Source of the DNA: Leptolyngbya sp. FACHB-261
Lineage (GTDB): Bacteria; Cyanobacteriota; Cyanobacteriia; FACHB-261
Length of the DNA: 64,000 nucleotides
Reading direction: 5' to 3'
Assembly: GCF_014696065.1 (NCBI RefSeq)
Contig: NZ_JACJPL010000018.1
Coordinates: forward strand, 310,001 to 374,000
The notes below the pieces were generated by a model, which ran no database searches, was not told the origin of the DNA, and was given only the letters and a program-made list of their open reading frames with translations. The translations under genes were made by a program, and so were the position numbers. This document shows positions 1 to 64,000 of this stretch, piece by piece; positions within the stretch are counted from its first letter, which is position 1; each line of letters begins with the position of its first letter.

Positions 1-1
1 T

Positions 2-535
2 TTGCCTGGTCAAGCTAGCAATCCCCTCGGACGTCGCTACCTACTAGAGAACGCTGACACCCTGACCAGCATCCTTAGACGGTCGGGGGTGAAGCTAGTG
101 TTCACCGGCCACCTGCACGCCCAAGACATTGCGCACAGCTATGACCTCTACGACATCACTACAGGCTCCCTAGTCAGCTACCCTCACCCTTACCGAGTCC
201 TGACCTATCGCGCAACTACAAGTGGAGCTGAGCTAGACGTGGACTCCCATCGGGTTGAAGCATTGCCTGACTGGCCTACTCTGCAGCAGACTTCACGGGA
301 GTGGATGGGACAACATAGCGCCTCTTTTATGCTCAAGCTGCTGACACAACCGCCTCTGAATCTCTCGATACAAGAGTCAGAACCTTTGTTGGCCCAGCTG
401 CGTTACTTTTGGGCAACCGTTGCTGCTGGAGATGCTCGATTTAGCTTTCCTGACTTCCCCGCGCCAGTTCGGCAGTACTTCGAGCGTTTCAATGATTTAC
501 CGCCTGCAGACAACCAGGCTACGTTGCAGCTCTAG
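2..535 (+). CDS. Metallophosphoesterase, C-terminal part (cut by window edge)
   Basis: The left end of the gene lies outside the window; 177 residues remain. The GHLH motif (about residues 36-39, in FTGHLHAQD) is the last metal-binding signature of calcineurin-like metallophosphoesterases. The following segment with DITTGSLVSYPHPYR is the usual substrate-side loop of cyanobacterial and Bacillus-type members. The last ~90 residues are a helical tail with no motif I recognise. Substrate cannot be told from this fragment. The first ATG-like codon in the window is not the true start. Confidence 0.75.
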   Translation: MPGQASNPLGRRYLLENADTLTSILRRSGVKLVFTGHLHAQDIAHSYDLYDITTGSLVSYPHPYRVLTYRATTSGAELDVDSHRVEALPDWPTLQQTSREWMGQHSASFMLKLLTQPPLNLSIQESEPLLAQLRYFWATVAAGDARFSFPDFPAPVRQYFERFNDLPPADNQATLQL

Positions 536-579
536 CAAAGACTTTTTGAGGTTCAAGTTGTGCAACCAATTGCGCCAGC

Positions 580-1032
580 CTAAGGCTTAGTCACCATCAG
601 TGGTTCAAACCAAGGCTGAAATTCATCGCGACGAAATACGCGCAGTCGGTTGGATTGACCGAAACGAATGAGGCTAGGCAAGCCATGCTCCTGCAAAAAC
701 TGTCGAATCCAGCTTCCCACCCCCAGGCTGCCTTGAATCGGCATCTCCGCCTGGAAGCGGTCATACATCATGATCAGCTGGCTACGAGATTGAAGGGGCG
801 CGTCCTGTTCGATCAACTGAGGCAGGCCATTGTGTTGCGGGGAGCCTTTCTCAAAGTTTTTCTCAGGACTGGCTTGGTCAACAAAACTAGGGCGTGCAGA
901 GGGCTTAGTAATTAGGTGGTCAAAACTAGCAGTAGTGTGAAGTGGCTGAGAAGAGTCGCTACTGACAGGATCTATAGTGCGCTGAGCTGTGGCAAAATTA
1001 GGTCTGAAGCGGCGCCGCTTGCTTTGAGTCAT
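580..1032 (-). CDS. Conserved hypothetical protein (150 aa)
   Basis: The N-terminal half is basic (KRRRFRP at residues 5-11) and then low-complexity, rich in Ser/Pro/Gln. The C-terminal ~65 residues are more ordered: MYDRFQAEMPIQGSLGVGSWIRQFL, then a hydrophobic-aromatic end with RVFRRDEFQPWFEPL. No enzyme motif, signal peptide or membrane segment is visible. A basic N-terminus with a compact C-terminal domain could suit a nucleic-acid-associated protein, but that is a guess. It converges with the phosphoesterase and stands apart from the genes upstream. Confidence 0.6.
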   Translation of the reverse strand: MTQSKRRRFRPNFATAQRTIDPVSSDSSQPLHTTASFDHLITKPSARPSFVDQASPEKNFEKGSPQHNGLPQLIEQDAPLQSRSQLIMMYDRFQAEMPIQGSLGVGSWIRQFLQEHGLPSLIRFGQSNRLRVFRRDEFQPWFEPLMVTKP

Positions 1033-1223
1033 AAATTCTCCTAAAGGACAGTACCGCCAACCCTGCCCACTCTCCGGCTTTTCTCGGCCCGGAGATCCTT
1101 GGCGATGGCTGACGAACGAGATGTAAGCTCAATCGAAGTGGAAAAACTTACACTTATTTAGATACTACGCAACCTTATGAAAGAGTGCAAATACCCAAGA
1201 CGCTTTATTTGTGAAGATATGTA

Positions 1224-1802
1224 TCAAGAACGAAGCTGCTGACGCCCATTGCGCACGATGCGCATTAAGTCATTGAGTTGCTGCTCTAAACCGGATAAGG
1301 TTTGATCCGCATATTCATCAGCGCCGCGTTGGATCTGGTCGCGCTCAGCTACAGCTCTCTGGTATTCTGCTTCCCATTCAGACTGAGCTTGGCGTCGCAT
1401 TTGAGCAATTTCAGCCATCGCCGCACTGCGGGCCTCTTCAATTTCTTGTTGCAAGCGACGTCGAATCTGGTTCGCTTCAACCTCAACTTGGCGCAGGAGC
1501 CCAGACTCTTCGACTAGCTGACTGGCCTGCTGCTTGGCCGCTTCAATTACTTCTTGAGCGTAGCGGTTAGCTTGGCCAATAATCTCATCTTTCTGATTTA
1601 GAACTTCCTCAGCTTCCTCAAAGGCTGACGGTAAGTTCAGGCGAATTTGATCGAGCTGCTCTAGGAGTTGCTCTTCATCGACCAGCGTGCGTTTGCTCAG
1701 CGGGAAACGGGGACTGTCGAGCACCATTTCCTCAAGCCGGTCGAGTTCCCGTTGGATATTCAGGCCTCCTGATCGGACGTTGGGTGGGTCTTGGCGTAGC
1801 AT
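1224..1802 (-). CDS. Coiled-coil protein, DivIVA/Cdv3-like
   Basis: This 192-residue protein is charged and almost entirely helical, with heptad-rich stretches from about residue 45 to the end and many Glu/Gln/Arg. The N-terminus ([21 protein letters not shown]) and overall plan resemble the cyanobacterial DivIVA-like division protein Cdv3; the middle also resembles an ATP-synthase b-type coiled coil ([19 protein letters not shown]). No membrane segment is seen. Its ATG lies inside the end of coaD (43-bp overlap), so it is very likely the last gene of a nadB-coaD run and co-translated. Division role is inference; coiled-coil nature is visible. Confidence 0.65.
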
Positions 1803-2380
1803 GTGGCGATATCCAGAGCAACTCGTTCTGGGACTAGATGATGGACCGGACCACCGAAACGGGCAATTTCTTTAACCAGGCTACTGCTTAAGAAACTGTA
1901 CTCAGTGGAGGCTACCAGAAAAACCGTCTCAATTGACGCGTCAGACAGGGTCTTATTGGTATGTGCCATCTGCAACTCTAATTCAAAGTCGGATAGCACC
2001 CTCAATCCGCGCAGTAACACTCGTGCCCCCCTTGCTTTGGCATAGGTTACAGTCAGACCTGCAAACGAATCTACCTCCAGATTGTGCAGATGCTGCGTGG
2101 CCTCGCGAATCTGCTCGATGCGTTGCTGCACTGAGAATAGCGATTCTTTGTTGGGATTGCGCAGTACCGCTACGATGACCTGAGCAAAAAGTTGGCAGCC
2201 TCGCTCAATAATGTCGAGATGCCCCAGAGTAACTGGGTCAAAGCTGCCGGGATAGATGGCAATTCCCGGACGGGTAGCGGGGGCAGGGCCTTGCTGTGTC
2301 AAGAGCGTAGGATAAGCGAGGAACGTATGAAACTTAGAGATTATACCGGCAAGTCCACGCCAAGTTTGCCCTGCTGCCAC
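1760..2380 (-). CDS. coaD: Phosphopantetheine adenylyltransferase
   Basis: Catalyses ATP + 4'-phosphopantetheine to dephospho-CoA, the penultimate CoA step, in the cytosol. The diagnostic [12 protein letters not shown] block (nucleotidyl-transferase fold with the T/HxGH motif) sits near residue 43, and the ISSTE-type loop is here [16 protein letters not shown]. The family is normally ~160 residues and begins just before IAIYPGSF, so the ~40 extra N-terminal residues from the ATG at 2380, which overlap the end of nadB, are suspect. An in-frame TTG at 2302 would give a normal-sized protein. It overlaps the downstream coiled-coil gene by 43 bp. Confidence 0.93.
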
Positions 2381-4020
2381 ACCTGACCTTGAACTAAGGT
2401 ATGAACTTGCCAGGACACTTGCGAATCAGGGTAGTCCTGGCGGAAGTGAGCGCCTCGGCTCTCCGTGCGGTAAAGCGCGCTCTTAAGCAGTAGATAACTG
2501 ACATCAAGTAAGTTGTGTGTCTCTAACGCAGTACGCAGTTCCGGAGCTTTGGGCAGGCCTTGGGAGGAAGAAAAGAAGGGACTAGCAGCAGCCTGCCAAG
2601 CTTCTACTTGGTCTAGGCCTTGGCTCAAATCTGCTCCATTGCGAGACAGCCCAGCAGTTCGCCACAGCAAGTAAGGTAGCTCTTGACGAATTTCAGCCAC
2701 AGGGCTGGGTCCATCAGTAGGGGTCAGCTCAAGGGACTGAGGCGGCGTCAAGTGAGTAGGTGTAGGTTCGGTAATAACTGCCTCAGCTACCTCGGCACCA
2801 AACACCAAACACTCCAGCAAGGAATTGCTGGCCAGACGATTTGCCCCATGTACACCGGTGCTGGCAGTCTCACCAATAGCGTAGAGGCCTGGAACCGTTG
2901 TGGCCCCTTGTAAGTTGGTGACAATGCCGCCCATCCAATAGTGAGCAGCAGGTGTTACCGGAATGGCCTGGGTGAGTGGGTCTACCCCCCACTGCTGACA
3001 AACTCGCAAAATATTGGGAAAGCGGTGCTCAACGGTTGTTCGAGGGATAGACCGCAAGTCCAGAAACACTGTGGCGTTTGAATTGTTTGGCTGAGTCTGC
3101 TGCAAATGAGTAAAAATGGCTCGACTGACAACATCCCGTGGAGCTAGTTCGCCCAGCGGATGATAAGCAAAGGCAAATCGCTCACCGGCGGCATCCAGTA
3201 AATGGGCACCTTCGCCCCGCACTGCTTCACTAATCAAAAAGCGGGGGGCGCCTGGCACGCTCAGGGCTGTGGGATGAAACTGCATAAACTCCAGATCCTG
3301 AAGCAAAGCCCCCACACGCCAAGCCATTGCAACACCATCGCCAGTACTGGGAGGCGGATTGGTGGTCCGGGCATACAGTTGGCCACCACCGCCTGTTGCC
3401 AGAATCACTGCCCGAGCACTCAACCAACGGGGTTTCAGCGGCAGGTGTTGGCTTTCGACCAAGCAAACACCCTGACATCGGCCCTCATGCTGCCAGAGAT
3501 CTAGGACTAAAGTTTGGTTGAGGATTTGAATGTTGGATCTGGCTAAAACTTGAGCTGTAAGCGTGCTCACCAGTTCTCGCCCAGTAGCATCAGCCGCATG
3601 GAGCACCCGACGACGCGAATGAGCGGCCTCTAAAGTCAGGGCCAGTTGCTCACCATAGCGGTCGAAGGCCACTCCCATTTCCACGAGCTTAGCGATATGC
3701 CGAGGGGCCTGCTCCACTAGGAACTTGACAGCAACCGGGTCGCATAGTCCCACACCGGCGGCCATGGTATCGGCAATATGCAGAGCGGTAGAATCACCCG
3801 GGTCGATCACTGCAGCAATGCCACCCTGTGCCCAGCCACTGGCTGAGAGCGATAACGTGTCTTTAGTGACTAAGCCCACTCGACAAGCTTGAGGCAAGAG
3901 CAGAGAGGTATACAGCCCTGCAGCTCCGCCACCGATAACCAGCACATCAAAATCCGGTTTCAAGAGCGCATCCTCACTGGCGTACCTCAGCACTCTCGGA
4001 GTTAGGGGATACAAGAACAC
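2341..4020 (-). CDS. nadB: L-aspartate oxidase
   Basis: FAD enzyme that oxidises L-aspartate to iminoaspartate, the first step of de novo NAD synthesis, with quinolinate synthase as partner. The Rossmann dinucleotide fold is at residues 24-40 ([17 protein letters not shown]). The flavoprotein motif with QFHPTAL, the [20 protein letters not shown] block and the conserved end of the FAD domain ([26 protein letters not shown]) are all intact. The C-terminal helical domain ends with [12 protein letters not shown], typical of NadB versus succinate dehydrogenase. 559 residues is normal. First gene of a three-gene minus-strand run with coaD and the coiled-coil gene. Confidence 0.95.
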
Positions 4021-4124
4021 CCCCTATCCAGTTTGGCACTGAGAAACAACGCCAAATTGAACAGGAGGTGATGGAACGTAGGATTCAGAATGTGAAGCAA
4101 AAACTGAAGGAACGCACCTGAGAC

Positions 4125-4559
4125 TTAGCGATAGATGCCGTTGTTGATTCGGTCCCGCTCCAGAGACTCGTTAATTGGTCCTAAAGTGAATTTGTCCAAA
4201 TTCTCACGAACCCGCTCTTTCTGAGCCTCGGTGAGACCGGGCAGATTCAAGATATCCTCAACTTTCTCGTAAGGCGCGTTTTGAACAATTACCCGAGCAG
4301 CCGTCGGGTAAAGACCAGGGATTTTACGAAAGGCAGAGATGTTGGTGTTATTGAGATCAATTCTTTGACCCAGTTTGCCCAGCAAATCTTCTACTACATT
4401 GCGCACCGGCCCTCTTTCAGCTTCTGCCATCAGGCGCACTGACGGGGCTCCCACACCTGTCATCGCGCTAGCCCAGGTGGGTAAACCCCAACCCAGGCTC
4501 AGGGTCAAAATCATCGTTGCCAGTGCAAAAAGCCGAACCAATGGTTTCACGAAACCCAT
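4125..4559 (-). CDS. psbU: Photosystem II 12 kDa extrinsic protein
   Basis: PsbU binds the lumenal face of photosystem II and stabilises the oxygen-evolving Mn cluster together with PsbO and PsbV. The 144-residue precursor has a signal peptide (residues ~1-31, hydrophobic core LFALATMILTLSLGWGL, Ala-Ser-Ala end) for export to the thylakoid lumen. The mature part has the helix-hairpin-helix-like region of the family: KIDLNNT-type start (RIDLNNTNISAFRKIPGLYP), then NAPYEKVEDILNLPGL. All family landmarks are present. It stands alone, divergent from rplS, with a 220-bp gap holding both promoters. Confidence 0.95.
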   Translation of the reverse strand: MGFVKPLVRLFALATMILTLSLGWGLPTWASAMTGVGAPSVRLMAEAERGPVRNVVEDLLGKLGQRIDLNNTNISAFRKIPGLYPTAARVIVQNAPYEKVEDILNLPGLTEAQKERVRENLDKFTLGPINESLERDRINNGIYR

Positions 4560-4779
4560 ACCTCCCTACTTGTCAACAGGCACAGAGCAAGCACAGCAGA
4601 TTGAATAATCACAGCATTACAGAAATTGGTCCAAAAACCTATGGCCCGAGTGTTTAGAGCCGTTAAAGCCTCATATCAAGCAGCTTACCAATGCTGGCTT
4701 GGGTGGATAGGCCAGACCAATGGCTCAGCCATGCGATAGGATGATCTAATGCCGATTTTCCGCTATTCAAGGCCGTACT

Positions 4780-5241
4780 ATGCCGAATGCAGAAGCAATA
4801 ATCCGCGCGATTGAAGCGGAACAAATGAAGGGTAACCTTCCGGAAATCCACGTTGGCGACACTATCAAGGTCGGCGTGCTGATTCAAGAAGGTGGAAAAG
4901 AGCGCGTCCAGCCCTACGAAGGAGTTGTGATTGCCAAGCGTAACAGTGGCATCAACGCCACTATCACGGTTCGTCGCGTCTTTCAGGGTGTTGGGGTTGA
5001 GCGGGTCTTTCTATTGCACTCCCCGCGGGTCGAAAGCATCAAGATTATTCAACGCGGTCGCGTCCGTCGAGCCAAGCTCTACTACCTCCGCGATCGCGTC
5101 GGTAAGGCAACCCGCATTAAGCAGCGCTTCGACCGTCCCGTAGACACCAACAAGGTTGAAGGCGTCAAGGCTCTGAGCAAAGCTAAGACCAAGGCCAAGG
5201 CTAAGCGACAAGCTCAGCTAGCTGCCAAGGCCGAAAGTTAA
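4780..5241 (+). CDS. rplS: 50S ribosomal protein L19
   Basis: L19 sits at the 30S-50S interface. The sequence is canonical: the N-terminal [15 protein letters not shown], the [17 protein letters not shown] strand pair, and [22 protein letters not shown] near residue 105. The usual family core ends near residue 118; the remaining ~35 residues are a Lys/Ala-rich tail ([17 protein letters not shown]), common in cyanobacterial L19. It heads the plus-strand block rplS, tRNA-Trp, secE, nusG, ribosomal genes, a usual cyanobacterial order. Confidence 0.96.
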
Positions 5242-5322
5242 ACTCTAGTTGACGTGGGCAGCCTTTAGGCATACTGTATAAAGGTTAAGCCGCTGACTTG
5301 ATTCAGGGGCAATTGCTCTTGA

Positions 5323-5395
5323 GCGCTCTTAGTTCAGTTGGTAGAACGCAGGTCTCCAAAACCTGATGTCGGGGGTTCGAGTCCTCCAGGGCGCG
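5323..5395 (+). tRNA. trnW: tRNA-Trp (CCA)
   Basis: A complete 73-nt cloverleaf. The acceptor stem is GCGCTCT paired with AGGGCGC (one G-T pair), with discriminator G, the anticodon loop is CTCCAAA giving anticodon CCA, and the T-arm is GGGGGTTCGAGTCCTCC. The CCA tail is not encoded. It lies between rplS and secE, its usual place in cyanobacteria. Confidence 0.96.
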
Positions 5396-5571
5396 CTGAG
5401 CTAGAGAGCTTATCTGGGAGGGGGAGCCCGGAGGCAGGTCTGAGCTGGCTCGAGTAGAGTTGATTCAGAGGGCTTTCGGGTTTTCTTCCGTCTTGATAAA
5501 CCGGACTCAGTGTTCGACAAGGTCAGCGGGGATCAGCCTCGAAGCTGGTAGACAACGCGAGGTTGCGCACA

Positions 5572-5847
5572 ATGGCGGAGAAAGACAGCGACCAGACAAA
5601 GAAGGGAGCGTCACCGGCGCAGAAAGAAGGCTCTGTCAAGGAGTCTGGAACTGGGGCAAATCGGTTTAACCTGCCCCAGTTCCTTCAGGAAACCCGAGAG
5701 GAATTGGCTAAGGTGGTCTGGCCGAGCCGTCAGCAGCTCATTAGTGAGTCTGCGGCAGTCCTGTTAATGGTCGTATTCTCGGCTCTGCTGATTTACACGG
5801 TGGACGGCGCTTTCGGCTGGATTGCGACACGGATATTTGCATCATGA
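5572..5847 (+). CDS. secE: Preprotein translocase subunit SecE
   Basis: SecE is the small clamp subunit of the SecYEG channel. It has a polar N-terminal ~35 residues, then the conserved amphipathic segment FLQETREELAKVVWPSRQQL (residues ~43-62) and one membrane helix (AAVLLMVVFSALLIYTVDGAF). It is the short single-helix form found in cyanobacteria. I chose the ATG at 5572 because a GAGG ribosome site lies 9 nt upstream; a TTG at 5563 is also open. Its stop overlaps the nusG start by 4 nt (ATGA), so the two are translationally coupled. Confidence 0.92.
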   Translation: MAEKDSDQTKKGASPAQKEGSVKESGTGANRFNLPQFLQETREELAKVVWPSRQQLISESAAVLLMVVFSALLIYTVDGAFGWIATRIFAS

Positions 5848-6488
5848 CCTTTGCAGCAGACTTGAACGGTGGCGAGCTCAATGACGGCCCTGACTTCGAG
5901 CAGGTAGAGCTTGAACAACTCCAGCGCAACGCGCGTTGGTACGCAGTGCAAGTAGCTTCGGGCTGCGAGAAGCGAGTGAAAGCCAACCTAGAGCAGCGCG
6001 CTCAGACGCTAGATGTGGCTGATCGCATCGTGCAGATCGAGATTCCTCAAACGCCAGCCATTAAGATCCGCAAGGACGGCTCACGCCAGGGAACCGAAGA
6101 AAAGATCTTCCCCGGCTATGTGCTAGTGCGCATGCTGATGGATGACGAAGTCTGGCAGGTCGTGAAAAACACTCCCAACGTAATCAACTTCGTTGGTGCT
6201 GAGCAGCGGCGGCGCTATGGGCGAGGCCGAGGCCACGTCAAACCTCTGCCCTTAAGCAATGCAGAGGTAGAGCGCATCTTCAAGCAGGCTGAGGAGCAGG
6301 AGCCGGTGATCAAGGTCAGCATGGCTGCTGGCGATCGGATCAAAGTTCTTTCAGGTCCATTTAAGGACTTTGAAGGGGAAGTCGTGGAAGTTAGCCCTGA
6401 GCGCAACAAGCTCAAGGCATTGCTGTCCATTTTCGGCCGCGACACCCCAGTGGAGCTGGAATTTAACCAGGTCCAGAAAGAGGGGTAG
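5844..6488 (+). CDS. nusG: Transcription termination/antitermination factor NusG
   Basis: NusG binds RNA polymerase and modulates pausing, termination and coupling to translation. Residues ~30-150 form the NGN domain, starting RWYAVQVASGCEKRVKANLEQR and including FPGYVLVRMLMDDEVWQVVKNTPNV. The C-terminal KOW domain is at ~160-212 (AGDRIKVLSGPFKDFEGEVVEV). The length of 214 is slightly longer than the usual 180 because of an acidic N-terminal extension (residues 1-28). It follows secE with a 4-nt overlap and precedes rplK. Confidence 0.96.
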   Translation: MTFAADLNGGELNDGPDFEQVELEQLQRNARWYAVQVASGCEKRVKANLEQRAQTLDVADRIVQIEIPQTPAIKIRKDGSRQGTEEKIFPGYVLVRMLMDDEVWQVVKNTPNVINFVGAEQRRRYGRGRGHVKPLPLSNAEVERIFKQAEEQEPVIKVSMAAGDRIKVLSGPFKDFEGEVVEVSPERNKLKALLSIFGRDTPVELEFNQVQKEG

Positions 6489-6562
6489 GGACCAAAAAAG
6501 AGGATCAGGGGCAGGGTTAGCCTTGTCCCCGATCGCCCGTCAATCGGAGTTAGTTCGAGTCA

Positions 6563-6988
6563 ATGGCAAAAAAAGTAGTTGCGGTGATTAAGCTGGCGCT
6601 CAACGCTGGCAAAGCGAACCCGGCGCCTCCGGTTGGTCCTGCTCTGGGTCAGCACGGCGTCAACATTATGATGTTCTGTAAGGAGTACAACGCCCGTACT
6701 GCCGAACAGGCGGGGTTGGTCGTGCCTGTGGAAATCTCGGTCTATGAAGACCGGAGCTTCACGTTCGTACTCAAAACGCCTCCAGCCTCGGTGCTGATCA
6801 AAAAGGCGTTGGGCATTAACAGCGGCTCTGCCAACCCCAAGTCTACGAAGGTTGGTGCTCTGACCCGTGCTCAGTTACAGGAAATCGCTCAAACGAAGAT
6901 GCCTGACCTCAATGCCAATGACATTGAGGCAGCCATGAAAATCGTGGAAGGGACAGCCCGCAACATGGGCGTTACCATCCGCGACTAA
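6563..6988 (+). CDS. rplK: 50S ribosomal protein L11
   Basis: L11 forms the base of the stalk and contacts 23S rRNA at the GTPase centre. The canonical N-domain has [27 protein letters not shown], including the Pro-rich hinge helix that binds thiostrepton-class drugs; the C-terminal rRNA-binding domain ends with [13 protein letters not shown]. The length of 141 matches the family exactly. It is followed by rplA after 60 bp. Confidence 0.97.
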
Positions 6989-7048
6989 TCAAACCATACA
7001 TGGGGAAGAAGCTGAGCTTCGCTATAGACCCCAAGGAGTAAACTCGAC

Positions 7049-7762
7049 ATGCCAACGCTATCGCGCAGAATGCAGGGCCTCCAGGCCAAGGTCGAAGACC
7101 GACCCTACTCGCCGTTAGAAGCTTTGTCTCTGGTCAAAGAAACGGCCACAGCGAAATTCCCTGAGTCTATTGAGGCTCACATTCGTTTAGGCATTGACCC
7201 CAAGTACAACGATCAGGTACTCCGGACGACAGTCGCGCTGCCCAAAGGCACGGGTCAGGTCATTCGGGTGGCTGTGATCGCTCGTGGCGAAAAGGTGGCC
7301 GAGGCCAATAATGCTGGTGCTAACATTGCCGGCTCAGAAGAGCTGATCGATGACATCCAGAAAGGCATGATGGATTTCGATATCCTGGTGGCAACTCCAG
7401 ATATGATGCCTCAAGTCGCTAAGCTAGGTCGCTTGCTTGGTCCTCGCGGCTTGATGCCCTCACCGAAGGGCGGCACCGTCACCTTTGACGTCGCTCAGGC
7501 AATTAGCGAGTTCAAAGCCGGTAAACTAGAATTCCGGGCTGACAAGAGCGGCATCGTGCACGTGATGTTTGGCAAGGCCAGCTTTAGTCCTCAAGACCTG
7601 TTGGTGAACCTCAAGGCGTTGCAGGAAACGATTGATCGCAACCGTCCTTCTGGAGCCAAGGGCCGTTATTGGCGGACCATGTACGTTTCAGCTACGATGG
7701 GTCCCTCAGTGCAGGTGGATATCAGCGCACTGCGAGATATGAAGTTAGGAGACGTTGCCTAA
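7049..7762 (+). CDS. rplA: 50S ribosomal protein L1
   Basis: L1 forms the mobile L1 stalk near the ribosomal E site and, in many bacteria, represses its own operon. The sequence shows the family block around [20 protein letters not shown] (residues ~127-146), plus [18 protein letters not shown] and the C-terminal [13 protein letters not shown]. 237 residues is typical. A ribosome site (AAGGAG) precedes the ATG. The 199-bp gap to rplJ carries a structured leader. Confidence 0.97.
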
Positions 7763-7961
7763 GAGTTTCAGCTAACAACTGCATATCTGACCGGAGACAG
7801 CAGGGGTCGCATGCGACTTAATCAGCCTGCCGAGGTTGTGCCTAGGAATTGCTCAGATATGGGCTTTCCTTTAGGGACTTGCTCGCCCCCGGTCTGTTCT
7901 TGGACTGGGGGTTTCGCGTTGGCAGCGCTTCTTGAAAGCTTCTTATAAGGAGGTGATGTAG
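7763..7961 (+). promoter_or_regulatory. Probable L10-type autoregulatory mRNA leader
   Basis: The gap between rplA and rplJ contains a strong hairpin at 7886-7911: a 9-bp stem (CCCCCGGTC with GACTGGGGG, one G-U) around an 8-nt loop. No T-run follows, so it is not a simple terminator. In bacteria the L10-L12 complex binds a structured leader at this position upstream of rplJ; position and size fit, but I cannot check the kink-turn signature of the family by eye. A strong AAGGAGG site ends the leader just before the rplJ ATG. Confidence 0.5.
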
Positions 7962-8489
7962 ATGGGTAGAACGTACGCAGACAAACAAGGACTGGTCACT
8001 GAACTCAAGGAGAGCTTGGTCAGTACCCAGATGGCCTTGATTGTCGACTATCAAGGTCTGACCGTCAGTGAAATCAGCAGCTTAAGACGTCAATTGCGCC
8101 CTAGCCAGACACGCTGTGTCGTAGCGAAGAATACGCTCATGAACATCGCTGTCGATGGCAACCAGACCTGGGAGCCAATGACCAAATTCTTGGCTGGGAC
8201 CAACGCTTTCCTGTTGGTGCAAGGCGATGTTGGCGCGGCAGTTAAGGCTTATCAAGAGTTCCAAAGAACTAGCAAAAAGACTGAGCTGCGTGGCGGCGTC
8301 ATGGATGGTCAGGCTCTGACTCCTGACCAGATCAAGGCAATTGGCGATCTGCCTTCGAAGGAAGTGCTGATTGCCCAAGTAGCTGGTGCGATCAACGGCG
8401 TTGCCACCAAGCTGGCCGTGGGCATCAAGGAAGTCCCCAACTCGCTAGCCCGTGCCATTAAGGCTGTTTCTGAAAAAGAAGCTGCCTAA
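7962..8489 (+). CDS. rplJ: 50S ribosomal protein L10
   Basis: L10 anchors the L7/L12 dimers to the ribosomal stalk. The N-terminal rRNA-binding domain carries LVVDYQGLT-type sequence (here LIVDYQGLTVSEISSLRRQLR) and VAKNTLMNIAVDG; the C-terminal helix (residues ~150-175) is the L12-binding spine. 175 residues is normal. The start is fixed by the AAGGAGG site seven to ten bases upstream. It is co-transcribed with rplL. Confidence 0.96.
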   Translation: MGRTYADKQGLVTELKESLVSTQMALIVDYQGLTVSEISSLRRQLRPSQTRCVVAKNTLMNIAVDGNQTWEPMTKFLAGTNAFLLVQGDVGAAVKAYQEFQRTSKKTELRGGVMDGQALTPDQIKAIGDLPSKEVLIAQVAGAINGVATKLAVGIKEVPNSLARAIKAVSEKEAA

Positions 8490-8545
8490 GCAAGTAGCGT
8501 ATCAGCGCAACAGAGTCCAGATTTGTAACTAGAGGAATCCTAAAC

Positions 8546-8941
8546 ATGGCAACTGAAAAAATCGACCAGATTGTTGATCAGCTCAAGAGCATGACTCTGC
8601 TGGAAGCTTCTGAGTTAGTCAAGGCAATCGAAGACACCTTTGGTGTCAGTGCAGCAGCTCCAGTAGGTGGCTTTGCTATGGCAGCTCCTGCTGGCGCCGC
8701 AGCTCCTGCTGAAGAAGTCGAAGAGAAGACCGAATTCGACGTCATTCTCGAAGACGTGCCCGCTGACAAGAAAATTGCAGTACTCAAGGTGGTTCGAGCC
8801 CTCACCGGTCTGGGTCTAAAGGATGCCAAGGATCTGGTGGAATCAACACCCAAGCCAGTCAAGGAAGGCATTGCTAAGGACGCAGCCGAAGACGCCAAGA
8901 AGCAGATTGAAGAAGCTGGCGGCAAGGTAAGCGTTAAGTAA
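8546..8941 (+). CDS. rplL: 50S ribosomal protein L7/L12
   Basis: The stalk protein that recruits translation GTPases. The N-terminal dimerisation helix has [22 protein letters not shown], followed by an Ala-rich hinge (residues ~36-60) and the compact C-terminal domain with [25 protein letters not shown]. 131 residues is typical for cyanobacteria. It is the last gene of the block and is followed 43 bp later by a good intrinsic terminator. Confidence 0.97.
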
Positions 8942-8984
8942 CTTCAGTTTCGCTAGGTTACCTAGAGCTGGTAGATTACGGTTG

Positions 8985-9008
8985 AAAGAGCCCTACGGGG
9001 CTCTTTTT
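8985..9008 (+). terminator. Intrinsic terminator after rplL
   Basis: A perfect 9-bp stem, AAAGAGCCC paired with GGGCTCTTT around a TACG loop, runs into a T-stretch. It ends the rplS-to-rplL transcription block before comEC. Confidence 0.9.
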
Positions 9009-9129
9009 AATTGGTTTTAATTGGGTTTTCAATTGGGGTTTCCCCTTGGTCGGACGCCGCCAGTTGTAGACGCCGTCAGTTGTAGTAATCTCTCGGCAGT
9101 TCTCTTGGCAGTTTCTCGATCTTCAGGCA

Positions 9130-11502
9130 GTGAATCGTAAAGTTAGTACGCCTGGGCCGCCCCTCGCTGGTCCCACCTCTGCCAATCTTTTTCTCAGCTT
9201 TGCTTATCTAGCTGGGCTGCTAGCGACGGCGATTCCAGCTGGAGGCTGGCTTCTACTGGCAGCAGGACTACTGGCGGCTTTTACGTTGCCTCAGCGCTGG
9301 CGGCGTGGTCCTCGCCGTGCTGTGTGGCTAGCAGCAGCAGTCCTAGCTTGTCTGGCATCGCTGTATTTTGCTTGGCGCTTGCCTCGGCCTACTGCCTCAG
9401 ACCTCAGCCGATTAGCACCTCAATCTGATGTCGTCGTACATGGTGAGGTCACCAGCCTTCCCCACTTAACTCGCAGCGGCCGTGCCCAAATCTGGCTACA
9501 AGCATCTCGTCTAGAGCCTCTAGACAGTGACCCAAAGCTAGTCACTGGTCAACTTTATGTCACCCTACCCCTCACTCAGGCGACCGGGTTAACTCCCGGC
9601 CAGGAAATTGATATTGCTGGGACCCTGTATCAACCCAGCTCAGCTCGCAATCCTAATGGCTTTGATTTTCAGGCTTATCTAGCCCGCTCTGGGGCTTTCG
9701 CTGGCTTCAGTGGTCGGCAAGTTTCAATCCAGACGCTAGAAGACAAGAGTGAGGCCCCGGTTTCTGACGTTAATCCAGAGCCTGCGCCGAAGAAAGCCCA
9801 CGGTCTTGGCTGGTGGCAGCTGCAACAGCACATTGTTCGCACCCAGGTTCTTGGTTTAGGAAGCCCCAAAGGACCATTGTTAAGCTCTCTAGTCTTAGGC
9901 AGTCGCGCTGTTGATGTTCCTTATGATGTTCGTGATCAGTTTGTTGAAGCCGGACTAGCCCACGCCTTTGCGGCTTCTGGCTTTCAAGTTTCGCTGCTGC
10001 TCGGCCTCACCCTGACGCTGCTACGGGGACGTCCTCCCCGTCTGCGGCTCCTAGCGGGTTTGGCTATTTTGGCCATTTATCCCCTGCTCACAGGACTAAG
10101 CCCGTCAATTTTGCGGGCAGCAATTATGGGGTTGGGAGCCTTGATTGCCCTGATGCGGGAACGTAAGACGCAGCCATTGGGTTCGCTGCTGGTCGCGGCT
10201 GTAGTCCTGCTGCTGATTAATCCTCAGTGGATCTGGGATCTGGGCTTTCAACTGAGCTTTCTAGCAACTCTAGGCCTGCTAGTCAGTGCATCGCCCTTGA
10301 GCCGCGCTTTAGACTGGCTACCCCCTACCCTGGCCTCAGGGATTGCAGTTCCTTTAGCCGCTTATCTCTGGACCCTGCCTCTACAGTTATTCGCCTTTGG
10401 CAAGGTTGCCCCCTATAGTTTGCTCACCAATGTCGTGGCAACCCCTCTGCTGGCGGTAGCCACGATCGGAGGTATGCTCAGCGCCTTGGTGAGCTTGGTA
10501 TCGGTGTGGGCGGGCTCAGCAGTGGCCTGGTTATTAGGTCCAGTCTTGGGCCTGCTGATCGCGATAGTGACCTGGTTCAACCGCCTGCCAGGTAATGTCT
10601 ACGCTGTAGGCAGTATTTCTATTGTCCAAGTCATTGCTCTTTACGGTCTGCTACTGCTGGTCTGGCAACAGGCCTGGTGGCGACGACGTTGGGCTTTAGC
10701 CCTCACCTTAGCCGTGCTCTTAGTTGCAGTTCCGACTTGGTACTGGCAAAGAACCAAGTTTCAAGTCACGCTGCTAGCCGCTGAGCGTACGCCAGTCATG
10801 GTGATTCAGGATCATGGCAAGACCATGCTGATCAACAGCGGCGATATTACAACAGCAGCATTGACAGTACTACCTTTTCTACAAAAGCAGGGAATCAATC
10901 AGATTGACTGGGCGATTGCCACTAGCCCTCAGGCCAACTTTAGCGGGGGCTGGGAGTTTCTGCTGCAGGACTTGTCTGTCTCCCAGTTTCGAGATGGAGG
11001 GTTCCGAGCTGCCCCTCGCACCTATCAAGACCTACTCACGGCCATAGGGGATGTTGGCACCGGTTATCAAGCCTTACAACTAGGCAGCACAGTCAGTATG
11101 GGACCAGTGCAGGTGCAGCTTCTCAGTGCCGAGCCGCTGCTGCTGAGCTTGACGCTGGGAGATCAAGTTTGGTTGTTGCTAGGCAGTGGTAGCGCTCGAC
11201 CTGCCTCAGGACCAGCTCCAGCCTCAACGGCAACTCCTGTTGCGCCTCAGTCCGCCATTCCTCAAGCCAAGGTTCTCTGGTGGGATGGCGAGGCCCTTAC
11301 TGACCAGATCTTGAACGCTGTCCATCCAGAGGTAGCGATTGCCTCTGCTTCAACAATTACAGCTGAAACCAGCCGAAGCCTGCAGGAAAAGGGCATTCGG
11401 GTATTTTGGACAGGCCGAGATGGTGCGCTGCAATGGACGCCGCAACGAGGGTTTCAGACGACATTGGACCAAATTGAGCAGGTCGATGCGGGTGCTGGGT
11501 GA
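9130..11502 (+). CDS. comEC: ComEC/Rec2-type DNA uptake channel protein
   Basis: ComEC is the inner-membrane channel that takes up single-stranded DNA in transformation. At 790 residues it has N-terminal membrane helices, a soluble OB-like (DUF4131) segment (~70-200), the multi-helix competence domain (~235-520, with GLAHAFAASGFQVSLLLGL), and a C-terminal metallo-beta-lactamase-like domain (~545-780). In that last domain the metal motif THxDxDHxGG is replaced by TSPQANFSGG (residues 598-607), so the domain should not bind metal. The start is a GTG. It is not in an operon with other competence genes here. Confidence 0.9.
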   Translation: MNRKVSTPGPPLAGPTSANLFLSFAYLAGLLATAIPAGGWLLLAAGLLAAFTLPQRWRRGPRRAVWLAAAVLACLASLYFAWRLPRPTASDLSRLAPQSDVVVHGEVTSLPHLTRSGRAQIWLQASRLEPLDSDPKLVTGQLYVTLPLTQATGLTPGQEIDIAGTLYQPSSARNPNGFDFQAYLARSGAFAGFSGRQVSIQTLEDKSEAPVSDVNPEPAPKKAHGLGWWQLQQHIVRTQVLGLGSPKGPLLSSLVLGSRAVDVPYDVRDQFVEAGLAHAFAASGFQVSLLLGLTLTLLRGRPPRLRLLAGLAILAIYPLLTGLSPSILRAAIMGLGALIALMRERKTQPLGSLLVAAVVLLLINPQWIWDLGFQLSFLATLGLLVSASPLSRALDWLPPTLASGIAVPLAAYLWTLPLQLFAFGKVAPYSLLTNVVATPLLAVATIGGMLSALVSLVSVWAGSAVAWLLGPVLGLLIAIVTWFNRLPGNVYAVGSISIVQVIALYGLLLLVWQQAWWRRRWALALTLAVLLVAVPTWYWQRTKFQVTLLAAERTPVMVIQDHGKTMLINSGDITTAALTVLPFLQKQGINQIDWAIATSPQANFSGGWEFLLQDLSVSQFRDGGFRAAPRTYQDLLTAIGDVGTGYQALQLGSTVSMGPVQVQLLSAEPLLLSLTLGDQVWLLLGSGSARPASGPAPASTATPVAPQSAIPQAKVLWWDGEALTDQILNAVHPEVAIASASTITAETSRSLQEKGIRVFWTGRDGALQWTPQRGFQTTLDQIEQVDAGAG

Positions 11503-11552
11503 GCTAGGGTACAATCAGCAGCAAACTTTAAGGCGTTGTGAGGCCTAGCATT

Positions 11553-12026
11553 ATGGGCGTTAGGAGTGTTGGCAGTCGCAAGAGTGGTTACTGGAGCCTG
11601 AAGTTCAGTGCTCTGACATCGATGGCTTGGTTACTGTCAGTCAGTGCACAACCTGTCCAAGCTCAGACTGTGCCGGAGCCATCAACCGAATTTCGGTCTT
11701 CCCTTCCCGATGCCCTTGAGCAAGTCAGTGAAGGCGCAGTTCGCCGCTTTGAACTTCGCTTCCCAGATCAGGTGGCTGAACAGCAGATTGGAGCCATCTC
11801 CACGATCATCCGTGATGCCTACACTCAGCAAACCCAGGAGACCCCCTACCTTCGCAGCCTAGATTTGCCGAATCCCTACACAACTTCGCTCCAGGAATCC
11901 TCCAGCTATTACCGAGCCACAACAGAGCCCCCTGAAACTGAAACCAGCACCTCTCCGGCTGTCGCTCCTACACCCGTATTCCAACCTGCTCCCGCACCGT
12001 CTCGCCCAGTGCGTAGCCTCTGGTAG
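11553..12026 (+). CDS. Secreted hypothetical protein
   Basis: 157 residues with a likely signal peptide (core ALTSMAWLLSVSAQPVQAQ, residues ~20-38, cleavage after AQA). A mature helical part follows (EQVSEGAVRRFELRFPDQVAEQQIG), and the last ~45 residues are Pro/Thr/Ser-rich (PAVAPTPVFQPAPAPSRP), as in periplasmic or surface-exposed linkers. I chose the ATG at 11553; a GTG at 11538 is also open. No known domain is recognised. It follows comEC by 50 bp but the function is unknown. Confidence 0.6.
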   Translation: MGVRSVGSRKSGYWSLKFSALTSMAWLLSVSAQPVQAQTVPEPSTEFRSSLPDALEQVSEGAVRRFELRFPDQVAEQQIGAISTIIRDAYTQQTQETPYLRSLDLPNPYTTSLQESSSYYRATTEPPETETSTSPAVAPTPVFQPAPAPSRPVRSLW

Positions 12027-12186
12027 GACTAGTTTGGCGCTGTAGCCAGCCTTGGGCAAGCCAATTAGGGCAGGAGAGACCCATCATCTCAACGCGAGAT
12101 ACTCTTCTGTCTCTAGTGGCTTGAGCTGAACCCAGCCCAAGTCTCAGGTTCTATCAATATCGCTATTTAAAAGCCACGGCCTAAAG

Positions 12187-12259
12187 TGCGCCCTACTGGA
12201 ATCGAACCAGTCTGAAGACGAATTATGAGTTCGTTGCCTCCCCAATCGGCCAAGGGCGC
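12187..12259 (-). tRNA. tRNA with CAU anticodon, probably tRNA-Ile2
   Basis: A complete 73-nt cloverleaf on the minus strand: acceptor GCGCCCT/AGGGCGC with discriminator A, a short 3-bp D-stem, anticodon stem ACGAA/TTCGT with loop CTCATAA, T-stem ACTGG/CCAGT. The acceptor is fully paired at position 1-72 and the anticodon stem lacks the three G-C pairs of the initiator, so it is not tRNA-fMet. The layout around the D-arm (TGGCCGA) and anticodon resembles the plastid trnI-CAU, in which the C is modified to lysidine by TilS to read AUA. Elongator tRNA-Met is the alternative. Confidence 0.92.
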
Positions 12260-12423
12260 ATGGCTCGTCTCGGTCATCAATGCAGGATTGGAACCAGCTC
12301 CAGAACCAGGCGGCCTGTGCGTAGTCAGCTCTGCATTCGAGTTTTTATCCTACCGTGAGTCCTTAGTCCCCGGCCACTTTACCCTCGCCACTTCCGCACC
12401 CAATCCTTTCTTCTCCAACTCCT

Positions 12424-13137
12424 ATGACTGCTCGGCCCACTACATTCCGGCTCAGTACAACAGCAATCTTGACGCTGCTGTTGCTCACCCTGATGGTTGC
12501 AGCAGGGGTGATCAGCGCCTCCTGGGGCTTTGCCTTTGGTCGTCGAGCGCTCATGGGCGTCACCCAACCAGACTTGAATGGCAACTGGAACAACACGGGC
12601 AAACAGCAATCCGGGGCAACCACTATTCAGCCTCGCGGTAAAATGGCGCTTCTCAACGAAAAGCAATTGATCACGGGAGTCGAAGCCAAGCTGAAGGTCG
12701 TCGGGACCGGACGCGGTAGTGATCAGAGCAAAGGGGCTGCTCAGGCAACCTCCTCTCCCAAGGCAGCTGCAGAAGGTAGCCTACCGCAAGCTAGCAGCAA
12801 CCAGGGCATCACACTAGAAGTGCGCTCTGTGCGCCGAGAAGGCAGAAATTTAGTCTTGGGTGTACAACTGCAAAACAGCAGCGACCAAGCTGTCCGCTTT
12901 CTCTACAGCCTGCTACAAGTGACTGATGACCAGGGCCAAAGCCTTAAAGCCAGGGCTGAAGATTTGCCTGGCGAGCTGCCGCCGAATAGCCAAAGCTACG
13001 AGGGCATCGTCAAGGTTCCTGCTTCATCTGTTGAGAATGCTAAGACGCTCTCGATACGGCTGACCGACTACCCTGAGCAGCGCTTGCGCCTTGCTGTCGA
13101 CAATATCCCAATTGCAGCAGAAACTAGAACTCCCTGA
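12424..13137 (+). CDS. Membrane-anchored hypothetical protein
   Basis: 237 residues. One N-terminal membrane helix (AILTLLLLTLMVAAGVISASWGFAFG, residues ~14-39) is followed by a Ser/Gln/Ala-rich linker to ~residue 125, then a compact beta-type domain (ITLEVRSVRREGRNLVLGVQLQN, then VRFLYSLLQVTDDQGQSL) that looks like an immunoglobulin-like or DUF4352-like fold seen in surface proteins. The domain is inferred from strand pattern only. It would place the C-terminus in the periplasm. No operon partner. Confidence 0.6.
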   Translation: MTARPTTFRLSTTAILTLLLLTLMVAAGVISASWGFAFGRRALMGVTQPDLNGNWNNTGKQQSGATTIQPRGKMALLNEKQLITGVEAKLKVVGTGRGSDQSKGAAQATSSPKAAAEGSLPQASSNQGITLEVRSVRREGRNLVLGVQLQNSSDQAVRFLYSLLQVTDDQGQSLKARAEDLPGELPPNSQSYEGIVKVPASSVENAKTLSIRLTDYPEQRLRLAVDNIPIAAETRTP

Positions 13138-13275
13138 GGTCAACTAGTATCTAGACTCATTCAGGCTTGAAATTTGTCCAGATGAGGCAGTACGACAGGT
13201 GGGAATTGGTAGCTCAGGGTTCAGCACAGACCTGAGACACTGGTTGAAGGATTGGGTCCGTTCTGTACACCCGCT

Positions 13276-14877
13276 ATGACTGCCTTCTTCGCACACCTTT
13301 CGGTGTTCGGGCAAGGAGTTGCATCAGTGTTGCACTCCTTGCCTGAGTTTCAGCTGCCTTTCTTCCAATTAACCGTCTTCCAGCCAACCTCGCCAGCATC
13401 AGCCTTGATGGCACAGCTGCCCCTAGCGGATGCCGTACCTGCTCTCCCTTGGTCAGATATTACCGGTCGCCTTTGGGCTGTACTGCTGCTGATTGGCGTC
13501 AATGCTTTCTTCGTAGCCGCAGAGTTTTCGGTGGTCTCGGTGCGTCGCTCTCGGATTCACCAGTTGGTTGAGGCGGGGGATGCTCAAGCGCGGGTGGTCC
13601 AGCAATTGCAGCAAGAAATCGACCGTTTTCTATCTGCAACTCAGATCGGGATTACCTTTGCTAGCTTGGGCCTGGGTTGGATTGGCGAAGACACGATGGC
13701 GGTGCTGATCGAGTCACTGTTGGGGCAACTACCGCAGACTATCCGTCCTGCCGTGGCCCACTCGTTGGCAATTCCCCTAGCCTTTCTGCTAATCGCCTAT
13801 TTGCAAATCGTCCTGGGTGAACTTTGCCCAAAATCGTTTGCGCTTTCCTATTCTGAGCAGATGGCGCGCATCCTTGGCCCCTTGAGCGAGCTAGTTGCCA
13901 GGATTCTCAGCCCCTTTCTTTGGGTAATTAATCACTCTACCCGGCTGCTATTACGCTTAGGCGGTGTTAATGGTATTCCTCGGACTTGGTCGGGAACCGT
14001 GACACCTGAGGAATTGCAGTTGATTATCGCTACCTCCAGCGAATCCAGTGGCTTGGAAGCAGAGGAGCGGGAACTGCTCAACAATGTATTTGCCTTTGGC
14101 GAGGTCACAGCTGGCGAAGTGATGGTGCCGCGAACCAGTATTCAGGCAATCCCTCTAACAGCGACAGTACGCGATCTATTACAGGAGGTCGATGAGACAG
14201 GGCACTCGCGCTACCCAGTGATTGGCGAGTCACTAGATGACATCCGAGGTATGGTCTACCTCAAAGAAATTGTGGGTGGGCTGGCCAGTGGTCGCGTCCT
14301 TCTCGATGAGCTGCTCACGAGCTATATCCGTCCCCTAAACTCAGTCTCAGAAGGGCAATTTCTCAGCGAACTGCTGCCGAGGATGCAGCGCTCTCATCAG
14401 GCCATGCTGATGGTTGTAGATGAGTTCGGCGGTACCGCCGGTCTGATTACTCTAGAGAACTTGCTAGAAGAAATCGTGGGCAATATCCCCAGCGAAGACG
14501 AAGCTGAGAATGAGCCCACGATTCAAGTGATTAATGACCGGGTTGTGTTGGTTCAGGCTCAAGTAGACCTAGAGGAGGTAAACGAAGCGCTGAACTTAGA
14601 CTTGCCGCTCACCGATGAGTATCAAACTCTCGGTGGCTTTCTGATCTACCAACTCCAAAAAGTGCCGGTTCAGGGTGAAAGCCTGAATTACCAGGATCTA
14701 GAGCTCCAGGTTATGACCGTCGAGGGCCCGCGCATCGACCGCATCCAAATTACCCGCAAGGAAACTCCTCTAGAAGTCTCGGAAAAGCTCAATGAGGAAG
14801 ATTCCCAGAGCCAGAATAAGACCAGCTCAGAACCCCCTTCTCACCACAATCGCCAAAATGGTCACACCGAAAGTTAG
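13276..14877 (+). CDS. CNNM/CBS-domain membrane protein (HlyC/CorC family)
   Basis: Members couple a DUF21/CNNM membrane domain to CBS domains and a CorC/HlyC domain; several act in Mg2+ or Co2+ efflux. Here the membrane domain covers ~residues 60-240 (LWAVLLLIGVNAFFVAAEFSVVSVRRSRI, then QIGITFASLGLGWIGE and LAFLLIAYLQIVLGELCPKSFAL). Two CBS motifs follow (~250-370, VMVPRTSIQAIPL and MLMVVDEFGGTAGLITLEN), then the CorC_HlyC domain (~390-475). The tail is Ser/Gln/Asn-rich. I chose ATG 13276; TTG 13252 is also open and the true start may be further in. Confidence 0.85.
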   Translation: MTAFFAHLSVFGQGVASVLHSLPEFQLPFFQLTVFQPTSPASALMAQLPLADAVPALPWSDITGRLWAVLLLIGVNAFFVAAEFSVVSVRRSRIHQLVEAGDAQARVVQQLQQEIDRFLSATQIGITFASLGLGWIGEDTMAVLIESLLGQLPQTIRPAVAHSLAIPLAFLLIAYLQIVLGELCPKSFALSYSEQMARILGPLSELVARILSPFLWVINHSTRLLLRLGGVNGIPRTWSGTVTPEELQLIIATSSESSGLEAEERELLNNVFAFGEVTAGEVMVPRTSIQAIPLTATVRDLLQEVDETGHSRYPVIGESLDDIRGMVYLKEIVGGLASGRVLLDELLTSYIRPLNSVSEGQFLSELLPRMQRSHQAMLMVVDEFGGTAGLITLENLLEEIVGNIPSEDEAENEPTIQVINDRVVLVQAQVDLEEVNEALNLDLPLTDEYQTLGGFLIYQLQKVPVQGESLNYQDLELQVMTVEGPRIDRIQITRKETPLEVSEKLNEEDSQSQNKTSSEPPSHHNRQNGHTES

Positions 14878-14984
14878 CCCTGCCAGAGTTAGCCTTGGTA
14901 GTTTGCCAAAGATTTATTTGCCAGAGATTCAGTTGGCGGGTAATCCTTGGCAAATAATTGTAACTAGTTACAACTGGCTGCTAC

Positions 14985-15305
14985 TCACGAACTACCTGTG
15001 AACGTGATCCCTGGGAAGCGGCTTTGCGCTTCGGCCATAGGACGCTTGCGTCCCTCTTCCTGCCAGTAGTTAATGACCTCGGTGGCCTTGTTGAGCAAAT
15101 CAACTCGGTCTTCTTCGACGATCCAATGTTTAGCTTCTAGCTCGTTCTTGAGCTCTTCCCACGCATCGTTGCGGGGCCAGAAGAAATAGGAAGTTAGTGG
15201 GCTGAATCCCTTGCCAACGACCTGATCAACTGCTAGAGCTACATTTTCCTCAAGCCAGAGAACCTTGAGAATAAACTTCGACAAAACCCCTCCAAACCGG
15301 CACAT
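14985..15305 (-). CDS. Plastid/cyanobacterial ribosomal protein PSRP-3 (Ycf65)
   Basis: PSRP-3 is a 30S ribosomal protein found only in cyanobacteria and plastids. The family core is almost complete: [21 protein letters not shown], the [19 protein letters not shown] block, then [30 protein letters not shown] chose the ATG at 15305 (106 residues), because the upstream ATG at 15332 adds nine residues not seen in the family. It is divergent from the HAD gene, with the two starts about 60 bp apart. Confidence 0.92.
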
Positions 15306-15363
15306 TGCGCGTACATTACAATCCACGATCATACAACAACTCGCCCCTTGAAGGAGGCATCTT

Positions 15364-16266
15364 TTGAAGCCTGTTGCTGGTTCTCAGGTTAATTCGCAGA
15401 TTAGTTCGCAGATTAGTTCGCAGCCAATTCTGGTATTTGACATCGACGGCGTCGTGCGAGATGTCGGTGGATCCTATCGACGCGCCCTGGCCGATACCGT
15501 CGAACAGTTTACGCAAGGTGGCTTTCGTCCCACCGCCCAGCAGATCGATGAGCTCAAAGAAGAGGGGCTGTGGAACAACGACTGGGAGGGTTCGCGGGAA
15601 CTGGTCTATCGCTACTTTGAGCAGCAGGGCGTTGCACGGGAGAGCCTGGCCCTGGACTACAAGCAGCTGGTTAGCTTTTTTCAGTCTCGCTACCGGGGCA
15701 GCGATCCGCAGAATCCAGACAGCTGGACTGGCTACATCACGACTGAGCCACTGCTTCTGGACACTGCTTATTTTGAGGCTCTCAGCGCAGCAGGCTTGAG
15801 CTGGGGTTTTTTTAGTGGCGCGACCCGAGGCTCAGCACTCTACGTGCTGGCTCGACGGTTAGGTTTGGTTGATCCGGTGCTGGTAGCCATGGAAGATGCC
15901 CCAGGCAAACCAGATCCGACCGGGCTCTTGGCTACAGTTCGGCTGCTCGATGCTGGCTACCCTCAACGCCCCGTTTTCTACATCGGCGATACTGTGGCCG
16001 ATATGCAAACGGTGGTGAAGGCTCGTTCGGTTGAGCCGAATCGCCCCTGGCTGGGAGTTGGCGTGCCACCGCCTCACGTTCTCCGGGGGGCAGCGACCGA
16101 CCCGGCGGGCTTTCAGCACTACATCCAAAGCCTGCAGGCTTCTGGAGCCAATGTCATCCTTCAGTGTGCTGCCGAACTAACGCCTGCACGGGTTGCTGAG
16201 CTTTGCGCCACTTTGGGTTCAAACCATCCTGACTCGTTAACTCCGACCCAGGGGATTCTGGGTTAG
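15364..16266 (+). CDS. HAD-superfamily IA hydrolase
   Basis: 300 residues. The first HAD motif [13 protein letters not shown] (nucleophile and acid/base Asp) is at ~residues 26-38, motif II is in the [15 protein letters not shown] region, and motif III/IV residues are in GKPDPTGLL and [12 protein letters not shown]. This pattern is the cyanobacterial HAD-IA hypothetical subfamily, whose substrate is unknown; a phosphatase is likely. The TTG start is supported by a GGAGG site 6 nt upstream. Residues ~7-18 ([12 protein letters not shown]) come from a 15-bp tandem repeat in the DNA. Confidence 0.85.
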
Positions 16267-16297
16267 CATCTCCATCACAAGCATTCTGTCCGAGCTG

Positions 16298-17731
16298 ATG
16301 ACTATCCCCGAACGTAAGCTCTGGATTCACAACCAATTTGTAGCGGGTGCCCAGGTTCAGCCAGTTCTGAGCCCTTATACTGGCGAACCGGTCACCCAGA
16401 TTCATCTTGCCGATGCCGCCCTGCTGAGTGAGGCTATTGACTCAGCCGAACGTGCCTTCGAGACTGCGCTGAAGTCTCTACCGGCCTACCAGCGAGCTGA
16501 GATTTTGAACCGAGCTGCTGAGCTGATTGGCCAACGGGAGACGAACTTAGCCACAGCCATGATGCTGGAGGCGGGCAAGCCCATTCAGACTGCCCGCGCC
16601 GAGGTGGGGCGAGCAGTCAGCACATTTCGAGTTTCGGCGCAGGAAGCCTTGAATCTGCACGGCGAGCAAATCCCTATGGATTTGACTGCGGCTGGAGTGG
16701 GACGGATCGCTTTAACAGTGCGCCAGCCGATTGGCGTGATCGGTGCGATTACTCCATTCAATTTTCCTTTGAATCTAGTGGCACACAAAGTTGCCCCGGC
16801 AATTGCCGCAGGCAACACGATTGTGCTCAAACCGCCCAGCAATGCGCCTTCTGCGGCTCTAATTCTGGCGGAGCTCTTAGCGGAGGCAGGCTTACCGGCA
16901 GGTGGGCTGAATGTTGTGCCTTGCCCAGGCGCAGTGGCCGAGCAACTGGCAACCGACCCCAGAATAGCGATGATCGCCTTTACCGGCAGTGCGCCAGTGG
17001 GACATCATTTGCACGGCCTAGCCAAGGGCAAAAAGGTCTCGCTGGAGTTGGGCTCAATGAGCCCGGTGCTGATCCACAGCGATGCTGACCTGGCAACTGC
17101 GGCGCGGAAGTGTTCTGTGGGCGGCTACGCCTATAGCGGTCAGGTTTGCATCTCGGTCCAGCGCATTCTGGTGCAGGCCGAGGTGTATGAAGCTTTTAAG
17201 CAAGCGTACTTACCCCTGGTTGAGGCCTTGCCAGTCGGTGATCCGAGTTTGCCCGACACAGTGGTTGGTCCTCTGATTCGGTCCAAAGAAGTAGAGCGGC
17301 TAGAGCAGTGGGTGGGTGAAGCGCAGGCCGCTGGGGCGAAAGTGCTAGTGGGGGGCAAGCGCCTAGAACACAACTGCTACGCGCCCACGGTACTGGAAGA
17401 AGTGCCAGCTGGAACTACGCTCAGTTGCAGCGAAGTTTTCGGCCCCATTACCGTTTTGGAGCGCTATGACCGCTTTGAAGAAGCCATTCAACTGGCCAAT
17501 GCCGTTCCCTATCCTGGTCTGAATGCTGGCGTGTTCACGGAGAGCCATCGTCTGGCACTGAAGGCGGGGTTAGAGCTGAGCGCTGGCGGTGTCTTGATCA
17601 ACGAGGTTCCAACCTGGCGAGTTGATCACATGCCTTACGGCGGACATGGGCAGTCAGGACTAGGTCGGGAAGGCCCTCGCTATGCAGTTGAGGAAATGAC
17701 CGAAATCAAACTCATCGTGTTTAATTCCTGA
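16298..17731 (+). CDS. NAD(P)-dependent aldehyde dehydrogenase
   Basis: 477 residues with all catalytic landmarks: N-binding Asn in ITPFNFPLNL, Rossmann-site FTGSAPVG, general base Glu250 in LELGS and nucleophile Cys284 in GQVCISVQR. The profile (early Cys-motif GQVCISVQR and LELGSMSP) is closest to the lactaldehyde/succinate-semialdehyde-like group rather than betaine aldehyde dehydrogenase. It acts in the cytosol. It follows the HAD gene by 31 bp in the same direction, so the two may form an operon; no shared pathway is evident. Confidence 0.9.
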   Translation: MTIPERKLWIHNQFVAGAQVQPVLSPYTGEPVTQIHLADAALLSEAIDSAERAFETALKSLPAYQRAEILNRAAELIGQRETNLATAMMLEAGKPIQTARAEVGRAVSTFRVSAQEALNLHGEQIPMDLTAAGVGRIALTVRQPIGVIGAITPFNFPLNLVAHKVAPAIAAGNTIVLKPPSNAPSAALILAELLAEAGLPAGGLNVVPCPGAVAEQLATDPRIAMIAFTGSAPVGHHLHGLAKGKKVSLELGSMSPVLIHSDADLATAARKCSVGGYAYSGQVCISVQRILVQAEVYEAFKQAYLPLVEALPVGDPSLPDTVVGPLIRSKEVERLEQWVGEAQAAGAKVLVGGKRLEHNCYAPTVLEEVPAGTTLSCSEVFGPITVLERYDRFEEAIQLANAVPYPGLNAGVFTESHRLALKAGLELSAGGVLINEVPTWRVDHMPYGGHGQSGLGREGPRYAVEEMTEIKLIVFNS

Positions 17732-17836
17732 TTCAATTGGTGAGATTTAATTGCTGAGCCAGTTCAAAGCCAGTTAATAATTCTTCAGCCAGTTGATGTA
17801 GCCAACCTCCACTGTGAACGGCGAGTGTGGCTGAAG

Positions 17837-18055
17837 TCATTCGTACTCTTCTAACCACTCGGCAAGGCTCTCTTCCAAAGCGTTCAGGGCCTCATCAATC
17901 GTGTTGTAGGGGTCAAGCCCCTCCCAAACTAAGCCGCTTTCACTTAGGGCTCGAATGAACGAGGTGCCATATTCGCCCTGACCAACTTCGATCCAACCGT
18001 ACGCTTCTGTCCAGCGGGTAATGTTAGGGTAGTTTTTTTCGAATGAGGCTGCCAT
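17837..18055 (-). CDS. Small acidic hypothetical protein
   Basis: 72 residues, rich in Glu, Trp and Tyr (WTEAYGWIEVGQGEYGTSFIRAL, then LNALEESLAEWLEEYE). It begins about 120 bp after the SMI1-like gene on the same strand and may be its partner. No motif is recognised; small acidic size and position next to an SMI1-like protein could suit an immunity-type protein, but nothing shows a toxin here. Confidence 0.55.
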   Translation of the reverse strand: MAASFEKNYPNITRWTEAYGWIEVGQGEYGTSFIRALSESGLVWEGLDPYNTIDEALNALEESLAEWLEEYE

Positions 18056-18178
18056 TGTTCTAGAATTGAGTCGCTTAAACTCAGAGCAATTGAGGGACTA
18101 ATTGAGCTTTTAATAGTAGCTGAAAAGCCCTTATCAGGACGCTCATTTACGGTTAGTGGCCAACCAATTTCTAGTTTT

Positions 18179-19129
18179 CTAATTAACTCTCTCTTGCAAG
18201 AGTTTGACTTGAGTGGTGATGAATTCACCTCCAGGCTGTGCAACCGTTTGAATTTCGATCTCAAAGCAATCTCTGATACGTAGTTCTCGACACCAGGGCA
18301 GGTAACACTTAACTGAAAGCTGGCCAGTATGGTCAGCAAAGGTCACAAGCGAGAAGTCGCTCGAGCCCATTAGTTCAACTACTTTGCCTTGAAGAACGAC
18401 CGTACCGGAAGCTACTGGCTCAGCTTGGGCTTGAAATTCGGCAATCGTGATTGAAGCTCCAACAGGCTGGTAGCTAGCCTCGCTTCTGCCGATAGCTTGC
18501 TGCCATTCAGAGGGCCAACGATGAGTGGCAAACTTGGAATGGAAATTCCTGCCCTCAACCATTTGAGATCTCAGTTCGTCTTTGAAAGAATAGGCATCCG
18601 GGCTGTAACGCCGCCGGATTGCTTCTTCTAGCTCGGTTTGCTGCCAATAGTTGTCAGCTTTGAGATACGCGCCCTCGCGGTAACAGCCCAGAACTGTGTG
18701 AATCATTGCCTCTAAACTGTTGTGCCAGAGGTAAATTTCTGGATCTTCGCTGGGGCTAAACAGCACAGGCAATGAGGCTTGCTGAGCACTACACACAACT
18801 ACAAGTTGATCAGCTTCGAAACTCAATAAGGGAAACCAGAGTGGATTCCAACCCTCCCTCTCGAATTCGAGCATTTGTTGATATTCTTCCACAGCCTGTT
18901 CTAAAGGCAGAAAATTGTACGACGGTAGAAATTCCTCTGACCAGTCTTGGCCATTGTGCCAGCGATAGAGTGTGTACGCCGCTTCTGGCAGACGATAAGG
19001 CAATAAGGGCTGAGCAATTTCGTCAATCTGCTCATCCGAAATTCCTGGCAATAAAGCAGCCACCCAGGCAGGATTGTGAGCCTGCATCCAAACTGTCAAT
19101 TTGTCTAGTGCTTGCGCTAAGGTTTCCAT
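18179..19129 (-). CDS. SMI1/KNR4-like N-terminal domain fused to an OB-like C-terminal domain
   Basis: 316 residues. Residues ~10-160 look like SMI1/KNR4 (SUKH): ISDEQIDEIAQPLLPYRLPEAAYTLYRWHNGQ, then PLLSFEADQLVVV. In bacteria SUKH proteins are common as immunity proteins for polymorphic toxins, but many are orphan. The last ~85 residues (VVLQGKVVELMGSSDFSLVTFADHTGQLSVKCYLPW and onward) have the five-strand pattern of an OB fold, as in small nucleic-acid-binding domains. The fusion is unusual as far as I can judge. A 72-residue gene follows. Function unknown. Confidence 0.65.
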   Translation of the reverse strand: METLAQALDKLTVWMQAHNPAWVAALLPGISDEQIDEIAQPLLPYRLPEAAYTLYRWHNGQDWSEEFLPSYNFLPLEQAVEEYQQMLEFEREGWNPLWFPLLSFEADQLVVVCSAQQASLPVLFSPSEDPEIYLWHNSLEAMIHTVLGCYREGAYLKADNYWQQTELEEAIRRRYSPDAYSFKDELRSQMVEGRNFHSKFATHRWPSEWQQAIGRSEASYQPVGASITIAEFQAQAEPVASGTVVLQGKVVELMGSSDFSLVTFADHTGQLSVKCYLPWCRELRIRDCFEIEIQTVAQPGGEFITTQVKLLQERVN

Positions 19130-19350
19130 CTGCTGTTGTCTGAAAGTTGTTAAGACTTTGTACTAAAACTGCACTAGAAATAGTGCCCTCGAAACTAGAA
19201 AATCGCACGAATACGTTTCTTGTTATTACTGGCTAATGCTTGTTGGTCTGAGCGAAGCATTACCCGCGTAAGCGATCATGGTCCGCCAGGTTGGTACACA
19301 CCATCAGACTGCTTCAATAGCTGGAGAGGGTGTTCTGCAATATCAGTTCA

Positions 19351-20292
19351 ATGCCAACCAAACCGCCTGCTTGGACCGTTGGGCTAGTCCTGACTGTCGC
19401 TATCTTTGCGATTTCTACAGCGGCAATTTTCACGCGCTTGGCATTTGCAGCAGCTGACACTGAGGGGGTTGGCATCAGCCTGGTACTGGCCGGTTCGCGC
19501 CTGATTTTGGCAGCACTGCTGGTGCTACCGGCTTGGCGTCATCTGCACCCAGGGCAGTTAGCCCCCGGAGCTCTACGCTATGCAGTCCTGGCTGGAATCT
19601 GTTTGGCAGTGCACTTTGCCACTTGGATCACCTCGTTGGCCTACACCTCAATTGCCGCCTCCACAACTCTAGTCACAACCAACCCGGTCTGGGTTACGCT
19701 GCTGTCCTGGTTGTGGTTGCGAGAGAAACCAACAGCACTCACGCTGCTGGGCATTAGCGTTGCGCTGAGCGGCGGGGTATTACTGGGCTGGGGCGATGCT
19801 GGCACGGCGGGAGCCGGCAGCAATCCCTTACTAGGCGATTTTTTAGCTTTAGTCGGGTCCTGGGCGATTAGTCTGCACTTGCTGCTGGGGCGGGAGGCTC
19901 AACAACGCGGCCTGGGCTTAGCTGGCTATACCGCCGTTACCTACAGCACCGCAGCGGTTGTGCTGGCACCGCTGCCGCTAGCGGTCGGAGCTAGCTACGT
20001 GGGCTATCCCAGCTTGGTTTACGTCTATATTCTGCTGATCGCCCTGCTGCCCCAAGTGGTAGGTCACACCAGCATTAACTGGGCCGTGCGTTGGGTCTCG
20101 CCTATCTTGGTCACTCTGGCCATTCTGTTTGAACCTGTTGGCTCTACTTTGCTTGCCTATTGGTTTTTCGCAGAAGTGCCGGGACTACTGGTCCTGATCG
20201 GTGCCGTTATCTTGTTGATTGGGGTTGCCATTGCCATTGTCGGCACTCGGCAAGGCTCTCAATCATCCTTTCAGAATGAGAGCCCAGATTAG
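19351..20292 (+). CDS. DMT-superfamily (EamA) transporter
   Basis: A 313-residue, ten-helix inner-membrane protein of the drug/metabolite transporter family with two EamA repeats (~residues 10-140 and ~160-295). Typical marks are ISTAAIFTRLAFA in helix 1, TTLVTTNPVWVTLLSWLWLREKPT at the end of repeat one, and SPILVTLAILFEPVGSTLLAYWFFAEVPG near the end. Substrate is not predictable. I chose the ATG at 19351 over the GTG at 19330. It stands alone. Confidence 0.85.
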   Translation: MPTKPPAWTVGLVLTVAIFAISTAAIFTRLAFAAADTEGVGISLVLAGSRLILAALLVLPAWRHLHPGQLAPGALRYAVLAGICLAVHFATWITSLAYTSIAASTTLVTTNPVWVTLLSWLWLREKPTALTLLGISVALSGGVLLGWGDAGTAGAGSNPLLGDFLALVGSWAISLHLLLGREAQQRGLGLAGYTAVTYSTAAVVLAPLPLAVGASYVGYPSLVYVYILLIALLPQVVGHTSINWAVRWVSPILVTLAILFEPVGSTLLAYWFFAEVPGLLVLIGAVILLIGVAIAIVGTRQGSQSSFQNESPD

Positions 20293-20394
20293 AAGCTTCT
20301 AAAGCCGCAGCTTCGCTGCCTAAAAGGGCTAGAGAAAAGGGTTACAGATTATAGAGTTAGCGCCAGTTTACGGCTTCCACAAATCAATTCCAAC

Positions 20395-20808
20395 TCAATA
20401 TAAATCAAGCGCCTGCAACACTTCAGACAGCGATTTAACATCAGCAGGTTTAAGCAAGTAGAAGTTAATGCCTAACTCATAAGCCCGAGGTAAGTCGCGG
20501 TTGCCAAATGCAGTTAACGCAATCACAGGTAATTCTTGCAGAGGTGATTGTTGGCGGATCCATTTCAGCAGATCGAGACCCGACATGCCTGGCAATCTCA
20601 AATCGAGAACAACCAGAACAGGCAAAGGATATTGAGTACGGTTACTGTAAGGGCCATTGCCCTCCAAATAGCGAACGGCTTCCTGACCAGTCTCGACAAT
20701 TTGAAGATCAAATTCTGGCCCCAGCTGCTGAAAGGCCCGTTTCAAAGGGAACAAGTCGGGCGGATCATCTTCAACCACCAAAACTGTTTTTTGCTGTAAT
20801 CCCATCAT
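20395..20808 (-). CDS. Single-domain response regulator (Rcp1-like)
   Basis: 137 residues, a stand-alone CheY-like receiver. Acidic pocket VVEDD near residue 12, phospho-acceptor Asp in VLDLRLPGMSG, Thr in IALTAFGN and Lys in YLLKPAD. The wording resembles Rcp1, the phytochrome response regulator. It lacks any output domain. It lies downstream of another such regulator and the multi-PAS kinase, on the same strand, which suggests a phosphorelay group. Confidence 0.9.
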   Translation of the reverse strand: MMGLQQKTVLVVEDDPPDLFPLKRAFQQLGPEFDLQIVETGQEAVRYLEGNGPYSNRTQYPLPVLVVLDLRLPGMSGLDLLKWIRQQSPLQELPVIALTAFGNRDLPRAYELGINFYLLKPADVKSLSEVLQALDLY

Positions 20809-20883
20809 TTTTAGGGTTCTCTTTTATCGCTCTTTTGATGCTCTTTTTAAATATCGCTCTTTTCAAACAAAAACAAGCTTGTT

Positions 20884-21333
20884 TTACTGCACTTGAGGTC
20901 GTCGATTGAACGTTAGCCAGTAAAGCCCAATTGCCTGTACCATCTCAACCAAAGCATTTGGTTCAGGTGGCTTAGCCAGATAGGAATTAGCACCCAACTC
21001 GTAGGCTCGTTCGATATCAATCTGTTGATCAGAAGAAGTCAACACCACAACCAGCAGATTTTTGACATCAGACTCCTGCCTCAGCCAACTCAGAACCTCA
21101 AAACCAGAATATCGCGGTAATTTGAGATCGAGCAGCACCAGGGTTGGCAGTGGATAACGCTCGCGGTCTTGATAAGGCCCTTGCCCGCTCAGGTATTGGA
21201 TTGCCTTCTCCCCATCCATCACCACTTCTAAAGGACTCGCTAAATTTGCTCTGCGGAATGCTCGTTGAATTCTAAACACATCGGCTGGATCATCTTCTAC
21301 TAGCAAAATTGTGGAATGGGCCAAGTTATTCAC
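20884..21333 (-). CDS. Single-domain response regulator
   Basis: A CheY-like receiver with LLVEDDPADVFRIQRAF, phospho-acceptor in LLDLKLPRYSG, VLTSSDQQIDIERAYELGANSYLAKP. The GTG at 21333 overlaps the stop of the upstream kinase as GTGA and is my preferred start (149 aa); an ATG at 21360 would add nine residues and overlap the kinase by 31 bp. The overlap means the kinase and this regulator are translationally coupled and probably cognate. It resembles the regulator at 20395 closely enough to be a paralogue. Confidence 0.9.
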   Translation of the reverse strand: MNNLAHSTILLVEDDPADVFRIQRAFRRANLASPLEVVMDGEKAIQYLSGQGPYQDRERYPLPTLVLLDLKLPRYSGFEVLSWLRQESDVKNLLVVVLTSSDQQIDIERAYELGANSYLAKPPEPNALVEMVQAIGLYWLTFNRRPQVQ

Positions 21334-24300
21334 GCTCTGATTTCCTGCAAATCCACCCAAAATCGACTGCCTTGAATCGGGGCTGATTCTATACCAACCC
21401 GTCCACCCAAATGTTCCACCCCTGTGCGTACAATCGCCAAACCGATACCTGTACCTGGATAAGCATCCCTACCGTGTAATCGCTCAAAGACACCAAATAT
21501 CTGCTCCCGATACTGCGGCTCGATGCCAATGCCGTTATCCTCAACCCACAGGCGCACTCTATGATCCTGGGTTTCAGCCCAAATTTTGATTTGCGGTTGC
21601 ACGCCCGGAGCCACGAACTTCACGGCATTGGATAGCAGATTGACCATAATTTGCACCAAGATAGACTGGTGTCCCTTGACATTGGGCAAGGGTTCAGCCA
21701 CGCTAATTTTGGCTTGCCGTTCGCGTAACTCTGGTCCCAGTTGCACTTGGGCCTCTGCCACCACCTGCATCAAACGAACAGGGGCAAGCTTAACTTGCTC
21801 CCGGCTCAATTGGCTGTAGGACAGCAGATCCTGCACAAGATCATTCATGCGCTTGGTGCCAGCAAAAATGTGCTGAATGTACTCCTGCGCATTCTCGTCT
21901 AACTGATCGCTGTAATCTTCAGCCAGGGCCTGAGCGAAGCCTTGAATTCCTCGTAGCGGTGCCCGTAAATCGTGAGCTACGGTGTAGGAGAAAGCTTCTA
22001 AGTCCTCGTTGGCTTTTTGCAATTGGGCAGTTCGTTTCTCGACGCGCTGTTCTAAGGTGGCATTCAGTTGTCGAATTTCGGCCTCTGCTTGTTTACGTTC
22101 GGTGATATCAGTTGCAATGCCACACAGCGCATAGGGACCATCGCCCTCGAGCAGGGGAAATTTGAGCGAGAGATAAGTGTGTAAGCCATCGGATTGTGGG
22201 ATGACTTCTTCGTGTTCGATTGGCTTTTTCAGGGTCAGCACCTGCAAATCATTTTCCCGCACAGATTGAGCCACTTTTGTCGGGAAGAGATCGAAATCTG
22301 TTTTACCCCAGACCTGCTCTCGCTGCACCTTAAATAGCCGTTCAAAGGTGCGATTGATAATTAGGAATCTGCCGTCCAAGTCTTTGACGAAGATCACAGC
22401 CGCAGCTTCATCTAAGATCGCTTGTAACCGTGCCTCGCTTTCTTTCAGCGCAGCCTCGGTTCGTCGTCGTTTGGTAATGTCGCGATTGACTTCGAGAAAT
22501 CCGGTTGGGATGCCCTGCTGATCACGAATCAATACCTGACGGCTTTCAACCACAAGTTGTCTGCCATTCTTGCAAGTTTGCCAGAGTTCACCTTGCCAGC
22601 GTTCCTGTTGCAAAATTGCAGCATCAAGGTCAGCCACAGACTCTGGCAGTTGAGTTCGCAAGAGCTGATGAGTAACCTTGCCCAGTGCTTCGGCTCGTGT
22701 CCAGCCGTATTCCAACTCTGCACCCCGGTTCCAGTAGGTAATCGCGCCGTGGGCATCCCGAACGATAATTGGCTCGTAAGCCAATTCCAAAAGATTCGCC
22801 TGTCTTTGCAATAAGGTTGCTTGCTGTTGAAGCTGCTGTTCTGCCTGCTTGCGCGCTGTCACATCCCGCGCTACAGCATAAACTAAGCCCTCCTCGGGAA
22901 ACAGCACCGATGTCCAGGCTAGATACTTATACGACCCATTTTTACAGCGGTAACGATTTTCAAAATCGATGGCGGGATTGCCAATCGTAAGGTTCTCAGC
23001 CTCTGCAAGGGTCCTAGCTTGGTCCTCGGGGTGAACAAAATTGAGGAATGGCTGCGCCAAAAGCTCAGCCTGCGAGTAGCCCAGGGCTTTTTCCCAAGCT
23101 GGATTAATCTGTTTGAAGTAGCCATCCACCCCGGCGATGCACAGCATATCCAGCGAGAGCGTAAAGAAGCGGTCACGCTCCTCCTGAGTCCGTTTTTTCT
23201 CCGTGTTGTCGAAGAGAACCCCCACAAAGCGCACGGCTTGACCCGCCCTGTTATAGAGGAAGCGCCCAAATACCCTCAGCCAAGCCACTTGTCCATCATT
23301 GGCGCGAATAATGCGATGCTCCGAGTTGTAAAGCGTTTGCTCCCGCTGGGCCCGCTCCATTGCCTGGGTCACTCGCTCCTGGTCTTCGGGGTGAACCTGG
23401 CTACGCCACATCTCCAGCGTTGCCTCACCCATCGCCTGGTTATCGAGGGCAGGTTCGTAGCCCAGAATCTTGAAGATCTGGGATGACCACTGTGCCTGAC
23501 CGGTTTGCGGATCCACATCCCAGGTCGCCATCCCTGCTTCTTCGATTGCTAAGCGCACGCGCTCTTCACTTTGACTGAAGCGCTCGTTGGCTTGCTTGAG
23601 TTCTGCTGTACGCTTCTCAATTTCGGCTTCTAGCTCATCGTTAGTTTGGTACAGCGCATTAGCAACCCTCTGCTGTTGTTGAGCGAGCTGATGCAACAGT
23701 TGTACACTCCAGCCGACTAAAGCCGTGAAGAGCACTATATCTAAGACAACAAAAAGCGAGATGCCTAGCTCCGGATTCAGCAGTTGAACTCGCTCATTGT
23801 TAATCTCCAACCATCCCAACAGCAACGGAATGACAATTGCAGCAGGCAGCAGACGGCGGGCAATCGTTCCTCCGGCACTGTCTGCCAGCAGAATATGCAT
23901 AAAGCCCTGCTGCGGGCGGGCCAGCAGAATGCCCACACTCAGCACCATAAGACCAACGGCAGTATGCAGCGCCATCTGGGTATAGAAATTGGAGCCAATA
24001 ATTGGTTGAACCCAGTAAAAATAGGCAATTAAGACTTGAGCCGCAATGAGAATTGCCAACAGGGCCAAGCCTTCAACCCAGCGGATTTGAGTTTTGATTG
24101 CTCGCCGTATTTTTGCTCCATCCAACCACAAGGCACTACCCGTCAACATAAAGCAGAGCGCCGTGAGCAGAGACATGCGACCAGGGTTTAAAGAGCTGGC
24201 AGCGTTGGGCTCATCCGCAAAAAACAGTTGATCAATGCCAAGGTTCCAGCCCAGCAGGTACTCAATGAGCGTGGCGGCCCCAAGCCCAATAACCCCGAGA

Positions 24301-24569
24301 CTGCATAGCTGTCCCAGCCAACCACGTGGAGGAATTGTATTTTGGTTAGCTGGTTCTACCGACAGAAATAAGGAGGTTCCGGCCAGCGCAAAGCCCAGTG
24401 CCGTGTTTACCTTCATGGTTGGCAGATCTGGCAGCACACTCTTGAGAATGCTGATGTCCAAACCCCAGCCGATAAGGACAAGGCAGCCCAGGCTAACGAC
24501 GCAGACCGCAGCCGCTTTAACCATGTCTGGCAAAGAAGGCACAAACGATTGCTTGGCTAGTTGGCTCAT
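21330..24569 (-). CDS. Multi-PAS membrane sensor histidine kinase
   Basis: 1079 residues from the ATG at 24569 (SD GGGAG, 7 nt upstream). An N-terminal region of about eight membrane helices (residues ~17-290) is followed by a coiled coil, about four PAS/PAC sensor domains (~330-825), a HisKA domain with phospho-acceptor His866 (VAHDLRAPLRG) and an HATPase domain to the end. It is like phytochrome-class and cyanobacterial Hik kinases. Its stop overlaps the start of a response regulator, its likely target. An upstream ATG at 24674 exists but lacks a ribosome site. Confidence 0.9.
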   Translation of the reverse strand: MSQLAKQSFVPSLPDMVKAAAVCVVSLGCLVLIGWGLDISILKSVLPDLPTMKVNTALGFALAGTSLFLSVEPANQNTIPPRGWLGQLCSLGVIGLGAATLIEYLLGWNLGIDQLFFADEPNAASSLNPGRMSLLTALCFMLTGSALWLDGAKIRRAIKTQIRWVEGLALLAILIAAQVLIAYFYWVQPIIGSNFYTQMALHTAVGLMVLSVGILLARPQQGFMHILLADSAGGTIARRLLPAAIVIPLLLGWLEINNERVQLLNPELGISLFVVLDIVLFTALVGWSVQLLHQLAQQQQRVANALYQTNDELEAEIEKRTAELKQANERFSQSEERVRLAIEEAGMATWDVDPQTGQAQWSSQIFKILGYEPALDNQAMGEATLEMWRSQVHPEDQERVTQAMERAQREQTLYNSEHRIIRANDGQVAWLRVFGRFLYNRAGQAVRFVGVLFDNTEKKRTQEERDRFFTLSLDMLCIAGVDGYFKQINPAWEKALGYSQAELLAQPFLNFVHPEDQARTLAEAENLTIGNPAIDFENRYRCKNGSYKYLAWTSVLFPEEGLVYAVARDVTARKQAEQQLQQQATLLQRQANLLELAYEPIIVRDAHGAITYWNRGAELEYGWTRAEALGKVTHQLLRTQLPESVADLDAAILQQERWQGELWQTCKNGRQLVVESRQVLIRDQQGIPTGFLEVNRDITKRRRTEAALKESEARLQAILDEAAAVIFVKDLDGRFLIINRTFERLFKVQREQVWGKTDFDLFPTKVAQSVRENDLQVLTLKKPIEHEEVIPQSDGLHTYLSLKFPLLEGDGPYALCGIATDITERKQAEAEIRQLNATLEQRVEKRTAQLQKANEDLEAFSYTVAHDLRAPLRGIQGFAQALAEDYSDQLDENAQEYIQHIFAGTKRMNDLVQDLLSYSQLSREQVKLAPVRLMQVVAEAQVQLGPELRERQAKISVAEPLPNVKGHQSILVQIMVNLLSNAVKFVAPGVQPQIKIWAETQDHRVRLWVEDNGIGIEPQYREQIFGVFERLHGRDAYPGTGIGLAIVRTGVEHLGGRVGIESAPIQGSRFWVDLQEIRA

Positions 24570-24813
24570 GATGTCTCCCCCTGCATCCCTGTTGAAGACC
24601 CTTGATTTATAAAGTAAGAATTTAAGGCAAACATCATCTGTCAGAGGCTTGAGCATCACCCTTGAAAGCAGCACAGAGCTCTATTCATCTCTATCGATTT
24701 GAAGGACTCATCTCGAGGCATTCATCTCAGGGCCTCTCCAGCCTCCCCTCAAACAAGCCAAATGAAACAAGCCAATGAAACAAACCAGTTCAATGGGTCA
24801 ATCCAATAACCAA

Positions 24814-27714
24814 TCAAACATCTATCACAATCACCAAATCGGCAATCGCATTGACGAGACGCACTGGATCTAGGGGCTTGGTGACATGCTTCTGAAAACC
24901 TGCCTCCAATACTCGTTGCTGATCTATTTCACTTGCGTAGGCAGTGAGCGCAATCGCGGGCACTTGTCCCCCTTGCTCAGGCCGCAATTGCCGAACTTGA
25001 TCAATCAGCATGTAGCCATCCACTTCCGGCATGCCAATATCGCTGACTAAAATATCCGGCTGGCACTGAGCAAGAGCAATGAGTGCGGCCTGGGCCGATG
25101 GCACCGCAGTCACCACAGCTCCACTGCGCTCTAGCACAATAGCAACCAGCTCCCGGGTGTCGTCGTCATCGTCCACCACCAAGATTCGAATACCGGCTAA
25201 AGAGCGGTCAAGGTCAGGCCGTGGCGACGATTCAGACACTTTACCCTCCCGATTGCTCAGGGGCAGCCTGATCGTGAAGGTTGCGCCTTGGTCTTCGCCG
25301 GGGCTTTCTGCCTGAATCGTGCCCCCATGCAATTCGATGATGTGACGAGCAATTGCCAGACCCAAGCCTAGGCCGCCAAAGGTGCGAGTCGTCGCCGAAT
25401 CGGCTTGGCGAAAAGAGTCAAAGATGTGAGGCAGAAAATCGGAACGGATGCCTTTGCCCGTGTCACTGATTTGAACGCGGGCCGTAGCATTTGTGTAGGT
25501 CAGAGCCACCTCGATTCTGCCTGTCGAGGGTGTGAATTTAATCGCATTGGCTAGCAAATTCCAGAAGACTTGTTGGAGACGATTGGCATCTCCAATAATT
25601 CGTTCTGGTCGAGGTTCAAGGGCGGTTTGTAATTGAATTGACTTTGATTCAGCGGCCAGACGCACCGTTTCCAGCGCCGCTAAGATCGTAACTGTCAGAT
25701 CAACCGGAACCGCTTGCAGGATGAGTTTGCCCTGCAAAATTCGGGAGACGTCTAAAAGGTCTTCGATCAACTGCGAGAGAGATTGAGCATTGCGCTCGAT
25801 TGTAGATAGCGCCTGGGCTGTTTTAGTATCATCAAATCGACCGGTTCGCAATAACCTAGCCCAACCAACAATTGGGTTGAGTGGGGTTCGCAATTCATGA
25901 GAGAGCACTGCTAAAAACTCATCCTTGATCCGGTTAGCAGATTCTGCTTGTTCGCGAGCTGTCTGCTCCCGTTTGAGTAACTGTTCTCGCTCTGTTTCTA
26001 CCTGTTTCTGCTGGGTAATGTCTTCGTAGTAAACCGACAGCCCGGCTCTAGAAGGATAAGCCCGCACGCGAAACCAACTGTTCAACGTGGGATAAAATGC
26101 CTCAACTTCAATCGGCACCTGCTCGGCAACGGCGCGTTGATATTGATCGTAGAGAGCAGTCTCTACCGCTTCAGGAAGCACGTCCCAAATGACACGGCCT
26201 AGCAATTCTTGCCGCGTCTTTTGAACCATTTCGGCTGCTCGCTGATTGACGTAGGTGTAACGCCACTGGCGATCAAAAGCAGAGAAGCCATCGGTGATGC
26301 TCTCTAGGACATTGATCATCTGTCGATTGGAACTTTGCAGGGCAATCTCAGCCTGCTTGCGCTCGCTAATATCTTGAATCAAGGCCACAAAACCTACAAC
26401 CTGCCCCTGCTCGCTCAAGCGGGGAATATAGGTGACGCTGACATAACGCATCTCGCCCGTTCTGCAGCGAATTTCAGACTCAAAACTAGCCTCCTGACCT
26501 GCGAGAGCCGCTTCAGCATAAGGACGAATCCGTTGCCAAGCAGCTTCTCCTAACACCTCTCGCAGATGCATGCCGTAGACTTCCGCACGGGGACGGCCAA
26601 ACCATTCTTCGTAACCCCGATTGTTAAAGCGATAGCAGCAATTGGCATCAACAAAGGAAATCAGGACAGGCACTGCATCGGTGACTAGCTTCAGCTCCTC
26701 TTCTTTCTGCCGCAAGTTCTCTAGCAGGGTTTCCGCCTGGCGCCGGGCTTGTACTTGAGCCGTGACCTCAATGGCGTAGGATAGAACTGCTTCAATTTGC
26801 CCCTCAGCATCCCGCAGGGGTAGGTACACAATATTGAAGAAGCCCTCAACTAGATCGCCATTTCCTGTCGCATCCCAACGCGAAAGGCACTCGTCATAGC
26901 GCACAGTTTCACCAGTGCGGTAGACATGATCATGAACATCAAAGTACATCTGGCCCTCCGTTTCGGGGAACACCTCACGGTCGGTCTTGCCAATGATCTC
27001 CTCCGACCGTCCTGTAACTCTGAGAAAGGTGGGGTTGGCAAATTCAATGACCTGATCAGGCCCGGTCAAGACAGCGAACAGCGCCGGTAGCTGTGTAAAA
27101 ATTTCCTTTAACCGCCTACGTTCGGTCTCTGCCTGTGCCCAGGCTGACTGTTCGCATTGCAGTAGGCGGTCGCGCTCGGCCTCGGCCTGCTTACGTTGGC
27201 TAATATCTTTGAAATAGGTAGACAACCCTGTAGGCGATGGGCAAAGACGAATCGCAAACCACTTCTCAAAGGTGGGATAAAATTCTTCGTACTCAATCGA
27301 CACTTGCTCTGCCATAGCCTGACGGCAGAGGGCATAAGCTTGAGTCTCAAGCAATGAGGGGAACACCTCCCAGGCGCTTCTGCCTAGTAACTCAGCCCGA
27401 GCTTTCCCTAACAGTTTTTCTGCCTGCTTATTAACCAGCGTGTAGCGCCAAGCAGTGTCAACTTGCACCAAGGCGTCGGGCAATAGATCGAATACTTCCG
27501 CCAATTGTTGCTGTGCAACCGTCAACTCCTGCTGCGCAGCTTGCCGTACCTGCTCGGCCTCTACTCGCGCGGCCTGTTCAGCAATGAGCAGTTGTTGCAG
27601 TAACTGGTTCTGCTGCTGAGCTTGATCGGCAGATATCACTAATGACTGGAGTTGTTGACGCAGAGCTGCCACTTCCTCTAGAAGTCGCTGCCTGGTCATG
27701 TCCTGGTCCTTCAT
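24814..27714 (-). CDS. Hybrid sensor histidine kinase with PAS domains and receiver
   Basis: 966 residues. An N-terminal Gln/Ala-rich coiled coil (~1-65) is followed by about four PAS domains (~70-575), HisKA with phospho-acceptor His606 (VLSHELRTPLNP), HATPase (~705-820) and a C-terminal receiver (~845-960, ILVVDDDDDTREL, SDIGMPEVDGYML). There are no membrane segments, so a cytoplasmic sensor. Its HisKA-HATPase-REC layout resembles the two hybrid kinases further right, but without their near-identity. The receiver may pass phosphate to an unlinked protein. Confidence 0.9.
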   Translation of the reverse strand: MKDQDMTRQRLLEEVAALRQQLQSLVISADQAQQQNQLLQQLLIAEQAARVEAEQVRQAAQQELTVAQQQLAEVFDLLPDALVQVDTAWRYTLVNKQAEKLLGKARAELLGRSAWEVFPSLLETQAYALCRQAMAEQVSIEYEEFYPTFEKWFAIRLCPSPTGLSTYFKDISQRKQAEAERDRLLQCEQSAWAQAETERRRLKEIFTQLPALFAVLTGPDQVIEFANPTFLRVTGRSEEIIGKTDREVFPETEGQMYFDVHDHVYRTGETVRYDECLSRWDATGNGDLVEGFFNIVYLPLRDAEGQIEAVLSYAIEVTAQVQARRQAETLLENLRQKEEELKLVTDAVPVLISFVDANCCYRFNNRGYEEWFGRPRAEVYGMHLREVLGEAAWQRIRPYAEAALAGQEASFESEIRCRTGEMRYVSVTYIPRLSEQGQVVGFVALIQDISERKQAEIALQSSNRQMINVLESITDGFSAFDRQWRYTYVNQRAAEMVQKTRQELLGRVIWDVLPEAVETALYDQYQRAVAEQVPIEVEAFYPTLNSWFRVRAYPSRAGLSVYYEDITQQKQVETEREQLLKREQTAREQAESANRIKDEFLAVLSHELRTPLNPIVGWARLLRTGRFDDTKTAQALSTIERNAQSLSQLIEDLLDVSRILQGKLILQAVPVDLTVTILAALETVRLAAESKSIQLQTALEPRPERIIGDANRLQQVFWNLLANAIKFTPSTGRIEVALTYTNATARVQISDTGKGIRSDFLPHIFDSFRQADSATTRTFGGLGLGLAIARHIIELHGGTIQAESPGEDQGATFTIRLPLSNREGKVSESSPRPDLDRSLAGIRILVVDDDDDTRELVAIVLERSGAVVTAVPSAQAALIALAQCQPDILVSDIGMPEVDGYMLIDQVRQLRPEQGGQVPAIALTAYASEIDQQRVLEAGFQKHVTKPLDPVRLVNAIADLVIVIDV

Positions 27715-28007
27715 GGCTCGAACGCCGCTATGGCAATACCTGGAATTCTAGCCATCCACAAAGTTGGGCCTCGATGGAAAGCCTAGCAGTTGGCACAATT
27801 GGCTCTTAAGTCAACTGTAGGGTAAGCGTATTTACGATACTTTAAGGACGGCTGAAATAGGACAGACGCCTACACAGATCTTTAAGCTGAACTTGGTCTG
27901 AACTTGGTTGAGCTTGGCTGAATCGTTTATCAACGGCTCATTCACAAGACAGCTCTAGCTAGGGCACTTTCGGGCCCGTCAAAGGTTTTTCATCTTATCG
28001 AGGGCTT

Positions 28008-28337
28008 CTACCGCGTCGGGTCCGGTAGCTGCTTTAGCATTGCCATCTGGTCTTCTAGCAATTGCCTCTGCCACTTAGCGTTACGCTCTACGATCTCCAA
28101 AGCTTGGGCAGCCGTTGCTTCATCCAGTTGTCGGGTACGCAACACTTGGGTCCAACCCAGAATTGAGGTGAGTGCAGTGCGCAATTGATGGTCCAAGGCA
28201 GCACGTGCCTGGAAAGCATGGGCAGCAGAGCGAGGGCCAGGTCGTTGGCTCAACGAATGCATGGCATCTTGGGCTTGAACCTCAGCTTGAGAGGACCGCG
28301 TCCGCTGGTTTTGCGATTCTAATTGCACATAATCCAT
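28008..28337 (-). CDS. Stand-alone HisKA-like histidine-box protein
   Basis: 109 residues, N-terminal half Gln/Ala-rich and helical, then LDHQLRTALTSILGWTQVLRTRQLDEAT, which aligns with the HisKA segment of the upstream hybrid kinase (LSHELRTPLNPIVGWARLLRTGRFDDTK), with His kept. The usual ERNA element also follows (EIVERNAKWQRQLLED). There is no HATPase domain. It could be a phosphotransfer-like protein, a decoy that dimerises with kinases, or a truncated remnant. I chose ATG 28337; a TTG at 28364 is possible. Confidence 0.55.
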   Translation of the reverse strand: MDYVQLESQNQRTRSSQAEVQAQDAMHSLSQRPGPRSAAHAFQARAALDHQLRTALTSILGWTQVLRTRQLDEATAAQALEIVERNAKWQRQLLEDQMAMLKQLPDPTR

Positions 28338-28364
28338 GACTATTTCAATTCTTACTAACGACAA

Positions 28365-28692
28365 GGATGGATTTAAAGGAGTTTAACCCTAAAGCATTTA
28401 TCTATATTCTAGGAAACCACAAGCCCCAAGCCTTCGCCTTCAACCCAGGGCATGGACTCATCCCTAACCTAAAGCGTAGTTTCTGTCGTCCTGAACTGCC
28501 CTAGCTTGAGATACCCAGACCTGAGAGGGAGAACAGCAGCTAAATCTACTATCCAGGGGTGATTTCTAGATCTAGACTGGCTCTATCTCAATTAGCCCAT
28601 CTTGATCAGTAAGGAGCAGAAACAAAGGGAAAGCTTCAGCGAGTGAAGCTTTCCTAATACCCTACATGTTCAGAGTTAAGCAATGGCGTCCG
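28365..28692. other. Gene-free interval with csbD terminator
   Basis: No coding region is convincing in this 328-bp gap between csbD and the HisKA-like gene. It holds a strong hairpin at 28628-28654 (see separate entry) and a short palindrome TCTAGATCTAGA near 28565-28577. Otherwise AT-leaning with nothing clear. Confidence 0.6.
28628..28654 (-). terminator. Intrinsic terminator after csbD
   Basis: An 11-bp perfect stem, GGAAAGCTTCA paired with TGAAGCTTTCC around a 5-nt loop; read on the minus strand it is followed by CTTTGTTTCT. It lies 39 bp past the csbD stop. Confidence 0.8.
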
Positions 28693-28884
28693 TTACAGGA
28701 CTCCATCCACAGCTCTTTTCGCTCTGTCTTTGATATTTTCTTTGGTGTTGATCGCTTCGGCTTCGGCTTGCTTAGCCTGACCTTCGATCCGGTCTTCAGG
28801 GTTACCTGAAATTGCACCCCAAGCTTCTTGAGCCTTGCCTTCGAGGTTCTTGGCAATAGCCTTGGCTCTGTCTTCTGCGCTCAT
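28693..28884 (-). CDS. CsbD-family stress protein
   Basis: 63 residues. CsbD-type proteins are small, hydrophilic and induced by general stress; their molecular role is not established. The signature KNLEGKAQEAWGAISGNPEDRIEGQAKQ is present in full. A ribosome site GGAG lies 7 nt before the ATG, and a terminator follows, so it is a single-gene unit. Confidence 0.9.
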   Translation of the reverse strand: MSAEDRAKAIAKNLEGKAQEAWGAISGNPEDRIEGQAKQAEAEAINTKENIKDRAKRAVDGVL

Positions 28885-28975
28885 GGTTATCTCCGTTTTA
28901 CTTATTTACCGTTTGCAAAGTTATGGTTTGTAAAAAGCTCGCAGTAGTGCTTTTTGGAACAAGCCTAAAAACAAG

Positions 28976-29236
28976 CTACAGGGCACTACGACGGGTGAGC
29001 AAACCAAACAGGAAAAGGAGCAAGCAGGCACCGGCAATTGCTACCAGGAAGCCTTGCAATGTAAAACCAGTGAAACTAATACCGAGCAGAGCGCTACCAA
29101 CAAAACCGCCGACCAAGGCACCTACGATCCCTAAAATCATCGTGCCTAGAATGCCACCGCCCTGATAACCGGGGTAAATGGCCTTAGCAATTGCACCCGC
29201 GATCAGACCTAGTACAACCCAAGCAATAATGTTCAT
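28976..29236 (-). CDS. GlsB/YeaQ/YmgE-family membrane protein
   Basis: 86 residues with three hydrophobic segments: IIAWVVLGLIAGAIAKAI, then GILGTMILGIVGALVGGFVGSALL, then LQGFLVAIAGACLLLFLFGLL. The Gly-rich pattern YPGYQGGGILGTMILGIVGALVGG is that of the transglycosylase-associated (GlsB/YeaQ) family of small stress-linked membrane proteins. It lies upstream of csbD on the same strand, a frequent pairing of stress genes. Confidence 0.9.
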   Translation of the reverse strand: MNIIAWVVLGLIAGAIAKAIYPGYQGGGILGTMILGIVGALVGGFVGSALLGISFTGFTLQGFLVAIAGACLLLFLFGLLTRRSAL

Positions 29237-29571
29237 TACCGTAATTCCAATTGGGCATCTACAGTTAATAAATTAAACTGTGACAACCGCCACTGCGTTC
29301 CCTCACACGGCTTATCTCTCCCTCTATCTAAAGAATGGTCCCTAGAGCAATTTCTAAAGCAATTGTTAAGGGCATTATTAAGAGAAACAACAACTATACC
29401 CACAAGTAGGGGCTTGGCATTGCCAAGCCCCTATGCCTAATCCCATGCCAAGCCCTATGCCTAACTAGGACAAGGCGCTTATGGTTGCGCTTGAGTGATC
29501 GTGTGAGTGCTTGGGTGCGTTATACATGACCAGCAAAACTTCAGTTCGGCGAGTCTCTAGCCAATGAGCGG
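29237..29571. other. Gene-free interval with hairpin
   Basis: This 335-bp gap between the GlsB-like gene and the dCache kinase shows no coding sequence. At 29407-29433 a near-perfect 12-bp hairpin (TAGGGGCTTGGC paired with GCCAAGCCCCTA, 3-nt loop) lies about 140 bp past the kinase stop; it may terminate the kinase transcript, although the T-run is poor. A degenerate partial copy, CCAAGCCCTATGCC, follows at about 29449. Confidence 0.6.
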
Positions 29572-32500
29572 CTACTTAGAGTCCTGCTCCCTGCCAATCA
29601 GGGCTGTAATACTAGCAACCAGCAGATCGGGCTCCACGGGTTTGGAAATATGCTTCTGGAATCCGGCTTGCAAGGCTTGTTGCTGATTCATCTCACCTGC
29701 ATAGGCCGTCAGGGCAATCGCCGGAATTTGCCCGCCCTGCTCTAGTGGTAACGCTCTCACTTGCCGGAGCAGCGTATAGCCGTCCATCTCTGGCATGCCA
29801 ATGTCACTGACCAGCACGTCGGGTTTGGACTGAGTGAGGGCGACAAGTGCCTCCTGTGCTGAAGCCGCATTTGTGACCTGGGCACCATATTGCTCCAACA
29901 GGAAGGTAACAAACTCGCGTGTATCAGTATCGTCATCAACAACCAAAACCTGGACACCTTGCAAACTGGGTAATGACTGCGAGGATTGCTCTGTCTGATC
30001 GTCCGCTGAACCTAGGGGCAGAAGCGGTAATCTGACGGTAAATGTGGCGCCTAGCCCTTCACCGGGGCTGTCTGCCTCAACCGTGCCCCCATGTAATTCA
30101 ACCAGATGCCGCACAATCGCCAAGCCTAAACCCAAACCGCCAAACTTGCGCGTGGTCGCGCTATCCGCTTGCCGGAAGTAGTCGAACACGTAGGGCAAAA
30201 ACTCTGCAGGAATGCCCTTGCCGTTGTCGCGAACGGTGATTTGAGCCTGACGCTCTGCTTGCACGAGCCGCACCTCAACCCGACCCCCGCTAGGCGTGAA
30301 CTTAACGGCATTGGACACTAGATTCCAGACCACCTGCTGCAAGCGGGTGGCATCGCCAGAGACAGAGCTGACGTTCGCATCCAGGCTGACCTCCACCTCA
30401 ATCGCTTTAGCTTCTGCAGCTAGCCGCACCGTCTCCAGTGCCGCTCTAATTGTCGCTGCCAGGTTGATGGGAGTGACATTGAGGCTGAGCTTGCCTTGCA
30501 GAATGCGGGAGACATCGAGCAAGTCCTCAATCAGTTCTGATTGCAACTTGGCATTGCGCTCGATGGTGGCTAGAGCTATTGCCGTCTTCGCTGCGTCTAG
30601 CTTGCGGGTTTGGAGCAGTCTTGACCAGCCCAAGATGGGGTTGAGCGGCGAGCGCAACTCATGCGATAGCACCGCCAAAAACTCGTCCTTAATTCGACTG
30701 GCTTGCCGCAATTGTTCAGCTTGTTGTTGGATAGAGGCAATCAGGTTCGTCCGATCAATCGCAATCGCAATCTGGTCACAGGTGGATTGCAACAAGTCAA
30801 TCTCTTCGCGGGTAAAGTGAGTGCGGGTAAAACTGCCAAAGGAGAGCGACCCCAATGAGCGCCCTTGAGCAATTAACGGCTGACAGGCATAAGCCGTAAT
30901 TCCCAATGAGTAGATAAATTGCGCGTGGGGATGGCTAGCAATTTGCGCTTGGTCAAGGACGATTTGCCGGTGTTCTTGTACGGCCGACCCGCAAAGGTAT
31001 TCACCAAATTCAATCCACTCGATTGACTGCGCCACTTCCTCAGAGACGCCCTCATAATTTTTCAGATGCAATATCTGACGGCCGTCTTTTTCTTCCACCA
31101 GAAAGTTGTAGTAGCAATGCAGTTCTAGTTGCGCTGAGAGTTTGCTGAACAAGTTGTGCATCAGCGCCAGGGGTTGTTCAGTTGCGAGTAAATCACTGGT
31201 CGTGTCATACAGCAACTGGAAGCGTTCATTGGCCTGCCGCTGTGCGGTTCTGTCTTGCAAAATCTTGACAAACCCCTGTACATTACCCGCTTCATCCTGC
31301 AATGGCATCAGTAAACCACTCGCCCAAAAGCAGCTACCATCTTTGCGAATATGCCAGCGTTCATTTTCCGCCCGACCCTGAGTGAGAGTAGTTTGCCTTT
31401 CCCATTCAGCTTGTCCCTGTGCCTTGTCTTCTGGTGTGAAGATTAAGCGGCTATTGCAGCCGATTGCCTCTGCTTCTGGGTAGCCCAAAAGCCTTTCTGC
31501 TCCGGAGTTCCAACTAACAATGGTGCCATTGAGATCGAGAGTGAAGATCGCGTAATCCTTGGCACTGTCAATCATCAGACGCAGGCGAGATTCGCTTTGG
31601 CGCAGGGCTACTTCCGCCTGTTTGCGATCGGTGATATCTACAGCAGCTCCAGTCAGATACACTGGCTCACCGTTTTGATTGCAAACGACCCTGCCTCGAT
31701 CCCGCAGCCAGCGCACTGTGCCATCAGGACGAACAATTCTGATTTCGGTATCGTATAGACCTTGCTCTCGAAGGTTCTGCTCAAGCGCTCGCGCAACTTG
31801 GGCACGGTCTTCGGGGTGAACCCGCGACATAAAATCGTCTAGCGGTTGCGTAGACATCTGGGCTTCTAAGCCTAAAATTCGATTCAGGTTGGCATCGCGT
31901 CTGTCCTGATTGGTTTGCAAATCCACGCGCCAAGTCCCCATATCAGCAGCAGAGAGGGCAGAGCGTAGATGGTCCTCACTCTCGGATAAGGCCGCCTCAA
32001 TTCGTTTGCGTTCAGTAATATCGAGAAAGGCAGCCAGTGAGCCTCGACAATGACCTTGCTCATCTAATAAGGGGACAGCATAGCCAAACAAATTGAAGGC
32101 CGCTCCATCCCCTCGGACGATATCAACTTCGATGTCTTTCAATTCAACTTGGTGAATCGCAGCGTAGCGCAGAGGCAATTCGTCGGCATCGAGTTGTTTG
32201 CCGTTTTGAAAGACTTTGTATGCAGGGCGAGGGCTGTCCGATGGCGTGTAGGAAACGTTGTTTTCGGTTGAGAAGCCCAAAATCTTAGCGAAAGCAGGAT
32301 TGGCTTTGACTTGCTCAAATTTAGGATCTTGAGTCATGAGGATGCCAATCGGAATCATCTCAAACAGGGTTTGCAATTCATCGACTCGATTTTGCAAGTC
32401 CCGGTTCAGAGTGGCAATCGCTCGTCCCCGATGTTCTAGCGTTTCTGCCATCTCGTCAAAAGCACGAGCCAGTTGACCCAGTTCTCCTGGTTCGTTCTCA

Positions 32501-33510
32501 AATCCAGTCCGCGCACTCAGATCCCCTCTGCGGAGCTGCTGAGTTGTTTTGACCAACGACTTCACTTTTTGGATGAGGAATACATCGCCGCCAACCCAGG
32601 CAGCGGCTAGTGCCAAAATTGTCACCGCTCCCAGACTGATCAGGTTCTCCACTAAAAGCTGATTTGCTCCCGCAAAGGCGATCGCCTGAGGAATGCCAAT
32701 TCTGACATGGACATCCCGATTTACCGGGTCATTGCCCAAGGCTGTAAACGCATAGAGCCGCTTGACTCCGTCTAAACTAATGGCCTCAGTCGTGCCCTCG
32801 GTTTGGCTCAAAACCGCTTGAGTCATTGGAGCATTTGGCACCGCTTTTCCAACCCAGTTCTGAGAATCTGGGTGCCGCACCAGAATCGTTCCCTTGCGAT
32901 CCACCACCGTCACAATTGATCCTTCTGGTAGCTGCACCTCTGCTGCCAGTTGCTCTAGCCAAGCCAGGTCCAGTGCTGCAATCACGAGAGATTGTACCTG
33001 TCCCGCTTCATTCAAAATGGGATAGCCAAAATTGAGGGTTGCCTTGCCCGTCACTCGACCAATCTGATATTCACCAATCGCAAAATCACGCGTGTCACGA
33101 GCAAGTTGAAAATAGGAGCGGTCGGCTACATTAACCTGCTGCTGAGTTAAGGGAGCACTGCAAATCCAATTACCCTTTGCATCTACCACCCCAAAGCCAG
33201 TATAAGCAGGGTAATTTTCAAGCAGTTTAGCCAGCAGACGATTGCAATCGGCATTCCCCTCCCGGAGTTGCGGCAGCTCAGACAGGGCAATCAGCAGTTG
33301 GCGCGTTCCTTCGGTTGCTTGCTTTTGATTGGCAGCTGCAAACTTTGTATAGCGCAGCAGATTTTCCCGCACTCGGCTTTCTGCATACCGCCGCTGCATG
33401 GAAGCCGAGTGCAGAACCAACCCCAACGCCGGAATGACCGCCAGCAGCACCAGCAGCACCAAGCGCGCCCGCAGGCTAGATAAGAAGGTGTGACGCGGCC
33501 AAGAGCGCAT
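29572..33510 (-). CDS. dCache-HAMP-PAS-GAF hybrid sensor histidine kinase
   Basis: 1312 residues. Membrane helix 1 (~13-32) and helix 2 (~285-305) enclose an extracytoplasmic dCache-type sensor (~60-270). Then HAMP (~310-365), three PAS domains (~380-755), GAF (~765-925), HisKA with His950, HATPase (~1050-1165) and a receiver (~1185-1300, SDIGMPEMDGYTLL). The HisKA-HATPase coding DNA (30035-30672) is almost the same as in the next kinase. It ends 20 bp from that gene, so the two form a tandem pair. Confidence 0.93.
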   Translation of the reverse strand: MRSWPRHTFLSSLRARLVLLVLLAVIPALGLVLHSASMQRRYAESRVRENLLRYTKFAAANQKQATEGTRQLLIALSELPQLREGNADCNRLLAKLLENYPAYTGFGVVDAKGNWICSAPLTQQQVNVADRSYFQLARDTRDFAIGEYQIGRVTGKATLNFGYPILNEAGQVQSLVIAALDLAWLEQLAAEVQLPEGSIVTVVDRKGTILVRHPDSQNWVGKAVPNAPMTQAVLSQTEGTTEAISLDGVKRLYAFTALGNDPVNRDVHVRIGIPQAIAFAGANQLLVENLISLGAVTILALAAAWVGGDVFLIQKVKSLVKTTQQLRRGDLSARTGFENEPGELGQLARAFDEMAETLEHRGRAIATLNRDLQNRVDELQTLFEMIPIGILMTQDPKFEQVKANPAFAKILGFSTENNVSYTPSDSPRPAYKVFQNGKQLDADELPLRYAAIHQVELKDIEVDIVRGDGAAFNLFGYAVPLLDEQGHCRGSLAAFLDITERKRIEAALSESEDHLRSALSAADMGTWRVDLQTNQDRRDANLNRILGLEAQMSTQPLDDFMSRVHPEDRAQVARALEQNLREQGLYDTEIRIVRPDGTVRWLRDRGRVVCNQNGEPVYLTGAAVDITDRKQAEVALRQSESRLRLMIDSAKDYAIFTLDLNGTIVSWNSGAERLLGYPEAEAIGCNSRLIFTPEDKAQGQAEWERQTTLTQGRAENERWHIRKDGSCFWASGLLMPLQDEAGNVQGFVKILQDRTAQRQANERFQLLYDTTSDLLATEQPLALMHNLFSKLSAQLELHCYYNFLVEEKDGRQILHLKNYEGVSEEVAQSIEWIEFGEYLCGSAVQEHRQIVLDQAQIASHPHAQFIYSLGITAYACQPLIAQGRSLGSLSFGSFTRTHFTREEIDLLQSTCDQIAIAIDRTNLIASIQQQAEQLRQASRIKDEFLAVLSHELRSPLNPILGWSRLLQTRKLDAAKTAIALATIERNAKLQSELIEDLLDVSRILQGKLSLNVTPINLAATIRAALETVRLAAEAKAIEVEVSLDANVSSVSGDATRLQQVVWNLVSNAVKFTPSGGRVEVRLVQAERQAQITVRDNGKGIPAEFLPYVFDYFRQADSATTRKFGGLGLGLAIVRHLVELHGGTVEADSPGEGLGATFTVRLPLLPLGSADDQTEQSSQSLPSLQGVQVLVVDDDTDTREFVTFLLEQYGAQVTNAASAQEALVALTQSKPDVLVSDIGMPEMDGYTLLRQVRALPLEQGGQIPAIALTAYAGEMNQQQALQAGFQKHISKPVEPDLLVASITALIGREQDSK
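30035..30672 (-). repeat. Near-identical kinase-core block, copy A
   Basis: 638 bp encoding most of the HisKA-HATPase core of the 29572-33510 kinase. By hand alignment it matches 33973-34610 with three differences, all at third positions and synonymous. Outside this block the two genes diverge at once. Confidence 0.95.
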
Positions 33511-33530
33511 TGTTTAACCGAGTCCCCCTT

Positions 33531-36500
33531 CTAGTGCTTGATTAAGGCGGCAATTGCGTTGACTAGGGCCTCTGGCTCTACGGGTTTAGAAATATGCTGC
33601 TGAAAGCCTGCTTGCAAGGCTTGTTGCTGGTTGAACTCTCCAGCATAGGCGGTTAAGGCAATCGCTGGAATCTTTTGGCCTGCTTCTAATGCCCTTACCC
33701 GTTGCAGCAGCATATAGCCATCCATCTCTGGCATGCCGATATCGCTCAGTAAGATGTCTGGTTTGGCCTGGGCTAACGCTTGTAAGGCTTCGACTGCAGA
33801 TGCTGCAGTGCTGACATTGGCTCCAGCTTGCTCTAGCACCAAAGCAGTGAGATCCCTGGTATCGGTGTCGTCATCCACCACCAACACTTGCACGCCCTGT
33901 AAATCGAGCGCGGGCTCGGATAATTCATCCTGCTCGTTCACGCTCGGCTGCTTGGACATGAGCGGCAACTTCACGGTAAATGTGGCGCCTAGCCCTTCAC
34001 CGGGGCTGTCTGCCTCAACCGTGCCCCCATGTAATTCAACCAGATGCCGCACAATCGCCAAGCCTAAACCCAAACCGCCAAACTTGCGCGTGGTCGCGCT
34101 ATCCGCTTGCCGGAAGTAGTCGAACACGTAGGGCAAAAACTCTGCAGGAATGCCCTTGCCGTTGTCGCGAACGGTGATTTGAGCCTGACGCTCTGCTTGC
34201 ACGAGCCGCACCTCAACCCGACCCCCGCTAGGCGTGAACTTAACGGCATTGGACACTAGATTCCAGACCACCTGCTGCAAGCGGGTGGCATCGCCAGAGA
34301 CAGAGCTGACGTTCGCATCCAGGCTGACCTCCACCTCAATCGCTTTAGCTTCTGCAGCTAGCCGCACCGTTTCCAGTGCCGCTCTAATTGTCGCTGCCAG
34401 GTTGATGGGAGTGACATTGAGGCTGAGCTTGCCTTGCAGAATGCGGGAGACATCGAGCAAGTCCTCAATCAGTTCCGATTGCAACTTGGCATTGCGCTCG
34501 ATGGTGGCCAGAGCTATTGCCGTCTTCGCTGCGTCTAGCTTGCGGGTTTGGAGCAGTCTTGACCAGCCCAAGATGGGGTTGAGCGGCGAGCGCAACTCAT
34601 GCGATAGCACTGCCAAAAACTCATCTTTGAGCCGGTTTGCTGTCTCTGCTTCTTCCCGTGACGCTTCTGCTGCTGAGCGCGCTTGCTGTTCGGCTGCGTA
34701 TAGCCGTGTATTCTCAACGGCGACGGATGCCATCTGCGCAAGCTGCACCAAGATCGATTCGTCGCTGGCAGTAAACTCCCCTCCGTATTTGTCCGAAAGC
34801 TGGATCAAGCCGATGTTACGTCCGTCTCGTTCGACCAAGGGGGCTGCCAACCAGCCTCGCATGGGAGGATGCTTGTCTGCTGCGTTGCCAAAGCCTTGCC
34901 AGCTAGGATGGGCTTCCAGTTCGGCTTGCGTCATGCGCATGGGGCGATTTAGATGGCACACGCAAGCGTAGATGCCAGAGCCATCTGTCTTTTCATCGTA
35001 GTCTCGCCAAGCCGCGTACTTATCTGACAGGTGAACGGCGTTGATTGCTTGAGCCCAGTTCTGGTCAATAGTTAGGCTAATAACCGATTGATGAGCCCCA
35101 ATGATCGAAGCGGCCTGCTCGATAATTACTTGCAGAACTTCTTCCACCGAAAGGGCAGAATTGACGGCTAGGGCTGCGGTGGTGAGTCCCTGCAACTGGT
35201 TGGCATAGTGTCTTTCCTTGGCAAGAAGTTGTTCCCGTTCCGCTTCGACGCGCTTGCGCTCGCTGATGTCGATAATAAATTCCACGCCTTCCGTTCCGTT
35301 GAGGCGCGATGCGGCAAATAATCCCCACCAGCGTGACCCATCTTTGCGGATGTATTCTTTTTCGTAAGGCGTTGTGCGTCCCAGAGTTAAAAACTCCTGG
35401 ACTGCTCTGTGAGAGGCGGGCATCCACTCTGGTGGTGTCAGTTTGTCCCACCGCACTCGTCCTTGCTCAAAATCCTCTCGGTTGTAGCCACTCATGCGCA
35501 GAAACGCATCGTTGGCGTCGCCAATGACGCCCTCGGTTCTAAAGAAAATCACGCCGACGGTTTCGATGGCGATCGCCCGTTGTAGCCGCTCTTCTGAGAC
35601 CCGCAGGGCTTCTTCCGCCTGCTTGCGAGCGGTGATGTCAACGGCAGCTCCGTAAACCACCTGTTCTTCTGGGTACGGCTGTGCATTCCAGAGTAACCAG
35701 CGGTAGGAGCCGTCTTTGTGGCGGTAACGGTTTTCAAACGCGAAGGTTTGGTTGCCGGAAAAAAGACTGTCGATTTCAGAAATAGAGGTGTTGATGTCGT
35801 CTGGGTGGACAAACTCAGCCCAGGGATGAGCGACCAGTTCACCCATGGTCCAGCCGAGTATGCGTTCAAAGGTTGGGCTGATCCATTGGAAATAACCGTC
35901 CAGGCCAGTGATCACTCGCAAGTCTGCACCGACTGCGAGAAACCGTTCGCGTTCCTGCTCAAACTGTTTACGCTCGGTGATCGTTTCGGCAATCCCGGCC
36001 AGATACAGTAGCTCGCCTTGGTCGTCATAGACCGGAAAGCCGCGATCGTGAATCCAGACGATCGAGCCATCCGGGCGAATCACGCGATACTCTTGGCTAA
36101 AACCGCCCTGAATACACTGCTGCCACCCGGCTTGGATGCGTTCGCGATCATCAGGATGAATAGATTCAACGAAGCGGCTTAGGTCTGTGTAGATTTCACT
36201 GGCCGAGCGCCCCCATACCTGCTCAAAAGAAGGGCTGACGTAAATCAGACGATACTCATCAGCAGCAGTAATCCAAATGACATCATTGCTGTTCTCGGCA
36301 AAGCTCCTGAAGCGGGCTTCACTTTCGCGCAGGGCAGCTTCGGCTCGGGCACGTTCCAACTTCATCCAGAATCGGTTTGCCAATTCGCGCATCAATTCGA
36401 TTTCGTCGGTACGCCAGTTGTAAGGCGATTGATGATAGACACCAAAGCTAAATTGCCACTCGTTGTCTCTACTTAAAGGGACATTAATAAACGCACCAAT

Positions 36501-37916
36501 TTTCAGGGTGGCAAATTTCTGTTCGTCGACGATTGACGAGGGAGCAGCAACGTCACGAACAACGACAGTTTGCCCGACTTTGATCGCTTGCAAAAACTGG
36601 TCACAGACAAACTCAGGCAGGGAATAAACGCCAACTAAGCTAGGTACATCCTCCTGATGCCAATCGCAATCCACTACTGCTTCCTTTGCCCTCTCGTTAA
36701 TTGCAACAAAGGCGCAGATGGAAGCATTGAGATAACGATTGAGGTGTTCGCCAACCGTTTGGATAACCTCGCTCACACTGCTCGCTCCAATCAGACCTTG
36801 ACTGACATCGGCGAGAAATTCGGCATTCAATTCTGCCCGTTTGCGTTCGTCTTCAACACGCTTTTGTTCGGTAATGTCCCGCGAGATGCACAACAACTGT
36901 TCAACCTGCCCCTCTGCCCCCCGAATCGCAGTGAGCTTGACATCCCAGCACTTCGGTTCACCTGCCAGGGTGGGAGAATAACCTTGAAATCTGCCCACGC
37001 CACCTGCTTTTGCCGTATCAAGAGCATTCAGCGCAGCTTGCCGGTCAGCGCCTTGCCAAAACTCAACCCAAGAACAGTTGAGTAGTGAGGTCGGGTCCTG
37101 GATACCTATCAAGGCCTGTCCCCTTGGATTCATATACAGGAGCCGCCCTGAAAAATCTAAAACCTTGATGCAGTCATCGCTGCTATCCAGGACTTGCCGA
37201 TTGAATTCTTCACTTTGGCGCAACGACGTTTCGGCTCGTTTCTGCTTCGTCTGGAGTTCTTGCTCTCGCTGCAAGGCGTCCTGATCTTTCTGACGCTGAT
37301 GCATACGCTGCAAAGCGGCAGCAGTAAAGCCTGAAAGACTAGTCATCAACCGTTGATCTTCCCGGTCAAACTGTCGCTGCTTATGGTGAGAAACCAGCCA
37401 AAGGGTGCCGAGCTGTTGATTGTTCACATAGAGCGGCAAAAGCAGTCCCTCAACGATGGGAAACTGCGGATGGTGTAAGTAGGTGTAATAGCGTTCAGGA
37501 TGGGCATAGAGTTGCGGCTGTCCGCAACGAATCGTCGTGCCACAAGGACTAAAGTTGCCTGGCGTAGTTGTTTGTTCTAGGAATTCTAAGGCACCAGCAA
37601 TGGCTATCCAGCGAAAGGCAGTGGTGCCATCGGCTAAAGTCTCTAACAAGCTGATGCCAGCCGTGTCAGCTCGACAGAGATCCCTGGCAATCTCAACCAG
37701 GGTTTTGAGCATGGACTGCGGGTCGTCCATCAGGTGTTGAGCGAGGGTTCGGAGCGCTTGGTTTTCTGCGGCCAAGTCCGGCTGTCTGGCCGGACGAGCC
37801 GCCAGTGCTGCTGTAATCAGGACATCGGCTTCAGTAATTTCCTGAGGACTGTGGAGTAAGCCCTCGCCTGAAGGGACATCGCCCTGGAAAGGCTTAGAGG
37901 ACAACGGATCGGTCAT
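33531..37916 (-). CDS. GAF-PAS hybrid sensor histidine kinase
   Basis: 1461 residues, no membrane segments. GAF (~60-205), PAS (~240-350), GAF (~365-525), three PAS domains (~535-895), GAF (~905-1070), HisKA with His1106, HATPase (~1210-1320) and receiver (~1340-1455, LLSDIGMPEMDGYMLLQ). The kinase core at 33973-34610 matches the neighbouring kinase at 30035-30672 with three synonymous differences. The many input domains suggest several cytosolic cues. Its gene is the first of the tandem pair. Confidence 0.93.
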   Translation of the reverse strand: MTDPLSSKPFQGDVPSGEGLLHSPQEITEADVLITAALAARPARQPDLAAENQALRTLAQHLMDDPQSMLKTLVEIARDLCRADTAGISLLETLADGTTAFRWIAIAGALEFLEQTTTPGNFSPCGTTIRCGQPQLYAHPERYYTYLHHPQFPIVEGLLLPLYVNNQQLGTLWLVSHHKQRQFDREDQRLMTSLSGFTAAALQRMHQRQKDQDALQREQELQTKQKRAETSLRQSEEFNRQVLDSSDDCIKVLDFSGRLLYMNPRGQALIGIQDPTSLLNCSWVEFWQGADRQAALNALDTAKAGGVGRFQGYSPTLAGEPKCWDVKLTAIRGAEGQVEQLLCISRDITEQKRVEDERKRAELNAEFLADVSQGLIGASSVSEVIQTVGEHLNRYLNASICAFVAINERAKEAVVDCDWHQEDVPSLVGVYSLPEFVCDQFLQAIKVGQTVVVRDVAAPSSIVDEQKFATLKIGAFINVPLSRDNEWQFSFGVYHQSPYNWRTDEIELMRELANRFWMKLERARAEAALRESEARFRSFAENSNDVIWITAADEYRLIYVSPSFEQVWGRSASEIYTDLSRFVESIHPDDRERIQAGWQQCIQGGFSQEYRVIRPDGSIVWIHDRGFPVYDDQGELLYLAGIAETITERKQFEQERERFLAVGADLRVITGLDGYFQWISPTFERILGWTMGELVAHPWAEFVHPDDINTSISEIDSLFSGNQTFAFENRYRHKDGSYRWLLWNAQPYPEEQVVYGAAVDITARKQAEEALRVSEERLQRAIAIETVGVIFFRTEGVIGDANDAFLRMSGYNREDFEQGRVRWDKLTPPEWMPASHRAVQEFLTLGRTTPYEKEYIRKDGSRWWGLFAASRLNGTEGVEFIIDISERKRVEAEREQLLAKERHYANQLQGLTTAALAVNSALSVEEVLQVIIEQAASIIGAHQSVISLTIDQNWAQAINAVHLSDKYAAWRDYDEKTDGSGIYACVCHLNRPMRMTQAELEAHPSWQGFGNAADKHPPMRGWLAAPLVERDGRNIGLIQLSDKYGGEFTASDESILVQLAQMASVAVENTRLYAAEQQARSAAEASREEAETANRLKDEFLAVLSHELRSPLNPILGWSRLLQTRKLDAAKTAIALATIERNAKLQSELIEDLLDVSRILQGKLSLNVTPINLAATIRAALETVRLAAEAKAIEVEVSLDANVSSVSGDATRLQQVVWNLVSNAVKFTPSGGRVEVRLVQAERQAQITVRDNGKGIPAEFLPYVFDYFRQADSATTRKFGGLGLGLAIVRHLVELHGGTVEADSPGEGLGATFTVKLPLMSKQPSVNEQDELSEPALDLQGVQVLVVDDDTDTRDLTALVLEQAGANVSTAASAVEALQALAQAKPDILLSDIGMPEMDGYMLLQRVRALEAGQKIPAIALTAYAGEFNQQQALQAGFQQHISKPVEPEALVNAIAALIKH
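33973..34610 (-). repeat. Near-identical kinase-core block, copy B
   Basis: Partner of the block at 30035-30672. The sharp boundaries (start of the shared sequence at the C-terminal end of the ATPase domain, end inside the H-box) indicate gene conversion or a recent segmental copy rather than slow divergence of the whole gene. Confidence 0.95.
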
Positions 37917-38075
37917 GTAGTCTTGCCCTTACCCTGAGAAGTCTCTAGTGAGCAGGTCTCCACCGCAATCGCCCATTTGGTAGAGCAATGCTTCAGCCCG
38001 ATTCAATGCTAACGGTAAGGACCTGTATGGCGGTTCTTCAAGACGTGATAGAGGCACCCAGTAAGTTGAATTGCT

Positions 38076-38200
38076 ACCCCTCCCGGCCTCCCGCTAAAAG
38101 GAGGAGCCCAACCTCTCCCGGCCTCCCCTTGCTAAAGGGAGGAGACATCAATTCTCAACCTCCCCTTGGCAAGGGGAGGGGCCGTAGGCGGTGGGGTTTA
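38076..38200. repeat. Cluster of palindromic GGGGAGG repeats
   Basis: Three tandem variants of a short element with the core CCTCCCCTTGCTAAGGGGAGG (a perfect arm pair around TTGCTAA-like or TTGGCAA loop), at 38076-38107, 38111-38145 and 38155-38200; the last ends with GCCGTAGGCGGTGGGGTT. The same family is at 40801-40930 and 48729-48781. All copies are intergenic. They look like a miniature non-autonomous repeat of the kind frequent in cyanobacteria. Confidence 0.85.
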
Positions 38201-38213
38201 GTCGTTAATTGGC

Positions 38214-38435
38214 TTAATGATTAAGCTGAACCACGGCTTTGTTTAAGATGCTGGCATCCTCGCGCCATTCGCGGATGGTTTCGCGGCTCTGTTGTTGGGC
38301 AGTGGCTTGTTCGGCTTGGTGATAACAGAGACGACCTAAGGCAGCGATAACCGTAGACAGACCGTAGCGTTGCATTAGCACGATCAAAATGTTCAAATCG
38401 CTGTCGTCAAATTTGGGTTTGGCTGGCTGGTTCAT
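38214..38435 (-). CDS. Small hypothetical protein
   Basis: 73 residues from the ATG at 38435. A short acidic N-terminal segment (KPKFDDSDLN) is followed by a helical region (ILIVLMQRYGLSTVIAALGRLCYHQAEQA) and a polar end. No motif is recognised. It is between repeat clusters and the DevA-like gene, transcribed in the same direction as the exporter but about 380 bp beyond it. An upstream ATG at 38474 adds 13 residues. Confidence 0.5.
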   Translation of the reverse strand: MNQPAKPKFDDSDLNILIVLMQRYGLSTVIAALGRLCYHQAEQATAQQQSRETIREWREDASILNKAVVQLNH

Positions 38436-38474
38436 AGGAGATGGGTCTCCTGTTTTTGAGCCAAAAGCTTGCAC

Positions 38475-38810
38475 ATTGGCGTTGTGCTCCTAGGAAAGTG
38501 TGAGTGGGAAAAATGTGAATGGGGTTTGGAGGGGCAACCTTTGCAGATTGCCCCGGCGCTTCAATTTCTAGGTCCCTGCCTGACCCACATAAGGTATGGG
38601 GTGCCCCGACCGAGTGCTAAACTCCGTCGTAGCCTGTGGGCTGGAGATCAACCAGCTTAGAGGTCAGTCGCCTAGGGTTGTACTAGCGATCCTAGGCGGC
38701 GTTTTGATATTGAACTAGCTGACACAATAGGGCAAAGCTTCAGGTTTTGCCAGCCGTTTTTTGCCAGCCGTTTTGCTAGGGATGTTCTGCTAGGGATTTG
38801 TCAGTTCTGG
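38475..38810. other. Gene-free interval with hairpin
   Basis: No convincing gene in this 336-bp gap. A hairpin at 38667-38700 has an 8-bp perfect core (CGCCTAGG with CCTAGGCG, extended by a G-T and a G-C pair) around a 14-nt loop and precedes TTTT at 38702-38705 on the plus strand. A second small stem GCTGG/CCAGC lies at about 38639-38656. A small RNA or a transcript end is possible; nothing further is seen. Confidence 0.4.
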
Positions 38811-39506
38811 TCAATTGTCAGCAGTGGCGCGGTCACTCATCAAGCGACCATCCTCCATATGCACAATGCGATCAGCGACATCCAAAATGCGATTGTCGTG
38901 CGTGACCAGCAGAATTGTGCAGCCCTGCCCTTTGGCTAACTTCTGCATAATCTCGACCACATCCCGACCGGACTTGCTATCTAAAGCGGCAGTCGGTTCA
39001 TCAGCCAAAACCAACTGGGGATGGCTCACCAAGGCGCGGGCAATCGCCACCCGCTGCTTCTGACCCCCAGAAAGATTCTCCGGGTAATATTCCACACGAT
39101 TGCCCAGTCCCACCGCTTCTAGCATTGCGGCGGCGCGGGGTTTGCGCTCACTCACTGGAATCTGTTTGTGCAACTTGAGCGAGATTGCCACGTTTTCCCA
39201 AGCCTTCAGGCACTTAAGCAAATTGTGAGCTTGAAAGATAAAACCAATCTGACTTCTGACCTGGATTAACTGACGCTGACTGGTGTTATTTAACTCCTGT
39301 CCCAGAATCTTGAGGCTACCTGCTTGCAGTGAACGCAAGGCACCAATCAGCGTCAGCAATGTGGTTTTGCCACTGCCAGAGGGACCGGTGAGAATCACAA
39401 TTTCGCCAGAGTGAATATCGAGATTGACATCGATTAGTACCGGCTTTTGCAAGGCCCCAGTGCCAAAAGCATGGTTGAGGTCGCGAATTGAAATTACAGG
39501 AGACAT
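38811..39506 (-). CDS. DevA-like ABC transporter ATPase
   Basis: 231 residues, the ATPase of a DevBCA exporter, in the MacB/LolD-like branch. Walker A GPSGSGKTT at residues 41-49, Q-loop in FIFQAHNLL, signature LSGGQKQR, Walker B LVLADEPT, and H-loop VTHDNRIL are all intact. DevBCA exporters couple an inner-membrane ABC pump to an outer-membrane TolC-like channel; the heterocyst envelope glycolipid exporter of Anabaena is the known example, but many non-heterocystous cyanobacteria carry paralogues with unknown cargo. The permease gene ends 13 bp upstream. Confidence 0.9.
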   Translation of the reverse strand: MSPVISIRDLNHAFGTGALQKPVLIDVNLDIHSGEIVILTGPSGSGKTTLLTLIGALRSLQAGSLKILGQELNNTSQRQLIQVRSQIGFIFQAHNLLKCLKAWENVAISLKLHKQIPVSERKPRAAAMLEAVGLGNRVEYYPENLSGGQKQRVAIARALVSHPQLVLADEPTAALDSKSGRDVVEIMQKLAKGQGCTILLVTHDNRILDVADRIVHMEDGRLMSDRATADN

Positions 39507-39519
39507 TCAGCACCTCACC

Positions 39520-40758
39520 CTAAAATACATCGGCTGGATCAGCGGAACGGAGCTTACCTGAAGCAATCGCCGCCGACATCATGCACATCACAATCGTGAG
39601 CAGAAAAACCGTCAGGGCAATCTCAGGACTCATCACCAATTCCAAGCGGGTTAAGCCACCCAAAAAGCCATACATCCACAGCGAAACCGTGAGCCCAGGC
39701 ACGAAACCCAAGACCGCCAGAATACCGGCTTCTTGAAAAATTACTGCCAGCAGCGACCAATCGCTGTAGCCCATTGCTTTGAGCGTGGCGTATTCGGCTA
39801 AGTGATCATTGACATCGGCGTAGAGCACTTGATAGACGATTACCACGCCAACAATCAAGCCCATAATCGTGCCGAAACCGAAGATCGGACCCACCGCAGT
39901 CGATTCTTGAAACTGCAATTCCTTGGCAATTAATTCTTCGTGGGTATAGGCTTTGACACCGGGAACATACTTTTCAATGCCTGCTTTCACCGCCCCTGGA
40001 TCGGCACCCGGCTCCAAGGTCACCACGCCCACACTGACTTGCTTGAGCCGACTGGCACCAAACAGCTCAGCATAAGTCGCCTCACTCATTACCAAGTTAC
40101 CGCCGCCCAAAAAGAAGGAGTTGCCCAAGCTAAATAAACCAATCACCGAGACGCGCTGGTTATTCACAATCGCGGTCACACTGCCCTTCTCAGCAAACAG
40201 TTGAGGAATCGGGCCAAAATCGGGTTTTGCTAACCGATCAAACAAAACACTCTTAGGAACCGTGAGCTGCTGCTGTTGCTGATTTAGCTCTGGAATATCG
40301 AAAACCATCTGAGCAGGATTAAACGCATAAACCCGAGCTTCAAACGATTTATGCTCCTGGCTATAGGCCCAAGGCGTCCCCGTGCTCATATAGACCGGCG
40401 TAGTCAGCGCCACCCCTTCAATTGAGGCTGCTTGATACAAACGAATGCGATCAAAGCCATTGGAGCCCAAAAATTCGGCACTGGGATTGAGCAGAAACAA
40501 ATCCCCTTTCATACTTTTGGGCAGCGTGGTTGCGCCACCGCTAAACAGCGACAAGAAGCCCAATTGCATAAAGATCAAGACATTGGCAAAGGCAATGCCG
40601 CCCATTGCCACCGCCAGACGCACTTTCTGGTGGGACAACTGTGCCCAAGCCAGTGGTCGCTCACCACTTGAATTCGATTGAGAATTTGATTCGGGATTTG
40701 ATTTGAGCTTAAATTTGAAACTCAATTTAGCAGGCAAATCGAACGGCAAAAGTTTCAT
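39520..40758 (-). CDS. DevC-like ABC exporter permease
   Basis: 412 residues, a MacB/FtsX-type permease. One membrane helix near residue 50 (LAVAMGGIAFANVLIFMQLGFL), a large periplasmic domain (~75-285), then three helices (IFGFGTIMGLIVGVVIVYQVLYADVND, AVLGFVPGLTVSLWMYGFL, ALTVFLLTIVMCMMSAAIA). Signature wording DHLAEYATLKAMGYSDWSL is that of DevC. The first ~35 residues are Lys/Ser/Asn-rich (FKFKLKSNPESNSQSNSS), a low-complexity run. Linked to devA-like downstream and devB-like 203 bp upstream, the gap holding two palindromic repeats. Confidence 0.9.
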   Translation of the reverse strand: MKLLPFDLPAKLSFKFKLKSNPESNSQSNSSGERPLAWAQLSHQKVRLAVAMGGIAFANVLIFMQLGFLSLFSGGATTLPKSMKGDLFLLNPSAEFLGSNGFDRIRLYQAASIEGVALTTPVYMSTGTPWAYSQEHKSFEARVYAFNPAQMVFDIPELNQQQQQLTVPKSVLFDRLAKPDFGPIPQLFAEKGSVTAIVNNQRVSVIGLFSLGNSFFLGGGNLVMSEATYAELFGASRLKQVSVGVVTLEPGADPGAVKAGIEKYVPGVKAYTHEELIAKELQFQESTAVGPIFGFGTIMGLIVGVVIVYQVLYADVNDHLAEYATLKAMGYSDWSLLAVIFQEAGILAVLGFVPGLTVSLWMYGFLGGLTRLELVMSPEIALTVFLLTIVMCMMSAAIASGKLRSADPADVF

Positions 40759-40800
40759 AAGTCAGGTTTAGGTCCAGCTCAGTTTTGAATTGCTAGATAT

Positions 40801-40930
40801 CACCCCTCTCAGCCTCCCCTTGCTAAGGGGAGGAGAAGTAGGTAGTGGAGTCGTGCTTTGTAGCTCTCAACAATTGACCTCTCCCAACCCCCCCTTAGCA
40901 AGGGGAGGTGCCGCAGGCGGTGGAGTTCCG
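40801..40930. repeat. Two palindromic GGGGAGG repeats between devC-like and devB-like genes
   Basis: Two copies at 40801-40852 and 40876-40930 with CCTCCCCTTGCTAAGGGGAGG-like cores; the second ends GCCGCAGGCGGTGGAGTT, like the copies near 38.2 and 48.7 kb. Their position inside the exporter operon may affect the relative level of permease mRNA. Confidence 0.85.
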
Positions 40931-40961
40931 ATCGGTATTAGAAACACAATCAGAACCCGCT

Positions 40962-42212
40962 TCAACGATTCAGTTGAGCGATGGCAGCAGTAGATCTAGG
41001 CTGAGAATTTCGCTGAGCCCTAGGTTGATTTTTAGCTGGGTTCTGCGACGCCAGATCCAACTTGACCCGCACCTGAATATTGGTGAGAGCGGCCACTTTA
41101 GAGTTGTCGTCCGGGTCAATGCGAATTTTGACGGCAACAATGCGCTCGTTCTGGTCAGTGGTTGGGCTGCCTGCGCCGTCACCGCCCGCAGAATCCTGGC
41201 CCTGGAGCATCTTTCTGCCGACTTGCAAACTCACCTGCTCCACCGTGCCCTGCACCTCACCGCTAAAGCCGCCATACTCGCTGGTAATCGTGGCTCGCTG
41301 CCCTTGACGCACTTTGTTCACATCTGTCTCAGATACTTCGGCAACGGCAAACATTTGGCCGGTTTGCGCCAGTTCCACAATGCCCTGACTGGTATTGACC
41401 TGCTCGCCAATGCGCGTGTTGATGCGCAAAATTTGTCCGGCCACCGGCACTCGCACCCGCACATCTTCCAGATCGGCTCTGACCTGTTCGACTGCCAGCT
41501 TGGCTTTTGAGAGCTGGGCTTGGGCAATTTCGACATCCACTGGGCGCACCTCGCGCAACTCCGCTAGCTCTGCCCTTTCCTGCTGGATTTCGGCTCGCAG
41601 GGTCATGATCGTCTGCTCCAGATCGGCTTGTCGCTCTGCCAGCACCGCCTGAGCCGTTGCCAAGTCCCGCTGCGCCTCATCCTGGTTGGCCCGCGAAATC
41701 GCCCCTTCCTGCACCAAGGCTTGCCGACGCTCGTAGGTCAATTGGGCTTCGCGTAATGTGGCCTCAGCACTGGCAATCGCCGCTTTTTTCTGCTTAGTCT
41801 CAGCTCGTAGTTGCGCTTCCAGACGCGCAATCGTTGCCTGCTGAGCCAGGAGTTGGCCCTGCTTGGCCTCGCCCTGCTGCACCCTCACCAGTTCCGCCTG
41901 CCGCAAGCGCACCTCCGCCTGGGCATCCAGCAAATCCACCTGCCGCCGGTCAATGCCCTGCAAAATGGCAATCACCTGATTGGCTTTGACCCGGTCGCCT
42001 TCCTTTACCAAAATGGCGTTGACGCGGCTGTCCTGGGCATTGGGAACCGATAGTTTGATCACCTCGCCCTCAGGTTCAATGCGGCCTAACGCCACGACCG
42101 CCGCGACTGGAGCCACAGTGACCGCAGTAGGAGAATTTTGCGCTTTCACACCACAAGCAGCACACAGACCGATCAAGCCTAAAAGGACAGTGAGTTGCCG
42201 AAGTTGGGCCAT
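40962..42212 (-). CDS. DevB-like membrane fusion protein
   Basis: 416 residues of the HlyD/MFP family. N-terminal signal with a possible lipobox (LIGLCAAC, Cys20), biotinyl-lipoyl halves (VVALGRIEPEGEVIKLSVP and RVPVAGQILRINTRIGEQV), and a long periplasmic coiled-coil hairpin (~105-260). It would bridge the DevC permease to a TolC-type outer-membrane channel. It is the first gene of the devB-devC-devA order, transcribed away from the two-component pair. The start at 42212 fixes the intergenic region discussed in the findings. Confidence 0.9.
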   Translation of the reverse strand: MAQLRQLTVLLGLIGLCAACGVKAQNSPTAVTVAPVAAVVALGRIEPEGEVIKLSVPNAQDSRVNAILVKEGDRVKANQVIAILQGIDRRQVDLLDAQAEVRLRQAELVRVQQGEAKQGQLLAQQATIARLEAQLRAETKQKKAAIASAEATLREAQLTYERRQALVQEGAISRANQDEAQRDLATAQAVLAERQADLEQTIMTLRAEIQQERAELAELREVRPVDVEIAQAQLSKAKLAVEQVRADLEDVRVRVPVAGQILRINTRIGEQVNTSQGIVELAQTGQMFAVAEVSETDVNKVRQGQRATITSEYGGFSGEVQGTVEQVSLQVGRKMLQGQDSAGGDGAGSPTTDQNERIVAVKIRIDPDDNSKVAALTNIQVRVKLDLASQNPAKNQPRAQRNSQPRSTAAIAQLNR

Positions 42213-42305
42213 GACTGGTTAATTCCTGGTTATCGTCTTGCGACTTGATTGAGTAGCTGATTGAGCCCTTAGTTAGGTTCCTACTTGAGCCCTTGATTAG
42301 GCCCT

Positions 42306-42347
42306 TGATTGAGTTCTTAATTAAGTCATTACTTAAGAACTCAATCA
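42306..42347. promoter_or_regulatory. 15-bp perfect inverted repeat, candidate operator
   Basis: TGATTGAGTTCTTAA at 42306-42320 and its exact reverse complement at 42333-42347, with a 12-nt spacer. It lies between the divergently transcribed DevBCA-like and two-component genes. A factor binding as a dimer, such as the adjacent NarL-type regulator, is a natural candidate; alternatively it is a hairpin in RNA. Confidence 0.7.
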
Positions 42348-42504
42348 TTGCTAATCTAGCTAGGAAATCTAGCGATAGAGTTGAGTCTTGTCATCTAGAT
42401 CCATGCAAAAAACGCTCACATCCATGACATTTGTCACATCCAGTGTCAGACCAGATGCCATAGGATTGCTATTGAATTGCTGTTGAGTTTTGCAACTCAG
42501 GCTT

Positions 42505-43812
42505 ATGGCACTCAGCGCAAGCACCGGCCCCGATACTGGCTCAAACTCTGGCTCAAGCACTGGCAGGAGAACTGGGCTAAACTCTGGCTCAAACACTAGC
42601 TCAAACCCTGGCCCGAACCCTGGCCCAAGCCCGGATGAAGTCATTACCTCACCTTCCATCTGGCGCATTGTGCGTCATGTGGAGTGGACAATTCTAGGCA
42701 TCTCTCTGCTGATCGAGTTAATTGACCATAATGCTCAATATTGGCAGGCAATCGCCAAAGTTCCCCATACCGTAGCTTTTGTTTTTCTCGGGGTCTTTGC
42801 GCTACTCAGCTTGGTTTTTCCTGCCGACCGTCCCCTTTGGCAACGCCGAGCTTATATCGTTTTAGAGATTGGCTTAGCCCTGCTTGCGCTTGTTTTGGGC
42901 ATGGCCTTCGACATTCTTCTCTATGTTTTTATTGCCAAAACCTGCTTCTTGCTCAAGCGCAAAGAAGTCATTATTACGATCATCACAACTGGGGTTGCCT
43001 GGAATGTAGCGCTGGTTTGGCTAGTTCCCCGAGCCATCCGGTTTATGCATGCCAATCCTGGCTATTGGTCTGATACCAATCAGATTCTGGTTAGCAGCCT
43101 CATTAACAACGTCGGCTCTTATCTGGCGGCCAGCACGTTTGTGACTTTGTTGAGCTTTACGGTGGTCGCCGAGCGCAAAAGCCGACGCCGAGCCGAGTTG
43201 CTAGCCAAAGAAGTCGAAACCCTGGCCGCAACCCTGGAGCGCACGCGCATTGCCCGCGATATCCACGACTCGCTAGGGCACACGCTGACCACCCTAGATG
43301 TCCAGCTCGAAGTCGCGCAGGAACTACGCCAGCGCAACCCCGAAAAAGCTCTCCAGGCCCTCGATACGGCCAAGCTGCTGGCCAGCCAATGTCTTCAGGA
43401 CGTGCGACGCGCCTTGCAAACCATGCGTCGGTCAGACTTCAACCTGGACAAGGCGCTCAGCACCCTAATGGAACAGGTCCAACAGAACCAATCCTTCCGG
43501 GTGCAAGTGAAACTGAACCTGCCACCCCTGCCCCTGCAAACCAGCCACCAGCTCTACTGCGTGGTGCAGGAAGGGCTAACCAATATTCAAAAACATGCCC
43601 AGGCTTCTCGGGTCGGCCTGCGCAGTTGGTGCACCACGGACAGTGTGACTCTGGAGCTAATCGATGACGGTCAGGGCTTTGATCCGACTGCACCCTGCTC
43701 GGGCTTTGGCCTGCGGGGGATGCAAGAGCGGGTTCAAATCCTGGACGGTGAGCTTAAGATCGTCACGGCCCCCGGTCGGGGAACGCAGATTCAGGTGACT
43801 GTGCCGCGATGA
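42505..43812 (+). CDS. NarL-type (HisKA_3) sensor histidine kinase
   Basis: 435 residues from the ATG at 42505. The first ~45 residues are a Gly/Ser/Asn/Pro run from a DNA tandem repeat, so the true start may be further in. Then about six membrane helices (~60-215), a linker coiled coil, HisKA_3 dimerisation domain with His254 (RIARDIHDSLGHTLTTLD) and an HATPase (~330-435, ending GLRGMQERVQILDGELKI). Such kinases pair with NarL regulators. The stop overlaps the regulator start by 4 nt. Divergent from the DevBCA exporter, whose expression it may control. Confidence 0.88.
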   Translation: MALSASTGPDTGSNSGSSTGRRTGLNSGSNTSSNPGPNPGPSPDEVITSPSIWRIVRHVEWTILGISLLIELIDHNAQYWQAIAKVPHTVAFVFLGVFALLSLVFPADRPLWQRRAYIVLEIGLALLALVLGMAFDILLYVFIAKTCFLLKRKEVIITIITTGVAWNVALVWLVPRAIRFMHANPGYWSDTNQILVSSLINNVGSYLAASTFVTLLSFTVVAERKSRRRAELLAKEVETLAATLERTRIARDIHDSLGHTLTTLDVQLEVAQELRQRNPEKALQALDTAKLLASQCLQDVRRALQTMRRSDFNLDKALSTLMEQVQQNQSFRVQVKLNLPPLPLQTSHQLYCVVQEGLTNIQKHAQASRVGLRSWCTTDSVTLELIDDGQGFDPTAPCSGFGLRGMQERVQILDGELKIVTAPGRGTQIQVTVPR

Positions 43813-44453
43813 TTCGGCTGCTGCTGGTAGACGATCAGGCTCTGTTTCGCCAGGGTTTAGCCGCCTTGCTGGCGCTACAAGAGGATTTGGAGGTGGTGGG
43901 GCAAGCCAACCACGGCCAAGAAGCCATCAACCTCACCGACCAGCTCCAGCCCGATGTGATTCTGATGGATGTGCGCATGCCGGTCTGCGATGGTGTCACT
44001 GCGACTCGGGCCATCCATCAGCGCTACCCCTGGATTCGCATTTTGGTTTTGACCACGTTCGATGAGGACGAGTACATCTGGCAATCGTTGCAAGCCGGTG
44101 CTTTGGGGTATCTGCTCAAAAGCACCCCAGCCAGACAGGTCGCCGCTGCCATCCGCACCTTGCATCAGGGCCATAGCCAACTGGGACCGACAATTGCGCC
44201 CAAGGTGTTCGCCCAGATCCAACTGCCCACAGCCAAGAAAGAGAAAGCCGCCTACCGTTTGAGTGAGCGAGAACTGGAAGTGTTGCAGTTGCTGGGCCAG
44301 GGCAAAAGCAATCGGGAAATTGCGCGCACGCTGCATTTAAGCGATGGCACCGTGCGCAATTACATCACCCACATTCTCTGTGAGCTGGAGTTACGCGACC
44401 GCACCCAGGCAGCGCTATGGGCGCAGAAGCATCTAGACAAACCGCAACCCTAA
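43809..44453 (+). CDS. NarL/LuxR-family response regulator
   Basis: 214 residues. The receiver domain (residues 1-120) has LLLVDDQALFRQG and phospho-acceptor Asp in VILMDVRMPVCDG; the C-terminal LuxR helix-turn-helix (~150-210) has YRLSERELEVLQLLGQGKSNREIARTLHLS. Overlaps its kinase by 4 nt. By arrangement it should regulate the DevBCA operon it faces; the 15-bp inverted repeat between them is a candidate site. Confidence 0.93.
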   Translation: MIRLLLVDDQALFRQGLAALLALQEDLEVVGQANHGQEAINLTDQLQPDVILMDVRMPVCDGVTATRAIHQRYPWIRILVLTTFDEDEYIWQSLQAGALGYLLKSTPARQVAAAIRTLHQGHSQLGPTIAPKVFAQIQLPTAKKEKAAYRLSERELEVLQLLGQGKSNREIARTLHLSDGTVRNYITHILCELELRDRTQAALWAQKHLDKPQP

Positions 44454-44579
44454 AGTTTAGAAACGCCTGAAGTTTAGACGCCGGTGTTCTTAAAGCTGAT
44501 TCATAGAGACAAGTAGAAGAGGTGGTAGCAAGAGACGTTACTGGTGGGAGTATCGCAGCCAGTCGTAGTTAACCCCAGT

Positions 44580-44684
44580 ATGAGCCGTAAAGCTTATCCT
44601 ACCGACCTCTCTGATGCTGAGTGGCAACTCATCGAACTGCTGATTCCTCCTGCTAGACCAGGGGTAATCTCATCGTTTTGCTAA
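44580..44684 (+). pseudogene. IS5-type transposase, N-terminal remnant
   Basis: Begins with ATG at 44580 and reads MSRKAYPTDLSDAEWQLIEL then LIPPARPG, the opening of IS5-type (DUF4096) transposases, before running into 6 unrelated codons and a stop. Only ~28 residues remain. The matching C-terminal part of the same family is at 47484-47717 in the same direction, with two oxygenase genes between. Confidence 0.85.
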
Positions 44685-44723
44685 CGTTAGCATGGCCTAG
44701 CATTTTGTAGATGCATTCCTGAT

Positions 44724-45974
44724 TTAGTCTTCGACCGGCTTTATCTTCTTAGCAAGCCATATCCACAATCGATTTTCGTGGAGGACTTGCACATAGTTAG
44801 CATTCACCTGATTGATTCGAGCAAAGATGCTTGGCTGTCTAAAAATGACGAGCCATAACAGCGTAGCCACTTTGTAAAGAAGACCTAACCAACGATGGTA
44901 AAAAATGAGGGCAATCAGGCTCAGGTCAGAAGCCGCATGGCCTTCTTTAACTTGCTGCATCGAATACTGAGGTAGAACGATCGACCATTGCTCAGGATAC
45001 TGATGAAGCAACGTGCTAAGGGTAACGGCATCGGCGATTGCGGCAGTACACCCCTGTCCTAAAAGGCTAAACATTCCGTGCGCTGCATCTCCAATCAAGA
45101 CGGCTTGACCCTCTAAGTAATGGTAGCAGTGACATTGACTCCAATATTCATGCCCTGGCTGAGCGGCTAAAAATGCCACTGCCTGATCGCGATCAAGCTT
45201 GATTTTGGGCGAGTGTTTGGGAGACATTTCTTGCAACAATTGCTGTAATTCCTCTGGGGTTGTCACCCCACAGGGGTTCATCTGATCGCTGCTGCTAGGT
45301 TGCCAAAAGATCAGCGCGCTGTATCGACCTTTCTTTTGCGGTAGACAGGCACCAAAAACAAGACTAAAAGGTGGCCTTCGCGTTTGTAGTCGAATGATGC
45401 TCAGTTGCTGTAGTTCTGACTCTAGTGAGAGTTGCAGAACCTTCCAGACGTGGGGACGTTGCCGCTCTTGAAAGCGGATCTCATCTGGTTTTGCAACCAT
45501 CATGGTACTGCGGATCGTGGAATGAACTCCATCTGCTCCGACAAGCAGATCGTAAGCGACCGTTTGCGATCCAGATTCTCCATCAATCGTGATCTGGTGG
45601 CGAGCGAGATCAACCTCTATAACTGACGTGTTGTAGTTTATCGATAGTCGTGAATCTACCTGATCACCATGGTGGGTAAGCAGTGATTGCAGGAGTAAAG
45701 CACAGAGTTGACGACGTGGAATTAAGATCAATCCTCCCCGTGCAAACTCAATTCCTTCATCAGTTAATTGCTCTACTAGCCCTTCAATGCTGCTTAACCA
45801 ATTCTGCACTCTTGCCCCTAATCCCAACCCGAATCCTCGACTGTCAACTGACACTAAATCGGTTGGATTTTGGTTGCAATCATACAATTGCACCCGATAG
45901 TTTGAGCCGAGAGCGAGCAGGCGCTCGGCTAAGAATAAGCCAGCGGGTCCTGCACCAACAATGACAACATTCAT
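44724..45974 (-). CDS. FAD-dependent monooxygenase (kynurenine-3-monooxygenase-like)
   Basis: 416 residues, class A flavoprotein hydroxylase. GxGxxG at VVIVGAGPAGLFLAERL (residues 3-19), the DG motif DLLVGADGVHSTIR, and the GD motif VLIGDAAHGMFSLLGQG are intact. A hydrophobic C-terminal stretch (~350-385) is reminiscent of membrane-associated kynurenine monooxygenases. The substrate is uncertain. It follows the second monooxygenase (46061) by 86 bp, likely an operon. Together they lie between the halves of an IS5-type transposase, so acquisition as a cassette is plausible. Confidence 0.8.
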   Translation of the reverse strand: MNVVIVGAGPAGLFLAERLLALGSNYRVQLYDCNQNPTDLVSVDSRGFGLGLGARVQNWLSSIEGLVEQLTDEGIEFARGGLILIPRRQLCALLLQSLLTHHGDQVDSRLSINYNTSVIEVDLARHQITIDGESGSQTVAYDLLVGADGVHSTIRSTMMVAKPDEIRFQERQRPHVWKVLQLSLESELQQLSIIRLQTRRPPFSLVFGACLPQKKGRYSALIFWQPSSSDQMNPCGVTTPEELQQLLQEMSPKHSPKIKLDRDQAVAFLAAQPGHEYWSQCHCYHYLEGQAVLIGDAAHGMFSLLGQGCTAAIADAVTLSTLLHQYPEQWSIVLPQYSMQQVKEGHAASDLSLIALIFYHRWLGLLYKVATLLWLVIFRQPSIFARINQVNANYVQVLHENRLWIWLAKKIKPVED

Positions 45975-46060
45975 AATCCAGAGATCTGGTGAAGTTTTAC
46001 AGCATAACGAGTTTGCGAAAATTGAGAATTGATTTGAGTCTCCAGTTGGCTACGAACCAC

Positions 46061-47263
46061 CTAACTCACTTTAGTCCAGCGCGGAACGTAATCGAATAGC
46101 CACTTAAACTGCTGATCAGCAAGCCAAGTCGGAGTCAATTTATAGATCCAGTTGCGGATAAAACAGGCGATTGCATTCTCTGCCTGTCCGAGTTGACCCA
46201 CTTGACGGGAGGTGGTGAAGACACGATTAATGCGATCGCAGCGGCTTGCTTCAAACTGTCGTAGCAACGATGGAACTGTCTCCGCTTCATGACTTACGAT
46301 AAGCTGTTTGACCAGTTCAAAGGCATCTTCGATAGCCATACAGCCGCCTTGACCCAAGTTGGGCTGCACAGGATGAGCGGCATCGCCAATCAGCGTGACT
46401 CGTCCTCTACCCCAGGTTTGTCCCAACGGTTCGCGATCATAGATGTCATCGCGGTAGATAGGCTGAGCGCTCAGGGCATCGAGAATGGCTGGTACTGGGT
46501 TGGCATAGCTCGAAAAGCGCGATCGCAAGGCATTCAATGCACCGCCTGCCAATTCATCAGTGCCGCCAGCAGGGGTATTGACGAAGGCATAGAACGAAAA
46601 ACGACCAGAGCCAACATCAAAATAGCCAAAGCGATCGCCCTGCCCCCAATATTCTGACCAACTGTACCGCTCATCCAGCGGTAGTCCAGCTGCCTCAAAA
46701 TATCCCCGCCAGCAGCATGTACCGCTGTAGATGGGCCGTTCCAATTGCTCTTTTTCCTGCAACTGCGCCCGCACACTGGAATACAGCCCATCAGCACCGA
46801 CTAAGACACTTCCTTCTGCAATGCTGCCGTTCTGGAAGAACACCCGCACAGTGTCTTGACTCTCCTCAAAGTTCTCAAAGACACATCCCGTTTTTACCGT
46901 TCCTTCTGGTAGCGCATCGTAGAGGATTTGCTGCAATTCCGGTCGCAGTAAACAAATTCCCAGGTTGTCTGCTTGCACGAATTTTGGCGAATTGAGGTAG
47001 AGCAGTTCTCCATTTTTGTTAAAGAAGCCACCCTCTCGAATCGTGCCGCCATGCTGGTAGAAGCGATCGTAAAGTTGCCCGTCCCAAAGCAGTTGATAAA
47101 CCCGCATGGCATTCCGCTGAATGAAAATACCACCCGGTCCTGACAGCATTTCAGGTAATGTCCGCTTTTCATAGACTTCCACTGGGATGCTTGCATCAAG
47201 GCACACACGCGCTAGGGTCAATCCGCCAATTCCGCCGCCAATGACAATTATCTTTCGGCTCAA
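46061..47263 (-). CDS. FAD-dependent monooxygenase (zeaxanthin-epoxidase/PHBH-like)
   Basis: 400 residues, another class A flavoprotein. N-terminal IIVIGGGIGGLTLARV, DG motif SVLVGADGLYSSVR, GD motif GRVTLIGDAAHPVQPNLGQGG, where the last is close to salicylate hydroxylase- and zeaxanthin-epoxidase-like enzymes. There is no chloroplast-type FHA domain. It is the upstream gene of the two-gene operon. Aromatic or terpenoid hydroxylation are both possible. Confidence 0.8.
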   Translation of the reverse strand: MSRKIIVIGGGIGGLTLARVCLDASIPVEVYEKRTLPEMLSGPGGIFIQRNAMRVYQLLWDGQLYDRFYQHGGTIREGGFFNKNGELLYLNSPKFVQADNLGICLLRPELQQILYDALPEGTVKTGCVFENFEESQDTVRVFFQNGSIAEGSVLVGADGLYSSVRAQLQEKEQLERPIYSGTCCWRGYFEAAGLPLDERYSWSEYWGQGDRFGYFDVGSGRFSFYAFVNTPAGGTDELAGGALNALRSRFSSYANPVPAILDALSAQPIYRDDIYDREPLGQTWGRGRVTLIGDAAHPVQPNLGQGGCMAIEDAFELVKQLIVSHEAETVPSLLRQFEASRCDRINRVFTTSRQVGQLGQAENAIACFIRNWIYKLTPTWLADQQFKWLFDYVPRWTKVS

Positions 47264-47483
47264 TTCTCAGTCTCCTTAAAAATAGTCTTTGGAGTGATGT
47301 ACGTAGCTTCGACGCTTTATAAACAGAGTGGGCTTCCTATTTCATTTGCTAGCTATGTTAGGGTTCTCATAGCCTTCGAGCAGTCATTATCGCTGATTAA
47401 CGATGGTAGCCTTCCTCTAGGAACATGGAGCAGGGTCAAGGCACAGCCCAGTAAAAGGTTATCAGGGGCTCCCTGAGGCATCA

Positions 47484-47717
47484 GTGCCTGAGATCTGCGG
47501 CTGGCAGTTGGAGATTATCAAACGAGACGAGCCCGGTTTCGTGTTACTGCCTAAGCGCTGGGTGGTGGAGAGGACCTTTGGTTGGTTAGGACGCTATCGC
47601 CGCTTAAGCAAGGATTACGAGTACCTACCGCAGATGAGTGAAGCGATGGTTTATGCAGCCAGCGTTCGACTCATGCTGCGTCGTCTCACTCCCTCTACAA
47701 ATATTCTTTATAAATAA
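47484..47717 (+). pseudogene. IS5-type transposase, C-terminal remnant
   Basis: About 70 residues with the end of an IS5-type DDE transposase: [20 protein letters not shown] and [17 protein letters not shown], the catalytic Glu being that of VERTF. The N-terminal part is missing here; its counterpart is at 44580-44684. The stop at 47715 lies two bases before the next reading frame. Confidence 0.9.
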
Positions 47718-47718
47718 G

Positions 47719-47856
47719 ATGAGTGTTCAGGATGATATGGGATTGCAAGAGGGTGTTTCCCCGGTGGCTGGAGATTTCCCGCGACTAGTCACAGTAGGGG
47801 AAGCCTCCGTCCGCGCCACTTATCTGTTCTTAGTGGAATGCTCTTGGTTGCAGTAA
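47719..47856 (+). pseudogene. 5' fragment of a YjaB-like acetyltransferase
   Basis: 46 codons. It is a partial duplicate of the start of the acetyltransferase at 48803: MGLQEGV, then EASVRATxLFL are shared, and the DNA is nearly the same. After VEC the copy diverges and meets a stop at 47854-47856, immediately followed by the ATG of the methyltransferase. It may act as a leader that brings ribosomes to the methyltransferase, since no clear ribosome site precedes that ATG. Confidence 0.85.
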
Positions 47857-48588
47857 ATGCCTGAAGACAAAGCCTTCTACGACAACTCAGAATTACTATC
47901 GGGTTATCTCGCACACCGGGCTCGACCCGATAACCCCAATGACACACTAGAGCGTCCGCTCTTTTTAGAACTTGCTGGTGATCTCACCAATCTGGACATT
48001 CTTGATTTAGGGTGCGGGAATGCTGCGTTTGGGAAAGAGGCTCTGTTGCAAGGGGCGCGCTCCTACACAGGCATTGAAGTCTCTCAGTCAATGGTTGACC
48101 TTGCCCGTCAAATGCTTGCAGACACCTCTGGTCAGGTTCGCCACGAAAGCATAGAAACATGGCGAGCCCAGACAGAACAAGTTGATTTGGTGTCGTCGCG
48201 GCTGGCACTGCATTATGTTGAAAATCTCGAATCTGTGTTTCAAGAAATCTATGAGGTGCTGTGTCCTGGTGGGCGGGTGATTATATCGGTCGAGCATCCT
48301 GTCATTACATCGAACTTTGAGAGCTTAGCAGAAGGTCGCCGCACGACCTGGTTGGTTAACAACTACTTCAAACCGGGTGCAAGAGTGCACCAATGGCTTG
48401 GCAATCAGGTCACGAAGTATCACCACACTTTGGAAGAGTATTTTAACCTCGTTGCAGACGCTGGACTTGAGCTAAAGCATGTGCGAGAGTCACGTCCTAA
48501 AAAGAGCTATTTTTTGAGCGAGGAAGAATATGAGCGGCGTTTACGGATTCCGCTGTTTTTATTGATCGCGGCATGTAAGCCAAGATGA
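47857..48588 (+). CDS. Class I SAM-dependent methyltransferase
   Basis: 243 residues. SAM motif I LDILDLGCGNAAFGKEAL (residues ~46-62), motif II region YTGIEVSQSMVDLA, and motif post-II LVSSRLALHYVENLESV are intact. Substrate unknown; the UbiE/Coq5-like shape is common in small-molecule methylation. Its ATG abuts the stop of the acetyltransferase fragment (TAAATG), implying translational coupling. A 90-bp hairpin repeat follows the gene. Confidence 0.85.
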   Translation: MPEDKAFYDNSELLSGYLAHRARPDNPNDTLERPLFLELAGDLTNLDILDLGCGNAAFGKEALLQGARSYTGIEVSQSMVDLARQMLADTSGQVRHESIETWRAQTEQVDLVSSRLALHYVENLESVFQEIYEVLCPGGRVIISVEHPVITSNFESLAEGRRTTWLVNNYFKPGARVHQWLGNQVTKYHHTLEEYFNLVADAGLELKHVRESRPKKSYFLSEEEYERRLRIPLFLLIAACKPR

Positions 48589-48602
48589 CTCCGGAAGCTC
48601 TT

Positions 48603-48692
48603 CATCTTTATCTGGGTCAATTTGCCCAAAAGAAAAGTCCGCCGAAGTGGACTGACTGACAGAAACATGGCAGTAGTTTTGGGCCAATGTTG
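48603..48692. repeat. 90-bp repeat with hairpin, copy 1
   Basis: Same unit as 49446-49535, about 87 percent the same by eye. It contains AGTCCGC-CGAA-GTGGACT at 48636-48653 (one G-T pair) and ends TTGGGCCAATGTTG. It lies directly downstream of the methyltransferase. Confidence 0.9.
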
Positions 48693-48728
48693 GCTAATAC
48701 CAACTAACTTTTCAATCGCTACCCATTT

Positions 48729-48781
48729 GCCCCCTCCCGACCTTCCCTTGCTAAGGGGAGGTGCCGTAGGTGGTGGGGTTC
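48729..48781. repeat. Palindromic GGGGAGG repeat
   Basis: Single copy of the family at 38.1 and 40.8 kb, with TTCCCTTGCTAAGGGGAGG and GCCGTAGGTGGTGGGGTT. It sits between the first hairpin repeat and the acetyltransferase start. Confidence 0.8.
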
Positions 48782-48802
48782 TGCCTAGAGAATTGCTATT
48801 AG

Positions 48803-49270
48803 ATGAGTAAGCAGGGTGATATGGGATTGCAAGAGGGCGTTTACCTGGTCACTTCAGAAGATTTCCCGTGCCTAGTCGAAGTGTGGGAGGCCTCCGTCCG
48901 CGCCACGCATCTGTTCTTGATGGAAGCGGATATCCAGTTCTTCAAGCCATTGGTGCAGGATGCCCTTCCCCAGATGGCAGAACTAGCCTGTGCGCGTGAT
49001 GAGCAGGGCCAGGTTGTTGGCTTTGTTGGTGTGGTGGAGGACAAAGTTGAGATGCTATTTATCCATCCCCTGTGGCGAGGGCAAGGGGTTGGGCGACGAC
49101 TGCTGGAGCATGCGGTCAAGGCGCTTGGTGCTACCAAGGTTGATGTGAATGAGCAGAATGAACAGGCGGTGGGGTTTTATCTGCGGCTGGGGTTTGAAGT
49201 AGAAGGGCGTTCGGAGTTGGATGGCTTGGGCAAGCCGTTTCCTCTATTGCATATGCGCTTACGTGATTGA
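48803..49270 (+). CDS. GNAT acetyltransferase (YjaB-like)
   Basis: 155 residues. Acetyl-CoA P-loop RGQGVGRRLLEH (~residues 94-105) and the C-terminal DVNEQNEQAVGFYLRLGFEV, which matches E. coli YjaB-type proteins closely, including GRSELDGLGKPFPLL. Natural substrate is unknown; acetyl-CoA binding is well supported. Its 5' end is duplicated at 47719 and a 90-bp hairpin repeat follows, so the gene is part of a tandemly duplicated cassette. Confidence 0.88.
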   Translation: MSKQGDMGLQEGVYLVTSEDFPCLVEVWEASVRATHLFLMEADIQFFKPLVQDALPQMAELACARDEQGQVVGFVGVVEDKVEMLFIHPLWRGQGVGRRLLEHAVKALGATKVDVNEQNEQAVGFYLRLGFEVEGRSELDGLGKPFPLLHMRLRD

Positions 49271-49445
49271 GTGATGTGATTGAGTGATGTGATTTTGCAG
49301 AAGCGAGTAGATCTGACAAACCGATATACCCAATTGCCAAACTCAATTGCTGAACCAGAAGGCAACCCATTAAGTTGGACAGGTTATCTCCGTCCAGTTA
49401 GCTCAATTGCCATCAGACAGACCTCTTTTATTTACCTCTGCAATC

Positions 49446-49535
49446 CATCTTTATCTGGGTAAATTTTCCCAAAAGAAAAGTCCGCCGAAGCGGACTGACT
49501 CACAGAAATATGACAATAGTTTTGGGCCAATGTTG
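49446..49535. repeat. 90-bp repeat with hairpin, copy 2
   Basis: Matches 48603-48692; the hairpin here is a perfect 7-bp stem with a CGAA tetraloop (49479-49496). It lies downstream of the acetyltransferase gene, the same place as copy 1 downstream of the methyltransferase. Confidence 0.9.
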
Positions 49536-49553
49536 ACCAACAAGACCAGTAGA

Positions 49554-50075
49554 TTAGCTCTGATCTGTTTTCTGGTCCGCTTGCTTTTTACGGCCTCCTC
49601 GGCCAAAGCGACGTCCCATATCAACGACAGCAGTATTCAAACCAGCATCTTTACCGTTGGCACGAGCTGAGTTGTAAGCCATACGGGCGGCAGCATAGGC
49701 TTCGCTACCCGCTAATAAATAGGTGTCTTCGACCAGCTCTTGGAGTTGAACCAGAGACAACATAATTGGATAAAGTGACTCTACCAGATTGATGTCGCGT
49801 CGCATTTCATCGACATCTAAACAGCGAGGCATGAGTTCAGGGTTTTGGTCAGCCAGCTCAACAGCTTTATGGACAAAGGCCCGAGTTTTGTCACCCATAC
49901 GGCTCAGGCTGCGGCGGCGAGCGGGGGTTAAACCTACTAGGAAAGAAAGTATTTCACGAACATTGGTGAGATTTGACAGAACAGCTTGAAGATCGTCCGA
50001 TGGCAGCTCGGCGCTTACAAGGTTATTATTCACCCTGAATCGGTCCTTTAAAGTAATAACAGTTAGCCTAGCCAT
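49554..50075 (-). CDS. Hypothetical protein
   Basis: 173 residues, helical throughout. The ordered core LDVDEMRRDINLVESLYPIM and LVEDTYLLAGSEAYAAARMAYNSAR (~residues 85-135) recurs in uncharacterised bacterial proteins I recall, without an assigned role. A basic end (RRFGRGGRKKQADQK) could bind nucleic acid or another charged partner. There is no signal peptide. It ends next to the 90-bp repeat. Confidence 0.6.
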   Translation of the reverse strand: MARLTVITLKDRFRVNNNLVSAELPSDDLQAVLSNLTNVREILSFLVGLTPARRRSLSRMGDKTRAFVHKAVELADQNPELMPRCLDVDEMRRDINLVESLYPIMLSLVQLQELVEDTYLLAGSEAYAAARMAYNSARANGKDAGLNTAVVDMGRRFGRGGRKKQADQKTDQS

Positions 50076-50197
50076 TTAGCTTAGGCTTTTCTTTTAGTGC
50101 CCATATTTCACTGGTTACTAACTTGTGGAATTCCCTGAAAAAAGTAAGCTAGCAAATTAGCTTCTCCGAGAATTCTGGGATAAACGTTGTTTGCGAT

Positions 50198-50453
50198 GAG
50201 TACAAGTACCTTTCAACCCTCAACGAAGTTGTTTGGCATGAGTACAAGTACCTTTCAACCTTCGCCAACGTGGGTAAAAGTGTCGTCGTTCTCGGTTCAA
50301 CCTTCGCCAACGTGGGTAAAAGTGTCGTCGTTCTCGGTTCAACCTTCGCCAACGTGGGTAAAAGTGTCGTCGTTGTGGGTCAGACCCTCGTCGTCTTGGG
50401 TAAAAGTGTCGTCGTCCTGGGTTCAACCTTCAAGGACGTGGGTTCAATCCTGG
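50198..50453 (+). repeat. 42-bp tandem repeat array
   Basis: Six consecutive units with a strict 42-bp period from 50198. The two best copies, 50254-50295 and 50296-50337, are identical, the next differs at two bases; the first two and last two are degenerate. In the frame of VVVLGSTFANVGKS the later copies differ partly by synonymous changes (GTT/GTC, CTC/CTG), so the array may once have been coding (14 residues per unit), but there is no good start codon before 50270 and no ribosome site. Confidence 0.85.
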
Positions 50454-50729
50454 TTTGAGACCGGCGTGAATTCAGTGTTAATGCCTGGACTAGAGGGGGA
50501 ATGCTGAAAAGACAGCAATCAGGTTGCCTGGAGCTGAGGGAATTTGTTGAGCCTTGCTTAAGATCAATTAGCTGAGGCGGAAGCGTTTTTGCAGGGTCGC
50601 GGCCTTAGGCACCAGGAACTTGCAGACAACTAGAGCTTGGCTTGATAGTCAAACTCAGGGACATCCACTAGTCTCATCTGCAAATCCTCCCGCCCATACC
50701 GCTGCAACTCAGCATGGCAAAATCAGCGC

Positions 50730-51695
50730 ATGACTGACCACGACCGCCTGTTCAAAGAACTCCTATCCACCTTTTTCCTGGAGTTCGTAGAGTTGTTTCT
50801 ACCCGATGCAGCAGCCTTCCTGGAACGCAACTCCCTCACCTTTCTCGACAAAGAACTGTTCACCGATGTCACCTCAGGCGAGCGCTACGAAGCCGACCTA
50901 GTCGTCAGAGCCCAGTTCCAAGGCGAGATCTCCTGCTTTCTGATTCATGTAGAGCACCAGGCGCAGCCGCAGAAAGATTTCGGCCAGCGCATGTTCCGAT
51001 ACTTCGCCCGATTGAGTGAGCAGTATGGGCTGCCAGTGTATCCAGTCGTGCTGTTCTCATATGACTCCCCCAAGCAGGCAGCAGCTCAGCAGCATCGGGT
51101 CGAGTTTCCTGGCTGGGTAGTGCTGGAGTTCAACTACCGGGTGATTCAGCTCAACTGACTGCCCTGGCAAGAGTTCATAACGCGACCGAACCCGATTAGC
51201 AGCGCCTTAATGGCCAAGATGAGCATGGAACGGCAAGAGCGCCCAGTGGTGAAGCTAGAGTGTCTGCGAATGCTGGCGAGTCTAGAACTAGACCCAGCGC
51301 GAACTCAACTGATCTCAGGGTTTGTAGACATGTATCTAGAGCTAGGACCAGAGGAGGAAAGGGAGTTTGAGGAGGGCCTTGGTAGGATTGAGCGAGAGCA
51401 GCAGGAGCAGGTCATGCAGATAGTCACCAGTTGGATGCGGCAAGGTCTCCAGCAGGGTCTTCAGCAGGGCCGACAAGAGGGCCAGCAAGAAGGCCGACAA
51501 CAGGAAGCCCTAACGCTGATTCTGCGCTTGCTCAACCGCCGATTGGGGGCAGTGACGCCAGAGAATCGCACAGTGATCCAGTCATTGTCAGTTGAGCACC
51601 TGGAAGACCTAGCTGAGGCGTTGCTAGATTTCTCTGACGAAGCGGATTTGCGTGACTGGTTGCGCAGTCGAGATTTGCCCCAAGAACAGGGTTAA
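50730..51695 (+). pseudogene. Rpn/PD-(D/E)XK-type nuclease broken by one stop codon
   Basis: The 5' half (50730-51158) encodes the Rpn-type core: MTDHDRLFKELLSTFFLEF, EADLVVRAQFQGE, and LIHVEHQAQPQKDFGQRMFRYFARL. It stops at TGA 51156-51158, after VIQLN. Without that stop the same frame runs on through LPWQEFITRPNPISSALMAKM to 51695, into the C-terminal Gln-rich helix (QGLQQGLQQGRQEGQQEG) and tail seen in such proteins. An Arg CGA to TGA change explains the break, so this is a recent pseudogene. The downstream part has no ribosome site of its own. Confidence 0.88.
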
Positions 51696-51858
51696 GCTCT
51701 CTTTCGTTCTTTCTGATTCATGGAGAGCAGCAGGCGCAGACGCAAGACGCAACAGCTTGTGACCAGTTGGAGAAGCAGTCCGTCCAGAGTGCCAAACTGG
51801 AAAAACAGAGCCTCAATCTGAAGGGGTTGTTCGGGAGTAAGCGTAGGAGCAACCGTTC

Positions 51859-52425
51859 ATGCTGACTGAAATCCGCCAACTCAGCGTGCGTGACTACCAC
51901 TGCATGGTAGAAACCGGGATTTTGGCAGTAGATGAGCGGGTGGAATTGCTGGCAGGACAAATTTTTAGAATGGCGGCGAAGGGAACGGCACACAGCGCAG
52001 TGGTCACTCGGGTAGAACGGCTGCTGAAGCGCTGCCTGGGGGAACAAGTGGTCATCTGTTTGCAAGATCCCGTACAACTGGATGATTTCTCTGAACCAGA
52101 GCCAGATATTGCAGTGGTTCGGGTTGATCCTTTGGAATACGAGGATCATCACCCTAGGCCCAGTGAGATCTATTGGCTAACAGAGGTTGCTGATATAACC
52201 CTTAAACGCGATTTAGAAATCAAAGCTTCTCTCTACGCCCAATCAGGCATCTCAGAATACTGGGTCTTGGATGTAAATGAGCAACAGTTACATGTGTTCC
52301 GTTCGCCCAGTCCCAAAGATTATGAAAGCAAGACTGTTTTGTCTGAAGAACAGACCATCTCACCTCTAACTTTTCCAAACTGTAAAATTGCAATTCGAGA
52401 GCTACTACGTCCGAGAGAACAGTGA
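51859..52425 (+). CDS. Uma2-family (DUF820) protein
   Basis: 188 residues with the PD-(D/E)XK-like fold of the Uma2 family, abundant in cyanobacteria and of unknown function. Visible marks: VERLLKRCL, EPDIAVVR, EVADITLKRDLEIKASLYAQS (catalytic-type Glu and Lys) and ISEYWVLDV. It is the first of three Uma2 genes between 51.8 and 55.7 kb, which lie with an Rpn gene and a toxin-antitoxin pair. No clear partner. Confidence 0.88.
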   Translation: MLTEIRQLSVRDYHCMVETGILAVDERVELLAGQIFRMAAKGTAHSAVVTRVERLLKRCLGEQVVICLQDPVQLDDFSEPEPDIAVVRVDPLEYEDHHPRPSEIYWLTEVADITLKRDLEIKASLYAQSGISEYWVLDVNEQQLHVFRSPSPKDYESKTVLSEEQTISPLTFPNCKIAIRELLRPREQ

Positions 52426-52465
52426 AGTTCTCCTAGAACTTGAATCAAGGCATAACTTCTCAAGG

Positions 52466-52720
52466 CTACGGATTTCTCAAACAACGATTCTCACCACTCT
52501 CATCGCCAAGACAATCCCCATTCGGATTCAAAATCACCACACGATTCACCGTCGGAAACTGTCGCAAAGTAGCCTCAATCGCACTCATGGCCCGTGCATC
52601 ATCGCCAATTCCATTCGAGACAACCTGCCGACAAAACCGCAGTCTCGCAGTTCTGCCAGAAATAGCCAGCGCAAAATCTCGTCTGCCTTATGAGGGGTAT
52701 CGCGCCGCACTAGCCTTATA
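52466..52720 (-). pseudogene. Decayed copy of the GerMN gene 3' end
   Basis: Residues of the GerMN protein's C-terminal part in decayed form: bases 52466-52686 match 53461-53681 almost base for base, then a ~110-bp deletion joins to a second short match (ATCGCGCCGCAC) near 52700. There is no reading frame left. It shows that the toxin-antitoxin pair lies inside a duplicated region. Confidence 0.85.
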
Positions 52721-52821
52721 GATGCAATTATTCTCGGCGATAAATATGGCCCATGACAGCAATTGCTATTCACTGCCATTGCAGTAAAAATAGATCTAGC
52801 AGACTACAGGAGGGCTCAAGC

Positions 52822-53070
52822 ATGAACGTGTCTCTGACACCAGAGTTAGAGCGGTACATTCAAGAAAAACTTGCCAGTGGCATGTACTACTCTGCCAGTG
52901 AGGTCATTCTCGAAGGACTACGGATGCTCCAGGAGAAAGACCGCATGCAAGAGATCCGCTTGCAGGAACTGCGGCAAGAGATACAGGCCGGTCTCGACAG
53001 CGGAGAGTCAACCCCGTTGGATATCCAGGCAATCAAGACAAAAGCACGGCAGCGTCACCAGCAGAGATAG
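52822..53070 (+). CDS. ParD-like antitoxin
   Basis: 82 residues; ribbon-helix-helix-like N-terminus (MNVSLTPELERYIQEKLASGMYYSASEVILEGLRML) followed by an acidic-basic tail, the ParD antitoxin plan. A clear AGGAGG ribosome site lies 9 nt before the ATG. It would bind its own promoter and neutralise the toxin encoded 8 bp downstream. A longer ORF from 52753 is open but lacks a site. Confidence 0.9.
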   Translation: MNVSLTPELERYIQEKLASGMYYSASEVILEGLRMLQEKDRMQEIRLQELRQEIQAGLDSGESTPLDIQAIKTKARQRHQQR

Positions 53071-53078
53071 ACAAAGTA

Positions 53079-53375
53079 ATGGCGACCCTCTTTAAACGCC
53101 CATTAGCTGAACTAGATCTGCTAGATATCTGGGGATTCATTGCAGACGACAGCATAGACCGAGCAGATAGTTTTTTGGACCAGATGGACAGCAAGCTGCA
53201 AACTCTAGCCCGTAATCCAGGATTGGGTAAACGGCAAGAGGAGCTGTTGCCCGGATTAAGGAGCTTCCCGATTGGTAACTACGTAGTGTTTTACCGAGAG
53301 ATTGAGAACGGCATTGATGTCATTCGAGTTCTACGAGGATCACGCGACATTGAGGCAATTTTTAGGCAGGATTGA
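53079..53375 (+). CDS. ParE-like toxin
   Basis: 98 residues of the RelE/ParE fold. FKRPLAELDLLDIWGFIAD, then GLGKRQEELLPGLRSFPIGNYVVFYREIE and IDVIRVLRGSRDIEAIF match ParE. ParE toxins poison DNA gyrase. It follows the antitoxin by 8 bp and is co-transcribed. The pair sits between a decayed and an intact copy of a GerMN gene end. Confidence 0.92.
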   Translation: MATLFKRPLAELDLLDIWGFIADDSIDRADSFLDQMDSKLQTLARNPGLGKRQEELLPGLRSFPIGNYVVFYREIENGIDVIRVLRGSRDIEAIFRQD

Positions 53376-53460
53376 ATCTTCTTAAATGTTGTCGAATTTT
53401 CTCTAACGAGGGTGCACTCCAAAAAGCGCTGGCACAATTGTTGCAAAGGGTTCGATATAG

Positions 53461-54021
53461 CTACGGGTTCCTCAAACAACGATTCTCACCACTCTCATCC
53501 CCAAGACAATCGCCGTTCGGATTCAAAATCACCACACGATTCACCGTCGGAAACTGTCGCAAAGTAGCCTCAATCGCACTCATGGCCCGTGCATCATCGC
53601 CAATTCCATTCGAGACAACCTGCCGACAAAACCGCAGCCTCGCAGTTCTGCCAGAAATAGCCAGCGCAAAATCTCGTCCGCAATTGGAACTTCCCTGTAA
53701 ACGCACTGCTGAACGCAGACCCTGTTGCTGTTCTCCACTCGTCGGTCCTGCAATCAGTTGCTCAACCGCAAACTGAGCCACCCTTAAACCAGGCGTATCG
53801 CGCCGCACCGGTCTTGTCTGGGTAAAGTCATTCCCCCCACTTGCGTTAGTTGGAAAGAAAACCTGCACCTGCCGCATCATTGGTACCGGCGATGGCTCAG
53901 CCTTTGCCTGCGCACTCCAATTCCCCCAACCCAAAAGCACAGCTAGCAGCAACAACCTCAGTTTCAGGTCAAACTGCCACAAGCTAGTTGATGATCCAGC
54001 AGAATTCCAATTCAGCAACAC
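53461..54021 (-). CDS. GerMN-domain secreted protein
   Basis: 186 residues. Signal peptide (core LRLLLLAVLLGWGNWSAQAKA) followed by a GerMN domain (~residues 52-175) with MRQVQVFFPTN, PVRRDTPGLRVAQFAVEQLIAGPT and NRVVILNPNGDCLGD. GerMN domains occur in cell-envelope proteins; function in cyanobacteria is not known. Its last 221 bp are duplicated at 52466. Confidence 0.85.
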   Translation of the reverse strand: MLLNWNSAGSSTSLWQFDLKLRLLLLAVLLGWGNWSAQAKAEPSPVPMMRQVQVFFPTNASGGNDFTQTRPVRRDTPGLRVAQFAVEQLIAGPTSGEQQQGLRSAVRLQGSSNCGRDFALAISGRTARLRFCRQVVSNGIGDDARAMSAIEATLRQFPTVNRVVILNPNGDCLGDESGENRCLRNP

Positions 54022-54305
54022 AAGATAACTCCATTCATCGATGAAGCGAACCCACTTCTAAGCAGTTGCTATTAAACAAATCAGGCCCTTAAGTTTAATA
54101 GCAACTCTCAGCTACAGTTCCTTCCAAGTGCCCAACATCTTCGCAAAAACCGCAGCTCATTGCCTCACCCAAGCGGGCTAAACTGTCACCCGTTCTGACC
54201 ACTCGTTCTAGCTACCCGCGTTGACACACTTGAACTTTCTTAATAGCCAAAAGCGCTGAACACTATACTTAACACAACCCCCTACTCAACTCAAAAGCAA
54301 CGCTT

Positions 54306-54889
54306 ATGGTTCAGGCCATCGGTCAACAGCTGACCCTAGAGGAATTCCTGGCATTACCAGAAGGTAATGTCCTCTATCAGCTAGTCGATGGTCAGGCTGT
54401 CCCGAAATTCAAATCGCCTGAAACGTCTCCCAAATTCTTCCATAGCTCGCTCACAGGCGCTTTATTTGGGCTGCTTAGCCCGTGGGCTCAACAAGGACGC
54501 GTGCGGATTGAATGGGCAGTTGCTTTGACCCGTGCCGGTAAACCCTGGGTGCCCGTCCCTGATCTATATTTCGTATGAGCGCCTTGCCGCTGATTGGATG
54601 GCTGACGAAGCCTGTCCCATCGCGCCTGAACTCGTCATTGAAATCATTTCCCCAGGCCAGACCTTCGGCGAAATGACCCAAAAAGCAACTGATTATCTGA
54701 GTGCAGGCGTGCTGAGGGTCTGGATTGTCGATCCCCCTTTTAAGAAGCATCACCGTGTTTTATCCCGATGCTCCCCCTCGCATCTACACAGAGCAAATTG
54801 CCCTCACTGATCCACAGTTTCCAAGACTCCAACTAACTGCTCAGCAAGTCTTTCTCCAAGCCGGATTGCCATTGAATCGACCACTCTGA
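54306..54889 (+). pseudogene. Uma2-family gene with two frameshifts
   Basis: The first frame covers the Uma2 N-terminus (LTLEEFLALPEGNVLYQLVDGQ) to VPDLYF, then the alignment continues in the next frame (YERLAADWMADEACPIAPELVIEIISPGQTF, TDYLSAGVLRVWIVDP), then in a third (ITVFYPDAPPRIYTEQIALTD to the stop at 54887-54889). All family landmarks are present but spread over three frames, so at least two indels have broken it. Confidence 0.88.
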
Positions 54890-55009
54890 ACTGATAGTCA
54901 TGACAGCCGTGAATTGCGCTTAGCTACCGTAAAGCGTTGAGCACCCTACACTGGAACTACCCCAATCCCAGAGCCTCCAACTCCAGAGCCCCAATCCCAG
55001 CGCAAGCCA

Positions 55010-55654
55010 ATGAGTCCCCTAGAAGCCAAACCACAGATAGAGACTTGGGTAGCTGCTCCCTGGAGCGAGTATCTCCAGATCATCGAAGCCCCTGCCTACG
55101 AGAAGGCAAAAGGGTACTATTACCGGGGACACATGAGAGTTGAAATGCTTCCTGTTGGGTTTGATCACAGCACCAATCACAGCATCATTGCCTTTGCCAT
55201 TAACTTATTTGCTGTCCTCAAACAGATTCCCCTCACCCAGGCCGATAACTGCACCTACCGCAAAGCTGGCATCCAAGAATGTCAACCTGACCTCTCGTGT
55301 TACATCGGAGCCAAAGCACAAGCAATCCCACCCAGCACTAACATCGTTAACCTTAATCAATATCCAGCGCCTGATTTGGTTGTTGAAGTTGCTAAAACCT
55401 CTTTACTAGACGACCTCGGTATCAAACGAGCGCTCTACGAAAACCTAGGGGTCAGGGAATATTGGGTTATTGATGTTCGGAATGCTCAGCTTGTTGCTTA
55501 TGCGATCAGTGAGCGCGGCTCCCAACAAATTGAGACATCGCAAGTCCTACCAGGGCTCACCATCGCAATCCTCGCAGAAGCTCTACGCCGCAGTCGTCAA
55601 ACTAACCAATCAACTGTTGGTGCCTGGTTGCTCACCCAATTTCAGCAAGCTTAA
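55010..55654 (+). CDS. Uma2-family (DUF820) protein
   Basis: 214 residues and intact. Uma2 marks: CQPDLSCYIG (PD with Asp), PAPDLVVEVAKTSLLDDLGIKRALYENLGVREYWVIDV with the Glu and Lys positions of the PD-(D/E)XK fold. It has 120 bp between it and the frameshifted Uma2 gene, so the two may be a decayed and a living paralogue. Confidence 0.9.
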   Translation: MSPLEAKPQIETWVAAPWSEYLQIIEAPAYEKAKGYYYRGHMRVEMLPVGFDHSTNHSIIAFAINLFAVLKQIPLTQADNCTYRKAGIQECQPDLSCYIGAKAQAIPPSTNIVNLNQYPAPDLVVEVAKTSLLDDLGIKRALYENLGVREYWVIDVRNAQLVAYAISERGSQQIETSQVLPGLTIAILAEALRRSRQTNQSTVGAWLLTQFQQA

Positions 55655-55928
55655 ATTCAGCAAACCGAAATATAGCGTTTTACCTGAGTGTTTTGTTCCG
55701 GTACTTCACCTCATCGATCTTGAATCAACCGGGTAGGAAATTCACCTGGCCCACTTGGTTAGCCATTTAGTTGATCCACTTTAAGAGCTTGCTTAGAACT
55801 AATCAGTAAAGCCGCCTTATTCTCTATCTTTTAGCTAAAACTCTCTTATCTAAAACTCTTAGCCAAAACTCACCTGAGCTTCAGAATCTTCGTTTAGCTT
55901 GGGATTATTAAGTTCATAGCTAAAACCA

Positions 55929-56621
55929 GTGAAGGAAAATCAACGTTTCATCCTCTTTCGTCCGTTCGTGCTCAGCTTAGCCATCCTTCCCTTGGGCATT
56001 GCAGCTGCCCTCACCTTCGCCGGGTCCAGTTCATCCAGCCCGTCCTTACCCGACCCAGCCGTCAATCCCCCAACCTCTGGAGCGCAAAGGCAAACAGCCG
56101 TTCTCGCCGGAGGTTGCTTTTGGGGCATGGAAGCCGTCTTTGAACATCTCAAAGGCGTCTCCGAGGTTGTCACTGGCTTCTCCGGTGGCAGTGCCGCGAC
56201 TGCCAATTACGAGATGGTCAGCGCTGGCGACACAGAACATGCCGAGGCAGTGCAAATCACCTACGACCCCTCGCAGATCTCCTATGCTCAGCTGCTCAAG
56301 GTCTACTTCTCAGTCGCGCACGACCCAACCCAACTGAACCGCCAGGGCCCTGACCAAGGCCCAGCCTACCGCTCAGCCATCTTCTTTGCCAACGACGAGC
56401 AGAGGCAAGTCGCCCAAGCCTACGTTGCTCAACTTAACAAAGCCCAAGTCTTCCGCAGCCCGGTTGTGACCCAGCTTGCGCCCCTAAACGGCTTCTACGC
56501 CGCTGAGCCCTACCACCAAAATTTCGTCGCCCGCAATCCTAATAATCCTTATGTCATCGTGCATGACCGGCCTCAACTCAAGCAGCTCAAGCAGCAATTT
56601 CCAGACCTGCACAAGCCGTAA
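55929..56621 (+). CDS. msrA: Peptide methionine sulfoxide reductase MsrA, exported
   Basis: MsrA reduces methionine-S-sulfoxide. The catalytic GCFWGMEAVF block is intact with nucleophile Cys63, and TGFSGG, AEAVQITYDP and EPYHQNFV are present. Unlike most cytosolic MsrA, this 230-residue protein has an N-terminal signal or membrane anchor (core VLSLAILPLGIAAALTFAG, ~residues 13-31) and a Ser/Pro linker, so it acts in the periplasm or lumen. No recycling Cys tail (CPT/CxxC) is seen near the C-terminus. The start is a GTG. Confidence 0.9.
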   Translation: MKENQRFILFRPFVLSLAILPLGIAAALTFAGSSSSSPSLPDPAVNPPTSGAQRQTAVLAGGCFWGMEAVFEHLKGVSEVVTGFSGGSAATANYEMVSAGDTEHAEAVQITYDPSQISYAQLLKVYFSVAHDPTQLNRQGPDQGPAYRSAIFFANDEQRQVAQAYVAQLNKAQVFRSPVVTQLAPLNGFYAAEPYHQNFVARNPNNPYVIVHDRPQLKQLKQQFPDLHKP

Positions 56622-56817
56622 ACCCCTGGAGCAATTACCCCTCTAAGCGAAATAGAAATATGGGTGAAGCAGCAAAGCCTTGAGTCGGTGGGCGATTCTG
56701 CCAATAGCCGTTGCCAACAGTTGTCTTCGGGGTGCCATACCAGCGCTAGCTCAGACACCGGTTCGGCCTACCATTATCCCTGTAGGTCACCAAGTAGGTC
56801 GGAGAGAAAGCAAAATC

Positions 56818-58776
56818 ATGGCTGAACCCAAGGTTTCGCCCTATGGCACCTGGAAATCACCCATCACCTCGGACCTCATTGTGGCGGGCACCATAGGACT
56901 GGGGCAGGTTGCCTTAGACGGGGACGATACCTACTGGACTGAGAGCCGCCCCACCGAGGCAGGCCGCAACGTGCTCGTGCGTCGAACTCCTGATGACCAG
57001 ATAAACAGCCAGACCGACGGCCAAATCAGTGACGTTACCCCAGCCCCTTTCAACGTTCGCACCCGAGTTCATGAGTATGGCGGCGGTGCGTTCACGGTTG
57101 CGCAGGGCATGGTCTATTTCTCCAATTTTGCCGACCAGCGCCTCTACCGGCAGGAGCCCGGCGGCTCACCCCAGCCAATCACCCCAGAAGCTGCTTTCCG
57201 CTACGCCAATGCTGTAGTTGACGCCGCAGGTCAACGGCTGATCTGTGTGCGCGAGGACCATAGCCAGGGCGGTCATGAGCCGATCAACACGCTGGTAAGC
57301 GTGGACCTGAACAGCGGGGACCAGCAAGTTCTAGTCAGTGGCAATGACTTCTACGCCTCGCCTTGCCTCAGCCCCGACGGCTCACGCCTAGCCTGGATCA
57401 CCTGGCATCACCCCAACCTGCCCTGGGATGGCACCGAACTCTGGGTAGGCAGCTTTCAGGCGGATGGGTCATTGGGCCAGTTGGAACAGGTCGCCGGGGG
57501 GCTGGAGGAGTCTATCTTCCAACCCGAATGGTCGCCGGACGGTGTGCTGTACTTCGTCTCCGACCGAACTGACTGGTGGAATCTGTACCGCTGGCAGAAC
57601 GGCAAGCTCGAACCGTTGGCACCGATGGCGGCTGAGTTCGGCCTGCCACAGTGGGTGTTCGGCATGAGCACCTACGGCTTTGCCTCAGCCAATCAACTGA
57701 TTTGCACCTACAACGAGCGTGGCACCTGGCAACTGGCCAGCCTCGACACAACCACGCTCAAGCTGGAACCAATTGCAACGCCCTACACCGAAATCAGCTC
57801 CTTGCAGGTGGCACCGGGACGAGTCGCCTTCTGTGCCGGTTCCCCAACCAAAGCCACGTCGGTTGTGCAACTGGACCTCAGCCGCCTGGGGAGCCCGCCA
57901 GAGATTCTGCGCCGCTCCAGCGAACTCACGATCGGCACAAGCTACCTATCCCAACCGGAAGTCATCGAGTTTCCTACCGGCAACGGCTTAACGGCTTATG
58001 CCTTTTTCTATCCGCCCCAAAACTGCGACTACCGGGCCCTAGAGGGGGAGCGCCCGCCCTTGCTGGTCAAGAGCCACGGTGGGCCAACCGGGGCAACCTC
58101 AAGCGTCTTGAGCCTGCGCACGCAGTATTGGACCAGTCGCGGTTTTGCACTGTTGGATGTCAATTATGGCGGCAGCACCGGCTATGGACGGGCCTATCGG
58201 CAACGGCTGCGGGACCGCTGGGGCATTGTCGATGTCGAAGACTGCACCAACGGCGCTTTGTACCTGGCACAGCAGGGCAAAGTGGACGGTGAACGGCTGA
58301 CGATTTCAGGGGGCAGTGCTGGGGGCTACACGACTCTCTGTGCACTGACTTTCCAAACCAGCTTCAAAGCTGGTGCCAGCTACTACGGGGTTAGCGACCT
58401 GGAAGCCCTGGCCCGCGACACCCACAAATTCGAGGCTCGTTATCTAGATGGGCTGATCGGCCCTTATCCTGAGCGCCAAGACCTCTACCAGGCCCGTTCC
58501 CCAATTCATGCCACCGAGCGGCTGGCCTGCCCGGTGATTTTCTTCCAGGGACTTGAAGATAAGGTCGTGCCCCCCAACCAGGCCGAGATGATGGTAGAAG
58601 CCCTGCGGGCCAAGGGCTTGCCAGTCGCCTACGTTGCTTTTGTGGGCGAGCAGCATGGCTTCCGTCGCGCCGAAAATATCAAGCGTGCCCTGGACGGTGA
58701 GTTCTATTTCTACGCCCGCGTGTTTGGGTTCGAGCCTGCCGATCCGATTGAACCTGTGCCAATTGAGAACCTCTAG
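56818..58776 (+). CDS. S9-family prolyl oligopeptidase-like peptidase
   Basis: 652 residues. An N-terminal beta-propeller region (~residues 20-390) is followed by an alpha/beta-hydrolase domain. The triad is complete: Ser500 in GGSAGGY, Asp581 in GLEDKVVPP and His613 in EQHGFRRAE. This is the dipeptidyl-aminopeptidase/acylaminoacyl-peptidase group. There is no signal peptide from the ATG at 56818; an open stretch upstream to 56680 has no support. It is followed 15 bp later by an SGNH hydrolase, probably one operon. Confidence 0.88.
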
Positions 58777-58791
58777 CGGAGGGAAGCCAGC

Positions 58792-59385
58792 ATGCGAATT
58801 TGCTTCGTCGGTGACTCCTTTGTCAATGGCACCGGGGACTCAGAGTGCTTGGGTTGGACAGGCAGGGTTTGTGCAGCGGCGCGGCAGCAGGGCCATGATC
58901 TGACCTACTACAACCTGGGCATTCGGCGCGAAACCACAACCGACATTCGAGCGCGTTGGCAAGCGGAAGTGGAACGTCGTTTGCCCGAATCTTGTGACGG
59001 CAGAGTTGTGTTTTCTTTTGGTGTGAATGACACAACTATTGAACAGGGCCAAACTCGGGTTCAGTTTGCAGATTCACTCGCCAATACTCATCAGATCTTG
59101 AGTCTGGCTCAGCAACGGTTTCCAGTCCTGATGGTGGGGCCACTGCCTGTAACCGATGCTGAGCAAAATTCGAGAATTGGCGATTTGTCAACGCGGTTCG
59201 GCCAGATTTGTGCAGGTCTGAAGATTCCTTATCTAGAAGCTTTCTCCTGGCTGCTAGAGTCGGCGATCTGGCGGCAGGAAGCCCTGGCAGGCGATGGCTA
59301 CCATCCCAGTGCAGGAGGCTACACTCAAGTTGCAGAGTTAGTGCAAAGCTGGCCTGCCTGGCGCCATTGGTTCAAATCTTATTAA
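58792..59385 (+). CDS. SGNH/GDSL hydrolase
   Basis: 197 residues. Block I FVGDSFVNGTGD (nucleophile Ser), block III GVND, and block V GDGYHPS (catalytic Asp and His) are all present. Such enzymes hydrolyse esters of lipids, acyl groups or carbohydrates; the substrate is unknown. An SD GGAGGG lies close before the ATG. Second gene of the S9-peptidase pair. Confidence 0.85.
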   Translation: MRICFVGDSFVNGTGDSECLGWTGRVCAAARQQGHDLTYYNLGIRRETTTDIRARWQAEVERRLPESCDGRVVFSFGVNDTTIEQGQTRVQFADSLANTHQILSLAQQRFPVLMVGPLPVTDAEQNSRIGDLSTRFGQICAGLKIPYLEAFSWLLESAIWRQEALAGDGYHPSAGGYTQVAELVQSWPAWRHWFKSY

Positions 59386-59424
59386 TTTAAACCCTAGCCA
59401 ATAGACTAATTGCTCAGAGGTTTT

Positions 59425-60600
59425 TTACAAAATCTCGGCTAGAGTTTCGCAAAACTGCTGTACTTCCGCTTCGCTGTTGTAGTAGTGAACCGAAGCCCGC
59501 ACTAAGTTATTAAGCCCGCGAGCTTGCATATCTAGCCGAGTATAAACCAGAGGCGAAACTGAGACATTAATGTTGTATGCTGTCAGGGCTTGTTTAATGG
59601 CTTCTGGGCTCAGGCTGGCAGCGGTAAAGGTGACGATGCCGCAGCGCTCTTGGCCCAAGTCTTGAACTGTAACCCCAGGCAGTTCTGTCAGCTGCGCGCG
59701 CAGGCTTTCGGCCAGAGTTGCAATGCGCTGCCAAGTGTTATCTAGCCCCCAAGCGAGAGCATAATCAATGGCGACACCCAGGCCAATTTTGCCAGCATAG
59801 TTGGTTTCCCAATTCTCGAAGCGGCGAGCATCTGGCCGCAGTTCATAGCGTTCTGAAGCCACCCATTCAGCAGCATGGAGATCGAGAAATGGCGGCTCCA
59901 ATTGTTCGATCAGATCGCGTCGGACATAGAGCAGGCCGGTGCCGCGAGGACCGCGCAGATATTTGCGCCCAGTTGCTGAGAGAAAGTCGCAGCCAATGGC
60001 ATTGACATCGATTGGCAGTTGCCCCAGCGCTTGACAGGCATCAAGCAGATAGAAGACTCCAGCTTCACGGGCAATTGCTCCCACGGCTGCAGCTGGATTG
60101 ACTAAACCACCGTTGGTTGGCACATGGGTGATCGCAATCAGTTTCACCCGTTCGTCGAGCATATTGCGTAGGGCTTCGACCGAGAGCTGACCCTGTTCGT
60201 CATTAGGAATAGTTTCGATCATTGCGCCCGTTTGATGAGCCATTTGCAGCAGCGCAATGTAGTTACTGGCATACTCTGCCACTGCCGTTAGAATGCGGTC
60301 ACCAGGACCAAACTTAAGCGAATAAAATGCCATGTCCCAGGCGCGAGTCGCATTCTCAATGATCGCAATTTCAGCTGGATGGCACTGGATTAGGGTTGCG
60401 GCAGCCTCATAGACGCGCTCCACTTTGGCTTGAGCTTGGGCCGCTGCCTCATAACCGCCGATCGTCGCCTCTAATTGCAAATGTTCAATGGTGGCATCAA
60501 GAACAGGCTGTGGCATTAGCGCTGCCCCAGCATTATTAAAGTGCAACACGTTGTTGCAACCTGGTGTTTCTTGACGCGCCCGTTGCAAATCGAAGCTCAT
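59425..60600 (-). CDS. Class V aminotransferase-like PLP enzyme lacking the desulfurase Cys
   Basis: 391 residues. The PLP lysine is Lys213 (SATGRKYLRGPRGTG). The fold is that of class V aminotransferases, including cysteine desulfurases, but the loop that carries the catalytic cysteine in those enzymes reads LVRASVHYYNSEAEV with no Cys. The substrate may therefore be an amino acid, a lyase reaction on a thio compound (as in EgtE), or an isopenicillin-epimerase-type reaction. It is transcribed alone, converging with the SGNH hydrolase gene. Confidence 0.8.
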   Translation of the reverse strand: MSFDLQRARQETPGCNNVLHFNNAGAALMPQPVLDATIEHLQLEATIGGYEAAAQAQAKVERVYEAAATLIQCHPAEIAIIENATRAWDMAFYSLKFGPGDRILTAVAEYASNYIALLQMAHQTGAMIETIPNDEQGQLSVEALRNMLDERVKLIAITHVPTNGGLVNPAAAVGAIAREAGVFYLLDACQALGQLPIDVNAIGCDFLSATGRKYLRGPRGTGLLYVRRDLIEQLEPPFLDLHAAEWVASERYELRPDARRFENWETNYAGKIGLGVAIDYALAWGLDNTWQRIATLAESLRAQLTELPGVTVQDLGQERCGIVTFTAASLSPEAIKQALTAYNINVSVSPLVYTRLDMQARGLNNLVRASVHYYNSEAEVQQFCETLAEIL

Positions 60601-60763
60601 GACTGTGCTCCTTGGAGCTTGTTTAGGGAACTTGCTTTAAGGGTTGTCTAGTTGTCGCTTTGGTACTCCCCGTCTTCTCGGGCTGAACCGGCTCGGCCAC
60701 ATCATATAGGGCTGCGCACAGTAATAAAAGCTTTCTAATTGGCATTAAGCGCACCGCCTATTC

Positions 60764-61303
60764 CTAGATAGAGCCTTCCATTGACTTTGAGACCGACCTG
60801 GTCAGATTTGAGCTACTCAGTTGTAACCCCAGAATAACCAAATCGCGCTGGTCATCTCTGAGGACAGCCACTTGAGGCAGATATCCCCAGCGTTGAAACC
60901 CGAAGCCTTCCAGTAGCTTCAGACTGGCATGATTGTGCGCAAACACCAGACCCAGCAGGGCATTTAAGTCGAGGTCAGCACTTCTGACAATGGCATGTTT
61001 GAGCAATTGACGGCCCACGCCCTGACGTCGATATTCAGGGGCAACGTAGATACTAATTTCTGCAGTATGGCGATAGGCGGGCCGCCCATAAAACGACTGA
61101 AAACTGAGCCAGCCAGCAATGCTACTGTCCGTGTCCATCACCCAAACCGGTCGGTGGTTTGGTGTATGTTCGCGGAACCAGGCTAGGCGGCTTTCAACTG
61201 AAATTGGCTCTAGATCAGCAGTGGCTGTGCAACTGGGAATTGCACTGTTGTAAATCTCGACGATGGCTGGCAAATCAGCTTCTGTAGCGTCGCGGATGAG
61301 CAT
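60764..61303 (-). CDS. GNAT acetyltransferase (phosphinothricin-acetyltransferase-like)
   Basis: 179 residues. PAT-like marks are the N-terminal LIRDATEADLPAIVEIYNSAIPSCTATADLEP, AGWLSFQSFYGRPAYRHTAEISIYV and the acetyl-CoA loop YRRQGVGRQLLKHAI. PAT-like acetyltransferases often act on amino-acid-like compounds such as methionine sulfone or sulfoximine. It is separate from its neighbours. Confidence 0.85.
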   Translation of the reverse strand: MLIRDATEADLPAIVEIYNSAIPSCTATADLEPISVESRLAWFREHTPNHRPVWVMDTDSSIAGWLSFQSFYGRPAYRHTAEISIYVAPEYRRQGVGRQLLKHAIVRSADLDLNALLGLVFAHNHASLKLLEGFGFQRWGYLPQVAVLRDDQRDLVILGLQLSSSNLTRSVSKSMEGSI

Positions 61304-61413
61304 AGTGTCGAACAGAAATCTATCTTCCTGGACAATGCCTTCCTAGTTAAGCATCAGTTAACCCTGCAAACTGCTAAATTAACTGCGCTCTCAAAGCCCT
61401 TCTAAAGGCCCGT

Positions 61414-62349
61414 CTAAAGGCGGGCCAAACGCTCGGTGAGCAAGGTGTAGAAGCCCTCAGCATCCACAGCCTGCACCACATTCACGTTAGGCTCTCGCTG
61501 ACTGCTGTTCCAGAGGTCAACCACCGTGCGCCCCAGGGTCAGTTCGCTGTGCGTCTCGATTTCTACATATAAAGGGCGCGACTTAAATAGATCCGGCTGG
61601 AGCAGATAGGCAATTACGCAAGGGTCATGCAGGGGACCACCGGGCAGGCTATAGCGCTCGATGTCATAGGTGCCGTAGTAGGTGAGCAGGTCTGCGGTCA
61701 CACCGCCCACGCGAGTGCCGAGGCCACGAATCGCTGCCAGACGCTCAGGCGTGGTGATCACCCGATGGGTGACATCCAGGCCGATCATGGTCAGCTTGAC
61801 CCCGGAGCTGAACACAATCTGCGCAGCATGCGGATCAACATAGATATTGAACTCAGCGCTGGCGGTCACATTGCCCTCACCAATTGCGCCACCCATCAAG
61901 ACCACTTCGCCAATTTGGCTCAGGATGCGCGGCTCTTTGACGATAGCCACAGCGAGATTGGTCGGAGGACCCAGCGTGGCCACGGTCAGTGACGTGCTAG
62001 CCGTCATCAGGCTGTCAATTAGAAAGTCAACACCATGCTGGGCTTGCAGGGGCAGGGTTGGCTCAGGCAGATCGACTCCATCTAGGCCACTGGGGCCGTG
62101 CACATATTCTGCGGTCGCCAGAGGACGCAGTAGGGGGCGTGGACAGCCTGCGTAGACTGGCACATCGGCTCGCCCTGCCAACTCGCAAACCTTGCGGGCA
62201 TTTTTCTGCGTGAGGGCTAATGGAACATTCCCAGCCACAGTGGTTACGCCTAGCACGTTCAGTTCAGCAGGCGAGGCTAGCGCCAACAGGAGGGCAACTG
62301 CATCATCTTGGCCGGGGTCACAGTCGATCAGGAGGGGTCTGGCACTCAT
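61414..62349 (-). CDS. Inosine/uridine-type nucleoside hydrolase
   Basis: 311 residues. The calcium-binding cluster DCDPGQDDAVALLLAL (residues 9-24) is the family signature; the rest includes GVTTVAGNVPLALTQKN, ATLGPPTNLAVA, VVLMGGAIGEGNVTASAEFNIYVDPHAA and the C-terminal GGPLHDPCVIAYLL. It cleaves N-glycosidic bonds of purine or pyrimidine ribonucleosides in salvage. It is transcribed alone, ending about 110 bp from the acetyltransferase start. Confidence 0.9.
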   Translation of the reverse strand: MSARPLLIDCDPGQDDAVALLLALASPAELNVLGVTTVAGNVPLALTQKNARKVCELAGRADVPVYAGCPRPLLRPLATAEYVHGPSGLDGVDLPEPTLPLQAQHGVDFLIDSLMTASTSLTVATLGPPTNLAVAIVKEPRILSQIGEVVLMGGAIGEGNVTASAEFNIYVDPHAAQIVFSSGVKLTMIGLDVTHRVITTPERLAAIRGLGTRVGGVTADLLTYYGTYDIERYSLPGGPLHDPCVIAYLLQPDLFKSRPLYVEIETHSELTLGRTVVDLWNSSQREPNVNVVQAVDAEGFYTLLTERLARL

Positions 62350-62925
62350 GGCAAGAGTGTAAGCCAGAGTTGAACTAGGACCAACCTCCAGGTAGCTTGT
62401 ATCAGATAGCTTTCAGGCAGCTAGCGGCCCAATTTCGCCTAATCTCTTGCCCTATCTGACCTATCCCTATCTATAGGAGTTCTTCAAGAGTTCTTCTGGT
62501 TTCCAACTCCAGAGCGCCCATATTCCGGATCGCCCATATCTAGACCGAAAACATTGGCAGCTTGTTCCTTAGCTCGCAGGCGGTAAGACAGTTTCGCAAC
62601 TGCAACAGGAATAAGCGCCGACTTCGTGGTTAAAGATGCAAGAGTTAAACCCTGAAATGGGCTCTAGCCATGACTTCTGCTTGAATTGAGCGCTTTAGCG
62701 ATTCAACTGGCGCTGGACAGTTCAGGAACTACAACGCGAGTGCCCTTAGATTCTTGAGCGCTCGTCAACAATAAAAACAAGGCCGAACCGGGGAATCCTA
62801 AAAAGGAATTCAAGCAGGATTGGCTCCGTCATCTTTTCTTCCTGTCTCCGCCTCATTTGCTCGACCACTTAGGCCACCACTCAAACTCATTCCGCCACGC
62901 ATTTTCAGCCATAAAGGGACTCACC
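62350..62925. other. Gene-free interval
   Basis: No gene is convincing in 576 bp between the nucleoside hydrolase and the DUF3747 gene, which start from it divergently. Only weak direct repeats (GAGTTCTTC at about 62479 and 62490; GCCCATAT at about 62516 and 62534) are seen. It presumably holds both promoters. Confidence 0.5.
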
Positions 62926-64000
62926 ATGATTAACGTTTCGCCTCGCCTCAAAATGATTGCGCTCGCTACTGCAGCTTTTGCGATGAGTGCGATTAGCCCT
63001 GTACTTGCAGCTAGTTTTGGTCAGAAAGAAGTTGACCAAGGCCGTATGATTGCCATTGCCGCACCCCGAGGTGTCAATGCACATCAGCTGCTGGTTCTAG
63101 AGCAGGTTTCTGATAAGCAAGCCTGCTGGAGCGAAACCGGTTCTAGCCCAACCCTGGTGGATCCCCTGTTGCTGAAATTTGATTTCACGGGCATTTGTGG
63201 ACGCAGCACCGACAGCAATGGTTATTCCATTCGCATGGCAGAGCAAGATTTGGGTTTGCGATACAGTTTGCGGGTTGTCCATCGCAACGGTGACATCGTT
63301 TTATTGGGTGCACCTAACAACCCCAACAACGGTCCAGAAGTTGAAATCGGTAGAGTCAATGGCGAGACCAATGGCTTCGCCAAGATCAATCTGAATCCAG
63401 GTTGGCGCTTCACCAAGCGCACCTTTGAAGGCAAGACCCTGGGTCACTTCTATCTCACCAGTGATACAGACCTTGCCTCTCTACCCAACCCTGGTGCTGG
63501 CAATGGCCCCATACCTGTGACCCCCAGCCCTGTGACACCAGCACCAGGGACACCAGTTCCAGTCACGCCAATGCCTGGATCAAGCCCCGCGCCAACCCCA
63601 GGCACCAGCCCGGCCCCCAGCCCAGGCCCCGTAGTTATGCCTCCGGTCACCCCCGGCCCCATCTTCCCAGGTCCTGTGGTCGTGACGCCGCCGGTTAATC
63701 CCACCAATCCTGTTCCTGCTGTTCCTTCTAAGTTCCGTGACATCGGCAATGATGTCTATGCCAAGGAGATCGAAGCAGCCGTTGCGGAGGGCTTTGTGGC
63801 GGGCTTCTCTGAGGACAGTACCTTCCGTCCAGAAGTGGCGCTGACCCGTGAGCAGTTGGTGTCGATGGTGTTGGAAGCGCTGGGTAAGCTGCCCAATGCC
63901 AACCTCACACTGCCCACTCAAGCTGCGGCCAATCCCTACCCGGATGTTAATGCCTCTCGTTGGAGTGCAGCCAAGATTCAGTTCGCCCGTGACAACCAGA
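62926..64000 (+). CDS. DUF3747 and S-layer-homology protein (cut by window edge)
   Basis: About 358 residues are visible and the frame is open to the window end. Signal peptide (core MIALATAAFAMSAISPVLAA). Then a DUF3747 domain (~residues 27-180; SFGQKEVDQGRMIAIAAPRG, LLLKFDFTGICGRSTDSNGY), a Pro/Thr/Gly-rich linker (~185-265), and an SLH domain beginning FRDIGNDVYAKEIEAAVAEGFVAGF (~268 on). SLH domains tie proteins to cell-wall polymers, so this is a surface or periplasmic protein. It starts with an ATG preceded by AAAGGGA. Confidence 0.9.
   Translation, partial: MINVSPRLKMIALATAAFAMSAISPVLAASFGQKEVDQGRMIAIAAPRGVNAHQLLVLEQVSDKQACWSETGSSPTLVDPLLLKFDFTGICGRSTDSNGYSIRMAEQDLGLRYSLRVVHRNGDIVLLGAPNNPNNGPEVEIGRVNGETNGFAKINLNPGWRFTKRTFEGKTLGHFYLTSDTDLASLPNPGAGNGPIPVTPSPVTPAPGTPVPVTPMPGSSPAPTPGTSPAPSPGPVVMPPVTPGPIFPGPVVVTPPVNPTNPVPAVPSKFRDIGNDVYAKEIEAAVAEGFVAGFSEDSTFRPEVALTREQLVSMVLEALGKLPNANLTLPTQAAANPYPDVNASRWSAAKIQFARDNQ

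Follow-up and report, generated by a model that had tools for sequence, protein, structure and literature searches.

Clusters of attC sites without an integrase are known as CALINs. Integrons have been reported from Cyanobacteria (PMC8618304, PMC9668308) and the functions that are abundant in cassettes include acetyltransferases (PMC7370490), while the core boxes of attC sites have been defined as RYYYAAC and GTTRRRY (PMC3053210). The locus described here, from Leptolyngbya sp. FACHB-261, resembles such cassettes and clusters in that a GNAT acetyltransferase ORF is likewise followed by an attC homolog and other attC-like sites are found in the same genome, but it differs from them in that the core boxes are decayed, there is no second attC at the gene and no integrase above the cut-off. 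The locus also compares closely with truncation and replacement after tandem duplication, having the same paralogous ends, an intact foreign gene between them and an IS remnant at the edge; nothing essential differs, the abutting TAAATG being a detail. Gene replacement within a duplicated segment, by events of ordinary kinds, is probable here, and the explanation that fits best, held with moderate confidence, is duplication of a segment that held a former cassette, followed by replacement of the left body by a methyltransferase.

The stretch of DNA analysed (64,000 nt, referred to as the window, to which the coordinates refer) belongs to a contig (C18) of a 6.9-Mb genome in 36 contigs, the assembly of which is 97.7% complete. 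The 5' end of a YjaB-like GNAT gene was found to be present twice, at 47714-47838 and 48798-48925, with 103 identities over 125 nt (82%) and a one-codon indel in the alignment, and a 95-nt repeat follows each of the two units (48603-48697 and 49446-49540; 86/95 positions identical, 91%). Similarity at both ends is far beyond chance, with alignment scores of 76 for the GNAT segments and 77 for the repeats compared with maxima of 16 and 13, respectively, in 300 shuffles. The duplicated outline of GNAT 5' end, body and repeat which was proposed in an earlier sequence-only reading is therefore real. The hairpin repeat that this reading placed after each body is indeed present twice, but it measures approximately 95 nt rather than 90 bp and its spacing is unequal, as it begins 14 nt past the methyltransferase stop in unit 1 and 175 nt past the GNAT stop in unit 2. 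These 175 nt, which hold an attC fossil, have no counterpart in unit 1. The two bodies are without similarity (score 11, no higher than that of shuffled sequence), and the suggestion that the body of one duplicate was replaced by an unrelated methyltransferase fits this best.

The homology between the units starts at TTAGAT, which could mark a cassette left edge or could have arisen by chance. Unit 1 is abutted by a C-terminal fragment of an IS5-family transposase (47484-47717, plus strand; NCBIfam NF033580 and Pfam DDE matches), and a similar fragment with the same end point is found elsewhere in the genome. Between the units lies a dispersed repeat of approximately 90 nt (48694-48783), of which the genome holds about 40 further copies. 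This dispersed repeat was found in two other genomes (G179 and G192) as well.

The body of unit 1 is an intact gene for a class I SAM methyltransferase of 243 aa (47857-48588, plus strand). Its product passes the gathering score of Pfam Methyltransf_11 (64.3 bits vs. 21.2) and shares with class I SAM methyltransferases (structures 3bkw and 3g5l) the same domain match and a full-length profile match, but it passes no equivalog cut-off; the cut-offs passed are at family level and do not specify a substrate. The protein is full length, with homology to its orthologs starting at its ATG, and omega values of 0.11-0.17 indicate purifying selection. Orthologs at 68-74% were found in 4/388 genomes of the cyanobacterial class, and plasmids of Nostoc carneum and Calothrix brevissima carry others (66-67%). 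The orthologs, those on cyanobacterial plasmids included, lie in unrelated neighbourhoods. No second close copy was found in the source genome, and the methyltransferase was not found in viral contigs. By these comparisons it is best described as an accessory gene of an ordinary kind that is patchily distributed. An identity as an integron cassette was considered for the methyltransferase and rejected, with no attC being found near 20 methyltransferase loci or after the gene in the window.

Directly before the methyltransferase lies the truncated GNAT of unit 1 (47719-47856, plus strand), which comprises approximately 40 homologous codons with 82% nucleotide identity to the intact 5' end, a short unrelated tail and a TAA. 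As the sequence-only reading had noted, the start of the methyltransferase abuts the end of this fragment, the TAA at 47854-47856 directly adjoining the ATG at 47857 (TAAATG). Compared with the intact copy, the fragment has an omega of 0.68, lacks one codon and is changed at W28 and H36, which are invariant in intact relatives, and because of these features it looks like a decaying remnant. The proposal that the fragment is a selected leader peptide thus found no backing in purifying selection or conservation, and no match confined to the GNAT N-terminus was seen in other genomes among the matches listed in the class search, which are the best ones, such that short N-terminal fragments could be missed. 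Translation of the fragment may nevertheless feed the methyltransferase start by termination and reinitiation at TAAATG; by inspection, an obvious ribosome-binding site was not seen at this start. A more far-reaching idea, possible but doubtful, is that the decayed cassette acts as an expression platform, with the fragment being transcribed and translated and the foreign methyltransferase being made by reinitiation at TAAATG. If this were true, the methyltransferase would have taken over signals for its expression from a former integron cassette.

Unit 2 carries an intact YjaB-like GNAT of 155 aa (48799-49270, plus strand, start codon at 48803) with TTAGAT just before it. The protein passes the equivalog cut-off of NCBIfam NF007807 (137.2 vs. 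134 bits) and its closest solved structure is 2kcw, in both of which it agrees with the YjaB/PRK10514 acetyltransferase; it differs in being a cyanobacterial member with a short N-terminal extension and is a predicted acetyltransferase. After the gene, at 49337-49415 (plus strand), lies a fossil attC which is homologous to the attC following the orthologous GNAT of Cyanobacteria bacterium FACHB-502. The two align with a score of 67, compared with a shuffle maximum of 24 and a score of 24 at the best other place in the window. A stretch after the window GNAT is 89% identical over 46 nt to the sequence directly after the FACHB-502 GNAT, and the core of this shared stretch is single copy in each of the two genomes. 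Both core boxes of the fossil are decayed, reading CCAAACT and GCCATCA rather than RYYYAAC and GTTRRRY. On its own the fossil falls below the scan threshold and is recognised by homology alone, with plain primer-motif matching in the window yielding background-level scores only.

In FACHB-502 the orthologous GNAT (76%; match at L107:1149-1595) is flanked on both sides by attC-like sites (L107:1017-1102 and 1628-1715), and it is to the second of these that the window fossil aligns. The attC element of FACHB-502 has a GTTGGAC core box and matches the gene-cassette primers HS286/HS287 (sequences from PMC2669170) at 18/23 positions at each end. Related elements are found on a Leptolyngbya plasmid, where one primer is matched at 21/23 positions, and in a further genome (G065), where the element sits after a different gene. 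No methyltransferase follows the GNAT and attC in FACHB-502, an observation which bears on the main rival to replacement. Under this rival, an ancestral pair of GNAT and methyltransferase was duplicated whole together with the terminator, after which the left copy lost most of its GNAT and the right copy its methyltransferase. Both repeated ends would then be produced by duplication and deletions alone with no incoming gene needed, and on the plasmid of Nostoc carneum the methyltransferase ortholog is indeed followed by a GNAT, although a different one. Such reciprocal loss is made less likely by FACHB-502, in which the same GNAT and attC occur without the methyltransferase: the attC common to both genomes lies within the 175 nt that follow the intact GNAT. 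Furthermore, no GNAT of the YjaB-like family was found near any methyltransferase ortholog and no trace of a methyltransferase was detected in unit 2. We consider reciprocal loss unlikely.

Integron sequences elsewhere in the source genome were sought with a home-made, calibrated attC scan which gave no match at a score of at least 34 in 624 kb of shuffled sequence; it replaced a first scan with weaker scoring, in which true sites and shuffled background were not separated. Besides the sites flanking the FACHB-502 GNAT, which were detected by this calibrated scan, at least two convincing attC-like sites were identified on another contig of the source genome (C10), among small methyltransferase and GNAT ORFs, and several on a contig of G065. 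The region of C10 from approximately 85861 to 92330 (L276:5862-12331 of G000:C10) holds three methyltransferases, two GNATs and a beta-lactamase-like hydrolase. Some of these small genes are separated by attC-like sites, and the run resembles a cassette array for which no integrase was detected. Multiple attC-like sites were likewise seen in G065 (L281, G065:C93), a genome with no integrase above the cut-off. In the source genome (97.7% complete), the best match to the integron integrase model TIGR02249 (8.5e-16) is below the cut-off, whereas 124/388 genomes of the class, often with several matches per genome, and 0/14 control genomes have matches above it. On the grounds of the attC homology, the FACHB-502 ortholog lying between attC-like sites and the attC-like sites on C10, the window GNAT is identified from sequence as a former integron cassette, and it is filed as non-functional and now immobile because both attC core boxes are decayed. 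The attC fossil and the cassette origin of the GNAT had gone unnoticed in the sequence-only reading.

A cassette origin raises the prospect that an integron integrase inserted the GNAT cassette twice and that unit 1 was later overwritten, which would agree with the GNAT being a former cassette and with the unit homology starting at TTAGAT, as would fit a cassette left edge. This account does not explain why the 95-bp repeat, situated outside the attC, has a second copy; it is further opposed by the lack of an attC in unit 1 and of an integrase match above the cut-off in the genome. We regard integrase-mediated duplication as improbable.

The 95-bp repeat itself appears to belong to the neighbouring gene. 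Copy 2 (49446-49540, minus strand) forms the terminator region of a converging gene at 49554-50075 (minus strand): on its minus strand, 49496-49479 reads AGTCCGC-TTCG-GCGGACT followed by TTTCTTTT, giving a 7-pair stem, a TTCG loop and a T-rich tail, and this hairpin follows the converging gene at a distance of 58 nt from its stop. The hairpin reads as the predicted intrinsic terminator of that gene, terminator-like sites also being expected by chance at a mean of 2.9 per shuffle. In copy 1 (48603-48697, 91% identical to copy 2) the stem on the minus strand has a mismatch, as expected because there is no gene there to terminate. Within the genome the repeat has exactly these two copies, and no further one was found in 387 other genomes of the class. 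It is best seen, on this evidence, as neighbouring sequence that was probably co-duplicated rather than as a cassette end. Two other identities for the repeat were tried. A mobile repeat family is ruled out by there being two copies only, and an attC by the lack of RYYYAAC/GTTRRRY core boxes, with no candidate in 48589-48720 even at a total-score threshold of zero. A scan of 46000-51000 against Rfam gave zero matches. The converging gene belongs to an unnamed multi-copy family (9 matches in the genome; 77/378 class genomes) and has no Pfam or NCBIfam match, and no synteny of GNAT, methyltransferase and converging gene was found in relatives.

These results speak against a reusable frame, made up of the 5' segment of the GNAT and the hairpin of the 95-bp repeat, into which different bodies are placed. 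Two different bodies do lie between similar ends at this one locus, but the hairpin is assigned to the converging gene. A third body between such flanks was not found in the genome itself, among the matches listed for the 388 class genomes, in 36 genomes of a related order or at 92 GNAT loci of several phyla. The search of relatives' contigs covered the best 80 of 520 relatives, such that short N-terminal fragments beyond these could be missed. With no other locus with the same flanks found in these searches, and with an ordinary origin for the methyltransferase, the exchange of bodies proposed by the sequence-only reading is highly improbable and already close to refuted.

The divergence of the two ends was used to consider whether they share a history. 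The GNAT ends differ at 22/125 positions and the repeats at 9/95; the coding pair seems to have diverged further than the noncoding pair, but the difference is not significant (Fisher p = 0.12), and the divergence of both ends is compatible with one duplication event. An account by two events would place the methyltransferase first beside the converging gene; the GNAT segment would have recombined in afterwards at the 95-bp element, leaving a copy of the element on either side, and the GNAT fragment would be what remains of an older, separate copy. The ages of the ends could differ in this way (18% divergence for the GNAT ends, 9% for the 95-bp copies), and in another genome (G272) a distant member of the converging-gene family is found close to a distant methyltransferase homolog, in convergent orientation. 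That neighbour, however, is only 37% identical and comes from a multi-copy family, and besides the lack of significance, one more event is needed as well as the chance adjacency of two GNAT copies of the same subfamily. Two separate events seem rather unlikely, even a little more so than reciprocal loss.

Under duplication followed by replacement, we infer an order of events as follows. A YjaB-like GNAT would have entered the cyanobacterial lineage as an integron cassette (gene and attC), settling beside the converging gene, and decay of the attC core boxes would then have fixed it in place. A segment of approximately 740 bp comprising the GNAT, attC and terminator region would have been tandemly duplicated, possibly in a single event, at a spot with an IS5 remnant and the dispersed repeat. 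The incoming methyltransferase would finally have taken the place of the left copy's sequence, attC included, between approximately GNAT codon 40 and a point just short of the terminator region. The states before duplication and before replacement are not visible because a close relative is absent from the comparison collection, in which the genus, family and order are each represented by the source genome alone. On this reading the locus would be a readable case of the fate of an integron cassette in a cyanobacterial chromosome: decay of the attC, then duplication of the gene and overwriting of one of the two copies. The one informative surprise is that the GNAT derives from an integron, itself a finding of a known kind, and the locus otherwise shows ordinary genome wear.

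Other repeats were observed nearby in the window. Tandem repeats of 42 nt which are open in frame on both strands occupy 50186-50463. Another partial duplication in the region involves a minus-strand gene at 53461-54021, part of which is repeated approximately 1 kb away (about 52465-52680 and 53460-53680), the plus-strand readings of the two copies sharing more than 60 nearly identical residues.
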